DNA from: Phytophthora colocasiae
Taxonomy: Eukaryota; Oomycota; Peronosporomycetes; Peronosporales; Peronosporaceae
DNA length: 64,000 bases
Assembly: GCA_018806915.1 (NCBI GenBank)
Contig: JAGKQI010000013.1
Coordinates: 62,001 to 126,000, forward strand
Direction of reading: 5' to 3'
Of the stretch, positions 1-64,000 are shown piece by piece. A model generated the notes under the pieces. That model was not told the origin of the DNA. It made no database searches and saw only the letters and a list, made by a program, of their open reading frames with translations. A program made the translations under genes and the position numbers. The stretch's first letter is position 1. Each line of letters starts with the position of its first letter.

Positions 1-854
1 CGTTGAGAGATTTCTTTTATCGGAAAGTTGCCGGTGACAGGCCTTGACAAGCCAGTTACGCCTGCAGTTGTAGATACTGCATATCCACGGTTTGGTGGGG
101 GAGGGTTACACGGCGCTGCGCGCCTTGGCTACAGTTGGTGTGGTATACACCGGCCAGGTCACACGTCACAGATCTGTGTATGACACTTCATCTCTCACAC
201 GTCACATGTATCCATGTGACGGGGGGATTGGCTGAGAGCCACACATTACATTTTGATCAGGATTTAGTATGCTAGATACTAAATCCATTACATTTAGGAT
301 TAGGGCAATAAAGTCAATAAAAATCAGTTTGCATTTTACATAATTAGTGTTAGTTCCTTTATTATAGGAACACTGATTGTGTGAGTCCCGTATTTAGTGG
401 ACTACTTGATTCTTGTATAGAACCGAAGGCTAGTGCCTTGCAAGCAGGACTCTACGAGTCAACTAAACTTCCTCTGTGCCGTGCACACCTACGCAGCCCC
501 GCTGCACAACAGGTTTGCCTCACCGTGATCGAGGAAGCTGATGTGGAGTAAAACCCAGATCAGGGCGAGAATTTTATATTTGTGTATATGCATGTGAGCA
601 GGGAATTTGATGCCGGAGAAAGGTGATCCTGAATGTCGAGATGGAGATGAAGGAGGATCACGTTCTCAAAATGATGGAGTAGGATGGGAATGGAGATTAC
701 GAGAATCACGAATGGAGGTTACGAGAATCACGAACGGATTACGAAAATTATGAATGGAAATGTGAAGTATGCTAAACAGCCTTAGCTGGGGGTTCCGGGT
801 CCGGACCAAGGGGGAAACCTTGTGCCTTATTGCATGCGATCGCGGTTCCGGCAG
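1..854. other. Non-coding left edge, possible LTR remnant
   Basis: I see no convincing coding region here. The stretch is rich in short perfect stem-loops: an 8-bp stem with a 4-nt loop at 201-220, an 11-bp stem with a 5-nt loop at 260-286, and a 6-bp stem near 354-372. The same style of stem-loop fills the gypsy element at 21.4-29.1 kb, so this may be part of an LTR of a related family cut by the window edge. No LTR boundary or target duplication could be fixed. Confidence 0.3.
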
Positions 855-3657
855 TTAGAGGTCCAAGCACGACTTACGGGGAGGCTGCCCCAGCAGGAGG
901 AGGATCGAACTTGGCAAGAAGAAGGGGAATCCTGTAGCAGGGTGGTTGACTGGGTCACTCCGATACTGGTTACGCCACGGATCCGCCTCATCACACTCCT
1001 CCAGAGCCTCGATCAGGTTCGCTGGCTCTGGAACGTTCGCGTTGGGATCCGCCCGGTTGGCACGCCGAGAGACCACACCGGGATACCAACGAACAGCATC
1101 CACTGTGGGGATGGGGAGGTGAAGGAAGAACAGATCCAGTAAGATGTCGTGGTCGAACCACTGACTGCGCATCATGGTGGGGAAGGAGGCGAGGAATTAG
1201 CGCCAAGCGTACCCAGCGCGACTCCGTCTGGCCTTGCGAGCAGCGTAATACTGCTGCAGTTCGAGATCCGCGACTTGCATGGCAGAGGTGATTTCGAGAT
1301 TGTGGGTAGCCTCCCAAAACGCCTGACGGTGCTGTTCCTCCAGGACGCGATAAGTGACATCCAAGGCCGCGAGAGGGGTTCCCTCCCTCTCATGTAAATC
1401 GAGGTTGAACGTGAGGGAACCCGGATTCGCGAAGTCTTTCCACGGCTCCCGGGCCATCAGATCGAGCACGTTCACGCTCGTGATCAACTCGTTGAGATAG
1501 TCGGTGCCGGGAGCTGGTGCGAGCCCAGCCTGCATCCGAGAAGGGAACAGCCAACCCGAGGGGATCAACAACCGTTTGGCGAAAGAGTTGGCAATCAGGC
1601 CCACGATCGAATACTGCCCGATCACCTGCGGGTCCCACGGTTTGACGTCCGGAGCCGCGAAGGTACGATGCCGATCGTAACCTGGGATGAAAGAGGTGAC
1701 CGGGAACAGAGGTGGTTGGAGCCCGATAGCCGAGAGGAGGCGACGGCAGTGACGGGGAACCCGGGGGCGATCCCGGAGACGACGGGTCCGGTCCATGCTT
1801 GATCCGTCCGGAGACCCCGATCCACGAGCGCCAGAAGATCTGCCTCTCGGAACCTGGCCGGATTCCCTTCGAGCCGACGAAATAGATCGTTGACGAGCCA
1901 TACGTAGGGCATCCTCATCCTCTGATTTCTCCGCTTCACTGGGATGCCCCGATCCAGCCTCCGGACTTGTTCCATTGCCACGGTCAGGGCTCTCTTCCTC
2001 TTCGGACGGCGACGAGAACGGGTGGTCGGGATCGTAGTCGGAGTCGTCCTCTTCTTCGTCCTGAGGATCACCGCATCCTGGCTGATCAGCCGGCACCGGG
2101 ACCTGATCGGGGATCGAAATGTCGGTTTCCTTCTCCCCGGTCTGCCCGGAAGCTTGATCCGCCAACAGATCCAGAGGGCTCGTCGTTGATCCTGCACGAG
2201 CTGGTGTTGCGGGTGGGGCTGGTTTGGCGGACCCGGCAGCTCCGCTGGCAGCAGCACCTGGAGCACGGGCGTGGGGGGGGGGGAAGAACTCCGAACCGGA
2301 CGCTTACGCGCCGAAGGAGAGACAGCGGGGGAAACGGAGGCGCTTCGGGATCTTTTGGTAGCACGGGCCACCCGCCGATCCACAATCCACGAGGACAACC
2401 GGGCAGAAGAACTTCGGCATGATGCAGTTGCTGTTCAGCTTCCGCATAATCGGCGTCCAGCTCCTGGTGAGCCTGTCGGAGCTCGGTGTTCTGCTGCTGG
2501 AGTTGGTTGAGCTCCTGTGTGTCCGCGTCCCGAGCAGAGCGAGCTACGTCGCAGTCCGCGAGAGCTGTTAAGCGGTCTTGGGCGGCAGCGTCCAGGTCGG
2601 CCTGGATTCGATCCCGATCCACCGTAACCCGATCGAGATCACGCATCGCTTGATCCCGGTCGAAGCGGGCCTGATCCCGATCAGTGACAGCCTGATCCCG
2701 CTCGGCGACCGCGGTACGATTCTTGACGGAGAGTTGATCCCGGTCGTACTGAACAATCTCCAGGTTCCCCAAGGCATCCGCCAGATCTTACTCTAAACTG
2801 GAGAAGGCGGCGGTATCGGCAGCCGCGTCTGAGGACGGAACGGGGGGACACGATGCAGGTGCATCCTCCAGAGCGAGATGTGCCCGAGCCAGCTCGGCCT
2901 TACGATCCTCAGCCTCGCGTTCCAGATACGCGATCTCAGCTTGAGCCGTGAGCAATTCCGCTTGGGTCCTGGTCAGCTCCAACCTCAACCGGGCTTCCCC
3001 TGTAGAGGCGTGCGCCTGACTGCCAGGCGCGGCCATAGCAGCCTGCTGACCTGGGAGTGAATCATCCCTCTACCGGCGATCGAGGCTACGCTGAGCGAGA
3101 GTGAGATCGTAGCGCACTGCGGCGAGTTCCCGTTCGCGATCCTGGTGTTTGTCCCGGAGTTCGATCTCGGCCTCCCCTGCCTCGTGGAGTTCGGCCAGTC
3201 GGGAGTCGAGATCCCCAAGCGCAGAGTCTAGCTGCTCCTGGATCCGAACCATTCGCTGCTCGGAATCCCGTCGCTCGGCGTCGTGCTGGGTTTGCTGAGC
3301 TTGCAAGGCGGCGATTGCGTCCCCACTGACGGCACCTCCCAATCGCGACCGCAGACGAGCAAGTTCAGTGTTCAGACGCAGGATCTCCTCTGCCTTGTCG
3401 TCCCGGAAGTGCTCCATGTCCTCAATATCAGACCGCAACCGGCGGGCGGTTTCATCCAAGTGATCCCGATCACGACCCATGGTCTCACGCATCCGTTGAC
3501 TGTGGGCTAATCTCGCCCGTAAGGTGACCAGCTCAGAGCTTACACCGGGAGTGGAGAAGTGTGAGGCGGCGGATTGAGCTGATCGGAGCGAGCGCTCGCT
3601 CGAGGGAGTTCTCGGCGTCGAAGGAGAGCGGGGACGCGAAGGAGGCAAATCAGACAT
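855..3657 (-). pseudogene. Broken coiled-coil ORF of a retroelement
   Basis: A coding stretch starts with an ATG at 3657. It continues through several frames: 3657-3070, 3036-2788, 2772-2086, 2165-1197 and 1175-855. The first half is Ser/Pro-rich and then strongly coiled-coil, with Glu/Arg/Leu heptads and DRDQA-type repeats around 2600-2770. The middle is acidic (near 1950-2080). The end holds a more globular part with a WFDHDILLDLFFLH-like stretch near 1110-1155. At least three frameshifts or stops break it. It lies on the same strand as the gag and protease ORFs. I do not recognise a catalytic domain. It may be a gag-like or accessory protein of the element. Confidence 0.5.
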
Positions 3658-3986
3658 CGTGGAGGGGTGATGGTGCTTGAACGACTTGTGTCCCGGGTGA
3701 CGAGTATGGAAACGAGCCCGAAGTGAGCTGTGTCAGCCCAACTTACGTGCTGGGGGCGGATGTGGTAGAGCGAACGAGAATATTTCCCGGAAATGGAGTG
3801 CCAGCCACAAAGCCGAAGAGAGCCGGAACAAGCGACAGGGGGACCTGTGATACTCAGATCTGAGTCGAATCAGACGAAGGTATGATGGGTCCAGCCCGGG
3901 AACAGGCAACGGAGACAACTGCGGAAGGTCTAGTGGAGCGGTGTTCGTTGGTGATCGGAGTTCTACCGGGTGGAAGAGTAAGAAGA
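3658..3986. other. Gap between coiled-coil ORF and protease
   Basis: This 330-bp stretch has no convincing gene. A minus-strand open frame (3990-3733) is Pro/Leu-rich and shows no motif. In a normal gypsy element the polymerase would follow the protease here, and nothing like it is present. Confidence 0.4.
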
Positions 3987-4703
3987 TCAAGTGTCTGAGC
4001 TCGATCTGGAGTTGATCTCGTACTTAAACGGGAGAGGATCACAACGTGATCCTGCTTCGTCGCCGCCCCGAGAATCGTGATCAGGTTGATAGAAGGTTCC
4101 AGGGCGCCGGGGTGAGCCATGAGCCAAGATCGTGCCCACTTGGGACCCCGCCATCACCGATCGCGCGAGAACACCCTCGAGGATCGCATCACAGTCGGGT
4201 GGCAGATCTTCGCCGACCCAGACCTGGCAGAAATACACCCAGTATCCAGCCAAGGTAATCCTTGTTTTGCCTGCAGCAATGTACATCTGCTCACCAATTC
4301 CGAGGCATTCTTGTGTTTGACTAGTATCAATCTGGGATCTTACCTTACGAGCAAAGGCGGCGTCGATGATCGACACCTCGGATCCCGAGTCAAGAAGCAC
4401 GGTGGACTTGGCGTTGTTGATCTTGCACATTGCCTTGGCCTGCTTGAAGTGTTTGCTGGGGACATGGTACTTCCAGTACTCGCGTGACTCTCCAGGCATG
4501 AGATCCAAGGACATAGCGATCTCGGATCTCTGGTACTCATCGTCTGTAGAGCGGAAGCTTGCAACTCTAGCCGTACGTTTCCCATTAAGTTCACATGTAT
4601 TATCCAATAGATCCATTCGCTTGTTGCTAACTTGATCCATGGCCTTCTTGTTCACAAATGCATAGATATAAGACGTTGAACGCTCGTCTCGTACCGGATT
4701 CAA
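3987..4703 (-). pseudogene. Retropepsin-like aspartic protease region
   Basis: This 238-codon open frame carries LLDSGSEVSIID around its middle, the D-S-G active-site motif of retroviral-type aspartic proteases with the usual hydrophobic residues after it. The family cleaves gag-pol precursors in virus-like particles. It follows the gag C-half after a 14-bp gap in another frame, which fits a frameshifted gag-pro fusion. Downstream the frame ends in low-complexity Arg/Ser sequence without reverse transcriptase. The first codons come from the gag-pro joint and not from a real start. Confidence 0.7.
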
Positions 4704-4717
4704 ATCCGGCGAGCGTT

Positions 4718-5452
4718 CTAGTTTAACATCTTCTCGGCAGCTTCTGGAAGCATATGTTTACTTGGATCGAACCACTGCCGGATGAGGTTGTAGAACACCT
4801 CCATTTGGCACTTGCCGTGATCGTGAAGCTCTCTGCAGCCGCGACATACGAAGAAGCAGCGATCCGACGGATGACACTTCTGGCAGGTGAGGCGCTTCCA
4901 ACAGCCAAGATCCGAATGTTTCCTGGATCCGCAGTGCGAGCAGCGCTGTCCTTTGTTGGAGAAACGTCGTCGACGATCTTGTGACGTTGGATCCGAGCTG
5001 GCTTGGGTTGGATCCGGTTCTTTCTTAGGATCCGAAGTTCCTGTCTTGGTCTCTGCTGATCCAGATGACGTCGAGGTAATCGGTCGCTCACTCGAGGCTG
5101 CTGCGTACGCTCTGCGGAGCTCACCATCGGATCCGGAGTCGTCAGAGTCGGATCCCCCGGGTTCTACGGCTTGCATGGAACGGATCGCACCCGTCGGACC
5201 GGTTGGTTGCGGGGCCGTGGTGGTCTTCGGCCGGAACTTGCTGGATCCTGACAACGGCTTTTTCTGTCTGGATCTCGCGCGATCTCGGGCCCGCAGTACG
5301 TCTTCGAGTTGATCCGCGTCCGCAAGTCGGAGTAATGTCAGTTGGTCTGCCAGATCTGCATCCCCAAGCGTCTCGATGAAGTCTTCGACGTGCTCGCGGC
5401 GAGCTTTGGCATCACCATAATTGGTCATCACTCTCGCACGGAGACCTGCTAC
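4718..5452 (-). pseudogene. gag C-terminal half with zinc finger
   Basis: This is the continuation of the gag protein whose N-half is repeated at 6583-8161 and 9283-10861. It opens with VAGLRARVMTNYGD, the expected continuation of the broken LNV end of the N-half. It contains an acidic Asp/Ser-rich linker and ends with a cysteine-rich zinc-finger region (CSHC, CQKC and CRGC pairs near 4820-4920). Gag packages the element's RNA. An LTR copy (5453-6582) separates it from its N-terminal half, so no full gag can be made from this copy. Confidence 0.7.
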
Positions 5453-6582
5453 TGTGGCGTAGTGGATCCGCTGGAATAAGCAGGGATCCAACGTTCACAC
5501 ACGGCGCCCAGACACTGACTAACGGAGGGGGTACTCCGATAACCGTGGGGTTGCTGAGGCTCACCTTGTGTACCCGTCAGTGGGCGGGATCTGTTCTCTC
5601 AGGAACGGGAGACTGTACACAGGCGTGAGGGCTTGAATGTCCTTGGCGGGGACTTGGGAGGTTGGACTTGCGTGGGTATTCCTGCACACAGGTCCTGGTT
5701 GGGGGGATCTTGGTCTTGAACTCGAAGATCTTGTGGATCCTTGGATCCGGGGTTGCCTTGGTGGGTGTGGGGGTCCTTTTCCTTTCCTTTACTGTCTTGC
5801 TTGCCGCCTCCTGTAGCGGTTGGTCTTGAGGGTGTTGAGAGGTCGAGGGATCCTACGGTTAAGCAATCAACACCGTTGGATCCGGGGTCTTCACTAGCGT
5901 TAGGTAAGCCGGCCAAATCGGGGATCCAGTCTTAGCCGTAGCTAGGTAGGCGTAGTAACTTGCAGGAACACTAAGGGGGGGGGGGGGGCAATACACTATC
6001 CTCTTCCCTTGTCTTAGGTCCTGAAGAAAACCACTTGCGCACTAGAAGGTAAATTCGACTCTCTGATTTATGGCTATCCAGTTTCTCATCCTGTACCCTA
6101 TCTTTCCCATCGCAAATCTCTATCTTGGATCATGCTGGCTCTCCTCCAGCTGCTTCACCATGTTGATGCCCTGAACCTTGAGGATCCGAGTTTGGATCCG
6201 AGGATCTAGCTTCGGGATCCGAGGATCTCGGATCTTGGGGATCTGGCATCTGGATCCGAGGATCTTGGATCTGGATCTCGGGATCTTGGATCTTGGGGAT
6301 CTGACATCTGGATCCGAGGATCTTGGATCTGGATCTCGACGTCTGGGTCCGAGGATTTTTTGGGTCTGAAGGATCCGCACTTAGGACCGCTAGATCCGCA
6401 CTTAGGACTGTGGGATCCGAACTTAGGTCAGCCAGTCCAAGAGGATCCTAACTTAGGGTCCGCCCTAGAGTAGGTACCCAGCTCCAGGTATCTGTCCTTA
6501 TCGTAGCACCACTGTCGCACGTCACCCATCATCGTGGTCGTTCTGCGTCCTGTCCGGCTTGATTTGAATCCACTTCACCACA
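5453..6582 (-). repeat. LTR copy A, inserted in gag
   Basis: This 1130-bp long terminal repeat begins TGTGGTGAAG at 6582 and ends CGCCACA at 5453 when read on the minus strand. It is flanked by CTAC on the plus strand (5449-5452 and 6583-6586), a 4-bp target duplication inside the gag codons. It holds an extended G homopolymer near 5977-5989 and the GATC-rich array at 6181-6420. It is nearly identical to LTR B in its first half (U3 side) and differs more from LTR C there. Confidence 0.8.
6181..6420. repeat. GATC-saturated short-repeat array in LTR
   Basis: About 21 GATC sites fall in 240 bp, mostly in GGATCC, GGATCT and GATCTTGG contexts arranged as degenerate direct repeats. About one would be expected by chance. 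The same array recurs in LTR B at 8881-9120 and, in a diverged and shortened form, in LTR C at about 11580-11790. It lies on the U3 side, where promoter and enhancer repeats of LTR elements usually sit, so a regulatory role is possible but unproven. Confidence 0.75.
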
Positions 6583-8161
6583 CTACGTTCAAACGATACA
6601 AGTATTCCAGTGGCGACTCATCGGATCTCTTACGAGCGTGGTAGTATTGTCACGCCACCGAGACTCCGAAGCCACAGTACTGCGTCTGGAAGGCTTTTAG
6701 CAGATCACTCCATTTCAGCCTTGTAGATCGACTGAGATGTCTGTACCAGTTTCGCGCGGGACCAGTGAGGAGATCTACGAAGGTAAGGCACTTTTCTTCT
6801 TCCGATGCTTGATCTCTCGTGAAGGCTGACTTGACTTTACTAATCCATGATCTTGCTCGTTCCTCGTCGTGACCCTTGCCCGTGAACTCCTTCAGGTCCG
6901 ATATTGCAGAGATCCGGATCCGTTGAATCGTGCTGGATCCTGCCGTAACGGATGCAGCGGTGGTCGTCGCCGTACGCCGTGGAGCTAATCCGTCAAGGTC
7001 GTCAGGGTCATACTCCCAGTTCTCAGGGTGTGATCCTACTGACTCCATCTCGACGTCCCGATACACAGGATCCGCAGCTCGCGTCGTGGCTCGTGGAACC
7101 GTAGTCATCTGCCGTTCCTTCAAGACCTTGTCCATTGCTGATTGGAAGTAGGACTGCAGTCCGTCGGTGGATGCACGCGGCTGATCCACGGCACGGGGCC
7201 GATCATGCAGGGCATCCCGCGTTCGTGCTGGCTTAGCATCCGGGACATCAGTCGGCATACGGGCTACCAGCATCGCGGCACCTGTAGGGCCGAGTGCCAT
7301 ACGTCGAGATTCGGACGAAATGTTGGATCCTGCTTCAGACTCCGCCGAGGCGTATCGGGAGGATCCAGTCTGATACTCAGGGAACGTTAGCTTGGACACC
7401 AGATCCCGGGTCGCTCGTCGTTCACCAACGAGGGGCTTCAGTCGGTTGAATAATGAAGCCGCTGCGATACGGATCCTGTCGTGGTCCAAGCGGAAAAGTG
7501 AGTCCCCATCGAAAGCTCCTGCCGCGAAACCAGCTTCCTCTAACAGGCGGAGGAGGTCCAAAGCGCTGTCTAGACTGTTCGTAGACTGCGCCGGCGCCGT
7601 GATCGGGCCGGTGAGGGATCCAACCAACTGGGGTTGTAGGATCCTCATCACCGGGTCTTCTCGGAGGAAGTCCTCGAGCGCGATCCGGCGATACGAAGCC
7701 TCCAGTTGGGTCGACGACCACTCCGATTTCACCACCGGCTTCTCATCGACATCAGATCCTGGGGCCCTCAGCTTCTTCCGCGCAGTCTTCGTCTTCTTCT
7801 TCGACGTTTTACCACCTGAGATCTGCGCGGGGGTGGTGGTGGTGGATGAAGATCCAACAGCTTTCGTTGCTGAATCCTCACCCGGCGGACCAAAACCCGC
7901 GTTCCAATCCGCGGGGGTCCCCGAAGGGACCTGGGGAGGAGGGGGAGGTTTTTCTTCCGAGTCCGTTGCCAGACTCGCCTCCTTCCTGTCGACAGAGCTC
8001 CTCCCAGGGCTCTGTCGATCCGTGGATCTAGCGATCAGCGGTGCTGACGGCGATCCAACGACCGTCGGCACTTCTTCTCCCGGTTCTTCCTTCACTTGTA
8101 CAGGCTCTTCGGACTCACGGTGATATCCGCCGTCCCCAAAAGATCCGGGCACGCGTACCAT
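6583..8161 (-). pseudogene. gag N-terminal half, second tandem copy
   Basis: The ATG is at 8161, directly after LTR B, and begins MVRVPGSFGDGGY. A Glu/Pro/Ser-rich N-terminus is followed by a retrotransposon gag domain near 6650-6900 (FTGKGHDEERARSW, then a FVDLLTGPARNWYR stretch). A TGG-to-TGA change at about 6650 stops this copy before the LTR junction, where the first copy reads Trp. By eye, this nonsense change and one Pro/Leu change (near 7208) are the only differences from the other copy, so the duplication is very recent. Confidence 0.75.
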
Positions 8162-9282
8162 TGTGGTGTAGTGGATCCGCTGGAATAAGCAGGGATCCAA
8201 CGTTCACACACGGCGCCCAGACACTGACTAACGGAGGGGGTACTCCGATAACCGTGGGGGTTGCTGAGGCTCACCTTGTGTACCCGTCAGTGGGCGGGAT
8301 CTGTTCTCTCAGGAACGGGAGACTGTACACAGGCGTGAGGGCTTGAACGTCCTTGGCGGGGACTTGGGAGGTTGGACTTGCGTGGGTATTCCTGCACACA
8401 GGTCCTGGTTGGGGGGATCTTGGTCTTGAACTCGAAGATCTTGTGGATCCTTGGATCCGGGGTTGCCTTGGTGGGTGTGGGGGTCCTTTTCCTTTCCTTT
8501 ACTGTCTTGCTTGCCGCCTCCTGTAGCGGTTGGTCTTGAGGGTGTTGAGAGGTCGAGGGATCCTACGGTTAAGCAATCAACACCGTTGGATCCGGGGTCT
8601 TCACTAGCGTTAGGTAAGCCGGCCAAATCGGGGATCCAGTCTTAGCCGTAGCTAGGTAGGCGTAGTAACTTGCAGGAACACTAAGGGGCAATACACTATC
8701 CTCTTCCCTTGTCTTAGGTCCTGAAGAAAACCACTTGCGCACTAGAAGGTAAATTCGACTCTCTGATTTATGGCTATCCAGTTTCTCATCCTGTACCCTA
8801 TCTTTCCCATCGCAAATCTCTATCTTGGATCATGCTGGCTCTCCTCCAGCTGCTTCACCATGTTGATGCCCTGAACCTTGAGGATCCGAGTTTGGATCCG
8901 AGGATCTAGCTTCGGGATCCGAGGATCTCGGATCTTGGGGATCTGGCATCTGGATCCGAGGATCTTGGATCTGGATCTCGGGATCTTGGATCTTGGGGAT
9001 CTGACATCTGGATCCGAGGATCTTGGATCTGGATCTCGACGTCTGGGTCCGAGGATTTTTTGGGTCTGAAGGATCCGCACTTAGGACCGCTAGATCCGCA
9101 CTTAGGACTGTGGGATCCGAACTTAGGTCAGCCAGTCCAAGAGGATCCTAACTTAGGGTCCGCCCTAGAGTAGGTACCCAGCTCCAGGTATCTGTCCTTA
9201 TCGTAGCACCACTGTCGCACGTCACCCATCATCGTGGTCGTTCTGCGTCCTGTCCGGCTTGATTTGAATCCACTTCACCACA
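8162..9282 (-). repeat. LTR copy B, middle of tandem array
   Basis: This 1121-bp LTR has the same ends as the other two copies (TGTGGTGAAG and CACCACA). It is joined on one side to the leader and ATG of a gag copy and on the other to the broken gag end (plus-strand CTAC at 9283-9286). Its G tract is short (4 G, near 8684). It matches LTR A in the U3 half and both other copies in the U5 half, as expected for a recombinant between them. Confidence 0.8.
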
Positions 9283-10861
9283 CTACGTTCAAACGATACA
9301 AGTATTCCAGTGGCGACTCATCGGATCTCTTACGAGCGTGGTAGTATTGCCACGCCACCGAGACTCCGAAGCCACAGTACTGCGTCTGGAAGGCTTTTAG
9401 CAGATCACTCCATTTCAGCCTTGTAGATCGACTGAGATGTCTGTACCAGTTTCGCGCGGGACCAGTGAGGAGATCTACGAAGGTAAGGCACTTTTCTTCT
9501 TCCGATGCTTGATCTCTCGTGAAGGCTGACTTGACTTTACTAATCCATGATCTTGCTCGTTCCTCGTCGTGACCCTTGCCCGTGAACTCCTTCAGGTCCG
9601 ATATTGCAGAGATCCGGATCCGTTGAATCGTGCTGGATCCTGCCGTAACGGATGCAGCGGTGGTCGTCGCCGTACGCCGTGGAGCTAATCCGTCAAGGTC
9701 GTCAGGGTCATACTCCCAGTTCTCAGGGTGTGATCCTACTGACTCCATCTCGACGTCCCGATACACAGGATCCGCAGCTCGCGTCGTGGCTCGTGGAACC
9801 GTAGTCATCTGCCGTTCCTTCAAGACCTTGTCCATTGCTGATTGGAAGTAGGACTGCAGTCCGTCGGTGGATGCACGCGGCTGATCCACGGCACGGGGCC
9901 GATCATGCGGGGCATCCCGCGTTCGTGCTGGCTTAGCATCCGGGACATCAGTCGGCATACGGGCTACCAGCATCGCGGCACCTGTAGGGCCGAGTGCCAT
10001 ACGTCGAGATTCGGACGAAATGTTGGATCCTGCTTCAGACTCCGCCGAGGCGTATCGGGAGGATCCAGTCTGATACTCAGGGAACGTTAGCTTGGACACC
10101 AGATCCCGGGTCGCTCGTCGTTCACCAACGAGGGGCTTCAGTCGGTTGAATAATGAAGCCGCTGCGATACGGATCCTGTCGTGGTCCAAGCGGAAAAGTG
10201 AGTCCCCATCGAAAGCTCCTGCCGCGAAACCAGCTTCCTCTAACAGGCGGAGGAGGTCCAAAGCGCTGTCTAGACTGTTCGTAGACTGCGCCGGCGCCGT
10301 GATCGGGCCGGTGAGGGATCCAACCAACTGGGGTTGTAGGATCCTCATCACCGGGTCTTCTCGGAGGAAGTCCTCGAGCGCGATCCGGCGATACGAAGCC
10401 TCCAGTTGGGTCGACGACCACTCCGATTTCACCACCGGCTTCTCATCGACATCAGATCCTGGGGCCCTCAGCTTCTTCCGCGCAGTCTTCGTCTTCTTCT
10501 TCGACGTTTTACCACCTGAGATCTGCGCGGGGGTGGTGGTGGTGGATGAAGATCCAACAGCTTTCGTTGCTGAATCCTCACCCGGCGGACCAAAACCCGC
10601 GTTCCAATCCGCGGGGGTCCCCGAAGGGACCTGGGGAGGAGGGGGAGGTTTTTCTTCCGAGTCCGTTGCCAGACTCGCCTCCTTCCTGTCGACAGAGCTC
10701 CTCCCAGGGCTCTGTCGATCCGTGGATCTAGCGATCAGCGGTGCTGACGGCGATCCAACGACCGTCGGCACTTCTTCTCCCGGTTCTTCCTTCACTTGTA
10801 CAGGCTCTTCGGACTCACGGTGATATCCGCCGTCCCCAAAAGATCCGGGCACGCGTACCAT
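9283..10861 (-). pseudogene. gag N-terminal half, first tandem copy
   Basis: The ATG is at 10861, one base inside the primer-binding-site candidate that follows LTR C. The open frame runs about 530 codons to the LTR B junction, ending WQYYHARKRSDESPLEYLYR and then LNV before the LTR adds a stop. The gag domain sits near the end, and the N-terminal half is low-complexity with Lys-rich and Ser-rich stretches. The zinc-finger half is only present beyond LTR A, so this is a truncated gag. Confidence 0.75.
10845..10860 (-). promoter_or_regulatory. Candidate primer-binding site
   Basis: One base after the CACCACA end of LTR C the minus strand reads TGGTACGCGTGCCCGG. It starts with TGG, the complement of a tRNA CCA tail, at the position expected for minus-strand priming. 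The tRNA was not identified. The same sequence follows LTR B (8145-8160). After LTR A it is missing, because gag C-half follows directly. Confidence 0.5.
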
Positions 10862-11929
10862 TGTGGTGTAGTGGATCCGCTGGAATAAGCAGGGATCCAA
10901 CGTTCACACACGGCGCCCAGACACTGACTAACGGAGGGGGTACTCCGATAACCGTGGGGGTTGCTGAGGCTCACCTTGTGTACCCGTCAGTGGGCGGGAT
11001 CTGCTCTCTCAGGAACGGGAGAGTGTACACAGGCGTGAGGGCTTGAACGTCCTTGGCGGGGACTTGGGAGGTTGGACTTGCGTGGGTATTCCTGCACACA
11101 GGTCCTGGTTGGGGGGATCTTGGTCTTGAACTCGAAGATCTTGTGGATCCTTGGATCCGGGGTTGCCTTGGTGGGTGTGGGGGTCCTTTTCCTTTCCTTT
11201 ACTGTCTTGCTTGCCGCCTCCTGTAGCGGTTGGTCTTGAGGGTGTTGAGAGGTCGAGGGATCCTACGGTTAAGCAATCAACACCGTTGGATCCGGGGTCT
11301 TCACTAGCGTAAGGTAAGCCGGCCAAATCGGGGATCCAGTCTTAGCCGTAGCTAGGTAGGCGTAGTAACTTGCAGGAACACTAGGGGGGGGGGGCAATAC
11401 ACTATCCTCTTCCCTTGTCTTGGGCCCTGAAGAAAACCACTTGCGCACTAGAAGGTAAATTCGACTCTCTGATTTATGGTTAGCCAGTTTCTCATCCTGT
11501 ACCCTATCTTTCCCATCGCAAATCTCTATCTTGGATCATGCTGGCTCTCCTCCAACTGCTCCACCATGTTGATGTCTTGGATCTTGAGGTTCCCGGGTCT
11601 TGGATCTTGGGATCTTGGATCTTGGGAATCCGGCTTCAGGATCCGAGGATCTTGGATCTGGGGACCTGGCTCTGGATCCGAAGATCTTCTTCTGTCGGGA
11701 TCCGTACTTAGGCAAACGGGATCCGAACTTAAGACTGCGGGATCCAAACTTAAGACTGCGGGATCCGAACTTAGCTCTGCCAGGCCCATCGGATCCTAAC
11801 TTAGGACCTGTCCTAGAGTAGGTTCCACGTATCAGGGATCTGTCCTTATCGTAGCACCATGTCGCACGTCACCCATCATCGTGGTCGTTCTGCGTCATAT
11901 CCGGCTTGATTTGAATCCACTTCACCACA
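10862..11929 (-). repeat. LTR copy C, outer 5' LTR
   Basis: This 1068-bp LTR is the outermost on the 5' side of the minus-strand element. Beyond 11929 the sequence is unrelated to the element. The U5 half is nearly identical to copies A and B, but the U3 half (about 11400-11929) is clearly diverged and shorter. The change in similarity falls at a G tract (about 11384-11393). Confidence 0.75.
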
Positions 11930-12716
11930 CACAGAACTCGCGTGGTGTAATCGTATTCGTTCGCTCGAGGTTCGTCCTTATTTAATCTCTTGTCTTTGGT
12001 TGAAACTCTGGATGATTTGCTTTACAAGCGACTTGTTTTATACACTGACCTGCAATTCTCGTTGTATAGCTTAGGATAGCCCACTACATCTTGTTGGTCA
12101 TACCTGGATTTAAATCCACAACGTCTTCGCGGTGATATGATGGGAGCGTCGATTTTGGCGCCTTGTCTTTGGTTACTGGTGAACAGTCATACACAGTTAG
12201 ACTTAGCGTCAACGATGTGAATGCAAATACCAGCCCATTACCTTACACTAGTCGGTCCCTCTAGCCTTGCAGTTTTCGCCCGAACCTCCGCTACGCACAC
12301 CCACACAACACGTACGTGGTTAGAATGTTTTTTAGTTACTACGAATCACGCACATCCTATCGAGATCAGTCTTGTCGAGAAACCGCATAAGCTCCTCCTC
12401 CCCGATAAAAAAAGTCTACCCCGCGCTTGTATTTCTTGGTATTCCCAGGTTTCAGGTACGCGAAGTCGACCGAAAGGCCAGTAGGCTTCTTGCTGTGCCA
12501 CCCACCCTTCTCCAGTTCTCTACATCGCGCTTGGAAAGCCGTTTTCGCTGCTGGACGGAGATGTTAACCTTCCACGTCTAATCTGAAACTGTACGCAATA
12601 ATAAGTGGTGCATGTGCAGTATGGGAGCTTGATTTGATGTGCACTTTCTCATGGAATCATGGTCTTTCTAGTATTCATTTCAAGTATTAACCTACCCTTC
12701 GGTTACTTGAAAATTG
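11930..12716. other. Unannotated stretch before mariner
   Basis: No supported gene. Two overlapping open frames of 70-87 codons (12221-12581) show no motif or composition suggesting a protein. This is the target DNA between the LTR element and the mariner. Confidence 0.5.
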
Positions 12717-12944
12717 TACTTCCTCTGTCCGAGAATATAAGCGGGCTTAGAATGATAATCTCGTTTTAAGTCCAAAACCGATTTATAATACTCGCGGATT
12801 GGCTCAAATTTCAGCGCTGCGCTTAAGGATTAATTCGGTGGCCGTCCGGCGGGATTTTATTGAGTACTGAAGAAGTTACAGCCGTTCACGTATAGTTTGT
12901 TCCAGATCTACCGCATTCCAGTCTACGCCAGTTCTCCCCGTGAC

Positions 12945-15077
12945 TTCTTCACACGCCCGGTAGAAGAAAGAACCTTACCCCCAGAGAGCGTGCTGAAGCT
13001 GTCGCCTTCCTGCTTGGCGCCAGTAGCGAAGCTGCAACCCCGACAAGGCGCCATTCGGGAGTGTGCAGAAAAGTTTGAGTGCAGTGGCGACCAGATCTCG
13101 CGCCTTTGGCGCCGAGCGGTCCAAGACATCCAGGCGGACAACCCAATCAATTACGACAGCGGCAGGAAGTGGAGGAGCGGACGCAAGTCGCTCCTGACCG
13201 AAGAGTTCCGTCACGACCTCAACCATGCCATCGCACTTATCCCCCTCGAAGATAGGACAGAACTTCGCACTTTAGCGAGCAAACTCGGTATTCCTAAATC
13301 TACGCTGCATGACTCCTTAACCCCCCCGCTCTCAAGCCTATTTTGACCCCCCGGCAAGTCTTTAACATGTTGTATAATACTACATGTTAAGGACAGTCTA
13401 ATCTTGATTTTTGTATTACCTGTGATAAGTACGAGTGTAAAGTCTGTACTGCGGGAAGGCAGCCTGATTGCTTGCACATCGTGCGCAGCGCTATGTACCA
13501 GCGAAGTTGTCATATACACCTTCTCCAGTCTCGCAGGTGGGCGTATGTTGTATATACTGCGACTGGTTTGGGCCTTTTTATTTGAAGTTGACACAGAGCA
13601 AACATTTTTGCCTAGCTATGCCATGCTTCAGTTCCAGAGGGATTGAACATCATGCTGCAAGCAATCTTTTCTTTGCGATTGTAATCATCAGTGTTCCTAC
13701 TTGTCTTGTTCGCTACCATCGTCCTAACGCTTCTTACGACTCCTCCTCGCCCACCTCCTCCTCTTCCGCTTCCTCCTGCTCGTCTTTTTTCGCTTCTTCT
13801 TCTCCCTCCTGCTCGTCCTCTTTCTCTTCTTCATCTCCCTCCTGCGGCTCCTCCTTCTCTTCTTCCTGCCCCCTGTCCTCAGCATCTTGGTGGCCGCGTG
13901 GCCACCAAGATCCGGAGTCTTGTCACAAATCAGTGAATCTATCTGTGTCTTGGCCTTAGCACTTTTCTGGCTTTTCTTGTTACAATATTCACCTACCCGC
14001 GTGCATTTCACGGTTTTTAACATGTTGTATTATACAACATGTTAAGAATAAGCCAATTCTGGTGTGGACCACTAATGTAGTCATATACAACGGTTGAGAG
14101 CGGGGGGGTTAATGGCTGGTGTGTTTCGCGTTCACACTGCTCGAGCTAAGCCAATGCTTACAGATGAACAACGAGTTGAGCGAGTGAAGTTCGCAACTGG
14201 ATTTGTGAAATCGGCGTCTGGAAGCAGAATGATGTTTGACAGCATGATGGAGTATGTGCACTTAGACGAGAAATGGTTCTACTTAAAGAAGGACAAACAG
14301 CGGTTCTATTTCGGAGAGCAAGAGGAGGACCCTCACTTCACTTTGAAGAACAAGAACTATATTGTGAAAGTGATGTTTTTGTGCGCTGTGGCACGTCCTC
14401 GTTGGGTTGCTAAGGAGCGCTGCGTGTGGGATGGAAAGATTGGTCTGTGTCCATTCGCTGTGTATGAACCGGCGCAGCGATCTAGCAAAAATCGTGATGC
14501 TGGAACGTTAGAGCTGAAAACGTATACCGTGGATCGTGACATTTATCGACAAGCGCTTTGCCGGATGGTTTTACCGCGCATCAAAGCGGTATGGCCATCA
14601 GGTAAGCGTGTCGTGCTGCAGCATGATAACGCCAAGCCACACGTCGCCGCCGATGATCCCGAGGTGCTGGCCGCTTGTCGTGAGGGTGGTTGGGATGTGA
14701 AAATTAGCCCCCAACCGGCCAACTCGCCAGATTTCAATGCCAACGACCTTGGCTTTTTCGCTTCACTACAGTCGCTACTATACAAGAAGAAAGCTAAAAC
14801 TATAGAAGACCTAGTCGACAACGTTGACACTGCTTTCCGTCAGCTCGAGTACACTAAGATCGACAGTGTATTCCTCACGCTGCAGTCGGTGCTCCAGGCC
14901 ACGATGCGAGTCGACGGCTGTAACAAGTACAAGATTCCCCATCTGTCCAAGGACCAGCTACGTGGTAGCAACGGTTTGCTTCCGCTTTCCTTGGTCTGCA
15001 ACGAGAATGTGTACCGCAAGGCAATAGCCTACGTAAGTTCGGCCGAGCAGAAACCCACTAGTAAAAATCGAACTTAG
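12945..15077 (+). pseudogene. Mariner-like transposase, split by a MITE
   Basis: The N-terminal part (to 13320) has a helix-turn-helix region (RECAEKFECSGDQISRLWRR). The C-terminal part (14109-15077) is the DDE catalytic domain: VHLDEKWFY holds the first Asp, LQHDNAKPH the second and NDLGFFASLQ the third. The second and third Asp are separated by 39 residues, the DD39D spacing of plant-type mariner transposases. A 788-bp insertion at 13321-14108 interrupts it. Removing the insertion and one TTAA would restore the frame. A separate one-base frameshift near 13040 also breaks the N-terminus, where no in-frame ATG is found, so this copy is probably inactive. Confidence 0.85.
13321..14108. mobile_element. 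piggyBac-type MITE inside mariner
   Basis: This 788-bp non-autonomous element has perfect 15-bp terminal inverted repeats (CCCCCCCGCTCTCAA) flanked by TTAA on both sides (13317-13320 and 14109-14112), the piggyBac target duplication. Near each end is a palindrome of the form TTAACATGTTGTAT...: 13362-13390 (imperfect) and 14017-14045 (14-bp arms, 1-nt loop). The same palindrome borders the piggyBac element to the right, which suggests a shared transposase. The interior has a pyrimidine-rich CTCCT repeat tract (about 13738-13880). It encodes nothing recognisable. Confidence 0.85.
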
Positions 15078-15360
15078 CGCTTATATTTTCGGACACCTTT
15101 CATACTGAAGCCCGCTTATATTTTCGGTTTGAGGAAGTATATACACATAAACAAATTAGTAAAGTGATTCTTACATAAACAAATTAGTAAAGTGATTCTT
15201 ATCGTGGACTGCACACGTTAAGAAAGTATTGGACAAGTATGTCCCATTTGTACAACTGCGTTTGCTACCACTTCGGATTGGCTGATAATCATTGAACACG
15301 TCATGCGTGGTTAAAACAATTATTTGCTGGACGAGTTGAAGTGCTAGACGTGTTGAAGTG

Positions 15361-16120
15361 CTACACTCGCAGACTTAGGTGTCCACCATGCTTGCGATCA
15401 GCACGCAGAGCTAATAAAATACTAGACACAGAGAGCTGCCTACCATACACATTGTAAATCTTGTCTATCGCAGTGTCACTCGTGTATCCGGAACGGAAGA
15501 GGGTCGCTACTGTATCCCAGAACGCTTTCCGTCTTGAGTAAGCAAACTTATTCGCGCCTCGCTCTTTGTAGTAAAGTCTTTCGCTGCTTTCAGTCCACCA
15601 CACCCAACATGGTATACTTGCCAGCTCAAACAGGTCTTTGGGTCTCTTTGACAGTCGAGCAACAGAGTCTGCTGCATTCGCTGCTGTTTGCTGAGTGACT
15701 TCGTTTGTCACAATTACTTGACGGGGGGCTGGTCGCATTGATTCTCGTCGTAGAATTGCGTGAATCTTTTGTAGTTCTCGTTGGATCACACTTCAGGTTC
15801 GCTGCATCTCGCTCATCAAGTCATTCATATATCGGCGTCCAGCAGCGAAATGTGAGTGAAGAGCTGCATACTCAAACTTTTTCACTCTCTTCTTCAACTT
15901 GTTTACTTCGTCAGAGCGCGTCGGATTGCCTTGCTTTGTGACTGGATCCCATGTCATGTTGACCCGTAGCATGAACGATGAAATGATCAGTGCAAACTCA
16001 AGTGTGTTTGCCCTGCGATTTACAGGCCTCATCTCTTCGCTGGGCACTGCGTGTCCGTAAGCTAGGGGTGTTCATCCAGCGGCATATGTCATCTGGTGTG
16101 ATCTGAAGGAGCTCCTCCAT
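15361..16120 (-). pseudogene. Decayed Crypton-like repeat ORF
   Basis: The minus strand reads, from an ATG at 16120, MEELLQITPDDICRWMN. After frameshifts it continues with a block containing GNPTRSDEVNKLKKRVKKFE (16047-15793) and then a 140-residue block (15789-15361) with RSGYTSDTAIDKIYNVYGRQ. From memory this pattern resembles a repetitive oomycete family related to Crypton or tyrosine-recombinase elements: N-terminal helical domain, GNPT motif, and a C-terminal domain found in many copies. The catalytic Arg-His-Arg-Tyr residues of a recombinase are not visible. It is broken by at least two frameshifts, so the function is lost or uncertain. Confidence 0.4.
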
Positions 16121-16472
16121 CGTAAAGACGTGGTCATTGCTGTATTCAACGCCATCCTTTTAAGTCATCAACTTCGCGAGATCCATCCTATACCTATGTG
16201 CTGCCATCGTGCTTCTTGCGGAATGCTTCTCATGGCGACCTTTCACCACTGCAACCTTAACTTAATCTTCGTATAGCAGCAAAACACTGGTCCCTTTACA
16301 ACTCTGACTAGCATTTCGTATTGAAAATAGGTAGTAAAATTCGCCAGTTTTTTTTTTTGCTATCATGCGCCGCACCAGTGTTGCAGATGGCATCCCACCC
16401 TTTGACGTGGTTCCAGCCGATTTCGTGTCCGACACGGTGGATCCAGCCAATTCCCAGAAATACAACATTTCG

Positions 16473-16499
16473 TAACATGTTGTTAAATACAACATGTTA
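16473..16499. repeat. AACATGTTGT palindrome, left end of element 1
   Basis: 11-bp arms (TAACATGTTGT and ACAACATGTTA) surround a 5-nt loop. Equivalent palindromes lie at 13362-13390, 14017-14045 and 20729-20753. Single copies of the half-site lie at 17515-17530, 18043-18055, 18931-18943, 18964-18975, 20562-20576 and 20608-20619. These could be transposase-binding sites. Confidence 0.65.
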
Positions 16500-16682
16500 A
16501 GGACTGGGTTTTTCGTTGAGTTTCTGTCGGTTTGCACGCGGGTAGGTCAGAATTTTGCAAAAAAAGCCTGGAATGGGGAGCACCTGTACAAAGCATTTCC
16601 CGCCCAGATTGATTGCTGGAGAAGGGGGGGTTGGAGCCAGGTCAAAACCAGTCAGTCGAGAAAAAAAACCAGAAGGAACAGC

Positions 16683-19600
16683 ATGGCACCGAGACGCGAA
16701 ACTCGCGCCGAGTCAGAAGCTTTCAAGGCGCGGTTGTCAGGGTTGGGACCAGCCGATCGTCGCCGAGCCATCTCCGAGTATCGCGCATTCATTGCTGGGG
16801 AGAGAGAGATCGACGCTGACTTCGGGACTGCAGCACCACAGCAACAGCAAGCAATGACAAGGCGTGTGCCCCTACCGGCCGGCGCGCTACCACCGCCGCC
16901 TATGGGGAAGCTTGCCGCCTACCGGTCTTTGATCGAGAAGGAGAAGGGCGCAAAGGACGCGAAGAAGAAAGGGAAGCGCGGTGCAGAAAAGGCAGCTGCT
17001 GCAGGCCCTCCGAAGAAGCTGTCGAAGAAGGAGCTTGTACGCGTGGCACAAGAGGATAGGATAGCGCAAGAAACGAGGGCTGTAGCGCGAGCTGCTTCTG
17101 CGGAGACCCGAAAGAAGCTGGCACAGATGAAGGAGAGACGCAGACTGGAGTTGGAGGAGAAGCGCGGAGCTGCAGCCCGTGCTAAAGCACTTGGACGCAT
17201 GGAGAAGGAGTCAGAGACGAAGCGAACGGTAGGTGGGGCAAACGCAGCAAGTGGAACCGCAGGAAAGAAAAAGCGCAGGACGAGCCCACACGTACCGCAG
17301 GATGCGGAAGACGACGCAGACTCCGAAAGCGAAGATGTATCGTCGGTCGGGTACGTGACTCGTGCATTCTCTGTGAGGACATCATATTAACTTCTTTTGT
17401 GCACGAGCAGAGACTCATCAGTTGTGCAGGAGCCTGGTGAACCATTGACTGACACCCCGATTGCAATACCGAGACTAACAAGAACGCCCGTTCGGTAAGC
17501 TGTGGCGTTATGGTATATTATACAACATGTTTGAATTCTAACAAGTAGTAACTGATGTTGTGTTACGATTGGCTACAGTACCTTGAAAATGAATCTGCAG
17601 CAGGACAGTTCTGACTCACCGGATATTGCCGCGGTCGACAAAAACGCAGAACCTGACGCTGGAATGACCTCAGATGTGGAGGGGGACAGCTCCGATTCTG
17701 AAGGCTGGTATGTTGAGCAAGGCGACGCAGGCGGAGAGGGGGGAGTGGAGGAGGAGGAACAGGAAGATGAACCCGAAGAGGATGTGGAGGATGATAGTAG
17801 TGACGACGGCTTAGATGGCGCGGCAATTGCCGAGCGCCAGAGGAAGAACACCTACAAGCGACTTGCTACGCAGCGGCTGCGTGAATCTGTGCAGAATTTG
17901 CCAAGACAGTGGGACGCCACGATGGACAGCTGGACCGAGTTGACGCGCGAGGAGATGTCGGTGCTTGCACACGATCCAAAGGCGCTCAAGAAGGTGCGCG
18001 CGGACGGCTGGAACATGGGTACGTGGTAGTTGTTCATGTTGGATATACAACATGTACTAATGTTTCTCATGTTGTCTATGACTGCATTAGATCTGACCTC
18101 ATTTCCTGCTGATACCAACTATCCTGGATTGTACAGTGGTGAGTATGGACCGACGGATGAGGTGCTGGCAAAGGCGGAGTCGCCGTTGGATTTGTTCTTG
18201 TTTTTCATGCCCAGGTCTCTGTGGAGTAGAATTGCTGTGGAGAGCAATCGATATTACAATCAGCACCTGAACGAGAGAGTCGATCGAATGCACCGGAAGC
18301 AGAGAGATGCCGGGAAGGACGTAACACGTGACCAAGTCATGGAAGCTGAAACGAAGAAGCACAAAGACATCAAAGGCCACGAAATTGTGCGGTGCATTGG
18401 TTTACTGGTGGCACGCATGCTGTGCCCTCACTCACGACGTCTTGCTGATCACTGGGCGACATCGGCTACTGGAGCTGTCCCGACTGGTACGTTCGGCCGC
18501 TACATGTCCAAGGCCCGCTTCGGGCGTATAATGCAGAACCTCCACTTCTCAGACAACGCGGACCCCAGGGCCGCAACGGACAGAGCGTGGAAGGTGAGAC
18601 CGGTGGTGCAAAAACTGCACCAGGCGTTCCGTTCAGGTTACAAGGTGCCTCCAGTGCTAGCGTTTGACGAGGCGATGATCCCATCGCGTAGCAGACACAA
18701 CGCGACGCGCCAGTTTCTCAAGGACAAACCCCACAAATGGGGCACCAAGCTGTTCATGACGTGCTGTGCTGATACTGCATACTGCTTACGGTACGTTGCG
18801 TGCTGGGGTTGTTGCGTGTGTGAACTGGATGCATGTGCGCTTGTGTGTGATGCATTTTTGGATGTGGCGCCAAAACACAAGTCTCGCGAACCCCATCATG
18901 GGGCCGCGAGACGTTTTTTTGGCAAAGTTCAACATGTTGTATACACCCTCTTGTTTGCTAACGAACATGTTGTATGTGCTGCCGTGGTAGACTTGAGATC
19001 TTTTGTGGAAAAAACCAGCATGCCAAAGAACTGGGAGGCGAAGCAGAGAACAATTTCTCTGCCGACCCAAATGCAGGTCCCGCTGCTGTTGTCCGGAACT
19101 TGCACGAAGTGTTGCCTCCTCCGGAGGACGGCGTTTTCCACGCCGTCGTGACGGATCGCTTTTACACGTCCCTGCAACTTGCGCTCCAGTTGCTGAGCCG
19201 CAACATATATAGTATAGGCACCATCCAGGCGAACAAAGCGGGCTACCCCGCGGCGGTGACATCTGAGCACGCCACACGTCCTCGCAGTGTGCCTCGCGGG
19301 TCTACGAAGATGGCCGTGTTGACCAACGTGCCGCAGGTGACGGCGCTGCTGTGGTGGGACCGTTTGCCAGTCCAGTTCCTCGCTACAGGTGCAAGTCGCG
19401 AGATGAAGTCGTGCGGTACGTGCTGCTGGTCACTTTGATGTCTCTCATACGCTAATCACTTGTTTTTTTGTATGCTTTTTTTAACTTACCTTCACAGAGA
19501 GACGGCTTCCAGGAGGGAAGAAAGTCGTCGTCCCTTGCCCGTCCATGATGCGTGATTATCATCGATGGATGGGTGGGGTTGACAACCATGACCAGCTCCG

Positions 19601-20411
19601 CCTCCAGCACTACTCGCTGCAGCTCGCAGTCGTATTCAAGAAATATTACAAGACCATTTTCCTCGGTTTAGTAGACATGGCGATTGTAAATGCACACATC
19701 GTGTATCGGGAAGCTCAGAAGCTGCGAAACGAAGGCCCTGCAGACCATGCCACGTTCCTGCGCCTCCTGCAGGCACAGATGCTTGAGCTAACGGCCAGTG
19801 ACTTCGCCAATGTGGTACTGTTTGATGTTGCTCGGACAGCGCTGATCAATACTAACGACTTTTGTGGTGCAGATGCTTTCACCCGTGCCTGCTACGCATG
19901 TTGACATACCCACCGCGGCGTCAGCCGAACACAAACTCGTCACTTTCAAGGACTGGAGCCGTTTCGGGGGAAACAAGGAGCACCGCAAGAAGGCTCAACA
20001 CCAATGCAAAGTCTGCTCCTTGAGGAAGCGTAAAGTTGGTGAGAGATCCGCTAGTCGCTTCTTCTGCGCGGCCTGCAGCAAGGGCGGCAAATTGTAAGTC
20101 GCGTCGTATGTCATGTCATTTTTGGGGAATCTAACCTTGCTGTGTTGTGCTGTATGTGAAGTATTTACCTATGCGACCGCGTGCGCCCTCAGCACTACCC
20201 GGGCAACATGCTCACGTGCTTCCAGATTTGGCACACGAAGTGGAAGAATGGGAGTGAGCGGCCGCGACCACTCGTTGGCCGCGACATTCAGATGCGTGGC
20301 CTCGGGAAGAAGAAACGCCAGAGCGGGGGCGCCGGCGCGGCTGAGGAGGAGGAAGATGCAGCCGAGGTGGTGGAAGACGTGGCCGAGGTGGAGGAAGCCG
20401 GGGACGCGTAG
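16683..20411 (+). CDS. piggyBac-like transposase, 8 exons, apparently intact
   Basis: Exons: 16683-17350, 17411-17494, 17579-18018, 18091-18790, 18991-19415, 19498-19814, 19873-20093, 20162-20411. All introns are GT-AG and the phases match, giving 1034 codons plus stop with no break. The N-terminus is Lys/Arg- and Ala-rich coiled-coil followed by an acidic stretch. The DDE_Tnp_1_7 catalytic domain has three Asp residues: VLAFDEAM, VVTDRFYTS and MGGVDNHDQ. A Cys-rich module (CKVC and CAAC pairs) and an acidic tail close the protein. The family cuts and pastes at TTAA sites in the nucleus. Two other readings of intron 6 are possible, but this one keeps the frame. Confidence 0.85.
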
Positions 20412-20728
20412 GCTGGCTTTGGTAGGAGGTCTGCTAAGAAAATACATTCCTTGCGTGTCAATTGGAGTTAGTGGCGAAGTCGTGGCGACACGTCTATCTT
20501 TTGCTCATCGATCTTACACAGTTTGTGCATTTATAGTAAAAGGGCCAACATGCTCATAGCGGATATACAACATGTTGACAAATCAACTCTGAGCGTTGGA
20601 GTATTTGACAACATGTATGGACAAGGCCGTGCGACAGGGCCGTCCTTGTACATTGATCCAGTCCAGCATTTCAAAACCAGGCAGCGTACTTTAGAGGAGC
20701 ATACAAATATCAAGTATAGCCTGACATT

Positions 20729-20753
20729 AACATGTTGTTTTTAACAACATGTT
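20729..20753. repeat. AACATGTTGT palindrome, right end of element 1
   Basis: Perfect 11-bp arms (AACATGTTGTT and AACAACATGTT) flank a TTT loop. It lies 40-50 bp inside the likely right terminus (GGG before TTAA at 20794 or 20802), the same subterminal position as in the MITE. Confidence 0.65.
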
Positions 20754-21117
20754 CACGCCTTTACAGAACGACGAAAATCCCGTGAGTGTTGGGTTAAGGG
20801 GTTAAAACTCAATTCAGTTATCAATTTACCAGCGCGGCGAACTCTCCATCTAACACAATCTTAACCCCTTGGTTCCCAACGTCATAACTTACGGCTTTAC
20901 GAAATCGTACGTCGTAAGTTACGACGAAAAATCTTCGAGCAATAGAAAATAGCTCGGAAAAAGAAAACCAATACTTTAATGTAGTCAAATTTTTCTTGCC
21001 CAAAGAATAAGCTGCTGGAGGTTGCACGGGCAATTGCAGAAATCGGACAAGGCTAGGGTTCGTAAAGGCGTGGGGTCCGGTTCGCAGCTGATGATTCATC
21101 ATTCCTGAATTTTCCCG

Positions 21118-24100
21118 ATGGCGCGCATCAGATCCACTGGACGCAAGAAACCTGCCGTTGCTCGACACGACGTCGACTTTCGACATCTCTGGAGGCAGCT
21201 ACGAGAGGTGGGATGGAGCTCCAGACGCCCCAAGGGCCTCGAGACCGACTGGACCTACATGAAGCCTGGCAGTTCGGTAGATGGCACGGTTGGAGTCGAC
21301 TTCTTTGTTGGTGAGGCTGCTGTAGTGGCGCATGTTATTGAGACCGGATTGCTGGTAGCTGAGGTGAGTCGTTCATTTGTGATTCGGTGTAACGGGGTTA
21401 CACGTACAAGTGGTTGTACCACTTGTAACTCTAACAGTTAGGATAACTGTTAGAGGTTGGAAATGGGCCTCAGACCTTGGTGTGCTGTACACACCAAAGG
21501 ATACATGGGCGAACCACATTATTGGATGGTTCGTGTGCATTTGTGCATATTATTGGTAGAAAGTAACGGATTTCTACCAATCACTGAGCAGAGTTTCTGC
21601 CAACCACACGTTGGCAGACCCTTTAGAAATAGATAACAAACAGTTTTAGGAGGTCCATAATTGGCTTATGCCAAATTCAATAACAGTTCTCATTTTACGG
21701 TATTTTGCAGTTTAATTTAGTTATATTTGATTTAATTATACTTATTTAAATAAGTATACTTAAATTAAGTCTATTCTAATTGCACGCTTCCTCATACACG
21801 TAAGCGCACGTGTACGCCACCTAATAGGTCTAGGTAGACCCATTACACCTGGTAGCACTTTGTAGTCCGTCCCACGACCGACTGCTGTTCGTTCGTATGG
21901 AGTCATACGAACGCGGGGTAGAGAACTCCCCAATGGATGAGGGATCCGCTGGGACCCCTCAAATGTCCGTGACGCGCACGGACTGCGCCCACCTGTCTGA
22001 TCCAGAGTGGGAGGCTCTCCAAAGACTCTCGCGAGTCATTGGAGAGGCAGCGGTAGCTACGATGCTTCGTACGCTATCGCCGACAGAGCAACACGGTGTT
22101 GCTCTGGGGTACATTGTTAAGGAGCAACGAGATAGTATCGAACATAGTGGCCAACCCGATCGACGAGGCGACCAAGGTCGTCACGTTCATGAAGGGACTA
22201 AGAGATGGTCCCATCAAAACATATCTCTTTCGAGAGTATCCGAACTCTCGAAGAGGCGATCAGCCTTGCGATGCAAGAGGAGTTTAGCCGGCGTCAAGCT
22301 AAACTCCATGCGAACGCGCCGAAGCCGGCGCGTCCTGTTGCGAAGACGGGAGGTCCGGAACCTATGGACCTCTCGAGTGCTACGACTGCTGGTCAACAGC
22401 AGCGTAAGAAGTCAAGGTTCGATATTACCTGTGTGGTAACATCGGTCACTATGCACGCAAGTGCACAGCGGGCGGGTGTTCAAAAAACGCCAAGGACCAG
22501 TAGGCGCGGGGCGTCCTACTGGTACAGGGAAGTCTTCGAAGGCTTGACTTCGAAGAGACCGACACGCCTCGCGGCGTGTTGGAGGTGCGGTTGGCAACAG
22601 GTGCCACCGTAAGGAGTGAGAAGCGCGTGGTCCGTGTGCGCTTCTCTTACAAACGAAGGACGTTTGTAGAAGACCTTATCGTCTTGGATCTAGACGATAA
22701 GTTCGACTTGGTATTAGGCATGCCGTGGCTTGCACGGCATGACCCGGTGATCAACTGGGAGAAGCGTACGCTCGTACGCTTCAACAACACATGCGCGACA
22801 GAGAGCGATGGCCCTGTCAGTGCTGCACATGCACCGGCCGGTGCATGTGAATCCCCAGTTGAGGCAGCAGCAGCCGCCGCTGCCTCCGATCGCCGCCGGC
22901 GACCATCAACGACTCCGAGAGTCGTTGGGAGAAAATGTGTGTCGACTCAGAAATCTGAGCCGAAGGGTCGCGGTCACATGAGTGATGGTCAGGTGAATGT
23001 GAATCACCTGACGCGTAAACATCTGAATGATGTTTGTCACATGAGTGATGGTCAGGTGAATGAGATTCACCTGAGAGAAGGTATTATACCGGTATTACCG
23101 GTATCCTTGGAGGTACTTCAAGCCCCCAAGGGTCGCGCCGACGACGTCGCGTCAACTCTGGGAGTTGACGAAGCAAATAATATTCGGGAACCGAAGGCGT
23201 GCGTCAGCTCTGGGAGCTGACGCCACTGGCGCTTCGCTGCTAGTTCCGGGAACTAGCGATCGGTCATCAGCTCCGGGAGCTGATGAGACGTGTATAGGCG
23301 AACAGTCGCTGCTAGTTCCGGGAACTAGCGATCGTACATCCGCTCTGGGAACGGATGATATGTGCGGTATTAAAGCGAACACTCGCCAGCGCAGGAAGCT
23401 GGCGAGAGCACGTCGACTCCGGGAGTCGACGATGCGGTTGCTTCCATCCGCTCCGGGAGCGGAGTGAGGCCCAGAGGTTCAGGGAACCGACTGCGCGGCA
23501 GGAGGTGCTGGCGGTTGCAAACGCCCAGCACCCGAACAACCTGCGTGCTCACGTGCAGCAGCGCTGCACGCGATGAGCGGCACTCAAGCCGGGCTTGATA
23601 GTGCGAGTCAGCGGAAGGAATCCGCTGACGATTGCGATAACGTCCCGTCCAAGGTGCGATGCCTTGGACGTGGAGCACCTGGAGCCGGGCTCCACGGTAG
23701 ACCTTCGCGGCGTAAGCTCAGGGAGCTGCGCGAGTCTCAGTCCGGGACTGAGACGGGTGTATCTGCACTGCAGACACCGAGTGTCGAGACGTTGAACGTC
23801 TTGACACGTACTGGTACTGGGTTACAGTACCAGAGGATGCGGTTGGAGAATCCGCCGACGAATTCGTCGGCGTTGACCGCACTTCCAACGATGAGTTGGA
23901 ATCGCTTCGCGCGGGACTTGTACGATGGACGCATCGAACAAATTTGCATTCTCTCGGATATCGAGAGAGTGGATCGCGAACCCGAAGAGCTGAAGCAGCT
24001 CGTCGTCGATGGGATCACTGAGGGTGATGACTCCCTCAGTGCGAAGACTAAGAAGCAGCGCTTCGAAGAGCAGAGTTGGGACTCGTTGAGGTCGAGTCCC

Positions 24101-27100
24101 TACTACGAAGTTCTGCGGGAGTACAAGGATGTACTCCCGGACGAGATTCCTTCGGAACTTCCGAAGAATAAGGGCGTACAGCACGAGATTGATCTCGTGC
24201 CGGGCACGAAGTACTGTGTTACACGGCAGTGGCCACTGCCGCGTGAACAAGTGCAAGCGATCGACGACTTCTTTGAAAGTCGTCGTCTTGCAGGTCAAGT
24301 GCGGGAGTCAAAGTCCCCGCACAGTGCTCCAACGTTCTGTGTGAAGAAACCACAGGGCGGCTGGCGCATCGTTCATGCGTACAACAAGTTGAACGATGCG
24401 ACGATACCGGCGCAGACGCCGATACCGCGAAAAGATGTTATCATCGATTCGATGGCCTTGAGCACTATCTTCAGTGCTCTAGATCTGCGTGATGGATTCT
24501 ATCAGATCCTCATGCGTGAGAGGGACATCCCTCTCACTGCGGTAAGCACTCCAAGCGGTATGCTTTGGGAGTGGCTCGTCATGCCACAGGGGCTTAAGAA
24601 CGCCCCTGCGACGTTCAATAGATGCGTGACACATCTATTGCGCTCGGTGCGCGACTTCGCACCAAGCTACTTCGACGACGTGTTCGTCCACAGCCGGGCT
24701 GTGAACGGGAAGACGGACATTGAGATGCACAAGGTGCATCTCCGGAAGCTGCTAGAGCTTATGAGGAAACATAAGCTCTATGCGAACCTGAAGAAGTGTA
24801 TCTTCGGGGCGAGCGAGATACCCGTGCTGGGGTGTCTCGGAAAGACGGCGTGCGCCCTGACCCAGAGAAGGTCAGAGTGATCAATGAATGGCCCACGCCA
24901 TCCAATGTGAAGGAACTGAGGCAGTTCATTGGGCTTGCCACGTACTTGTGCAAGTACGTGGAGAACTATGCGGGCAAGATTCGCCCGTTGTCACAGCTTC
25001 TTAAGAAAGAAGCTGAGTGGATTTGGACGACCGAGTGCGAGGAAGCATTCGGTGCAGTCAAGCAGGGCTTGACTGAAGCGCCGATCTTGGCCGTGGCGGA
25101 CCAAGATCGTCCATTCCACGTAGTGTGCGATGCATCCGACTTTGCAATCGGATGTGCATTGATGCAACACGATCACGAAGGGCGTGATCGTGTAGTCTAC
25201 TATCAATCGCGTCAGCTGAAGCCAGCTGAGCGTAACTATCCCGTACATGACAAGGAGCTCCTTGCCATGAAGTATGCACTCGCAAAGTTCCGAGTGTATC
25301 TACTTGGGAGTAGACCGTTCGTGGTCTATACAGACCACGCATCATTGCGTACGGCGATTAAGTCGCCGCACATCTCGCAACGTATGGCGAGATGGTTGTC
25401 CTTCTTCGCGGAGTACAACTTCCGGGTGGAGTACAAACCCGGAAGACTCAATGTAGTGGCCGACGCGTTATCGCGTCGACCTGACTATGCGGAGACGGTC
25501 GACGCCAACGCTGTTGGCGTCGTGAGGACAAGTGTGCCGTCGTCAACGTTGATTGACGACGTGAAGAACGCGTATGCAAGGGATGCAGACGCGAAGGGGC
25601 TGCTGGAGTTCCTCGCAGCACCTTCCGACGTGGCACGTCGGAAGCTAACCCCTCATCTTCGAGCTCGTGTACACCGCTATCGTGTACACGAAGGCCTACT
25701 GTTGTACAATGCAGTAGACGACAATGCGGATCGCATTGTCGTTCTGAATGATCATGACCTCCGGTTGAGGATCATGTTCGAGTATCACGATGCCCCCACG
25801 GCAGGGCATCCGGGTCGTGAGAAGACATACACTCTTCTCACGCGTGACTTCTACTGGCACCACCAGTACAAGTGGGTGCGCAAGTACGTACGTGCTTGCG
25901 AGGTTTGTCAACGCGTGAAGCCTGCGCAGTTCTCGCAGGCTCCTCTTCAATCACTACCGACTCCGTCGGAGTGTTGGCAGTCCATGTCCATGGACTTTGT
26001 CTTCGGTCTTCCGCCTGACAGCAAGCGGAGGACGGGCATCGTTGTCTTTGTGGACCGATTCAGCAAGATGGTTCATCTTGCTGCCGTCCCGGCTACTGTT
26101 ACAGCCGCGCAGACTGCGCGACTGTTTGTTGACATGGTGTTCAAACACCATGGCATGCCGCTCGACATTGTGTCGGACCGTGATCCACGCTTCACAGCGC
26201 GGTTCTGGCAAGAAGTGTTTACACTACTTGGTTCACAGTTATTAATGTCGACTGCGGATCATCCGCAGACGGACGGACAGACCGAACGTGTCAACCGTGT
26301 ATTGGGTGACACGTTGAAGAGCTACGCTCACTCGTTCCCGCATTGGAGCGAGTGCTTGCCGATGGCAGAGTTTGCCATCAACAACTCGGTGCATGCCTCG
26401 ACAGGGCATACACCGTTCTACGTGAACGCCATGAGTCATTCCACGATTGCCGAGCATGCTCGGCGGGGTAGCTTCCTCCTTAAGTGGGGGAGGATCTACG
26501 GTTGCGTCCGAACAACCGCAGAATGCAACTGATAGCAGCACACTATCAGCTGCGGTGACGCGTGCGACGTCTCGTTCGAGCAGGAACGAGCGCGCGATGT
26601 CTGTGCCGGGCACAGACATGAGAGATGATAGCGAGCAGGCAGGGCCTGCTGCTGACAAGGGCGACAAGCTGAAAGGATTCAGCTCGGGTGCGCTAGACTT
26701 TGTCCAGCGAAGACAAGCCGTCATACGGTTTGTCCAGGATGCTATCGCAGCTTCTGTCGATCGACAGAAGCTGAACGCTGATACTGTTGGTAGAGGCAAC
26801 ACAAATGAATTCGAAAAGGGTTCATTAGTTTTGTTAGCTACACAAAACCTACCTAGACATGCAGTGTCTGACTTTGGAGCAAGCTTGCTTGCTCCAAGAT
26901 TCATTGGGCCGTTCAAAGTACTTGGACGGCACTGCAACGCGTACCGGCTGGACATACCGTCCAGCATGAGGCTCCACCCGACCTTCTACGTCGGGCGGTT
27001 GAAGCCGTACGTGCAGCACGGACTACCTAGGGTTGGTAGTCCGACTGAGAAGTGCGAGAGGCCTGGAAGGCCTTCTCGAGACCGTCGACACGGTCGATCA

Positions 27101-30100
27101 ACCGGTTCACTCTCGTCCCAAGACCGGACGAGAGGTTCGAGGCAGTCTGAGCTGCCTCGCAGACCTCAGCACGGAGGACACGAACCTCCTGCTTCAGAGC
27201 AGCTATCTCAGCGCTCTGTGTCTGCTCCAGCGCAGCAACTCGATCGTGCAGGGCACGATCGTCATGGTCATAACGTTGGCCATGTGGAGGGAGTGTTCCC
27301 ACCCCCTCCGCCGCCGTTGCGCGACGCGCGTGGAGCGATTCGCTGGATTGTGGAGCGGATCGTGGCTCATAAGAGAACAAACTCTCAAGGGGTTCGTTTT
27401 CGTATTCGTTGGAGAGGATTTCCTCCCCATCGAGATACATGGGAGCCGCGGAACGTCCTGATGGAGGACGTTCCGGAAATGGTGAGGGCGTACGAAGCCC
27501 ACCATAACTTGCAGGGTTAAACCCTGCACGAGGAGTGCTGCGGTCAGCCACAGCACTCGGAGCTTCGCGTGGCACAATACGACCACGGAGTTCCTTGATG
27601 TGATCGGGTACACGGACGACCGTGTACCCCAGGAGATCACTTTCGGTAAGGCGTGTTGCCAAGGGTGGGCAACACGGACAGGGTGTGCCAAAGGGAACGG
27701 CACATGGGATCCCCGCTTCCATGGACTGATCATGGAGGCGTTCACACTTACCACGCGTAGTGTAAGTGTAGTAGCGATCGCGAGCCGCAGCAACGCGCTC
27801 GCGATATGCCTTCGGGCCTTTGTTGAAGTTTTCAACAAAGGCGTTCCACGACTGACAAAGTGCCTGCCACTCTGGCACTTTGCTCTTGCGTGAAGTCTTC
27901 TTCGCTGCATAGTATCGGAGCTTGTGGAAGAGCCCGATATAGTAGTCGCGTCTTTGAGTCTCGGACTCAAAGACAACCTTAGCGGCGACGTCGTCGTCGT
28001 TGATACTGTTGCATGAGTACAACAGTATCGGGTTCGGTGGTGAACTAGCACCGAACCGGTCATGGATTTCTGCCTCAGTAGGCATCCATGGTGTGCGCAC
28101 TGGCGGATCAGTGCGCGGTGCAGTGAGCGCCCTCGACATGGGGGACGCTTCATCATCACTGCGCGGACGCTTCGAGCTTGAAGCGTCCGAGGCCTCATCA
28201 CGAGGTCGTCGAGATCCCACGGGTGGGTCTGACGTGTCTTCGGACGAAGACACGGGAGCGGGAGCTTTGACATCAACCTCCCCCTCCTCGACATCCTCCT
28301 CATAGTCGAGGATGTCTTCGTAGTCCTCTCCAAAGAGTTCTTTGAGAGGGACAGCAGGATTCTTAATCTCTGCTAGAGAAGAAGACTTCTTCTTCTTCTC
28401 ATGCTTCTCCTTATGGAGAGCATGGTACTTGGTGACAGAGAGCTTCTCTGTCGGACCGCTTGAAGCAGCAGTGCTAGTGAGCACTGCTGAGGTCGTTGTT
28501 CCTGCTGCAGAGGCAGCAGGTGAGGCTGCGCGTCCGCAGTAGCGGACGGAGACGTGGGCGTTGGCGAGTCCATTGCGAAATGAACTCGGATTTCTCTTGG
28601 GAACTTGACGGTCTTGTCAAGTTCTGTTGATTGACGTATCGAGACCGATACGTCGAATCTTAACGGGGGGATGGTGTAACGGGGTTACACGTACAAGTGG
28701 TTGTATTTGTAACTCTAACAGTTAGGATAACTGTTAGAGGTTGAAATGGCTCAGACCTTGGTGAGCTGTACACACCAAAGGATACATGGGCGAACCACAT
28801 TATTGGATGGTTCGTGTGCATTTGTGCATATTATTGGTAGAAAGTAACGGATTTCTACCAATCACTGAGCAGAGTTTCTGCCAACCACACGTTGGCAGAC
28901 CCTTTAGAAATAGATAACAAACAGTTTTAGGAGGTCCATAATTGGCTTATGCCAAATTCAATAACAGTTCTCATTTTACGGTATTTTGCAGTTTAATTTA
29001 GTTATATTTGATTTAATTATACTTATTTAAATAAGTATACTTAAATTAAGTCTATTCTAATTGCACGCTTCCTCATACACGTAAGCGCACGTGTACGCCA
29101 CCTAATAGGTCTAGGTAGACCCATTACATTCGGAGTAGAATGTAAGACTAAGGCTGATGATTGTTGCAGGAAGAGGCGTCTGGAAACGACGACAACTTCG
29201 AGAATCAGAGCCATAGTGATAAAGAGGGTGGGGCTCAACGTGAAGCGCAAGCCTGTGAAGATGAAGTGCAAAACGAGAATTTGGTGCGGGCGTCCCAGAT
29301 CGACACTAACATGGAGCTCTCCCAACACACAATGGATGCATTATTTGGATCTCCAACACCGAGTGAGGTAGCGCTATCACAGGGAGCTGTAGCACGTGCA
29401 TTTGACATTCCGCAAGTTGGCCTTCAGGAAGATCTTTCCGAGCCGGATGTACTGGAAGGGGCAAGTCATTTGCAACACTTGTCTGGCGCTTCGGGGGCTG
29501 AAAGTTTGGAGTTAGACGTGCCTGTAACCAGGCAACTTCGACCGCGACGCCAGTTCAAGCACGATGTAAACTTTGTAGAGGAGAACGAGAACCCAAGTGA
29601 TTACGAGCAGCTGAGCTCGGGAGAAAGTGACGGTGATACGATAGCAGACAATGATGATGATCCACTGCAGCATCGAGGAATAGATGTAGGTGACGATGAC
29701 ATCTCGGATACGGATGCTCCGGAACTGGACGAAGCATTTCTGGCCTCACTAAGCATAGGAGACGGTGAAGGACTAAGCCGAGAAGCCCTCGCAAGAAGAC
29801 AAGAGGCTCTCCGGGCAATGCGCTGGACGCCACCTTCATCGAACTTCGAATTCGAAGCGGACGCGTACCCGGGGCTTACTGGTGAAGAGGCACAACCCGT
29901 TGCTGACCTACGGAAGCTATGTAATTCACCCCTCGAAACCTTCTTTTTCTTCGCACCGAAGTCTATGTGGGTCAATATTTGTGAAGAATCGAACCGTTAC
30001 TGCTCGCAGCAGATCCTCCCCAGAGCTGAGCGGATGCGCGCCAAGCAGACCGAGCGACGAGGGACGCCAACGGAAACGGTGAAGCAAATACGGCGTCGGC

Positions 30101-31813
30101 TCCGAATGAAGCCAGCTCACGCAACGCACGAGATTCTCCATGTGATGGGTCTGCTGGTAGCCCATATGCTGTGCCCTCCACAACGTCGATTTGCGCAGCA
30201 CTGGTCCATGACAGAAGATGGCGCCGTTCCCGCCGGGACCTTCGGCAGATATATGGCACGGAATAGGTGCCAATACATTCTTCGAGACTTGCATTTCGTG
30301 GATAATGAAAGCAATCAGACTCGCGACAAGTTGAGGAAGCTTCGTCCGGTTGTCGAGAAGTTACAAGAGCGTTTCCTGGCCGGTTGGACGCTGCCTGCAG
30401 TTTTTTCGTTCGACGAGGGTGTTTTGCCAGCGACCTCTCGGCGAAACACCACCAGGATGTTCATGCCGGACAAGCCGCACAGGTACGGCTCCAAAATGTT
30501 TATGACGTGTGACAGCAAGACGGCGTACTGCCACAGGTGATACTGATTTTTTGTTGATTTTTCAATGATGTAACTTACGACTTTGAAGCTGACCTCGTTC
30601 TGCTTTGTCGTAACTTTATAGATTCGAGATTTACGTTGGTAAAATGAAAGCTCGCGATGATCAGGCCGACACATTTGATCACAAGACGGGAGCTGCTGCA
30701 GTAATTCGCAACCTCAAGGTCGTGCTCGCAAATGATCGCCAAGCCTTTCACGCAGTCACGATAGACCGTTTCTATTCATCTATCCCGTTAGCTATTGAGC
30801 TGCTTTCGATGCACGTGTACGTCGTCGGGACGGTAATGACTGGGCGACTCGGGTATGACCGCAACGTTGTCGAGCCACGAAAGACCCGGCCAAGAAGTAT
30901 CCCGCGGGGCTCGTTCACGTTTTCACGCTCGCTGACTGTGCCAAGTATGATCGCCTTCCACTGGTGGGATCGTAAACCGGTCCACTACCTGTGCACAGGG
31001 TCAGTGATGACGGCATCCTTTATCAACCGCAACGTAAAAGGAGAAGGACCAACGACGGTGGCGTGTCCAAGGGGAGTCAACGATTACCAAGAATGGATGG
31101 GCGGAGTGGACGTGCATGACCAACTCCGCCTCCAAGCCTTCTCGATCCAGACGTCGGTTCGTTTTGCAAAATACTACAAGAGCCTATTCTTAGGTCTCAT
31201 TGATTTGGTCATGGTGAATTCCTACATCTCACACAAGGCTGCGTGTAAATTGACGAACACACCAGCGATGAAGCGTGGTGAATGGTACGCTGTGCTCCAC
31301 AGCCAGCTACTGCAGTTGAAGGAACAGGATTTTGCAGGGGTGGCGGTCACACCTTCACCCGGAGGCAAGAAGCGAAGACGGAAACGCGTTGGTCATTCCC
31401 TAATCCAGTTCGACGACTGGGTTAAAGTATCTGGAGTCCAAAAAAGGCGCCAGCGGTCTTGCAAAGTATGCGCATTGCTCCGTGGCGATCGCAAGAAGTC
31501 GTTTCAGACGACCTTCTACTGTGAGAACTGTTCCGTAGACGACGCCAAGAGCTACCTATGCCCAAAAGCACGACGTGAGTACAGAGGTACGATGAAGACT
31601 TGCTTCCAGATATGGCACGATGATTTTGAGTGCGGGTTCGTCATCCCGCCTACCTTGGGCAAGCGCGTTGTCCTCCGTCGTCCTGGAAAGAAAATAGGTG
31701 TGCGGAAGAAAACACGGCGTGAGCTGCTTCGTGAAGAAGAGGGCGAGGCGGACGACGAGCTACGTGGTGATGGTGAGGAGCTCAGCGAAGACGACAGTGA
31801 GTTCGACCTGTAG
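21118..31813 (+). CDS. piggyBac-like transposase, 3 exons, gypsy in intron 1
   Basis: Exons: 21118-21363, 29170-30536 and 30622-31813, together 934 codons plus stop, in frame throughout. Intron 1 starts GTGAGT at 21364 and ends TTGTTGCAG at 29169. Without the gypsy element and one 5-bp target duplication it would be 60 nt, a usual oomycete length. The N-terminal region is acidic. The DDE domain has three Asp residues: FSFDEGVLP, VTIDRFYSS and MGGVDVHDQ. A C-terminal Cys module (CKVC and CENC pairs) and an acidic tail follow. Expression now depends on splicing a 7.8-kb intron holding an LTR element in sense orientation, whose LTR could end transcription early. Confidence 0.85.
21388..21847 (+). 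repeat. 5' LTR of gypsy element
   Basis: This 460-bp LTR begins TGTAACGGGG and ends CCATTACA, with 5-bp inverted ends (TGTAA/TTACA). It is nearly identical to the 3' LTR, differing by small indels such as four bases lost from the second stem-loop in the 3' copy. It consists largely of tandem stem-loops, for example a 9-bp stem at 21406-21426 and a 12-bp stem at 21429-21455. Confidence 0.92.
21850..21869 (+). promoter_or_regulatory. Candidate primer-binding site
   Basis: TGGTAGCACTTTGTAGTCCG starts two bases after the 5' LTR. The TGG start fits pairing with a tRNA CCA end. Only the first eight bases (TGGTAGCA) look like a methionine-type tRNA match, so the primer is uncertain. Confidence 0.5.
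21897..22572 (+). pseudogene. gag of the gypsy element, frameshifted
   Basis: An ATG at 21897 opens a 180-codon frame. Typical gag text then continues in two other frames: DEATKVVTFMKGLRDGP near 22160-22210, then TLEEAISLAMQEEFSRRQAK near 22230-22290. A nucleocapsid knuckle reads LCGNIGHYARKC near 22430-22470, with its first cysteine changed. At least three frame changes and a probable internal deletion make this copy non-functional. Gag would form the particle shell around the element RNA. Confidence 0.75.
22573..23572 (+). pseudogene. Protease remnant and stem-loop-rich linker
   Basis: The first part encodes the C-terminal side of a gypsy aspartic protease (VLEVRLATGATV, then LVLGMPWLARHDPVINW). 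The D-T-G or D-S-G active site that should precede it is missing, so the protease looks truncated. From about 22850 to 23570 the frame continues without a known domain. Here the DNA is an almost unbroken series of stem-loops with CGG or TGG loops. This linker would join protease and reverse transcriptase in the polyprotein. Confidence 0.65.
23573..26532 (+). pseudogene. Reverse transcriptase, RNase H and integrase
   Basis: The reverse transcriptase (about 24060-24830) contains YFDDVFVHS, the catalytic Asp pair. A frameshift near 24835 moves into the next frame, which encodes RNase H (VVCDASDFAIGCAL, DKELLAMKYAL, YTDHASL). The integrase follows, with a His-His-Cys-Cys zinc region (GHPGREKTY to CEVCQR) and catalytic residues in SMDFVFGLP, VSDRDPRF and TDGQTERVNR. 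A second frameshift near 26435 breaks the integrase before its C-terminal domain. Motif order and spacing are typical of Ty3/gypsy pol. The copy would need both frameshifts absent to be active. Confidence 0.88.
26447..27520 (+). pseudogene. Integrase C-terminal domain and chromodomain
   Basis: This continues pol after the frameshift near 26435. It has the integrase C-terminal part (FEKGSLVLLATQNLP, then FIGPFKVLGRHCNAYRLDIP and LHPTFYVGRLKPY). A basic, Gln/Arg-rich linker (27040-27310) follows. A chromodomain comes next (WIVERIVAHKRTNSQG at 27344 onward, then VRFRIRWRGFPPHRDTWEP), with the aromatic residues typical of the fold. Chromodomains steer integration to chromatin marks in chromoviruses. 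The linker DNA is read on the opposite strand as the C-terminal coiled coil of the antisense ORF. Confidence 0.85.
27027..28573 (-). CDS. Antisense ORF of the gypsy element
   Basis: On the strand opposite to pol, an ATG at 28573 (MDSPTPTSPSATAD) opens a Ser/Thr-rich start. After one probable frameshift near 28500 it joins a 485-codon open frame ending at 27027. The protein has a Lys-rich segment, an acidic stretch (DYEEDVEEGEVDV), a nuclear-localisation-like KRPRSDDE, and a central globular part (PPNPILLYSCNSINDDDVAA to WQALCQSWNAFVENFNKG). A cysteine cluster (GTPCPCCPP) and a C-terminal coiled coil follow. It fills the space between pol and the 3' LTR and overlaps the chromodomain region by about 490 bp. 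I know no function. Its long, protein-like frame argues for real coding. Confidence 0.6.
28662..28674 (+). promoter_or_regulatory. Polypurine tract
   Basis: The stretch AACGGGGGGATGG lies directly before the 3' LTR, the position where the plus-strand primer of reverse transcription is formed. Confidence 0.7.
28675..29128 (+). repeat. 3' LTR of gypsy element
   Basis: This 454-bp copy of the 5' LTR starts TGTAACGGGG directly after a polypurine tract and ends CCATTACA. The few differences from the 5' copy point to a fairly recent insertion. Confidence 0.92.
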
Positions 31814-32310
31814 AAACGCAATGATCAGCTATCTTGTGTGTTGTTATAAAATAAACTTTCTTGAACCGACGTACCTTTTGCCTTATTTCTGAAATGATTG
31901 GGTTCAGAGTCCAACTATCTTCCGCACTTCCTTTTCTGCAATCCCTGAAGTTACGACTTTGAATCTTCACTGGACAAAAGAAAGTTGTGTATCTTACGAC
32001 TAAGCCTAAATTTCACCTGTACAAATCTATATACCTAGCCGCATGTGGATAGTCTACGACTATACAAACGCCTTGATGAAATGTACGTCATAAGTTACGA
32101 CCTTCGCTTAGCGGTTCCGAGGTACGAATCCTGGGAACCAAGGGGTTAATATTGAGACAGCTTTCCGACAACGCACGGCATTAGTTTTTTACTAGGAGGA
32201 AATGTTACCAAAACACGTAGGACCAAAACACGTCAACAAAACGGCTCAGGTCTTAAGGGTTAATCTCTTGAACGGGAGGCTTCCTGATTAAGATCTTGCG
32301 TGCGCTCGAC

Positions 32311-33270
32311 ATGGGGAACAGGTTCGTAGGGGCGAGATTCCTCATTGCAGTGGACGGAGGCAATCTCGACAGTGTTAAAAGCTTGGTTGAGCAAGGCGTG
32401 GACATCGATACCTGTTTTTTTAATGGCAGTACTCCGTTGGTGTGGGCTGCTGCACAGGGTCGTCTACATGTTGTTCAGTATCTCGTTGAGCAAGGTGCAG
32501 ACAAGGAGAAACAGGATTACTACGGTCGCACCCAATTGATGGTATCTGCTGGGCTGGGTCATCTAAACGTGGTTCAGTATCTTGTTGAACAAGGCGCAGA
32601 CAAAGCAACGCAAGACAAGTTCGGCATCTATCCATTCAAGTTAGCGGTAAAAAATGGCAAGTTTGAGGTGGTTCGGTATCTCGTTGAGCAAGGCGCCGAG
32701 ATCAACGAACCGGATAGCTCTGGGTTCACTCCATTGGTCGTGGCTGCCATAAATGGCCATATCGATGTGGTGCGGTATTTCATTCAGCGAGGTGTCGATA
32801 TAGAGAGCGAGAGTTATGGCCAAACGCCGCTAATGTGGGCCGCTGGGGAAGGCAAACTAGATGTGGTGCGATACCTGATAGAGCAAGGCGCAGTCAAGGA
32901 CCATCGGGACAGCAGTGGCAGGACTCCATTGATGTGGGCTGCAGCGCTAGGGGAGCTTGATGTGGTGCAATATCTCGTTCGAATCGGAGTCGACCCAACA
33001 GCCATCGACCATTATGGCAACTCAACTCTGCTGCATCTCATGCTGGCCGAAGGTATTAGCGAAGACGAGCTTCTTCTAGTTGCAGAATCGCTGCTGAAAC
33101 GCGGAACACCCCTTCTACTGTCCAATAGTGAAGGCAAGTCTGTGAAGTCGGTCGCAATGGCGAGTGGATTCAATCGTGTTGCTAGGTTGGTGAAAGAATA
33201 CACAGCCAAGTCACAACTTCATTCTCGAGGTGAGCTCTCAGCTATTCCTGTCTGTAAGCCAATGCTGTAG
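32311..33270 (+). CDS. Ankyrin-repeat protein
   Basis: The ATG at 32311 gives 319 residues. About seven ankyrin repeats run from residue 8 to 245, with the usual GxTPLxxAAxxGxxxVVxYLxxxGAD pattern (for example GSTPLVWAAAQGRLHVVQYL). The C-terminal part is a helical tail without a known domain. Ankyrin repeats bind proteins; there is no signal peptide or membrane segment, so a cytosolic or nuclear adaptor is likely. The repeats resemble each other closely, which suggests recent internal duplication. It starts 160 bp after the right end of piggyBac element 2. No intron is needed. Confidence 0.8.
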   Translation: MGNRFVGARFLIAVDGGNLDSVKSLVEQGVDIDTCFFNGSTPLVWAAAQGRLHVVQYLVEQGADKEKQDYYGRTQLMVSAGLGHLNVVQYLVEQGADKATQDKFGIYPFKLAVKNGKFEVVRYLVEQGAEINEPDSSGFTPLVVAAINGHIDVVRYFIQRGVDIESESYGQTPLMWAAGEGKLDVVRYLIEQGAVKDHRDSSGRTPLMWAAALGELDVVQYLVRIGVDPTAIDHYGNSTLLHLMLAEGISEDELLLVAESLLKRGTPLLLSNSEGKSVKSVAMASGFNRVARLVKEYTAKSQLHSRGELSAIPVCKPML

Positions 33271-34053
33271 GCTTGATACGCTGTGAATCACGTACTGCGA
33301 TGGATCGAGTACTTGAGGATGTTCGACATTGCTTGAAGTAACTTGACGTAAGGTCATCGATGGACTTGGTGCGCATTGTGACTAACAACCATGTGTTCGC
33401 AGCATGTACTAGTAATACACAACATTGTAGTGACTACACAGCACATTTGATGCGATACATGCTTAATATACGCTTATTCCTTGCGTTCCTAACTTAAAAT
33501 CTAATACGCAGCTCACTCTGAGGGAACTCGGATCATACCACAGGATCGCCAATCACGCCGTTCCCTGAAGCATTTGCCGTGCATCAGCACGCAGGAAGAA
33601 GCGCTACATGAAGTCTGACACTCTTGCTACTACATGTATGTAGTATCACCGATACTGTGTTGGACACTGAATTCAACAAAGTGGATTGCCAAGGTGGAGC
33701 TGTAAAATCATTATATTTATGGGAAAAAAGCATGATGAACCCTGCAGCCTATCGCAACTGCTACGTGTACTGCTACAGTAATTAGCTGGAGATCACTTGA
33801 CGGTTCTCCTTCTCGCGTTTCATTCTGCTGGCTTAGTTTTCACTAAACTTCAGTGAAAACTCCGAAGAGGTCACAATTGATGACCTCTCGGATTGTTCGG
33901 CAAAACCAGGGTACGTCGAAGTACCCGATAGGCAACTCCCCATCACCAACTGTTGCAATGCTATCTCGTGTGAACGTCGCACCACAACATATTCATTCTT
34001 CAAAAGACTCGGTAACACCTCTTACCTACACCTCGTCTTGGTTGCTGGCTCTC
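33271..34053. other. Intergenic region
   Basis: No supported gene. An open frame from 33853 runs in frame into the signal peptide of the next gene, but an ATG right before the hydrophobic segment (34054 or 34060) is the better start. Confidence 0.5.
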
Positions 34054-34329
34054 ATGTTCATGTCCAAGTTTGTGGTGTCGCTTTTGGCACTGCCTGTTGT
34101 TGCATCTGCTGCAGCCGAGTGCAAATTCGGACCCTCAGAGAAATGCGCAGTCGACACGCTCTCCGCTCCAGGAGATGATGGCAGTGTTCTGATCTATCCT
34201 GGTTTAAAACATTTCATTATACTGTTTTAAACTAATAAATAATAATAAAGAATGTAATATAGTGTAGTTCGTAATAAATGTTCTTGACCAGGAGGTATAA
34301 CAACGACAGCGACGTAGTTGGACCTCATG

Positions 34330-34790
34330 GTGAAGACAAACAAGCAGCGTAGACCAGTAGGAACGTAGATGTAGGTGGTAATAGCGGGATAGTCGCACTA
34401 GTGAGTTTAACCATTCCATAACTTCGAGATAATAACAATTCACTTCGTCCAGTAAATCGCGATTTGTGACCAATTCAAGGTGACACCATGCAACACGCAG
34501 CGTAAACCCGTAGGAACGTAGGAATAGGGAGTAGTAGTGGAATAGCCGCAGTAGCAAGTTAAACCATTCCAGAACTTCTAAATAATAACAATTCACTTCG
34601 TCCAGTAGATCAAGATTTGTGACCAATTCAAGGTGACGCCTTGCAAACATGCAGCGTATACCAGTGGGAACGTAGGAGTAGGTAGTAGTGGCGGAATAGC
34701 CTCAGTAGCAAGTTTAACCATTCCATAACTTCGAGATAACCGTAATTCACGTATCCAGCAAAGTCGAGATTTGTGACCAATTCAGAGAGA
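34330..34790. repeat. Tandem ~154-bp repeats, three copies
   Basis: The phrase GATTTGTGACCAATTCA recurs at 34461, 34614 and 34768, giving periods of 153 and 154 bp. Surrounding blocks such as AACGTAG and TTAACCATTCC recur with the same spacing. The copies differ by scattered substitutions. Confidence 0.75.
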
Positions 34791-34814
34791 TGCTGTGCCA
34801 CCTATGGGTATTGA

Positions 34815-35190
34815 ATGCAATAACCCGTGTATGCACCGTCATCCCAGTTGCATTGGTACTGTTGTGCCAAACTTTCAGGTCAATTAAGTCACAATTGACT
34901 AAGGGGGAAAGTTTGAAATCAAACATTTTCCAAAGTGCAGCCATTCCCCAGTATGGCACTCGGTGTGATAGCTTACCACCCTGTGATCTTCCTAGCAATG
35001 CTGTGTCAAAACCCGTTTGTGCATCGTGATCCCAGTTGTGTTTGTACGTTTGTGTCTAATTTCCAGGTTGATTGAGTCCTAATTGACTAAGGAGGAACGT
35101 TTTAAAAGAACAGGTTGCCAAAGTGTAGCCATTTCCCAGTACTGGATTCCGACCCGTACTGAAACCTCGGACGAATTTCACCATAAAAAC
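34815..35190. repeat. Tandem ~188-bp repeats, two copies
   Basis: ATTGACTAAG recurs at 34894 and 35082, and CCATTYCCCAGTA at about 34941 and 35129, giving a 188-bp period. Sequence between them aligns with moderate divergence. Confidence 0.65.
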
Positions 35191-36674
35191 CCTGATGTGC
35201 AAAGTCATTGCACGTGTAATGGCGTGACGTTCCAAAGGTTAGAACGAGTGTATCTATAGTGGCGCCTCTGGGGGATGTCGTGGAAGATTTGTATCCAGTT
35301 TCGGCAGTACTAACTGCGTCAATCGACTCAGTTTGGGGCATGTCGATGTGGATTCGATGCGTCGCAGGTGTAGTTTTGCGTACGATACCGCTCGCGAGCG
35401 AACGTACAGCGCTGATGTCTGCACGTGTTGGAAGATGCGATGGTTGCGGTGGATTCTGATCTATCCTGGTGGCAATACGCGCTGTGCTTTCGACGACTAT
35501 GCAGACAACACTACGACTTTCGAGTCGAGTTCTACGTACTTCTTCCAAGTATTCCCAAGCCAGAAGCAAGACAAGTCCAAGGTGCTTCTCTACTTTCAAG
35601 GAGGTGGTGCGTGCGTCGACAAGTACACTTGTAATTTCGCTTTGCAATGTCAACTTGGCGCCAGCCCCCTCATTACGACGACAGCAAAGGTCGACAACAG
35701 CGGGATAATGGAACGTGGAGCCGCCGGTAATCCTTTCAACGACTGGAACATTGTTTTCCTTCCGTACTGTACTGGGGACCTATTTGTCGGCAACTCGCTC
35801 TTAGAGGCTTCCGAGAGTCCTTACAACCAAGCGCTTGGAAACAAGCAGTGCCTTGGCCAGAATCGAAGTATGCATTTGAATGGCTATAACAATGCGAAGG
35901 CTGTGCTTGACTGGGCGCTTGAGAACTTTCCTGACCCCGAGCAATTGGTAGTCGGCGGATACAGCGCGGGGTCGTTAGGTGCACAGCTTTGGTCGGCGAA
36001 GGTTGCCGAAATGTGGCAGGTCGAGCAAAAGTCGACGAAATTCCAGGTCCTCGCCGATAGCTACGTTGGTGTGTTTCCTGAGCACAAGACTGCTGCCAGT
36101 TCGCTCATAAACTTCTATGGCGGTTGTGACGTAGACCTTCACTTTCCGGAGTCAACGGCCTCTGAGTGCAAGGCAGGCACGGCTACTGCCACTGCGCTGG
36201 TCGACGCCTTGATCAAGAACTCTCCCAAAAGCGAGTGGCTATTCATCGACAGTAACGCCGACCGTACTCAACGCAAGTTTTACGAGCTGGTGCGACTGGG
36301 AATTGCAGGCTATCCGTTCGCGACGCTGTTGGACGCCGGCGAGTTTTATGGCAACCTCACGCAGATTCTAGACTCGCACGCGAAACTGACAAGCGTCACG
36401 CGCTTTAACATCGACAGTGAGCAGCACGTGTGGTTGAAATCAGTGGGATACGCGACCGCCACTAGCATCGACGGCGCTTTGCTCGGCAACGTGCTATCGG
36501 AGTGGTTGGGCTCGTCGGCGGGCAACGTGACGTCGCCTATCAATGGGACGGTGGGTCAGTAAAAACATACCAACTTGACACCAAGTAGACATATGGGAGC
36601 TGGTAAAACAATAGACGTGAAATGTGTGTTCCCGTTGAAGTGCTTGCAAGTTGCAACAGCATGACATTATTAAT

Positions 36675-37874
36675 ATGCCGTATGGGGGTAGAATCAGAGA
36701 ATTCCTACCCTATGGCATAGAGCTGCAATCTGAGCGGTTCAGTTGCTACATTACTCCACTCGGTGGCATGGCACTCCACCGTAAGCAGCGTGGCGTCGTT
36801 GATACGTCTCCCCAGTACGTACGCATCCCGACGTCAGGTGGCCGAGCGGTAGGCTATTCGCTACATGAGGCGCACTCGAGTGGCCAGCGAGTCTATTCCA
36901 AGCGCTACATGGCAGCAGGTGATAGGTCGCGGAAGATCAGTTCACTGCAACTGCGTGCGTGTTTCTTGCTGTGTGTTCTGCTATATTTCGGCGCCATCTA
37001 CTTCGCGGACGATATCGCTAGCATCGGTCGAGTGGTGGGATCAGAGCAGAATAGTCAGAACTTCTTCGTGCATTCGCTGCGACCTCGTGGTAGGAATGTG
37101 CGCATTGGCAGAGCCGTCGACACAAAGAAAGCAGAGGTAACAGCTATCCCCGAAGCGACTGCTGCGGCGCTAAATGGGCAACAACTACACGTAGATCAAA
37201 ATAATTCGCCAACGGAGGTATCGGAGGATTTCACTCAGTTACCTCAGGTTGTAGTCGCGAAACCGGAGGAAGCACAATTGGTGGAACCAGTCAAACAGGC
37301 AGAGCGATTGGCGGATTTAAAGCATCAAGACTGGCAGAAGGAACTTATTGACGCACCAGGAGATGCTATTCACCCGGATGACCAAGCTGGAGGTGCTCCA
37401 GCTGACCAAGTGAACCACGCCGACCCAACTGAGAAAGTTTCCATCGACCACGTCACGGCAATTACAGCGAAAATTGAAGAGCCAAACGACAGTCAACACA
37501 GCGGCCAACGGCAAGAGCAGGATAAACCGAATGCAGCAACGAAGAAACACGTTGTTGCTATGAGCGAACAGCCACGTCCAACTGCTGCCGTCAGACACCA
37601 TGAGAAGGAAGCCAATGTGGTCGCGATACCTGCTGCGAGTCCATCACGTGTCAAAGAGAAGCATTTCATCCATGAGAACGTAGATGGCAAACCGAAGCAT
37701 CCAGAGCAACTGAAGCAGAATCAAGATTTTGTCGCGGTCAGGCCAATAGTTACACAACAACAACGACATCCTGCTGAAGTGACTATCAACGGAGAGCGTG
37801 GAGAAGAAAATGATCCTGTAGCTACTCCCGCGCAGGTGAAGGAGGGCTTGACCGAACATATTTCGGATATTTAA
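36675..37874 (+). CDS. Type II membrane stem protein, GT-like without catalytic domain
   Basis: An open frame reaches from an ATG at 36675 (others at 36768 and 36909) to 37874, about 399 residues from the first. A single hydrophobic segment (LRACFLLCVLLYFGAIYFA) follows a basic N-terminus, the arrangement of a Golgi type II protein. The rest is a long hydrophilic, Glu/Gln/Pro/Ala-rich region resembling the stem of the glycosyltransferase that follows at 38487. It ends without the Cys-rich or DxD domains. It may be a truncated paralogue or a gene with its own role. The start is uncertain. Confidence 0.55.
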   Translation: MPYGGRIREFLPYGIELQSERFSCYITPLGGMALHRKQRGVVDTSPQYVRIPTSGGRAVGYSLHEAHSSGQRVYSKRYMAAGDRSRKISSLQLRACFLLCVLLYFGAIYFADDIASIGRVVGSEQNSQNFFVHSLRPRGRNVRIGRAVDTKKAEVTAIPEATAAALNGQQLHVDQNNSPTEVSEDFTQLPQVVVAKPEEAQLVEPVKQAERLADLKHQDWQKELIDAPGDAIHPDDQAGGAPADQVNHADPTEKVSIDHVTAITAKIEEPNDSQHSGQRQEQDKPNAATKKHVVAMSEQPRPTAAVRHHEKEANVVAIPAASPSRVKEKHFIHENVDGKPKHPEQLKQNQDFVAVRPIVTQQQRHPAEVTINGERGEENDPVATPAQVKEGLTEHISDI

Positions 37875-38486
37875 CTGGATAAACTTGTAGATGCATTGGA
37901 CACAAAGTAGCGGTGCGGTGCCACCAATGGGCTGATTTTAAACAGATATGCGCTGATTTTGACCACCTTGTCGTCTGGAAGAGCGCAGTGTGCGATCTTG
38001 ACAGATGCCATTACTTTCGTTTGTTCAACGCACGTCGTTATTGATTGTCGAATGCTTGGCGCAGCTTATTTTTATTTAACGCGGTTTAGTGTCGCGTGGT
38101 TGCAATTGTCAATGGATCGGCTCACCATGGCTTATCCGAGGCATGTTGGTGCCCGTGCTCGTGGACCACGAGTCGTGGTTCATCAAGTGAACAATGCTCA
38201 CTGATCTTTGCTGAGCTTTGCTCAGATCATTTGAGTCAACCGTTTCCAAGCACCAGCAGTAGAGATTAGGGCTGTTATCAATAGAATATTGGAGGTATGA
38301 TTCTTTATCAGCTACAGTTATTTCTTCAAAACTGTAGTATTGTTTCTCACAACACCTGCCATGTCCTCCTCTCTCGCACTTTCCCAGTGATGTGGCTAGC
38401 ACTCATCGACTGCAGACTGCAGTTGGTGGCGGCCTCCACGTACGCACCGGTCACAGTACCAATTGATCCGTAGGGGCAACTGCATC
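37875..38486. other. Intergenic region
   Basis: No supported gene or repeat. This is the likely promoter region of the glycosyltransferase gene at 38487. Confidence 0.5.
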
Positions 38487-41147
38487 ATGCGCCGCCCCGC
38501 ATCATCTGCTCTTCCGTCCTACGCGCCCGATGGTCGCCGCACGACACCAGTAGCTTCCACTGCAAGTGCAGCTCCTACGCAGCGTTGGCACACGAGATGG
38601 TGGCTGCTCTTCTACGTAGTGCTGGGGTGCTACGCCTTCACAGTGTTGGGCTCATTTGCAGTAGGCTGGACGCCTAGGTCGTCCACTCAGCAGCAGGAAG
38701 GAGTTGCAATGGAACAGCGAGTTTTCCAGAACCACCAGAAAATTGTGGAGGAAGGCCCCATCAAGGTGGAGACGACAACAAAGGACCCGAATGAGCCTGA
38801 AGAAGGGTGGCCTGTTCAGGATCCAGACGAAGAAGTAGTAGCGAACACAGACGACAAGGTCAGGGTATTGGAGCAGGATGGTGCTGGGGCTATTGACTCA
38901 CATGAGGATGAACAAAATGAAGTAGCACCAGAAGATATTGCTGTACTAGTTGACGCTGACAAGGAATTCGAAGCTCCAAATACTACAAATCCACCGATGG
39001 ATCAAACATTTGCTCCTACTGCTTCTGCTACCCCGACTGCCACGAACCCGAGCGTTTCAGAAACGCAAAGTCCCCAAAAGAAGGACGTTGCGATTCCTAC
39101 ACGCCAAAACGACATGGTATTACTATCTGCACCGTTAGAGGATGAAAAGAAGGAGGAGGAGCTTACCGGACAGCCTGACGAAGCTTCAGGTGACAAGGAA
39201 TCGAAAGTTAGTGCTATTCTGAAGGACCCAAACGAAGAGGAAGCAGAGATGCAAGCACCACTAGAAAAATGGGAAGTAGAAGAATCAGGCAAAAACGAAG
39301 GAAGTGAGACGCCTCAGCCGATGGTGACCCCGACGAATGACGAGACTCGACCGCCTGTGCGCCGCTCGGATGAGTTTCACAAGGCATTGGATCTTGTCTA
39401 TCCTATCGAGACGAAACCTCCCAATCCATACTTCCACGTGTTCCCTGTGAGCAAGAATTCTCCTGAAGACGATGCTGCAATTGTTTCTGGGCTGCGCAAC
39501 AATGCTCCTGGCCGGGATTCATGGTCGGTGGAGGGGTATCAACACGAACTGGATCGCCTTGAAGGGATTAAACGTGAAGCTAATGAAGAGAGTGAGCGGC
39601 TGAAGCGGCTTGTCGGTGCAGCTGATAAACTCATTTCCGAAGAGAAAGATCGACTGGAAGACAAACGCGCCGCCAGTACTTTGGATATTCGCCTGCACCA
39701 ACCGCGCAAGATCCGCAACAAATTGAAGTGTATGGGCTGGCGCCAGACCGGGCAGTGTGATCCCTACGGCAAACGCGAGCCGAATTCGGACCTTGCATGC
39801 AACCAAATTGCACAAGGCGGTGTATCTGGATACTGTGAAGTGCTCGACGAGGACACCGGTGAACTTTTCCGCGTTATGCAGCTCAACTGTTCGAGTGTGC
39901 GTAATCACGTTGTGTTTTCGTGCGCAGAGGCTGCAGACTTTGCGAATTTTGGACTAATGGCCCAAGGCGTTTATGAAAATGCTCTAGCGCAGAATACCTC
40001 GGACCCAGCAAAACTCTTGGGCAACAACGGCAGTGGCAATGGTATCGTCATGGTTGTGTATCCGAAATTACTGTCAAGTGTCTTCGCATCGATTAGCGTG
40101 CTGCGGTCTTATAACTGCACGCTACCGATCGAGTTGTGGATATCGCAACCAGAGGTGGTACGCACTCCAAGCATGAGGCAAACCCTGAATCTGTTGCAGC
40201 AGCGGTTTTCAAATGTGACTGTGGAAACCATCATTGACCCGACTATCGCAGGGTTTTCTACTAAGATTCATGCTGTTCAGCACAGCAAGTTTGAGAACGT
40301 ACTGTTCCTCGATGCCGATAACGTCCCCGTCCGTAATCCAACTTTCCTGTTCGAGAGCAAAGAATTCCGCGAGTACGGCGCTATTTTCTGGCCGGATTTC
40401 TGGCATCCAGAGAAGACCATCTTCAACATCCAGCGTGAATCCCTGTTGTGGGAGCTAGTCGACCTCCCTTTCGTTGACATGTTCGAGCAGGAGAGTGGCC
40501 AAATTCTTATCAATCGCAAACGCGCTGCTATTGCCATGGAGGTGCTGATGTTTTACGCGTACCACCGGCCCAGCCACTTCGAACGGCTGGTGTTGGCCCA
40601 CGGAGATAAGGACCTCTTCCGACTTGCCTGGATGAAGACCCGTACACCGTTTTACATGATGCCGTTTCCGCCTGCCTCTGCTGGAACAGAGCGCGGCACA
40701 TACAAGAAGCAATTCTGCGGTATGACCATGGTTCAATTCGACGTCGAAGGCAACGTTTTGTTCCTACATCGTAATGCGAAGAAGCTCGACGGCAAAGTGG
40801 ATAAGTTGGACCCGATGTACTGGACGCACCTCCAGTCATTCAAATGGGAGCAAGAAGTGTCTGCCGGTGACGAAGACATCGTATTCCCAACGAACCGAAC
40901 TGCCGTGCAACGTATGATGAGCTACGAGGATATCAAGAAAAAATACCAGATTGGTATTCAGCCCAGTGGTGTGCTCTTTAAGGAGTTCGAGACGTGCTAC
41001 GGAGCAGAATCCAGTGTCGTGGGCAACTATAATCTGACAAAGTTCGAGGACCTGCCTTTTGCCAATCTGGAGAAGGAACTGGTCGACTATGCGCATGAGG
41101 CTGCTATCATGATGGCTCGGGCGCAAGGCCGCATGGGTTTGCCATAG
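38487..41147 (+). CDS. GT71/MNN1-like glycosyltransferase, long stem
   Basis: The ATG at 38487 gives 886 residues. A basic N-terminus is followed by one membrane segment near residues 37-60 (WWLLFYVVLGCYAFTVLGSF) and a stem of about 350 residues rich in Glu, Pro and Thr. A Cys-containing module follows (KCMGWRQTGQCDPYG to SGYCEVLDEDTGE). The catalytic domain has LFLDADNVPV (the DxD metal and nucleotide-sugar motif), FWPDFWHP, FEQESGQILI and HGDKDLFRLAW, then FCGMTMVQFD. These motifs fit alpha-mannosyltransferases of the MNN1 type (Mannosyl_trans3), acting in the Golgi lumen. The stem is much longer than in the three paralogues at 51.7-58.5 kb. Confidence 0.8.
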   Translation: MRRPASSALPSYAPDGRRTTPVASTASAAPTQRWHTRWWLLFYVVLGCYAFTVLGSFAVGWTPRSSTQQQEGVAMEQRVFQNHQKIVEEGPIKVETTTKDPNEPEEGWPVQDPDEEVVANTDDKVRVLEQDGAGAIDSHEDEQNEVAPEDIAVLVDADKEFEAPNTTNPPMDQTFAPTASATPTATNPSVSETQSPQKKDVAIPTRQNDMVLLSAPLEDEKKEEELTGQPDEASGDKESKVSAILKDPNEEEAEMQAPLEKWEVEESGKNEGSETPQPMVTPTNDETRPPVRRSDEFHKALDLVYPIETKPPNPYFHVFPVSKNSPEDDAAIVSGLRNNAPGRDSWSVEGYQHELDRLEGIKREANEESERLKRLVGAADKLISEEKDRLEDKRAASTLDIRLHQPRKIRNKLKCMGWRQTGQCDPYGKREPNSDLACNQIAQGGVSGYCEVLDEDTGELFRVMQLNCSSVRNHVVFSCAEAADFANFGLMAQGVYENALAQNTSDPAKLLGNNGSGNGIVMVVYPKLLSSVFASISVLRSYNCTLPIELWISQPEVVRTPSMRQTLNLLQQRFSNVTVETIIDPTIAGFSTKIHAVQHSKFENVLFLDADNVPVRNPTFLFESKEFREYGAIFWPDFWHPEKTIFNIQRESLLWELVDLPFVDMFEQESGQILINRKRAAIAMEVLMFYAYHRPSHFERLVLAHGDKDLFRLAWMKTRTPFYMMPFPPASAGTERGTYKKQFCGMTMVQFDVEGNVLFLHRNAKKLDGKVDKLDPMYWTHLQSFKWEQEVSAGDEDIVFPTNRTAVQRMMSYEDIKKKYQIGIQPSGVLFKEFETCYGAESSVVGNYNLTKFEDLPFANLEKELVDYAHEAAIMMARAQGRMGLP

Positions 41148-41249
41148 TAACTCCCGCCTTAGAAGAAGAATCCAACCATAGAAGAAGACGTTATTTACAA
41201 TACATGTGCGTTGTCTTTAACTTATCCTAGTGTTTTACCACTAAGTACG

Positions 41250-42407
41250 ATGGCAGTTGTTAAAACGAACACTTACTTGGCAGCTCCGATGCTGCTGCGT
41301 TGCTGCCTCTTCCCGCTGCTCGCACTGCTGCTGCCACTCGTCTCCGGCCAGCAGTGCACCCACTTCTCCCAGGAAGATCTGCTCTCTCGCCTTGAGACGC
41401 GGGTGCCCAAGTGTCTCGGCCCCAGCGCTTCACCCGCCGCACTCTCAACACTGACAGAGCGTTTTGTCGCCAACGACTACGACCGCAATCAACCGCTGGC
41501 GCTTGTACTTTTCTCCAACTCCAGTGGTCTGTTGCGCTCGCTAGCTGGTGCTGTGGCTTCTTCCCTCTTTGGAGATTCTCGCTCCCCACATACAGTGCAG
41601 CACGTCGACTTCCAGTCACTGTTAGAACCGCCACGAGCCTCCAACTATGATATTAAGCAGACTCTGCGCTCTGCTCTGGCCACGCCGTTAGGTGCCTGTC
41701 CTGAGCGAAACCTTTTCGTTCTCGACAATGTGCAGACACTGGATGACGCTGCTCTTCCTGTTCTGGACGTGTTTCTGGACCCTCTCAACGGCAAGCGTGC
41801 CCAGTTCCAGCACTATGCGGATGGCAAAGCCAGTCGCGTATTTGACTGTACCAATTCGGTGTTCCTTTTCCTATACAAGGTCACAGCTACCCACTCCCCG
41901 CTCGGTGAAGGGGGAGATGGCTCAGGGTCGTCTAACAACTGGCGCGAGTTCTTGATGCAACAGTGGACAAGATCTGAAGGAACGATCGAGGAGTTCACAC
42001 CTCAAGCTTTCGTCGGAAGACTTACGGACGCAGTGGCTGTATTTCCACCTGACGGTGATGATGCAGTTGATAAAAGTTATGAAGAGTTTAAGCAGTCACG
42101 TGAATGGCGTCTAATGTGCGAGCTGCAGTCCTATGAAATCGAAGACGGAACTGCTGCCGATGAAAATAGCGCAGAAGATATGTCGACTGTTGCACTTTCG
42201 CTCATAGCTGAACATGCTGTTGCTGCGGGCTCGATGATTTCTGGCGCACTTGCTCTGCTCTCAATACCAGCGTACTTGCTTGTGCTGACGCGTGCGAAAC
42301 GTTGGAACGGAGAGATCACTAAGCAACGAGGTGCTATTCATCGACGTCGGAACAGTGGAAGCAGCAGTAACAGTTCGAAACGCAAGAAGAGAAGAATGCG
42401 GAAGTAA
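41250..42407 (+). CDS. Secretory membrane protein, torsin/AAA-like candidate
   Basis: The ATG at 41250 gives 385 residues, starting 103 bp after the glycosyltransferase stop on the same strand. A signal peptide (MLLRCCLFPLLALLLPLVSG) opens the protein. The middle has LALVLFSNSSGLLRSLAGAV where a P-loop would be, and NLFVLDNVQTLDDAALPVLDVFLDP, similar to the Walker B part of torsin-type lumenal ATPases. No clear GKT/GKS P-loop Lys is seen, so ATP binding is doubtful. A membrane segment (AAGSMISGALALLSIPAYLLVL) near residues 320-345 precedes a very basic tail. ER or nuclear-envelope location is an inference. Confidence 0.5.
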   Translation: MAVVKTNTYLAAPMLLRCCLFPLLALLLPLVSGQQCTHFSQEDLLSRLETRVPKCLGPSASPAALSTLTERFVANDYDRNQPLALVLFSNSSGLLRSLAGAVASSLFGDSRSPHTVQHVDFQSLLEPPRASNYDIKQTLRSALATPLGACPERNLFVLDNVQTLDDAALPVLDVFLDPLNGKRAQFQHYADGKASRVFDCTNSVFLFLYKVTATHSPLGEGGDGSGSSNNWREFLMQQWTRSEGTIEEFTPQAFVGRLTDAVAVFPPDGDDAVDKSYEEFKQSREWRLMCELQSYEIEDGTAADENSAEDMSTVALSLIAEHAVAAGSMISGALALLSIPAYLLVLTRAKRWNGEITKQRGAIHRRRNSGSSSNSSKRKKRRMRK

Positions 42408-42612
42408 ACAAGGTACATGTAAGTATCATGGAGCTACTCTTGGGCTAACACATGAAGGTTTATACTAGCTTTGCAAATATATAACAATGCTGCTGACAAG
42501 CATACATGTACAAGCATGTACATGTATCAATCACTTCCTTCATACAACGAAAGTTTCCATCCAGTGACTTTTGAATGTTATTATACATTAATCCTAGTTG
42601 GCGGTGTCAACT

Positions 42613-43308
42613 TCACGCTGGCGGACGGCTTCCTGAGCAAACTTGCGAATGTGTGTCTCTAAACTGGTAACCGGACACTGAATTCGGAACCACCTTGTAG
42701 CAGTCCTTGTCGTTTTCGGGCTCACGGGGTCCGTGTGGAGAGCAATGGCTCGTTGCACGCCAGCCAATACATTTCAATCGCCGCCTTTTCTTCTCGTCTG
42801 CTGGGAGCATTTTCACTATGCGCGCATGTTCTTCGGCCAGAGCGACTGCGTCTTTGGGATCGATTCCAGCAGCTTGGTCGCTGACAGGTCTCTCTTCAGG
42901 CTGTTCTGTTGGTTTCTCCTCACGTACTGGAGGGACCAAAGTCGCTTCTGGTTCGTCGCCTGCGCTCCCTTTAGTGGTCACCAGTAACTCTGTGCGCATT
43001 AATTGCAGCTCTTTGGCTTCACCCACAGTGTTTACAGCCGAGTGGAAGGTGGTGCGGGCATCAGATCCGTCGACAGCGTTCAAGTGACTAGCAGACCAAA
43101 ACAGCAACAATGAAGTGTAGACAGCTCCTCCGAGAAGAAGGCACTTTAAGATCAATCTTCTTCGTGGGATTTGTGATGCAGGAGTAGCAACTCTAGATGT
43201 TTCAGGTAACAACGAGGCTGTAATTGATCGACTCATTGTAACTGGAACCGCAACAGCCTGAGTTGTTGCCCTGTGTCTGAGCAACTGATCCGTCTCGTCC
43301 TGTGTCAT
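42613..43308 (-). pseudogene. Truncated GT71-like paralogue
   Basis: The ATG at 43308 gives 231 residues. The N-terminus matches the neighbouring glycosyltransferases: a basic start, one membrane segment (LILKCLLLGGAVYTSLLLFW), a short stem, and the Cys module (RLKCIGWRATSHCSPHGPRE). The frame leaves the family pattern at VSGYQ, where paralogues read SGYC, and ends 14 residues later. The entire DxD catalytic domain is missing. It is a 3'-truncated gene copy that could still make a Golgi-anchored stem. Confidence 0.75.
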
Positions 43309-43482
43309 GACTAGCAAGTTCAAGTCTGAGGTGGCAGCTTGGCTTTGTCATTCGTGTCCACTTGGAGCAGATCATTTTCATCATTCGCGCAGGATATCGA
43401 CTGCACCGCATGAGATATGGATCATCGTATGATAACCGAGGTGTGCCTGCCGAATCGGTCGTCATTTGGGCGCGATGCCATG

Positions 43483-43772
43483 TGTTGAAGTTACCATCTC
43501 TGCAGTGATGACACCTATCTAGGGGTATTAAATTGTGCAGTTCCATATAGAGAAATCGTACCTAACTGGACTGGTTGGTGGAGAATAACTCCCCTCCAGA
43601 ACACCAGACTCTCAAATCCATCAATTCTTCTTTTACCATCTTCACCACACAAGCCCATTCTTCATCTACACTCAAGACTTCCTCTTCATAATCACCGCCT
43701 ACGCCTCTCTACCTTTGTCTCCACTCCATGCTGTATTGCCCTAACAACTCTGCGCAAATCATTACTTCAACA
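43483..43772. repeat. Duplicated segment, copy 1
   Basis: About 290 bp match the segment at 51291-51641 almost perfectly. It lies upstream of the truncated GT paralogue. The match ends after ATCATTACTTCAACA. It codes for nothing obvious. Confidence 0.85.
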
Positions 43773-45641
43773 GGTTATGAGCTCAACGGGGTATTGACCC
43801 TAACGCTTCACCAACGTGGAAGTGGTTGAATAGAGACGGCCTGGACAACGACTATCAAGTGTAGACCTGAATCCGTGAAGCCTACTACTGTAAGCACCAG
43901 CCATGACGCTGTAGTGCCGCATGTGCTGCCGCCATGCTGGGAGGCCACGATGCCTCAGCGCCAGTCACTGAACTGAAGCGCTGCACGAGTAAAACATTCC
44001 GTGCTACCGGCTATTGCCGAGCTGTGAGGCGATGCTGCCCACTGCGCCAGCTTTCCATGCTGTTGCGCTGCGTGAGCAGGACGTCTGTCACGCTATGTCC
44101 ATAATCCAGTAGGTCAAGAGCTCTGGACCGACTTCAATCATTGCCAGCCACAGGCTGTGCCAACTACTGCTGTAAGACCGCCCATGAGGCAGGCAAGTTT
44201 ATATCGCATACATACATGTATAGCATATCTACGAGACGTTACCAAAACATTGGAGCTCTCCGAACTGCAAGACAAACTTGCATTTATTACTGTAGTAGTT
44301 TAATTAAGGTGACGAGTACCGAATTCCGTCGATACCTATCTCTAACGAAAAGAAGAAGACGAAAACAAAGAGAAGAAACAATTGAGAACGAAAATGAAAA
44401 CGAACTACCAAATGACACGCACAGATGCCTCTGTAAAATGATCGTTGAGTTTATACTAGCTCCTTACTACACGAATACCATCGCTCAATGGAAGCGGTAG
44501 TCCACATATTTCCTACTAGTGCTGCACACAACACTTACAAACAACGAGAGAACAAAAATCCTCGGACAATCGCATGGAAAATGTGAAATTCTATGCATGT
44601 TTATCATGTATTTTTCAGCAAGATATGTGTACCTACAGTTTGCATTGTGGCGGTGCTGTAGTTGTATCGAAGGCTACCGATACCATTGCATCAAAATATT
44701 TATGCAAGCTACAAGCCTCTAATAAATGGCACTTTACAAAAAGTTAAACCAGAACCCAATCAGACAAATATATCTGTAACGCATCATTGACAGTGCCTAT
44801 GACAGCATGACCAAACTGATATCGATCTGATAGTTCTTTGTGCTGTCATTCTTAACACAAAATATCACAAAATCATGCAACAAAACGATTACTATGAAAT
44901 CTGAAAATCCAAAACAGCATTTACCTTGCCAAAGTGGCGAAAACTTGACGCTACAAAAGAATGTCGCTTTCTAAAACAAAAGATTTCTAAAAACTCTCTT
45001 ATGTCATGTATGCGCAGGACTGTCCTTCACAGCCACCTGTGGTGCATCAGATAGAGCATCTTATGGTATGCTCAATATCACGAGTAAATGCGAAAAACTA
45101 ATGTAAAACTAGCAAGATGTCTACTTCAGATAAAGAACACAATGACATTGAAAAAACTTCATGCAAAGAAAAATGAAAATACCTCATAAAAATCAAAACT
45201 GAAAAAGATTCACGTCACTACCAAAGTAAAGATACAAACACATTCAAGAAGCATTTACAAATTATGAGATACAGTATAATATCTGCTCATACAACTCAAG
45301 CATGCACGCCAGCCTAGCTAAAACGCCATAAAAAAGCTCACTTGATGCCAAGCTGTAGCGAACTACAGTAGTAGAACTACGGCTTGTTGTACCACAAACA
45401 TTGAAACAAAATTTGTTGGCTTGATGCCAAGCTGTAGCGAACTACTCTTGTAGAACTACGGCTTGTAATATGCTAATACAACAATCCAGATTAATTTCGG
45501 GCTCTGTGAAAACAAAATCAACAAAAATATTGGTACCAGATACATACAGACTTGCGTCTACCGGTATTTACAAAAAATTATGTGCTGAAATGTATGAAAC
45601 TGGGAGGCATCAGCGCAAAAACCGAACATTCATACGCCAAA
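43773..45641. other. AT-rich unannotated region
   Basis: No convincing gene; the composition turns AT-rich after 44150. Open frames of 60-120 codons show no motif. A segment near 45005-45070 (CACAGCCACCTGTGGT and surroundings) resembles one near 51190-51270. Two stem-loop repeats lie at 45340-45467. Confidence 0.5.
45340..45467. repeat. Two stem-loop repeats
   Basis: CTTGATGCCAAGCTGTAGCG occurs twice, about 80 bp apart, each time followed by GAACTAC and the arm CTACGGCTTG. Each unit folds with 9-nt arms (AAGCTGTAG and CTACGGCTT, one mismatch). The origin is unknown. Confidence 0.6.
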
Positions 45642-47535
45642 CTATTGTACTGGCAAGATGAAATGCTCCATACAAAAATGTTGTTGCCCATAATTTTAAA
45701 ACTAGAAATCCATTGAAAATTCTAAGAATAGCGGGATAAGCACCAACACACGGAGAACATTGCTGGTTGCATTCCGCAGTCTCACTTCCAGTTTTCCCCC
45801 CGCAATGCGGCATCTAACGGCTTACGAAAAGATGCACATCGTGCGAGCACACGAGTATTTTGTCAATGAAGCACGCGAACGAAAGGACCCCGATAGACGA
45901 CCCGTACGTCAGCGTGTAGCCGACTGTCTTGCGATAACGACGGATATGGTCAAGCGCACAATGGCGCACTGGAACAAGCACCACGACGAAACGTTCACCG
46001 CCGACACAGCTCCTCGAGGGAAGCCTCCACGATCAGAGACAGTCCAACTTCATCAGATGATTTCCGGCATTATTGATGAGCGTAATCATTTGAAAAAGCC
46101 GACGACGTCCAACATTTTGGTTTCTGAAATACAAAAAAAAAACAGGTTCAACCATACCGGCCAGAACAATGCGATCTGAATTGAACAAAATGGACTGTAG
46201 CTTTGTTCGAGGTCAAACCCGTGATCCACGCGCTGATTCAGAGGGGAATATTGCATTTCGAAAAGTGTATTTGCAAAACAAAGTTTCTAACTTAAATGCG
46301 CGCAGATATCCTAAACTTCCAGAGGTTTATTTAGATGAGAGCTACTGTAATGTCAACCACGTGGCTGGATCGACGTGGTTGCGCAAAGGATCGTCACGGT
46401 ATACTGCAAGTGGAAAAGGAAAACGTTATTGCATCGTTGGTGCTGGAATTGTCTACGTAAAGAACGGAAAACTGGATGCAGAGTGGGTACCTGATTCGTT
46501 GGAGTATTGGCCGTCTCACTACACCTCACAAAATTCTGACTATCACGGTAATTTTACTGGGCCACTGTTTAATCTTTGGTTCGAGAGAGTGTGTGGTGTC
46601 CTGCAGCTACTTTATGGAAGTTGCCGAATCCACATGGACGGCGCTTCCTACCACAAGGTCCAGATCAACGCTGTTCCACCCAGCAATGCGCTCCGAGATG
46701 AGATGATCGTGTGGTTGAAAGGTCAAGGCTACAATGCCCCTTCTCACTATACACGCAAACAGCTTCGGGCTGTCATCGCACAGGTACTATAAACCTTTTT
46801 AATTTTTTGCTTTTTCACTGAAAATCTTTTTTTTTAGGTTCGGCCGCCTCCTATTTACGAAGCGGTTGAGACTGCGCGCAGATTCAAACATGAAGTGCTC
46901 TACACTCCCCCGTATCATCCGGAGCTGCAACCAATCGAGATGATATGGGGTGCGTTGAAGAATCGCATCGCTTTGGATCCTGCCGACTCGCTAGATGATC
47001 TTGGCATCAAGATTAAAGAAGGCCTTGACGCTATTACCAAGAAAGAATGGATCGGGGCTTATAAAAAGGTGCAGATGCAAGAGCTACTCTACATTGAGGT
47101 AGCTCAAACTGCAGTTTCAGTAACGATTCCAGCACATTCACGGGAAGAACTTGCTGCCGAGTCGCTATACAGAGACGATTTCGACATGGAAGTTGAGTAT
47201 AGCGTTGCATTATAAATATATTGTCTTACAGAAAATCAAAATTAACAGTTTATTAGGCCTCGTAATTGAAGTTCGGAAAATATTTTTTTATGTGGCAACC
47301 ATACGGTGACCATATGGGGTGTTAAAGCCTCGATATTTTAGCGGTTTTGATAGGGAAGCATTTTTCAATTAAGTGTAGACATCGCATTTCGAGTGGATAG
47401 AAACGGTTTGAATCATTACTTAAAAGAGGAGATACTGGGCTTTCTAACAAAAAAAAAACAAATCAAACCAATAATTGGGGAATGTAATACGTCCCATCAA
47501 AAAAGTTGGAGCATTTCATCTTGCCAGTACAATAG
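45642..47535 (+). mobile_element. IS630/Tc1-like transposon
   Basis: Perfect 29-bp inverted repeats lie at 45642-45670 and 47507-47535, starting CTATTGTACTGGCAAGATGA. A TA occurs six bases inside each end, so the true element may start at CTGGCAAG with TA as target duplication. One transposase gene is inside, with about 290 bp of AT-rich sequence after it. Confidence 0.8.
45805..47215 (+). pseudogene. IS630/Tc1-like DDE transposase, one frameshift
   Basis: From the ATG at 45805 an N-terminal helix-turn-helix region runs to a ten-base A run near 46131-46142. There the frame shifts and the rest of the protein continues. Catalytic motifs: VYLDESYCNVNH (first Asp), RIHMDGASYHK (second Asp), then PPYHPELQPIEMIWGAL (Glu). 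An intron (46784-46837, GTACTA to TTTTTTAG) separates the second and third motifs with phase 0. The C-terminus is acidic. Apart from the homopolymer shift, which could also be a sequencing error, the gene looks complete. Confidence 0.8.
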
Positions 47536-48251
47536 AACATTCAGTCACTGGCAGTGTTTCAAACATTTCCCCAATAAAAAGAAATTTAAAAATTAAATCT
47601 TCTTCTATTTAAGTTCTTAAAGCACCATACATTTACGTGACAAGCCAACAAAAGCCTCTGCCTACAGAAAGCAAACTATAGTTTTACTGCATCAATTCCA
47701 CCTACAATTGATTCGATAGTTTACAAGTCTAGCACTTGAGAAGAAGAACGATAATAAAAACTCTAAACGAGTTCAGTCTCTAGGGAGAACAATAGCCCCA
47801 ACGATGAGAGCCTGAGCACTTACTGCAAACACGATGCATACGCTGCCGATGACACGGTGTGATGTTATTTGTGCTGTAAAATCTGTAGCCTTTCTTCACA
47901 ATATTTGAACGCTATAAACTCTCAAGAGCTTAACCAAATTTAAAAATTACCAACTTTAAAGTATGGCCAGTTTAAGAAAACTTGGAGGCCGATGTACTGT
48001 GTAAGCCCAGCCAAAGAAACATAACTCAAAAACCGAAAGACAACATGTTAAGGCAACACCCACAAAAGAGCACAAACAGTATAAAAATGATCAAAGTTAA
48101 ACAGCTTACACAAAATATCAATATAAGCCAACAAACACAGCGAACAGGTTTTGATCCTTTAAATTAAAGGTTTTCCTGAATAGCTTTCTCAACACGCGTA
48201 CAAAGCGTTAATAACGACATTCTACAACGGTGAACAGGTTTCATCCTCTAA
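47536..48251. other. AT-rich region with a ~90-bp duplication
   Basis: No supported gene. GAACAGGTTTTGATCC at about 48141 and GAACAGGTTTCATCC at about 48231 are the starts of two ~90-bp repeats. The second was split by the Harbinger insertion, so AAGGTTTTCCTGAATAGC appears both at about 48168 and directly after the element at 51058. Confidence 0.55.
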
Positions 48252-48270
48252 GGCTCGGTTCTAACCGCGT

Positions 48271-48405
48271 GCCATCCGTGCCACGCCGTGCCACGTTATA
48301 TCTCATTGGCCAAAATGAAGGTAGGTGTAGGGGTTTCGTGCCATCCTCGTGCCACCGGTGGCACGGCAAAGTGCCATGGCACGGCGTCGTGCCACGTGCC
48401 ACCGA
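48271..48405. promoter_or_regulatory. GTGCCA motif array in Harbinger left end
   Basis: About ten copies of GTGCCA, in both orientations, lie between the left terminus and the transposase ATG. A shorter cluster (GTGGCGTGGCATGGCAC) lies inside the right end near 51015-51031. The subterminal position on both sides suggests binding sites for the transposase or its partner. In the left end they also overlap the transposase promoter. Confidence 0.55.
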
Positions 48406-48484
48406 GATATTTCGCAATGATCGTGTCAACTTCACTGCAGCATTTCATAGATTTCGCGGCTCTTCGCTGCACACGCTGTGGTGA

Positions 48485-49642
48485 ATGGAGGCGGATACAC
48501 TCGCCGTAGCAGCTGCAGTGTTCGTTGCGGCGCTGTACGTTGAGTGTGAAGATGAACGCAAACGGTGCCTGGAAAGAGAGAGGCTGAACTGGAGGCATCA
48601 CTCTCAGCTGCTGCTGAATGAGGGTCAATTTAAGCAGTATTACCGCATGTCCTTCAGGTCGTTTGAAAAGCTTGTACGCATGCTGGCCCCCAGTCTTCGA
48701 GTGGATGAAGTCCAGTCGCGGCGTCGGACAGGAGGTGTTGACCCGTTGTCGCCCGTAAACAAGGTGCAGATGCTAGTGTCGTGGCTTGCCGGCTATTCGT
48801 ATCACCCTGTGCGTCTGTTGTCTGGAGCAAGCAAAACGGCATTCTACGATAGCATTCATGAGGTCATGGACGCCATTCAACAGCACGAAGATCTCCAGAT
48901 ACGCTTTCCGGTCACTGAACGAGAGCAGCGAGAGTCAGCAAAGGAATTTGCAAGCCTGAGCAAGAATCGAGTGCTTGTGGGTTGTGTGGGTGCGATCGAC
49001 GGGTGGCTATGCAAGATTCAAGTACCCTGCAGAAAGGAAGTTAAGCGAGTCGTCTCATTTTTCTCGGGGCACTATCACTGCTATGGTGTTAATGTGCAAG
49101 CATGTGTAGATCATCGCAGTCGATTTACAGCTATTTCGGCATCGTGTCCCGGGGGTATGGGCGATTCTCTCGCGTATATGAGGTGGCAGTTGTCCGTTGT
49201 GGCTGATAACTTTCCCGTGGGCCTGTTTCTTGCCGGTGATAACGCATATTCTAACAGCAACAAGTTGCTGACCCCGTTTACTAAACCGCAGACCAACAAC
49301 AAGTTTCAAGATGCATTCAATTTCTACCTAAGTCAACTACGGATTCGTGTGGAAATGGCATTTGGCTTGCTTGTTAATAAATGGCGCATTTTCAAGTCGC
49401 CATTGCGTGTCAGCATGAAAAACGTGAAAAAGGTTGTGAATGTGGCGTGTATTCTTCACAACTTCTGTATAAACGAGCGTACTAGAGTGAACAGTAGTTG
49501 TGATGTCACGGGTGATGATGACTTGGTCAGTGCAGTGACACAAGCTTCCAGTACGAGAACTGAGCGAACCGCTGATGCTACTGTGGGAGAAAATGACTTG
49601 CTCACATACCGACAAATGTACATGTGCACAAGTTCATCCTGA
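48485..49642 (+). CDS. PIF/Harbinger transposase
   Basis: The ATG at 48485 gives 385 residues without introns. An N-terminal helical region with FRMSFRSFEKLVRML-type text (here YRMSFRSFEKLVRML) precedes the DDE_Tnp_4 nuclease. Its Asp/Asp/Glu are in VGAIDGWLC, LAGDNAYSN and RIRVEMAFGLLVNKW. HNFCINER near the end is also family-typical. The family cuts at TAA or TNA sites and needs the partner protein for nuclear import and DNA binding. No damage is visible, so it could be active. Confidence 0.88.
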   Translation: MEADTLAVAAAVFVAALYVECEDERKRCLERERLNWRHHSQLLLNEGQFKQYYRMSFRSFEKLVRMLAPSLRVDEVQSRRRTGGVDPLSPVNKVQMLVSWLAGYSYHPVRLLSGASKTAFYDSIHEVMDAIQQHEDLQIRFPVTEREQRESAKEFASLSKNRVLVGCVGAIDGWLCKIQVPCRKEVKRVVSFFSGHYHCYGVNVQACVDHRSRFTAISASCPGGMGDSLAYMRWQLSVVADNFPVGLFLAGDNAYSNSNKLLTPFTKPQTNNKFQDAFNFYLSQLRIRVEMAFGLLVNKWRIFKSPLRVSMKNVKKVVNVACILHNFCINERTRVNSSCDVTGDDDLVSAVTQASSTRTERTADATVGENDLLTYRQMYMCTSSS

Positions 49643-49811
49643 ACCAATTGCCGAGTCTGAGTTACTACGTAATGCCTACGTCGGAAAGCTACGAAAAATG
49701 AATCTTGTTCGACCACATTACAATGTTCAACGGTCGAAACGTGAAGCCGAAGAAGCATAGTAGTTTTGCATTTTGGGTTTTACGGAGGTGAGTCACACGT
49801 CAAATGCTACG

Positions 49812-50837
49812 TTACTTTTCGGACACCAGTGCAGATTCCATCTCGCTTAGCTTTGAGTTGTAGATATCTAGACTTTTCTGGAGCGATTCGTACGAGCGCC
49901 CTTTTGCCTGTAAATCGTCAATCCGGCGCTCGACAAATTCGATCAGTTTGTGCATGCTCATGAGTCTATCTACCGCGGAGGGCTGTGGTGTGGACAATTT
50001 TGTGTTGAGTATCTGCAACGTGTTCACGATCTCTCTTTTCACTCTTTTCCGCGGAGGTGAAGGCACCTGCTGAGACGAGCTGTCGCGCTTGAGGGAGTCA
50101 TACTCATCGCCATCCAAAAGCCCACCTTCAACAAAATTGGTCAAATCATGCTTCTGCTCCAAGCATGTCCGAAGGTAAAACACGTCGAGTTCGCCAGCAC
50201 AATAGTCGAAAAAGTCATCTTCATTCTCACCAGACTTTGTAAACCGTGCAACTGCCTTTAAGTAGCGCTTGTTGATGTCTTTCCATGAGTCGTAAAGCTT
50301 AGCAGCGTCATGAATGGCGAAAACCGCGGGATCAATACCGTCAAACCGAGCGTTAGAACACAGAAGCTTGTTAAAATCTGTGCGATTTGTGTTGAACTCC
50401 GCTGCTACATCCCTCCAGAATGATGCTTTCCCATGGACATCGCTAGCATCAAGCTGCTGTCGAGACGGCTGGTCGCCAATGTCAGCGAAGCGCACAGCAA
50501 ATGCGTCCGAAAACAAAATAGTCAGGAGCCGGAAGCAGCAATACTTTGCGGACGGGAGAGATTCTTGCGTCTCACCGGACTCAATCGTTGATTGAACTAG
50601 GGAACGATGGTACGCATCGTACTCTTGCAGGTGTCGGATTCGGTCCGCCGCGGGCGTATTCCTACTGAGTCGCAGCTTGCGACTTGTGCACTCCTTCCTA
50701 AGCTGGTTAACCGACCAGGCAGTGTAGTCATCAGAGGTTGGGACTGGTGTCTTGCCTGGATCCACTACCGTCCTGTTTGCGGACCACAGCCGTGGTGAGT
50801 CCTGATCGCCATTGCTTCCACCCGATTCACTCGCCAT
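49812..50837 (-). CDS. Harbinger partner protein, DNA-binding type
   Basis: The ATG at 50837 gives 341 residues on minus, converging with the transposase. Residues 40-75 (WSVNQLRKECTSRKLRLSRN) resemble a SAP-like helix-loop-helix. The middle (FWRDVAAEFNTNRTDFNKLL to KDINKRYLKAVARF) resembles the Myb/trihelix-like region of Harbinger second ORFs. A basic nuclear-signal-like PPRKRVKREI and a C-terminal coiled coil follow. Family knowledge assigns such proteins to binding the transposon ends and recruiting the transposase. Confidence 0.75.
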   Translation of the reverse strand: MASESGGSNGDQDSPRLWSANRTVVDPGKTPVPTSDDYTAWSVNQLRKECTSRKLRLSRNTPAADRIRHLQEYDAYHRSLVQSTIESGETQESLPSAKYCCFRLLTILFSDAFAVRFADIGDQPSRQQLDASDVHGKASFWRDVAAEFNTNRTDFNKLLCSNARFDGIDPAVFAIHDAAKLYDSWKDINKRYLKAVARFTKSGENEDDFFDYCAGELDVFYLRTCLEQKHDLTNFVEGGLLDGDEYDSLKRDSSSQQVPSPPRKRVKREIVNTLQILNTKLSTPQPSAVDRLMSMHKLIEFVERRIDDLQAKGRSYESLQKSLDIYNSKLSEMESALVSEK

Positions 50838-51290
50838 GACCGCTTGCCGGTCGCCCTACAAACACGAGAATGTCAGCCCGCCATGCCAAGCCCGCCCGAA
50901 TCAATGGAAAGAAAATCACGAACGTAAGCTTCTCGGAAAATGACACTGTGGCACGGCACGATTCGTTCCTAACCAACTCGGTGGCACTGCTCAGGACCCT
51001 ACCCCTATCTCCCCGTGGCGTGGCATGGCACGAGTACCAGCGGTTAGAACCGACCCTAAGGTTTTCCTGAATAGCCAAAATAACAAGAAATTGCACAACC
51101 ACGCCAACACCGGCAAGAAAATGACAAATCTGACAACGGAAGTCAAAGAAAAAAGGTCATCTATATCAAAACAAGCTACCACTTGTTAGTGTTCATGTTC
51201 GCACAGGACTGTATATTTACAGCCACCTGTGGTACATTAAACTCTACTCGACAGATAGAGCGTCATACACATTCCTCGATGTGGGAGGCT

Positions 51291-51641
51291 GTTGAAGTTA
51301 CCATCTCTGCAGTGATGACACCTATCTAGGGGTATTAAATTGTGCAGTTCCATATAGAGAAATCGTACCTAACTGGACTGGTTGGTGGAGAATAACTCCC
51401 CTCCAGAACACCAGACTCTCAAATCCATCAATTCTTCTTTTACCATCTTCACCACACAAGCCCATTCTTCATCTACACTCAAGACTTCCTCTTCATAATC
51501 ACCGCCTACGCCTCTCTACCTTTGTCTCCTTTGGTACACTCAAGACTTCCTCTTCATAATCACCGCCTACGCCTCTCTACCTTTGTCTCCACTCCATGCT
51601 GTATTGCCCTAACAACTCTGCGCAAATCATTACTTCAACAC
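51291..51641. repeat. Duplicated segment, copy 2 with internal tandem duplication
   Basis: 51291-51529 match 43483-43722, and 51591-51641 match 43723-43772. Between them about 61 bp (ACACTCAAGACTTCCTC to CTTTGTCTCC) are repeated in tandem only in this copy. It lies 94 bp after the stop of the glycosyltransferase at 51735. Confidence 0.85.
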
Positions 51642-51734
51642 CATGCACCTAAACGAAGTGACGCTGACCAACACGCTGAAGTGCTACGATTCCATCTGAT
51701 ACTGTAGTTTCCTTCTTTTAAGTTATGTGTGCTT

Positions 51735-53669
51735 TCATGCCATGTAGTCTTGCGTCCGTGAAGGTTCGGCCGCCAGATCCGCTGCCTCTTTCGCAAAACG
51801 CCTCAAGTTCGTCTCCAAGCCTGCAAAGATGAGGTTGGCGATTTCCTGGACGTAGAAATTCGGGTTGGAGCCGATATGTCTCTGTCCGTAGCAGTGTTGA
51901 TCCTGGAACTGCGGCTCGACACTGTAAGCCTCTATCAGGTAGTCTGCGCGCGAAGCCGTGCTATTGAACGACAACAAATGTGTCCAAATGATTTTGTCAG
52001 GGTATCCATCGGGTTCAGGAACCTCCGTTGGGGCCGGCGTTATCACTGCAAACTCCGCTTCGACTTCGTCCCAGTTAGGCGTCAAGCGGCCGTGGCCATT
52101 CTTGACCCTCTCGGCTGCCAGTTTCTCCCTTGCTCTTGTTAACGCTTCGCTTCGGGCATTAACAGTTATTTGCTTCGGCATTCCCGTCAGTTTGTGTGAG
52201 TTCCGGTGCATGAAGATCACTTCTCCATCAGTATCGTGCTGTACCATCGTCATCCCACAGAAATTGCCTTCAATCACCTTACCAGCTACTGCCGGTGGCC
52301 TCTGAATCATGTGGAACGAGGTATTTTGATGCATCCATGCAAAACGAAAGAGATCTTTATCGCCGTGCGCGAGTTTGAAGTTGTCGAAGAGATTCGGGCG
52401 GTGAAACGCGTAGAAGGATAGCACTTCCATGGGGATTGTGTGTCGCCGCCGGTCAATAAGTAGTTGGCCGCTCTCCTGTTCGAACATGTCGACGAACGGG
52501 AAACCCAGGAACTGCCAGATCAAAGACTGGCGGTGGATATTGAAGATCGTATTGTCAGGATGCCAGAAGTCCGGCCAGAAGACAGCTCCAGTCTCGACAA
52601 ATTCAGAAGACTCAAATAGGAAGCTTGGGTCCCGTACAGGCACATTATCCGCATCCAGGAAGAGGATCCGTTCGAGAAAACTGTGATAAATGGCGTAGAT
52701 TTTCGTACCGTAGCCAAAAGCCCGAGCGTCATTAATCTCGTGGAACGTGATGCCCCCAACTGTGTCGGATCGTGCCAGGGTTTTCAATGGAGACAACCCA
52801 TTGCGGATTGATCGCATTTCATCTGGTCGGTACCATAATTCAATTGGAAGTTGACAGCCAAACACCTCTCGAAGGGTTCGCACCGTGGCGTACGCACTAG
52901 CCAGCAATTTGGGATACACAACCATGACAATGCCATCTCGACCCCCTGACTGGTTGGTATTCACTCCTTCCACAACTGGGACTACGTGGGGAAGTGAAAA
53001 CCCCGGGATGGAAGCTTTCTTGGCCACTTCATTCGCTCGGATAGGGAATTTTACAAACTCGGAAGCATCCAGACAACGAAACCTTGCGTCTTTACGCACA
53101 CTGTTGCACGTACGCTTCGCCACATGAAATATTTCACCGGTATCCTTGTCCTCCAGTTCGCAATACCCAGATTGATCGACCGGTACTGGTTTGCCACAAG
53201 GCAGATCCAGATCCGGCAGCCGCTCGCCATCAGGGTCACAGTTGCTTGTAGCCTTCCACCCACGACATCTCAGCCGCGCGTCCACCTTCTTCTTCTCCTG
53301 TTTGTCTGCAGTCGTCATCTTTGCGTGCATCTCTGCTTCCTGAGCCTTCGCAACAGCAAGAGCTGCTCGAATCGAAATTTCCCGAGCCGATAACTGATCC
53401 ACTGGAGGCAATTTCTTGGTTACAGGTAGAGCCATTGGAGTTGTTTCCGTTGGTTCTTCCAGGGCAGTTGATTGTGTCACTTTAGGAGCATCCAGCCGTC
53501 CCAACCAAGTAGCATTCCAGCAGACCAACCACGTGATGTAAAGTGCCCCTGCCAACAGTACCAGCCTCAGGCGCCATCGCGTTGGCCGAGCAGTCATGAG
53601 AGCTTCATCTTGCTGAGGCAGTAGCGGCGAGCGACTCACTGTCCTCGATCGCAGTAGACTTTGCTCCAT
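51735..53669 (-). CDS. GT71/MNN1-like glycosyltransferase
   Basis: The ATG at 53669 gives 644 residues. A basic N-terminus, a membrane segment near residues 33-52 (LRLVLLAGALYITWLVCW), a short stem with Ala/Glu-rich helix, and the Cys module (LRCRGWKATSNCDPDGERLP to SGYCELEDKDTGE) come first. The catalytic domain has LFLDADNVPVRDP (DxD), FWPDFWHP, FEQESGQLLIDRRR and HGDKDLFRFAW, then FCGMTMVQHD and VIFMHRNSHKL. The predicted role is transfer of a sugar, probably mannose, to glycans in the Golgi lumen. It is the most downstream of three head-to-tail paralogues and is intact. Confidence 0.83.
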   Translation of the reverse strand: MEQSLLRSRTVSRSPLLPQQDEALMTARPTRWRLRLVLLAGALYITWLVCWNATWLGRLDAPKVTQSTALEEPTETTPMALPVTKKLPPVDQLSAREISIRAALAVAKAQEAEMHAKMTTADKQEKKKVDARLRCRGWKATSNCDPDGERLPDLDLPCGKPVPVDQSGYCELEDKDTGEIFHVAKRTCNSVRKDARFRCLDASEFVKFPIRANEVAKKASIPGFSLPHVVPVVEGVNTNQSGGRDGIVMVVYPKLLASAYATVRTLREVFGCQLPIELWYRPDEMRSIRNGLSPLKTLARSDTVGGITFHEINDARAFGYGTKIYAIYHSFLERILFLDADNVPVRDPSFLFESSEFVETGAVFWPDFWHPDNTIFNIHRQSLIWQFLGFPFVDMFEQESGQLLIDRRRHTIPMEVLSFYAFHRPNLFDNFKLAHGDKDLFRFAWMHQNTSFHMIQRPPAVAGKVIEGNFCGMTMVQHDTDGEVIFMHRNSHKLTGMPKQITVNARSEALTRAREKLAAERVKNGHGRLTPNWDEVEAEFAVITPAPTEVPEPDGYPDKIIWTHLLSFNSTASRADYLIEAYSVEPQFQDQHCYGQRHIGSNPNFYVQEIANLIFAGLETNLRRFAKEAADLAAEPSRTQDYMA

Positions 53670-53864
53670 CTCGAGTAGAAACTGGAAGTGATGGACTGAA
53701 CATCATCACGGCTCGACTGCCATTCGGACTGAAGGGCCGAGTCCTGATCCGGACTGGGTGATAGGCGGGCACCACGCACAGAGACCATGCCATCAGTCTG
53801 CGTGGAAGCGTTAGACAAAGTTGATTCTACTGAAGTATTGTGAAAAGTTAATCTACACCTACAT

Positions 53865-56039
53865 CTACGCTTTCTTGATGTCGACTGCTTCAGCAGCAAA
53901 ACGGCGTAAGTCCGTCTCGAGTCCAGCGAAAGGAAGGTCGGCCACTTCCTGAGCATAAAAGTGCTTGCTCTTGCTCACGTTGCGTTCACCGTAGCAATTC
54001 TGAGCTTTCGGGAATTCTGGGTCGGCATTGTACGTCTGCACGTAGTAGTCCTCCTGTTTGGAAGTGTTCTTGAACGACAGCAGGTGCGTCCATACAATCG
54101 AGTCTGGGTATCCATCAGCCTCAGGCGGCTCCATGGTTGGTGCTGGAGTCTCCTCTGCCTGTACAAGTGCGTCCAGCTCAGACCAGGGTGGAATCTCCTT
54201 GCCTTCCTGCCGAAACCTTTGTCGGATCTCTGCTTTCTTTCTTGATCGAGCAATAGCTCGAGTCCTGTAGTCCACTTCTTCTCGAAGAGGTTCACCCATG
54301 AGTTTGTGTGAATTTCGGTGTAGGAACAACACTTCACCCTGGAAGTCGTGCTGAACCATAGTCAAGCCGCAAAAGCTCTCATTGATCGTCTTTCCAGCCA
54401 AGGCTGGCGCAGCTTGGATCATGTGGAATGGTGCCCCAAGCTTAAGCCACGCGAGACGGAAGAGATCTTTGTCGCCGTGGACGAGTTTCATGAGGTCGAA
54501 ATGGCTGGGGCGGTGGAATGTGTAGAATTTGACGAGTTCCAGCGCTTCCGCATGACGCCGGCGGTCAATGAGGATCTGTCCGCTCTCCTGTTCGAACATG
54601 TTGATAAACGGCATGTCGATCAATTCCCATAGCAGCGACTGACTGTGAATATTGAAAATCGTGCGTCCAGGATGCCAGAAGTCCGGCCAGAAGACAGCTC
54701 CTTTCTCTGTAAACTCGGACGAGCTGAACAGGAACGTCGGGTCTCTTGAAGGCACGTTATCGGCATCCAGGAACAGGATCCGCTCGAAGTAGCTATTGTA
54801 TATTGCGAACACTTTCGCACCATAGCCAGAAGCGTGCCAATCCGTGATCTCGTGAAAACTCATAATGGAAGTAGCGTTATCCGCTGCCAAAGCTGTAAGA
54901 GGCTTCATTGCGTTCGGATCTGCGTTCATCTCCGCGCTACGGTACCAGATCTCGATTGGCAAGCGGCATTTCAACACCTCACGCAGCGTTTTAATCGTCG
55001 CATAGGCACTTGGGATCAGCTTCGGATACACAACCATTACGATGCCTTCACGCCCTAGCTCACCAGTTGAGTTCTCGATATTCGGAAGCATAAAGCCGGG
55101 AGCAAGCGCGTTGTTTGCAGCCTCACGCGCTTTGTGGTGGAAGTTGACAAAGTTGGCAGCTTCGGAGCAGCGGAAGCTCATGTCCCACCTGGAGCTGCTG
55201 CAATAGCGTCGCATTACTCGGAACCGCTCACCAGTATCTTCATCTTCCACCTCACAGTAACCAGAATGGCCATAGGGCACCAATTTCGTGTAAACAAAGT
55301 CGTTCTCAGGCTTTCGAGGACCGTAGGGACTGCATCCTGCTGTCGCTTTCCAGCCCAAACTCTTGATTTTCCTCTGCTTCGTCTCATTCTTCGGCAGTAA
55401 CAGCACATCTCGAGCTTGTTCCTCTGCTTCCTGACGCCGTCGCTCAGCTTCGGCTATTTGAGACCCGGAAGCTTCAGACTGAGCAGAGTTTGCAGACCCT
55501 TCCGCCTCCATCTTGGCCACCACAGCTTCTCTCGCTAGACGCAACGCTTCTCGCACTTGAGAAGCCTCCATAGGAATGTCAATTGCTGCTTGAGTTGGGA
55601 TCGGTGTAGCCACGACCGGGATTTCTTCTTCGTTTTCTTGAATTGTTGCTTCTTCATTTTCCTGTGGCTGTTGTCGGGCTACTTTCCGCTCTTCGTCCGT
55701 CTCCGGGTGGTTGGCAGCCTTTAGAACAGCTGCCAAGTCCATTGTGCCGCCTTCTTGCTGAATTTCCACGCGGTTAACGCTCGACTCGGACGCTGCAGAG
55801 TCGGAGCCAGCACGCATCGCACTGAGGTTATGCGAAGACCAAATCAGCATTGCAATGGCGTAGACTGCACCACTCAGTAACAAAAGCCGAGGCAGCCACC
55901 TAGCACTGTAAGACGGTAACGCATGGGCAGACGATGACGCCGTGCGGTGTGGCAGCAGGACAGCTCCTGGCGCTTCAGCGTCTGCCTCTGGTGCGCTCGT
56001 AGTGTTAGCGCGCGGCCGCAGTAGCGAGTCCACCTCCAT
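53865..56039 (-). CDS. GT71/MNN1-like glycosyltransferase
   Basis: The ATG at 56039 gives 724 residues. The membrane segment lies near residues 46-68 (LPRLLLLSGAVYAIAMLIW). The stem is longer than in its neighbours and Glu/Ala/Gln-rich, probably coiled coil. Cys module: KSLGWKATAGCSPYGPRKPE to SGYCEVEDEDTGE; its first Cys is replaced by Ser. The catalytic motifs LFLDADNVPSRDP, FWPDFWHP, FEQESGQILIDRRR, HGDKDLFRLAW and VLFLHRNSHKLMG are all present. It starts about 500 bp after the stop of the upstream paralogue at 56538, and its own stop is about 195 bp from the start of the downstream one. Confidence 0.83.
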   Translation of the reverse strand: MEVDSLLRPRANTTSAPEADAEAPGAVLLPHRTASSSAHALPSYSARWLPRLLLLSGAVYAIAMLIWSSHNLSAMRAGSDSAASESSVNRVEIQQEGGTMDLAAVLKAANHPETDEERKVARQQPQENEEATIQENEEEIPVVATPIPTQAAIDIPMEASQVREALRLAREAVVAKMEAEGSANSAQSEASGSQIAEAERRRQEAEEQARDVLLLPKNETKQRKIKSLGWKATAGCSPYGPRKPENDFVYTKLVPYGHSGYCEVEDEDTGERFRVMRRYCSSSRWDMSFRCSEAANFVNFHHKAREAANNALAPGFMLPNIENSTGELGREGIVMVVYPKLIPSAYATIKTLREVLKCRLPIEIWYRSAEMNADPNAMKPLTALAADNATSIMSFHEITDWHASGYGAKVFAIYNSYFERILFLDADNVPSRDPTFLFSSSEFTEKGAVFWPDFWHPGRTIFNIHSQSLLWELIDMPFINMFEQESGQILIDRRRHAEALELVKFYTFHRPSHFDLMKLVHGDKDLFRLAWLKLGAPFHMIQAAPALAGKTINESFCGLTMVQHDFQGEVLFLHRNSHKLMGEPLREEVDYRTRAIARSRKKAEIRQRFRQEGKEIPPWSELDALVQAEETPAPTMEPPEADGYPDSIVWTHLLSFKNTSKQEDYYVQTYNADPEFPKAQNCYGERNVSKSKHFYAQEVADLPFAGLETDLRRFAAEAVDIKKA

Positions 56040-56537
56040 TGTCTTACAAGGAGCGAGGACGATTGACTAATGCCGAGGCATGGGACGCTCGCAGATTGTG
56101 ACGCACGTCGAGACCAGAGGGATTTTTTGGTAGAGATTTGTTGGGATGCCGTCTGGCGATGGAACGACTTGCGCTTTGTATTGAAGTGCATTTGGATCCA
56201 AGTCCTCACTGATCTTCCAGCACAGGCGTTTGACTTGCATGCCAGAAATGGTGACGCCGTTGCCGTATTCATTCTCACATTTGCCTACGTCAGGAATAAA
56301 CTCAGGTGAGCCGGGCACAGAAACGGCTGAAGCACTAGCACCAGCAATGTGTTCCTGCATTTACTTGCTGTAGGTGTGGAAGGAACTCCAAGAACCTTGG
56401 ACATTACAGATCGTTTACAGTAACTCCATGGCAAATGACACGCTGCGATAGTAGCGCTATCGTGCAGCACGATAGCGCTACTATCGCAGCGTGTCATTTG
56501 CACGATTCGTGCTATACTCGACGTAACCCACGCAGCG
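56040..56537. other. Intergenic with small ORF and long palindrome
   Basis: Between two glycosyltransferase genes, a minus-strand open frame with an ATG at 56360 runs 97 codons to 56067. It is not recognised, has four Cys residues and no signal peptide; coding is uncertain. Upstream of it is the perfect palindrome at 56431-56501. Confidence 0.35.
56431..56501. repeat. Perfect 35-bp inverted repeat with 1-nt loop
   Basis: The left arm 56431-56465 and right arm 56467-56501 are exact reverse complements, separated by a single A. It lies 37 bp after the stop of the glycosyltransferase at 56538, so its RNA would form a 35-bp hairpin in the 3' untranslated region. No flanking target duplication was seen. 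Confidence 0.95.
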
Positions 56538-58505
56538 CTATCGTCCAGTAATCCCAGCTTGCTCGTAAAATCGAGCACCCTCCATGGCGAAACGCCGTAG
56601 CTCCGTCTCAAGTCTAGCGTAACTGAGGTTGGCGAACTCTTGCATGACAAAGTGCTGGCTCTGATTCAAGTAGCGCTGGCCGTAGCAATTCTGTCCATTC
56701 TCAAAGTCTGGATACGCTTCATACGAACGGATCAGGTAGTCTGATCGACGAGATGTGTTTTTGAGCGAAACCAAGTGCGTCCAGATCACCATGTCAGGGT
56801 AACCATCAGGCTCTGGTGCCTCTAAAGTCGGTGATGGTGTATCCATCAGCTCCTCCTTATTCCGGTCGAGCGTAATTTGATCTGCCTCGGCCATCTTCAT
56901 ACGTAGTCGTTTGTTTCGTGCACGTCGAATGGCAGCAGCTTTCATATTGACAGCCTTTCGTCGCGGAGTGCCCATGAGTTTGTGTGAGTTACGATGCAGA
57001 AAGAGAACTTCACCTTGTGCATCGAACTGCACCATTGTCATTCCACAAAAACTGCCATTCACCACTTTACCAGCGACGGCAGGTGGTGACTCGATCATGT
57101 GGAATGATGCGCCCAGTTTAAGCCAAGCGAATCGGAAGAGGTCCTTGTCGCCGTGTGCCAGTTTCATTTTGTCAAAATGGTTTGGGCGATGGAAGGTGAA
57201 AAACTTCACAAGTTCCATTGATGCCGCGTGCCTCCTTCGATCAATCAGCAGTTGTCCACTCTCCTGCTCGAACATACTAACGAATGGCAGGTCCAGCAGC
57301 TCCCATATAAGTGAATGTGGCTGGATGTTGAAGATTGTCTTGCCTGGGTGCCAGAAATCCGGCCAAAACACTGCGCCGGAATCTTGAAATTCAGGTGAGC
57401 CAAACAGAAAAGTCGGATCTCGCACTGGGACGTTATCGGCGTCTAGAAACAGCACGCGCTCGAAAAAGCTGTGGTAGATGGCGAACACCTTGGTCGCAAA
57501 ACCTGCCACTCCTGGCTCACTGATCTCTCGAAAAGTGATACTCCCGTTTTTCTTGCTTGACCACTCCTGGAGCTGTGCGAATGCTTCAGGGAAGTACTTC
57601 ATTTCTTGTGGTCGAAACCAGAGCTCGATAGGCAAGCGGCAGTTCAGCAGTTCGTTCAAAGCTCGAATCGTAGCGAAAGCACTTGCCAACAGCTTTGGAT
57701 ACACCACCATGACAATTCCGTCTCGTGGCTGCTGCTGGTCAGCTTTTAGGTGGATATTGGGTAGTAAAAAGTTGCCATTCTGCGCTTTCACAGCCGCTCC
57801 TCGTGATTTCTGAGGGAAGAGCGCGAAATCCCACGCCTCGGAGCAACGAAACCTTGCCGTATCCCTTACACTGGAGCAGTGACGCTGCATGACGCGGAAG
57901 TTCTCTCCTGTATCTTTATCTTGTACCTCACAGTAACCAGACGCACCGAATGGGATAACCTTATTGCAGTTATCATCTAAACTAGGTAGTCTCGGTCCAT
58001 TAGGACTGCATTGATCCGTCGCTCTCCAGCCGATACACCGCAACCTCCTGAATTTCGTCTCCCACACTGGAAATGATTTGAGTGTTTTAGCGTGAGCTTC
58101 TGCCTCTGCAATCGCTTGCTCATCCCTCTCAATAGATGCGTTGAATTGATGCAGAAACTCCATTTCCAGCTCTGCAAACGTAAAATCCGTCCTCAACTCT
58201 CGATCCGCGTGTGACTGTAGATACCTCAACTTCTCCTCATCCAGATTGGAGACAGAGATGAAATTGTCCAAATTCCCAATGAAACCTTTATCACGCCTCC
58301 GTCTATAAGTGTAGCTGAACCAAATGAGTAGTAATAAAGTGTACAATAGACACCCAAACAGTAGTAGACGCTTCCAGCGACGACTAGGTGAACGTGATCG
58401 CGGTTGAGTCAGTGCACGACTGTTGTATCTAGGTAGAAGAAGTGTTTCATCGACCAACGGGTCTTTGTGATGGCTTGTGGCTCGTGGACGGCGTTCAGCG
58501 ACCAT
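56538..58505 (-). CDS. GT71/MNN1-like glycosyltransferase
   Basis: The first ATG is at 58505, giving 655 residues. The membrane segment lies near residues 48-68 (KRLLLFGCLLYTLLLLIWF), followed directly by a basic YRRRRDKG. Cys module: RLRCIGWRATDQCSPNGPRL to SGYCEVQDKDTGE. The catalytic domain has LFLDADNVPVRDP (DxD), FWPDFWHP, FEQESGQLLIDRRR, HGDKDLFRFAW, FCGMTMVQFD and VLFLHRNSHKLMG. It is the first of three consecutive paralogues on minus. The three share length and motifs, and differ mainly in the stem, as expected from tandem duplication. Confidence 0.83.
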   Translation of the reverse strand: MVAERRPRATSHHKDPLVDETLLLPRYNSRALTQPRSRSPSRRWKRLLLFGCLLYTLLLLIWFSYTYRRRRDKGFIGNLDNFISVSNLDEEKLRYLQSHADRELRTDFTFAELEMEFLHQFNASIERDEQAIAEAEAHAKTLKSFPVWETKFRRLRCIGWRATDQCSPNGPRLPSLDDNCNKVIPFGASGYCEVQDKDTGENFRVMQRHCSSVRDTARFRCSEAWDFALFPQKSRGAAVKAQNGNFLLPNIHLKADQQQPRDGIVMVVYPKLLASAFATIRALNELLNCRLPIELWFRPQEMKYFPEAFAQLQEWSSKKNGSITFREISEPGVAGFATKVFAIYHSFFERVLFLDADNVPVRDPTFLFGSPEFQDSGAVFWPDFWHPGKTIFNIQPHSLIWELLDLPFVSMFEQESGQLLIDRRRHAASMELVKFFTFHRPNHFDKMKLAHGDKDLFRFAWLKLGASFHMIESPPAVAGKVVNGSFCGMTMVQFDAQGEVLFLHRNSHKLMGTPRRKAVNMKAAAIRRARNKRLRMKMAEADQITLDRNKEELMDTPSPTLEAPEPDGYPDMVIWTHLVSLKNTSRRSDYLIRSYEAYPDFENGQNCYGQRYLNQSQHFVMQEFANLSYARLETELRRFAMEGARFYEQAGITGR

Positions 58506-58764
58506 ACTCCACACTTGCTATTGGCACTTGGAATTAAGTTCGGTTTTGTGCTGGTTAGGTTCGGCTTCCATCTCAATATTGCTTGCGATTATAGGGCCGT
58601 AAGCTATGATGCGCTCCTTGTTGGCGAGATGAGCATGCCATCTTTATATACTAGTAATAATAGCTGAATAACTTTATTTTTGTTAGAATAAAAAATAAGC
58701 CGACTACTTGAGCGTTACGTCTCTCTCAAGTTTGCTGCACTGTGGTAATCGCTGCTTGTGATCT

Positions 58765-59538
58765 TCAGCGGTGGGCAGATCTGTGGTTGTCCCTGCTGAT
58801 TGATACCACCAACGGAATTCTTTCATCAATAGTTTTCTCGACCAATTCAATCATGTAGTCGTAGTGCGATATCAACCGCGGCAACCCATACTTCGAAGCT
58901 AGCCCAAACAGTCCGCCGGCGAGAATCACCCAACACCATAGCGTTCGTAGACTGAACGCAGACCTTATACATCCTTCTTTGTCGAATGAATCTCGTCCAG
59001 CGGCCAAAGCAACGAGAAAAAGTCCGTAATCAGCCCATCCAGAAAACTGTTTTGCGAGGTTGAGCCACCGTCTTTCTTCTGTTCTACACAACAAAGGTTA
59101 ACAAATAAAAATATAAATAAACCTCAAAACTACAGGTTGGGACAAAGGATGCCACGCACTCTTCATCTTCTCAAGTATGGGGTTACTAGGAACCTCCACC
59201 AGCACGTTCACAGGGCCTCTACCTTCTGCTTCTGCTTCTTCATCCACTCCGCCGACATCCTGATCCGACAACCCCACACGCTGTAGCATCGGTCGCGCCG
59301 CATCCAACAGCTTTAAGCCAGTGGTGTCCTCTACGCCCTTCTTCACGTCTGCCTCCGTCAGCCACGCGCCGTCTTTCTTCGCCAGGAAGAGCCGCAGGTC
59401 CTTAGCGTCACATGTGATTGTTGCTGGGTTCTCCGCCTTGATCACTTTTTTCAAGTCCCCCACAGAAGCACTGTTGTCGACGTCCACAGGGAAGGCGTTT
59501 CCTGCATCTCCAACAATCGCACAGAAGAGCTTAACCAT
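58765..59538 (-). CDS. Crinkler (CRN)-like effector, short
   Basis: The ATG at 59538 opens a typical CRN N-terminus: MVKLFCAIVG, the LFLAK-type motif at residues 50-54 (RLFLAK), a DWL-like region, and NVLVEVP at 111-117 in place of HVLVxxP. CRN proteins are secreted oomycete effectors that act in the plant cell nucleus. The canonical N-terminus is followed by only a short tail. The frame stops at 59098, and a spliced tail is likely. Two models use the acceptor at 59084. A GTGCGT donor (about 80-nt intron) gives a roughly 38-codon tail. A GTTTAT donor (39 nt) leads into a longer frame to 58765 with a hydrophobic stretch. The large C-terminal domains known for CRNs are absent. The gene may be a truncated copy. 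Confidence 0.7.
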
Positions 59539-59671
59539 CTTTGCTTGAGCAGGCAGATTTTGGAATGAGGAAAGGGATGGAGAATTTCTGCGTGCGTCAG
59601 AGTCTGTCAGACGTACACCTAATTCATGTGGTGCACATTTTTTGAAATAAGGTAATGTCAACTTCAACTTA

Positions 59672-62600
59672 CTACACGTGCATGTGCTGCACGTGGTTCA
59701 CTAGAATAACGGGGTCGAGTGTGACGAAGCGGCAGTGCGGGCATTTATGCTTCTCGTCTTCAGTAGAGCCCTGCATTTCTGTAGGGGGCAACGTCACCAC
59801 TGGCACTGTCGGTTCCAAGCCGAATATCCGACTGCCTCCAAGAACAGCGATTGACCTCTCCATAGGGTTCTCGGGGTTGGCCACTGGTACGTTGTTGTTG
59901 TGGATAGTTTCTACGTGATCGACCATCAAAACAGCGTCAGGAGTGACGAATGGGCAGTAGGGGCATCGAGTTGGTCCAGTTGTAGTCGTCGCAGCCTGGT
60001 ACGCCGGATGATACGCAGCTCCTGCCATGGCAGCTTGAGCAGGATACTGTGCCCGTCCACGTCTTGCTGTAGCACCGTGTTTCGTTCGACCATGAAACCA
60101 ACGCGTGATTACGGCAATTAAAATCAATACGACGAATGTGCCACCCACGATAATGGCAATAGCCCAAGCAGACCAGAATGACTTGTCTTCACTGGTGGCT
60201 GCAGCCGATCCGGACATGGAGCCGATTGCACTGGACGACGCAACAAAAGCGAACTTCTGCACTTCAGCCAGCAGCACGCTGCGACCGTAAACGACAGCCT
60301 CAACCACAATTTCGCCATTGGCTCCGAGTGCTGGGCTATCTGTTACGTTGTTGACACTGTCACTGCCACTGCTGCTGCTTAGGTTCCTCCCAGTGGCAGC
60401 AGCGTACAGGTCGGCATAGGAAACCTGCACCATCTCCACATTGTTCTTAGAATCCCGTCCCGTACTTGAATCGGCTGTCAGTGGGCCAAACGTCTTGCTA
60501 TTATTGCGAACGCGGACGACAAGGTCCAGGTCGTGCTGTAACTGCGACGTCGCCTGAGTTGAACCTGGCGGGTCTGTCCACACGAGAGTCGCGCGTAGAT
60601 CAACGTCACGAGCAACTGTGAACGAAATGACCATCTCAGCTTGGTGCGCTACCGAAGGTTCGCTATTTTCTGTCGAATTCGGCAGGAAATACAGCGACGG
60701 CAGTCCATCATTGCTGCTGTTCCCGCTTAAACCTACGAAATCAACAATATTGGTCAGATTTGGTTTGCCGTAGCCCTGGTACACATCAGGGAACGCCACA
60801 TCAGTAGCGTCCGAGGCTAAACTCGAGCAAGAAACGACGCCACTTGCAGGAAGTGCAGCCATCCGCTGTTGTAGCGAGTCTCCACTGTGAATAATTAAAG
60901 CTTTGAGCAACGAAGCAGGTACAGTGCTCATAGCATACGCTGCATTTTTTGTGCCATTCTTCCACCAGCCGTCACGGAGCCACTCGTAGAGAAGCACCGC
61001 CACACCAGTAACTACAGGTGTGGCTTGTGATGTGCCCTGAAGCGAACAAGTAGCCGAACTTTCCCTTGTAGACCCTGGGGCTTCGGATTGACTGGAAATG
61101 AGACTCATACCAGGCGCCACTACATCAGGCTTTAATCTCCCGTCTGTTGTAGGGCCAGCCGAGGAAAATGCTGCCACTGTGTGTTCATTGAAAATATCAG
61201 GACACGCGTAATCCGTAAAAGAAGTAGCCGAATTGAGTGAAGCTCCAACCGAAATCACATTTTTGGCGCCTGATGGCGATGAAATAGTCCGTTGACCAGT
61301 GATCGAAGATTCGCCACTGTTGCCTGCGGCCACGACCACCAGAATCTCTGGATTTTCATAAATAAAAGCGTCCAAATCCCTGGCTTGGGAGCTATAGTCC
61401 GATCCAGGCGTACCCCACGAGAACGAGAAAATTTTAGCTCCAGCGTCTATCTGACTCTCCAACAGGTCGCTGGCGTCTGCAGGGGTGGCCAACGACACAG
61501 CACAATTAAGTTCGCCCACGCACGAATCATCCTGCGTTCCAATATCCATGAAAGCAATCCGTGACTTGTCGGCAATGCCCAAATTGGCTTCCTTGCCGCT
61601 AAAAGAGCTGCCAGCAAGAAGTCCAGCGACGTGAGTCCCATGACCGCAGATAATCGTCTCAGCCTCATCAGCTTTATTTGCCCAGGCGTTGTACATTACC
61701 ACTTTTCGAGCTGACAGTACCATGCCAGAGAAAACATCGCGGTCATCCTGATCAAATTGGTCATGGTAAAGATACAATCCTGTGTCCGTGATACCTACCA
61801 CGACGTCATTGCCTCGAATACCGGCCTCTCTTGCAGAATCCACACCCACCAAACTTGGTACATAAGCATCCAGGCGTCTATGATTTTGCAGTCGAGTCCA
61901 GCGTTCACGTTCTTCCCCACGAAGTAAATTCTGTGTAATCTCTTGGCGTTCATCAACCCACTCGACAGAGCTTTCACCTACAACGAGCGCCACAATATTT
62001 GTCCATGTCCTCAGATCCTGCAGTGGCTTTGTGAAGAGCGATTTTGGCTGGAGCTTGTCCGTTTCAAATACGTTCAAAAGTCCAAACAATTCACTCGCAC
62101 GCTTTTCAAGCGAAGTCAACATCGTCTGTTGATCAGCTCCCTGTACCAATCTGATCTCCATCGCGGGTGCAGCCACCGACGACGCGTTTCCACCCACCCC
62201 TTGCATCATCCTGTAGCTTAACTGAGCAGCACTTCGAGCGAATGGCATCAGCTTCAAAATCTCCGGCAGGTCCAGCACTTTATCCACGCACTCCAGTGCT
62301 CGAATCTGTTCTGCTACGTCCTTCTTAGCATGTACCAACACAACTGTGTTTTCCCCCAGACTGTCTCCTCTCTTCGTCAGTAGCGGCACTTCATTCTCCC
62401 CATTCTTCACCCATAAACCCTGTATCGACGCAATACATGCTCTATCATGGTCTTTCTCCTGTCCATTAACCAATTTCACCAGTCTGGGTTTTCGTTCCGC
62501 CTTCTCCTCCTGCTCCGAGTCGTCGTCCTGCACAGTCGGCAGTAATTTATCCTGTAAAAACGCCAATTGGCAAGCGTCGGCCGTGACGCTGTCGCCGCCC

Positions 62601-62941
62601 AGCATAGCGTCGTACGCCTGGAAGAAGGCGTCGTGGAAGCCCTGGAAAACCTGTGCGCTGTCCGCAGCTGACAGCGTCAGCGAGAACGCTAGCGTCGACG
62701 CATTCTGTCCCACGCTGTTACACGAAATCACATCAATCTGTTCATCGGAAGCCTCCAATTTGCGTCGACGGCCGCAGAGCGCTGTCGAACACTGCGACGT
62801 GTGAGAAAGCAGCGCTGGGGAGCAGTGGAAGGCGCAGAAGGCGGCGGCGTCTGCGAACTCGAGCCCCTGCGCGTCCAGTAGAGCAGCGGAGCAGCGCCCA
62901 ATGAGCCCCAGAGAGAGCAACACGCCCCTCATAACCTGCAT
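59672..62941 (-). CDS. Membrane-anchored subtilisin-like protease with zinc-finger tail
   Basis: The ATG at 62941 gives 1089 residues with an N-terminal signal peptide (MRGVLLSLGLIGRCSAALLD region). After a long pro-region comes an S8 subtilase domain with the catalytic Asp near 385 (VVGITDTGLYLYHDQF), His near 434 (CGHGTHVAGLLAG), oxyanion Asn near 540 (VAAGNSGE) and Ser near 636 (GTSQATPVVTG). A beta-sandwich follows (LVWTDPPGS to HDLDLVVRV), as in KP-43-like subtilases. One membrane segment lies near 924-950 (AIAIIVGGTFVVLILIAVI). The cytosolic tail carries two related Cys2-His2-like modules: CPYCPFVTPDAV...HVETIH near 994 and CPHCRFVTLDPV...HVQHMH at the very end. The protein is unspliced and looks intact. 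Confidence 0.85.
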   Translation of the reverse strand: MQVMRGVLLSLGLIGRCSAALLDAQGLEFADAAAFCAFHCSPALLSHTSQCSTALCGRRRKLEASDEQIDVISCNSVGQNASTLAFSLTLSAADSAQVFQGFHDAFFQAYDAMLGGDSVTADACQLAFLQDKLLPTVQDDDSEQEEKAERKPRLVKLVNGQEKDHDRACIASIQGLWVKNGENEVPLLTKRGDSLGENTVVLVHAKKDVAEQIRALECVDKVLDLPEILKLMPFARSAAQLSYRMMQGVGGNASSVAAPAMEIRLVQGADQQTMLTSLEKRASELFGLLNVFETDKLQPKSLFTKPLQDLRTWTNIVALVVGESSVEWVDERQEITQNLLRGEERERWTRLQNHRRLDAYVPSLVGVDSAREAGIRGNDVVVGITDTGLYLYHDQFDQDDRDVFSGMVLSARKVVMYNAWANKADEAETIICGHGTHVAGLLAGSSFSGKEANLGIADKSRIAFMDIGTQDDSCVGELNCAVSLATPADASDLLESQIDAGAKIFSFSWGTPGSDYSSQARDLDAFIYENPEILVVVAAGNSGESSITGQRTISSPSGAKNVISVGASLNSATSFTDYACPDIFNEHTVAAFSSAGPTTDGRLKPDVVAPGMSLISSQSEAPGSTRESSATCSLQGTSQATPVVTGVAVLLYEWLRDGWWKNGTKNAAYAMSTVPASLLKALIIHSGDSLQQRMAALPASGVVSCSSLASDATDVAFPDVYQGYGKPNLTNIVDFVGLSGNSSNDGLPSLYFLPNSTENSEPSVAHQAEMVISFTVARDVDLRATLVWTDPPGSTQATSQLQHDLDLVVRVRNNSKTFGPLTADSSTGRDSKNNVEMVQVSYADLYAAATGRNLSSSSGSDSVNNVTDSPALGANGEIVVEAVVYGRSVLLAEVQKFAFVASSSAIGSMSGSAAATSEDKSFWSAWAIAIIVGGTFVVLILIAVITRWFHGRTKHGATARRGRAQYPAQAAMAGAAYHPAYQAATTTTGPTRCPYCPFVTPDAVLMVDHVETIHNNNVPVANPENPMERSIAVLGGSRIFGLEPTVPVVTLPPTEMQGSTEDEKHKCPHCRFVTLDPVILVNHVQHMHV

Positions 62942-63459
62942 AAGCCGCGGAGGTTTTGACACCGTGGGCAAAAGTTGCTCAATGGTGTTTTGTTCCTCAA
63001 GGCACTTTCTATTTTCTGTTCGCAAAAGGCAACTGTCGCGTGGCGTCGTAGAGGCATACAAATTTCAAGTATAAGAAGCAACTTTCGAGGCTTCCTCAGG
63101 TTTTTCATGGGCAGGTTTTGCAACTGAAAATGCTGGTGTTCGTTAGATCCGGAGCCCTCCCGCCGTCTCTACGTCGACATTTTCCTGCCGTCACCACGCT
63201 TGTTGCGAGGCTTCCTCCGCCTGAAGGTGTCGGAGGCCCTAAGATTGACGCACAGTTTCGTTTCAGGTTGAAACTTTCAGCGAGAAGTCAAGCAGCCGTC
63301 ACAACGTTGACGGCCACCCATTACCAGCCGTACGCAAACGTTTAGCTTCCTTTCTAGTGGATTTCCGGCTTGCACTCCCTGAACTACCACTACGTGTGTG
63401 GTGCTTGACTCCAGCCTGGAATGCAAGCGATCACGGCTCCGTGAATCCGCTGCAAACCT
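62942..63459. other. Intergenic, divergent promoter region
   Basis: This holds the upstream region of the protease gene. A plus-strand open frame from an ATG at 63130 to 63345 (71 codons) has no motif, and I do not call it a gene. Confidence 0.4.
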
Positions 63460-63927
63460 TTATTTAACTTGGTAAGCGTCGAGACTGTCGACGAGATGTA
63501 GACAAGCCTCGCTGGACGCGATCAAGCTGCTGGCGATGACCAGATGCTTGACCCCTTGCATCTTGGCTGTAAAGAAGAAGGCGTCAACACTAGGGAGCGG
63601 CTCACAGCACAACTGGTGAAACAAGGGGCGACCAAATGACAAGCTATCCAACCAGCGCCGCTCGTTGTATCCGGACTACCGATAACTCTGCACAAGTTTG
63701 GGAACTGGAAACGTGTCGACCTTGTCTTCGGCTTTGTGCTCTGTCGTCCGTGGTGCAATGAACGCGGCGATGTGGCCAAACCCTCGATAGAACTGAATGA
63801 AGTCGCGATACAATGCGAACTGCTGAAGTGCTAAGGAGAAATAGAGCTGCGTGCTCGCTCTCTGAAGATCCTGCTTACTGAAGTAAACAGGAAGCACTTG
63901 GATCCCTAGTTGTGATGCGAGTGACAG
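63460..63927 (-). pseudogene. Partial unrecognised gene at the right edge
   Basis: Protein-like text on minus begins after an AG at about 63928 (possible intron acceptor): LGIQVLPVYFSKQDLQRAST and on to KVDTFPVPKLVQSYR, stop near 63676. It resumes in another frame with FHQLCCEPLPSVDAFFFTAK to LHLVDSLDAYQVK, stop at 63460. The two blocks may be one protein with a frameshift. The 5' part is missed or lies beyond the window. I do not recognise the family. Confidence 0.35.
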
Positions 63928-64000
63928 CTACCAATGTTACGGAGCTCGAGGTACCAAAAAATCATATGTGTCGACCAAAATAAAAATAATAAACACAAAA

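Follow-up and report, generated by a model that had tools for sequence, protein, structure and literature searches.

How a retrotransposon of Phytophthora colocasiae came to be filled with short perfect hairpins while its genes were kept, and what maintains these hairpins, is the question raised by the 64,000-nucleotide stretch of contig JAGKQI010000013.1 that was analysed here (the window). The element spans positions 21388–29128 on the + strand (7,741 bp). Its paired LTRs, the TTCGG target-site duplication, the protease-RT-RNase H-integrase order (PF08284, PF00078, PF17917/PF17919, PF17921/PF00665, PF24626, PF00385) and a chromodomain place it among the Ty3/gypsy chromoviruses (Metaviridae). 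The 3´ LTR differs from the 5´ LTR by 5 substitutions and 6 gap columns. The reading frames are broken in the window copy, from which about 380 bp of gag present in copy L042 are missing. The closest Phytophthora pol relatives share 82–88% amino-acid identity. Database entries for pol or antisense proteins exist from P. cactorum, P. sojae, P. ramorum and P. citrophthora. Unlike Ty3/gypsy chromoviruses, the element bears about 12 perfect hairpins per kb throughout, a comparison in which relatives from other species enter as proteins only.

Retrotransposons with an antisense gene, such as maize Grande and others, carry an extra opposite-strand ORF near the 3´ end, and the present element resembles the Grande type in having such an ORF. 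It differs from that type in that all the named matches listed for its protein come from Phytophthora, and a Pfam search with the proteins of the element's own family (A), of family B2 and of ten homologues gave no match above the cut-off. The ORF is found in family A and in the related families B; the parts sampled of five stemless gypsy families yielded no relative of it. The AlphaFold model of the antisense protein is weak overall (pLDDT 59.8), with helices predicted between about residues 165 and 303 and a long helix at 407–480.

Table 1. Features of the element and selected stems (positions in the window).
Feature	Position	Strand	Remarks
Left target-site duplication	21383..21387	.	TTCGG
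5´ LTR	21388..21847	+	460 bp, 6 stems
Stem-loop field	21388..29128	+	90 non-overlapping perfect stems (at least 8 bp, loop at most 8)
Gag reading frames	21897..22612	+	broken in window copy
Aspartyl protease frame	22576..23220	+	PF08284, E 3.1e-06
Stem, 10 bp, 3-nt loop	23052..23074	.	loop in both orientations: CGC 6 copies, GCG 6
Peptide repeat	23150..23465	+	eight diverged units, each one hairpin
Reverse transcriptase frame	23573..24880	+	PF00078
Stem in RT, 9 bp	24181..24200	.	centre common to a B1 stem
RNase H and integrase frame	24796..26532	+	PF17917, PF17919, PF17921, PF00665
Stem, 11 bp, 5-nt loop	25167..25193	.	loop in both orientations: AAGGG 27 copies, CCCTT 2
Stem in integrase, 10 bp	26061..26083	.	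centre common to a B1 stem
Stem in integrase, 9 bp	26133..26152	.	centre common to a B2 stem
Integrase C-terminal SH3 and chromodomain frame	26447..27520	+	PF24626, PF00385
Stem, 13 bp, no loop	26748..26773	.	longest in element
Antisense ORF	27027..28484	-	485 aa, conserved in Phytophthora
3´ LTR	28675..29128	+	454 bp, 4 stems
Right target-site duplication	29129..29133	.	TTCGG

The hairpin field is real and striking. Counted as perfect inverted repeats of at least 8 bp with a loop of at most 8, the element contains 92 stems, whereas 100 dinucleotide shuffles contained 0.94 on average and never more than 3. The length classes (8 bp, 18; 9 bp, 33; 10 bp, 21; 11 bp, 15; 12 bp, 4; 13 bp, 1) peak at 9–10 bp; chance stems would drop about four-fold per extra base pair. 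When 300 synonymous-codon shuffles were made of each of six coding segments, the means were 0.05–0.48 against 1, 10, 16, 17, 8 and 12 observed stems; for the 306-bp gag segment, with its single stem and shuffles reaching 2, the excess lacks significance. The window flanks (56,259 bp) hold 21 stems, or 0.37/kb. Stem density is uneven, from 5.2/kb in the integrase C-terminus and 5.6/kb in gag to 12.7/kb in RT, 13.0/kb in the 5´ LTR and 19.9/kb in the linker. Looser criteria (stem at least 7, loop at most 16) give 132 stems in 7.29 kb with a median centre spacing of 45 bp. The stem-loop span is 23.7 ± 3.5, with a weak anticorrelation of stem and loop (r -0.30); a constant span near 24 nt, as a small-RNA ruler, was considered and rejected. 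Even spacing as a sign of design was likewise rejected (gap CV 0.947 and 0.951 vs 0.988 and 0.984 for random placement).

All 18 hairpins offered as examples by the original prediction are present where it had placed them, and 17 have a stem of at least 8 bp and a loop of at most 8; the other, at 23017–23035, has a 7-bp stem. The predicted frequency of one stem every 20–40 bp was too high, since the 90 non-overlapping stems amount to about one per 86 bp. Arm sequences differ between stems except in the eight related units at 23150–23465. The shared-core stems at 23.1–23.5 kb had been described as not being one repeat copied, which is wrong for these units: they are diverged copies of one peptide-coding repeat, in which the hairpin is kept by paired, amino-acid-changing substitutions (paired changes in 6/9 pairs). 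Elsewhere the coding sequence was recoded mostly at silent sites, and amino-acid identity to relatives is similar within and outside the stems, which agrees with the original prediction that the proteins were preserved as the DNA turned palindromic. The window flanks lack the property, as had been claimed for the neighbouring piggyBac exons.

Among the gypsy families compared in the genome, high stem density is limited to one lineage. The 36 other copies of family A carry a mean of 11.9 stems/kb and eight loci of families B carry 2.8 stems/kb, whereas 1 stem was counted in 42.9 kb from five other gypsy families (thirteen loci). Synonymous-codon shuffles and other gypsy families of the same genome were the tests that the original prediction had named for itself, and it withstood both. 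The stem positions are not deeply conserved between A and B, as only 1/9 (B2) and 2/13 (B1) mapped stems have a common centre. No relatives of the element were confirmed in the viral contigs checked.

Natural selection appears to keep the hairpins while the element is active. In the coding segments, silent variants shared between copies fall in stem arms 12 times against 32.3 expected (p=1.7e-5), whereas single-copy silent variants are not depleted (56 vs 56.2 expected), which indicates that the stems are maintained while the element replicates. Outside the sense-coding segments, shared variants in arms are not depleted (11/34 vs 24/79). Loops show a weak deficit (4/16, p=0.049). Stem length decreases with GC (rho -0.33; null +0.06), and the range of stem strength is narrowed to a degree matched by 0 of 1000 simulations. 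Between B1 and B2, paired changes occur in 3/135 and 2/118 stem pairs (expected 0.42 and 0.17). Selection is favoured as the cause because shared silent variants are too few in the arms and stem strength is tuned.

The main rival, although we consider it unlikely, is a mutational drive in which the reverse transcriptase of the element, or host repair, switches template in near-palindromes and perfects them, the stems being by-products kept where they are silent. Template-switch quasi-palindromes have perfect arms and inverted loops, and loop inversion is recognised as a sign that strands were switched at a hairpin. The element is like them in both respects: the arms are perfect in the Watson-Crick sense, among the loop versions of A copies 5/60 pairs consist of exact reverse complements, and one B1/B2 loop is also inverted (GA and TC). 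The random stem spacing would also fit, and dependence on a particular RT would explain the presence of stems in only some families. The element differs in its element-wide density, its loss of shared silent variants and its strength tuning. In unbiased correction, conversion and reversion are equally frequent, so that variant sites in arms should not become fewer; moreover, compensated versions are few, 3 stems having more than one perfect version. This argument would be weaker if converted versions die by protein change, and the deficit is absent outside the sense-coding segments. The tuning of length to GC also speaks against the drive, although the same pattern could arise if switching required a minimum stability. 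Stem density in RT equals that in the 5´ LTR, which is a further point against it. Divergence from B2 is not concentrated in one arm more than in random windows (dispersion 0.70 vs 0.73), a comparison of low power (25 stems, 36% divergence). Of the template switching put forward in the original prediction, the loop-inversion trace is real; the one-arm change was not seen in that low-power comparison, and the depletion of shared variants stands against it as the cause.

Both strands of the element fold strongly. The folding z is -4.49 on the + strand and -5.49 on the - strand, the latter folding no less well than the former, and all 36 windows along the element lie at z < -2 on both strands; other families and the flank are near 0. 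One-mismatch stems in A comprise 14 A·C and 10 G·T, and silent variants that make G·T are not more often shared (4/17) than those that make A·C (6/18). G·U thus has no clear advantage over A·C, as though both strands counted. This symmetry would suit selection at the DNA level, in which hairpins in single-stranded cDNA or cruciforms protect, compact or mark the DNA of the element, as would the coverage of the LTRs and every gene region by stems and their maintenance only during element replication. However, neither a candidate function for DNA hairpins nor a protein that binds them was found, the antisense protein having no Pfam family above the cut-off, and other gypsy families manage without stems; we regard DNA-level selection as less likely than template switching.

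Less likely again is selection on the sense RNA only, for packaging, stability or shielding from small RNAs. Some RNA viruses have genome-scale ordered RNA structure, with folding energy far below that of shuffles along the genome. The element is like them, its folding energy being well under that of shuffles over the full length; it differs in its strand-symmetric, Watson-Crick-only short hairpins and in being a retrotransposon. The very low folding energy and the paired changes would fit, and a lean toward G·T would suit sense-strand RNA structure: pairs broken relative to the window copy number 69 G·T and 28 A·C when each copy, instead of each variant, is counted, and with all classes of variant taken together G·T is nominally somewhat more shared (25 shared/57 single) than A·C (17/54). 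Against this, the share of G·U among the pairs predicted for the + strand is 7.4%, vs 13.9% in shuffles, the mismatch counts and G·T-making silent variants above show no sparing, and the minus strand folds at least equally. The structured genomic RNA named in the original prediction, taken as a sense-strand structure alone, agrees poorly with the absence of a clear G·U preference, although the per-copy excess of G·T speaks the other way. Small-RNA and packaging roles had been listed there as well, and the stems were not linked to the antisense gene. Neither chance, nor base composition, nor the multiplication of one repeat accounts for the stems: dinucleotide and codon shuffles, the 36 further copies and the differing arm sequences refute such explanations, and related units occur only at 23.15–23.47 kb.

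The reading that we prefer, with a probability of roughly 0.4, is that selected local hairpins hold sense and antisense RNA apart and out of the reach of Dicer. The element carries an antisense ORF, and sense and antisense transcripts therefore probably coexist. The selected trait would be local folding of the RNA from both strands: stable hairpins on each strand may leave few unpaired stretches at which complementary RNAs can start annealing, the stems, with their maximum of 13 bp, would lie below the length that Dicer needs, and long dsRNA that feeds silencing would thereby be avoided. Stems restricted to Watson-Crick pairs are expected, because G·U on one strand is an A·C mismatch on the other. 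It is somewhat less probable that the approximately 90 sequence-independent, strength-tuned, strand-symmetric hairpins block the element's own sense-antisense pairing as a sequence-wide avoidance of RNA interference that lets a transposon carry an opposite-strand gene.

In the sections consulted of work on the Qbeta system (PMC6913131, PMC5362092), structure throughout the RNA limits dsRNA formation, and Qbeta replicase RNAs follow a 'fewer unpaired GC' rule. The element is similarly structured throughout, coding parts included, and unpaired G and C are few on both strands: the unpaired-GC fraction of A is 0.269/0.289 on the two strands, compared with 0.311 in its own shuffle and 0.292–0.423 in other sequences, the lowest on both strands among eight sequences, although the effect is modest. 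Qbeta concerns RNA copied by a replicase, in vitro or in phage, whereas the element is a nuclear retrotransposon, and avoidance of dsRNA is a link that we infer.

Several observations count against strand separation. The antisense ORF covers only part of the element and stems occur everywhere, so that antisense RNA along the whole element has to be assumed; families B have the ORF yet bear few stems, and comparing A and B with the remaining families amounts to one phylogenetic contrast only. The stems are randomly spaced, template switching at them is evident from the loop inversions, and the arm deficit is absent outside the sense-coding segments while loops show a weak one. In the portions consulted of a P. 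infestans study (PMC3522703), gypsy elements have small RNAs in both orientations, which favours the preferred reading; the same portions report no antisense bias and suggest processes beyond the typical dsRNA-Dicer-Argonaute pathway, both of which count against strand separation.

Whichever cause applies, the silent sites hold a dense second layer of information, since the rate of shared silent variants in arms, at 0.037 per opportunity, is almost as low as that of shared variants that change an amino acid (0.024–0.026). If template switching is the cause, the family would document in nature how a reverse transcriptase turns coding DNA into palindromes. If the hairpins were selected for strand separation, the element would be a natural eukaryotic counterpart of the Qbeta rule and would represent a new escape route from dsRNA silencing.

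The element under study is a Ty3/gypsy LTR retrotransposon with a chromodomain. It carries protease, reverse transcriptase (RT), RNase H, integrase and chromodomain domains, its closest protein relatives are from Phytophthora, TTCGG forms its target duplication, and its two LTRs differ by 5 substitutions and 6 gap columns. The reading frames of this copy are broken, and approximately 380 bp of gag found in L042, another copy of the same family (family A), are missing from it. In the surveyed genome (92.5 Mb, 105 contigs), its RNase H region was scored at no fewer than 135 places, all with 92–100% amino-acid identity, a lower bound as scoring covered the best candidates only.

Positions of the element, its parts and further features (window coordinates unless a locus prefix is given)
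Feature	Position	Strand	Basis or remark
Element	21388-29128		Ty3/gypsy, family A
5' LTR	21388-21847		LTR pair comparison
3' LTR	28675-29128		LTR pair comparison
Antisense ORF	27027-28484	-	ORF with homologues
Peptide repeat	23150-23465		eight diverged units, every unit a hairpin
Repeat unit	23337-23357		retains a C.A mismatch
Gag portion absent from window copy	L042:7244-7623		bears stems as well
Family A LTR fragment	L041:7799-8001		at another genomic locus, lies immediately downstream of a B-like element that is diverged and stem-poor in pol
Inverted repeat	56431-56501		perfect, 35 bp, 1-nt loop, far from element
Adjacent stems	13884-14045		perfect, 12 and 14 bp, outside element
ORF	32296-33270	+	324 aa, ankyrin-repeat-like by eye

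The element holds 92 perfect stems (inverted repeats of ≥8 bp, loop ≤8) within 7,741 bp; dinucleotide-keeping shuffles (n = 100) gave a mean of 0.94 and a maximum of 3, and the 56 kb of window flanks contain 21. All 18 example repeats of the original prediction were located, and its spacing of one every 20–40 bp proved overstated, with 90 non-overlapping stems of ≥8 bp in the element. A looser definition (stems of 7 allowed, loops up to 16) yields 132 stems in 7.29 kb. Stem lengths peak at 9–10 bp and none exceeds 13, and chance stems drop about four-fold with each extra base pair. In the proposed check against synonymous-codon shuffles, six segments contained 1, 10, 16, 17, 8 and 12 stems versus shuffled means of 0.05–0.48; the short gag segment is the sole one whose excess is not significant. 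Protein coding was kept, as had been claimed: identity to protein relatives is similar for codons in and out of stems (0.669 and 0.666 in RT, measured to far relatives; 0.617 and 0.640 in RNase H-integrase).

The hairpin density is restricted to a single lineage and is graded within it. The 36 other family A copies average 11.9 stems/kb (range 9.3–13.5) in the parts matching the window copy, and their non-matching parts hold 155 stems in 13.5 kb; for L042 alone, these parts were confirmed to be element sequence that the window copy lacks. Eight loci of the related B families (60–61% amino-acid identity to A in two representatives) contain 75 stems in 26.3 kb. Equal density in other gypsy families was not found: five families with 38–42% identity to A have 1 stem in 42.9 kb (13 loci), and their 3' stretches (one locus each) have 4 in 23.0 kb in total. 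Folding energies relative to dinucleotide shuffles give mean z values of -4.49 (+ strand) and -5.49 (- strand) for A, with 36/36 windows below -2. The corresponding values are -0.79/-1.29 for B1, -0.67/-1.01 for B2, -0.23/0.00 for the window flank and from -0.58 to 1.2 for the five other families (one locus each).

Silent variation among 37 copies suggests that the hairpins are kept by selection (probability about 0.75). Stems present in any copy were counted, thereby including broken ones, and sites covered by fewer than 8 copies were excluded. Singletons were taken as mostly post-insertion mutations and variants in at least two copies as mostly transmitted. Silent singletons per opportunity amount to 0.172 in stem arms, 0.184 at up to 12 nt from a stem and 0.143 beyond that; the values for shared silent variants are 0.037, 0.144 and 0.115. 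With stratification by 300-bp bins, arms contain 12 shared silent variants versus 32.3 expected (p = 1.7e-5) and 56 silent singletons versus 56.2 expected; stratification by mutation type gives an odds ratio of 0.30 (p = 5e-4). Loops exhibit a weak deficit (4/16, p = 0.049). No arm deficit was found for amino-acid-changing variants (p = 0.32) or beyond the five sense-coding segments (shared/single counts of 11/34 for arms and 24/79 elsewhere). Template switching, the main rival explanation, does occur at these stems, as exact inversions in 5/60 pairs of loop versions indicate. However, unbiased correction converts and reverts at equal rates, so the number of variant sites should not fall, unless converted versions are eliminated by the protein changes they carry. 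Asymmetry between arms relative to B2 also resembles that of random windows (0.70 vs 0.73), a comparison with little power. Switching may supply stems that selection then keeps.

Paired changes were observed at two levels. In the peptide repeat, 6/9 pairs changed on both sides, 95.2% of cells are paired versus a shuffled mean of 80.9, and four of five measures were reached by 0/500 shuffles, which overstate independence because the 7 distinct rows are mutually related; the fifth, further pair types, gave no excess (8 vs 8.2). The peptides change in step with the hairpins (e.g. SALGAD, STPGVD, LVPGTS). Between B1 and B2, 123/135 pairs in 15 well-aligned B1 stems (4 skipped) are identical; 9 differ at one base, and 3, all of them Watson-Crick, differ at both, where 0.42 such double changes are expected. 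The reverse view (13 stems, 5 skipped) gives 111/118 unchanged, 5 one-sided and 2 both-sided with 0.17 expected. Compensated versions are few among A copies, with more than one perfect version in 3 stems. Hairpin sites were largely replaced between A and B: of the mapped B stems, 1/9 (B2) and 2/13 (B1) are centred where an A stem is (shifted controls: means 0.09 and 0.13, maxima 2). The conserved trait is mainly hairpin density rather than individual hairpins.

Stem strength appears to be tuned. GC is lower in longer stems (rho -0.33 vs +0.06 in shuffles), and hydrogen bonds per stem vary less (spread 2.68) than in any of 1000 simulations in which GC was independent of stem length (3.22 ± 0.15). 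Stem growth seems to stop once strength suffices, a sign of selection on stability, although template switching that requires a minimum stability could produce a similar picture. Stems with one inner mismatch number 10 G.T, 14 A.C and 9 others in A, 0, 3 and 5 in B1, and 1, 3 and 7 in B2. The G.U share of predicted pairs in A is 7.4% (+) and 6.1% (-) compared with 13.9% and 11.8% in shuffles, and that of N1, one of the stemless families, and of the flank equals that of their own shuffles (16.4/15.1; 13.5/14.0). Silent variants making G.T are not shared more than those making A.C (4/17 vs 6/18). Against strand symmetry, broken pairs counted per copy are 69 G.T and 28 A.C, and with all variant classes pooled, G.T states tend by raw count to be shared slightly more than A.C states (shared/single 25/57 vs 17/54). 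On balance, these mixed counts tentatively suggest that the hairpins matter on both strands. Selection on DNA hairpins is an unlikely source of the pattern, and selection on sense RNA alone slightly more improbable still.

The antisense ORF has at least 506 homologues (E ≤ 0.001) among the candidates scored; among 120 listed, all with an organism name are from Phytophthora, and 71/88 genomic matches scored lack an internal stop. B2 has an antisense ORF at the same place encoding a distant relative (BLASTP 5e-5), and B1 has a match at 1.4e-4. The five stemless families yielded no relative in their sampled 3' stretches, although these may stop short of element ends, and a Pfam search returned no family above cut-off. 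The protein is predicted, with low overall confidence, to combine a core of helices with a long helix at its C-terminus.

A full-text literature search, covering few subscription journals, found no element of this kind; as far as it goes, hairpin recoding across a whole retrotransposon is undescribed, the element type itself being known. Hairpins of at most 13 bp should be too short as Dicer substrates. One report describes small RNAs in both orientations along gypsy elements in P. infestans, with no antisense bias found there and processes beyond the typical Dicer pathway possibly acting (PMC3522703). In the Qbeta system, dsRNA is a replication dead end that RNA-wide structure lowers (PMC6913131), and most genes are not replicable because such structure is missing (PMC5362092). 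Of the eight sequences examined, A shows the lowest fraction of unpaired GC (0.269 and 0.289, against 0.311 in its own shuffle). Sense and antisense transcripts probably coexist, and they would then pair into long dsRNA. Local hairpins on both strands of A would act as structure does in the Qbeta system; that they keep the RNA of both strands from forming long dsRNA is the leading reading of their role, at somewhat less than even odds.
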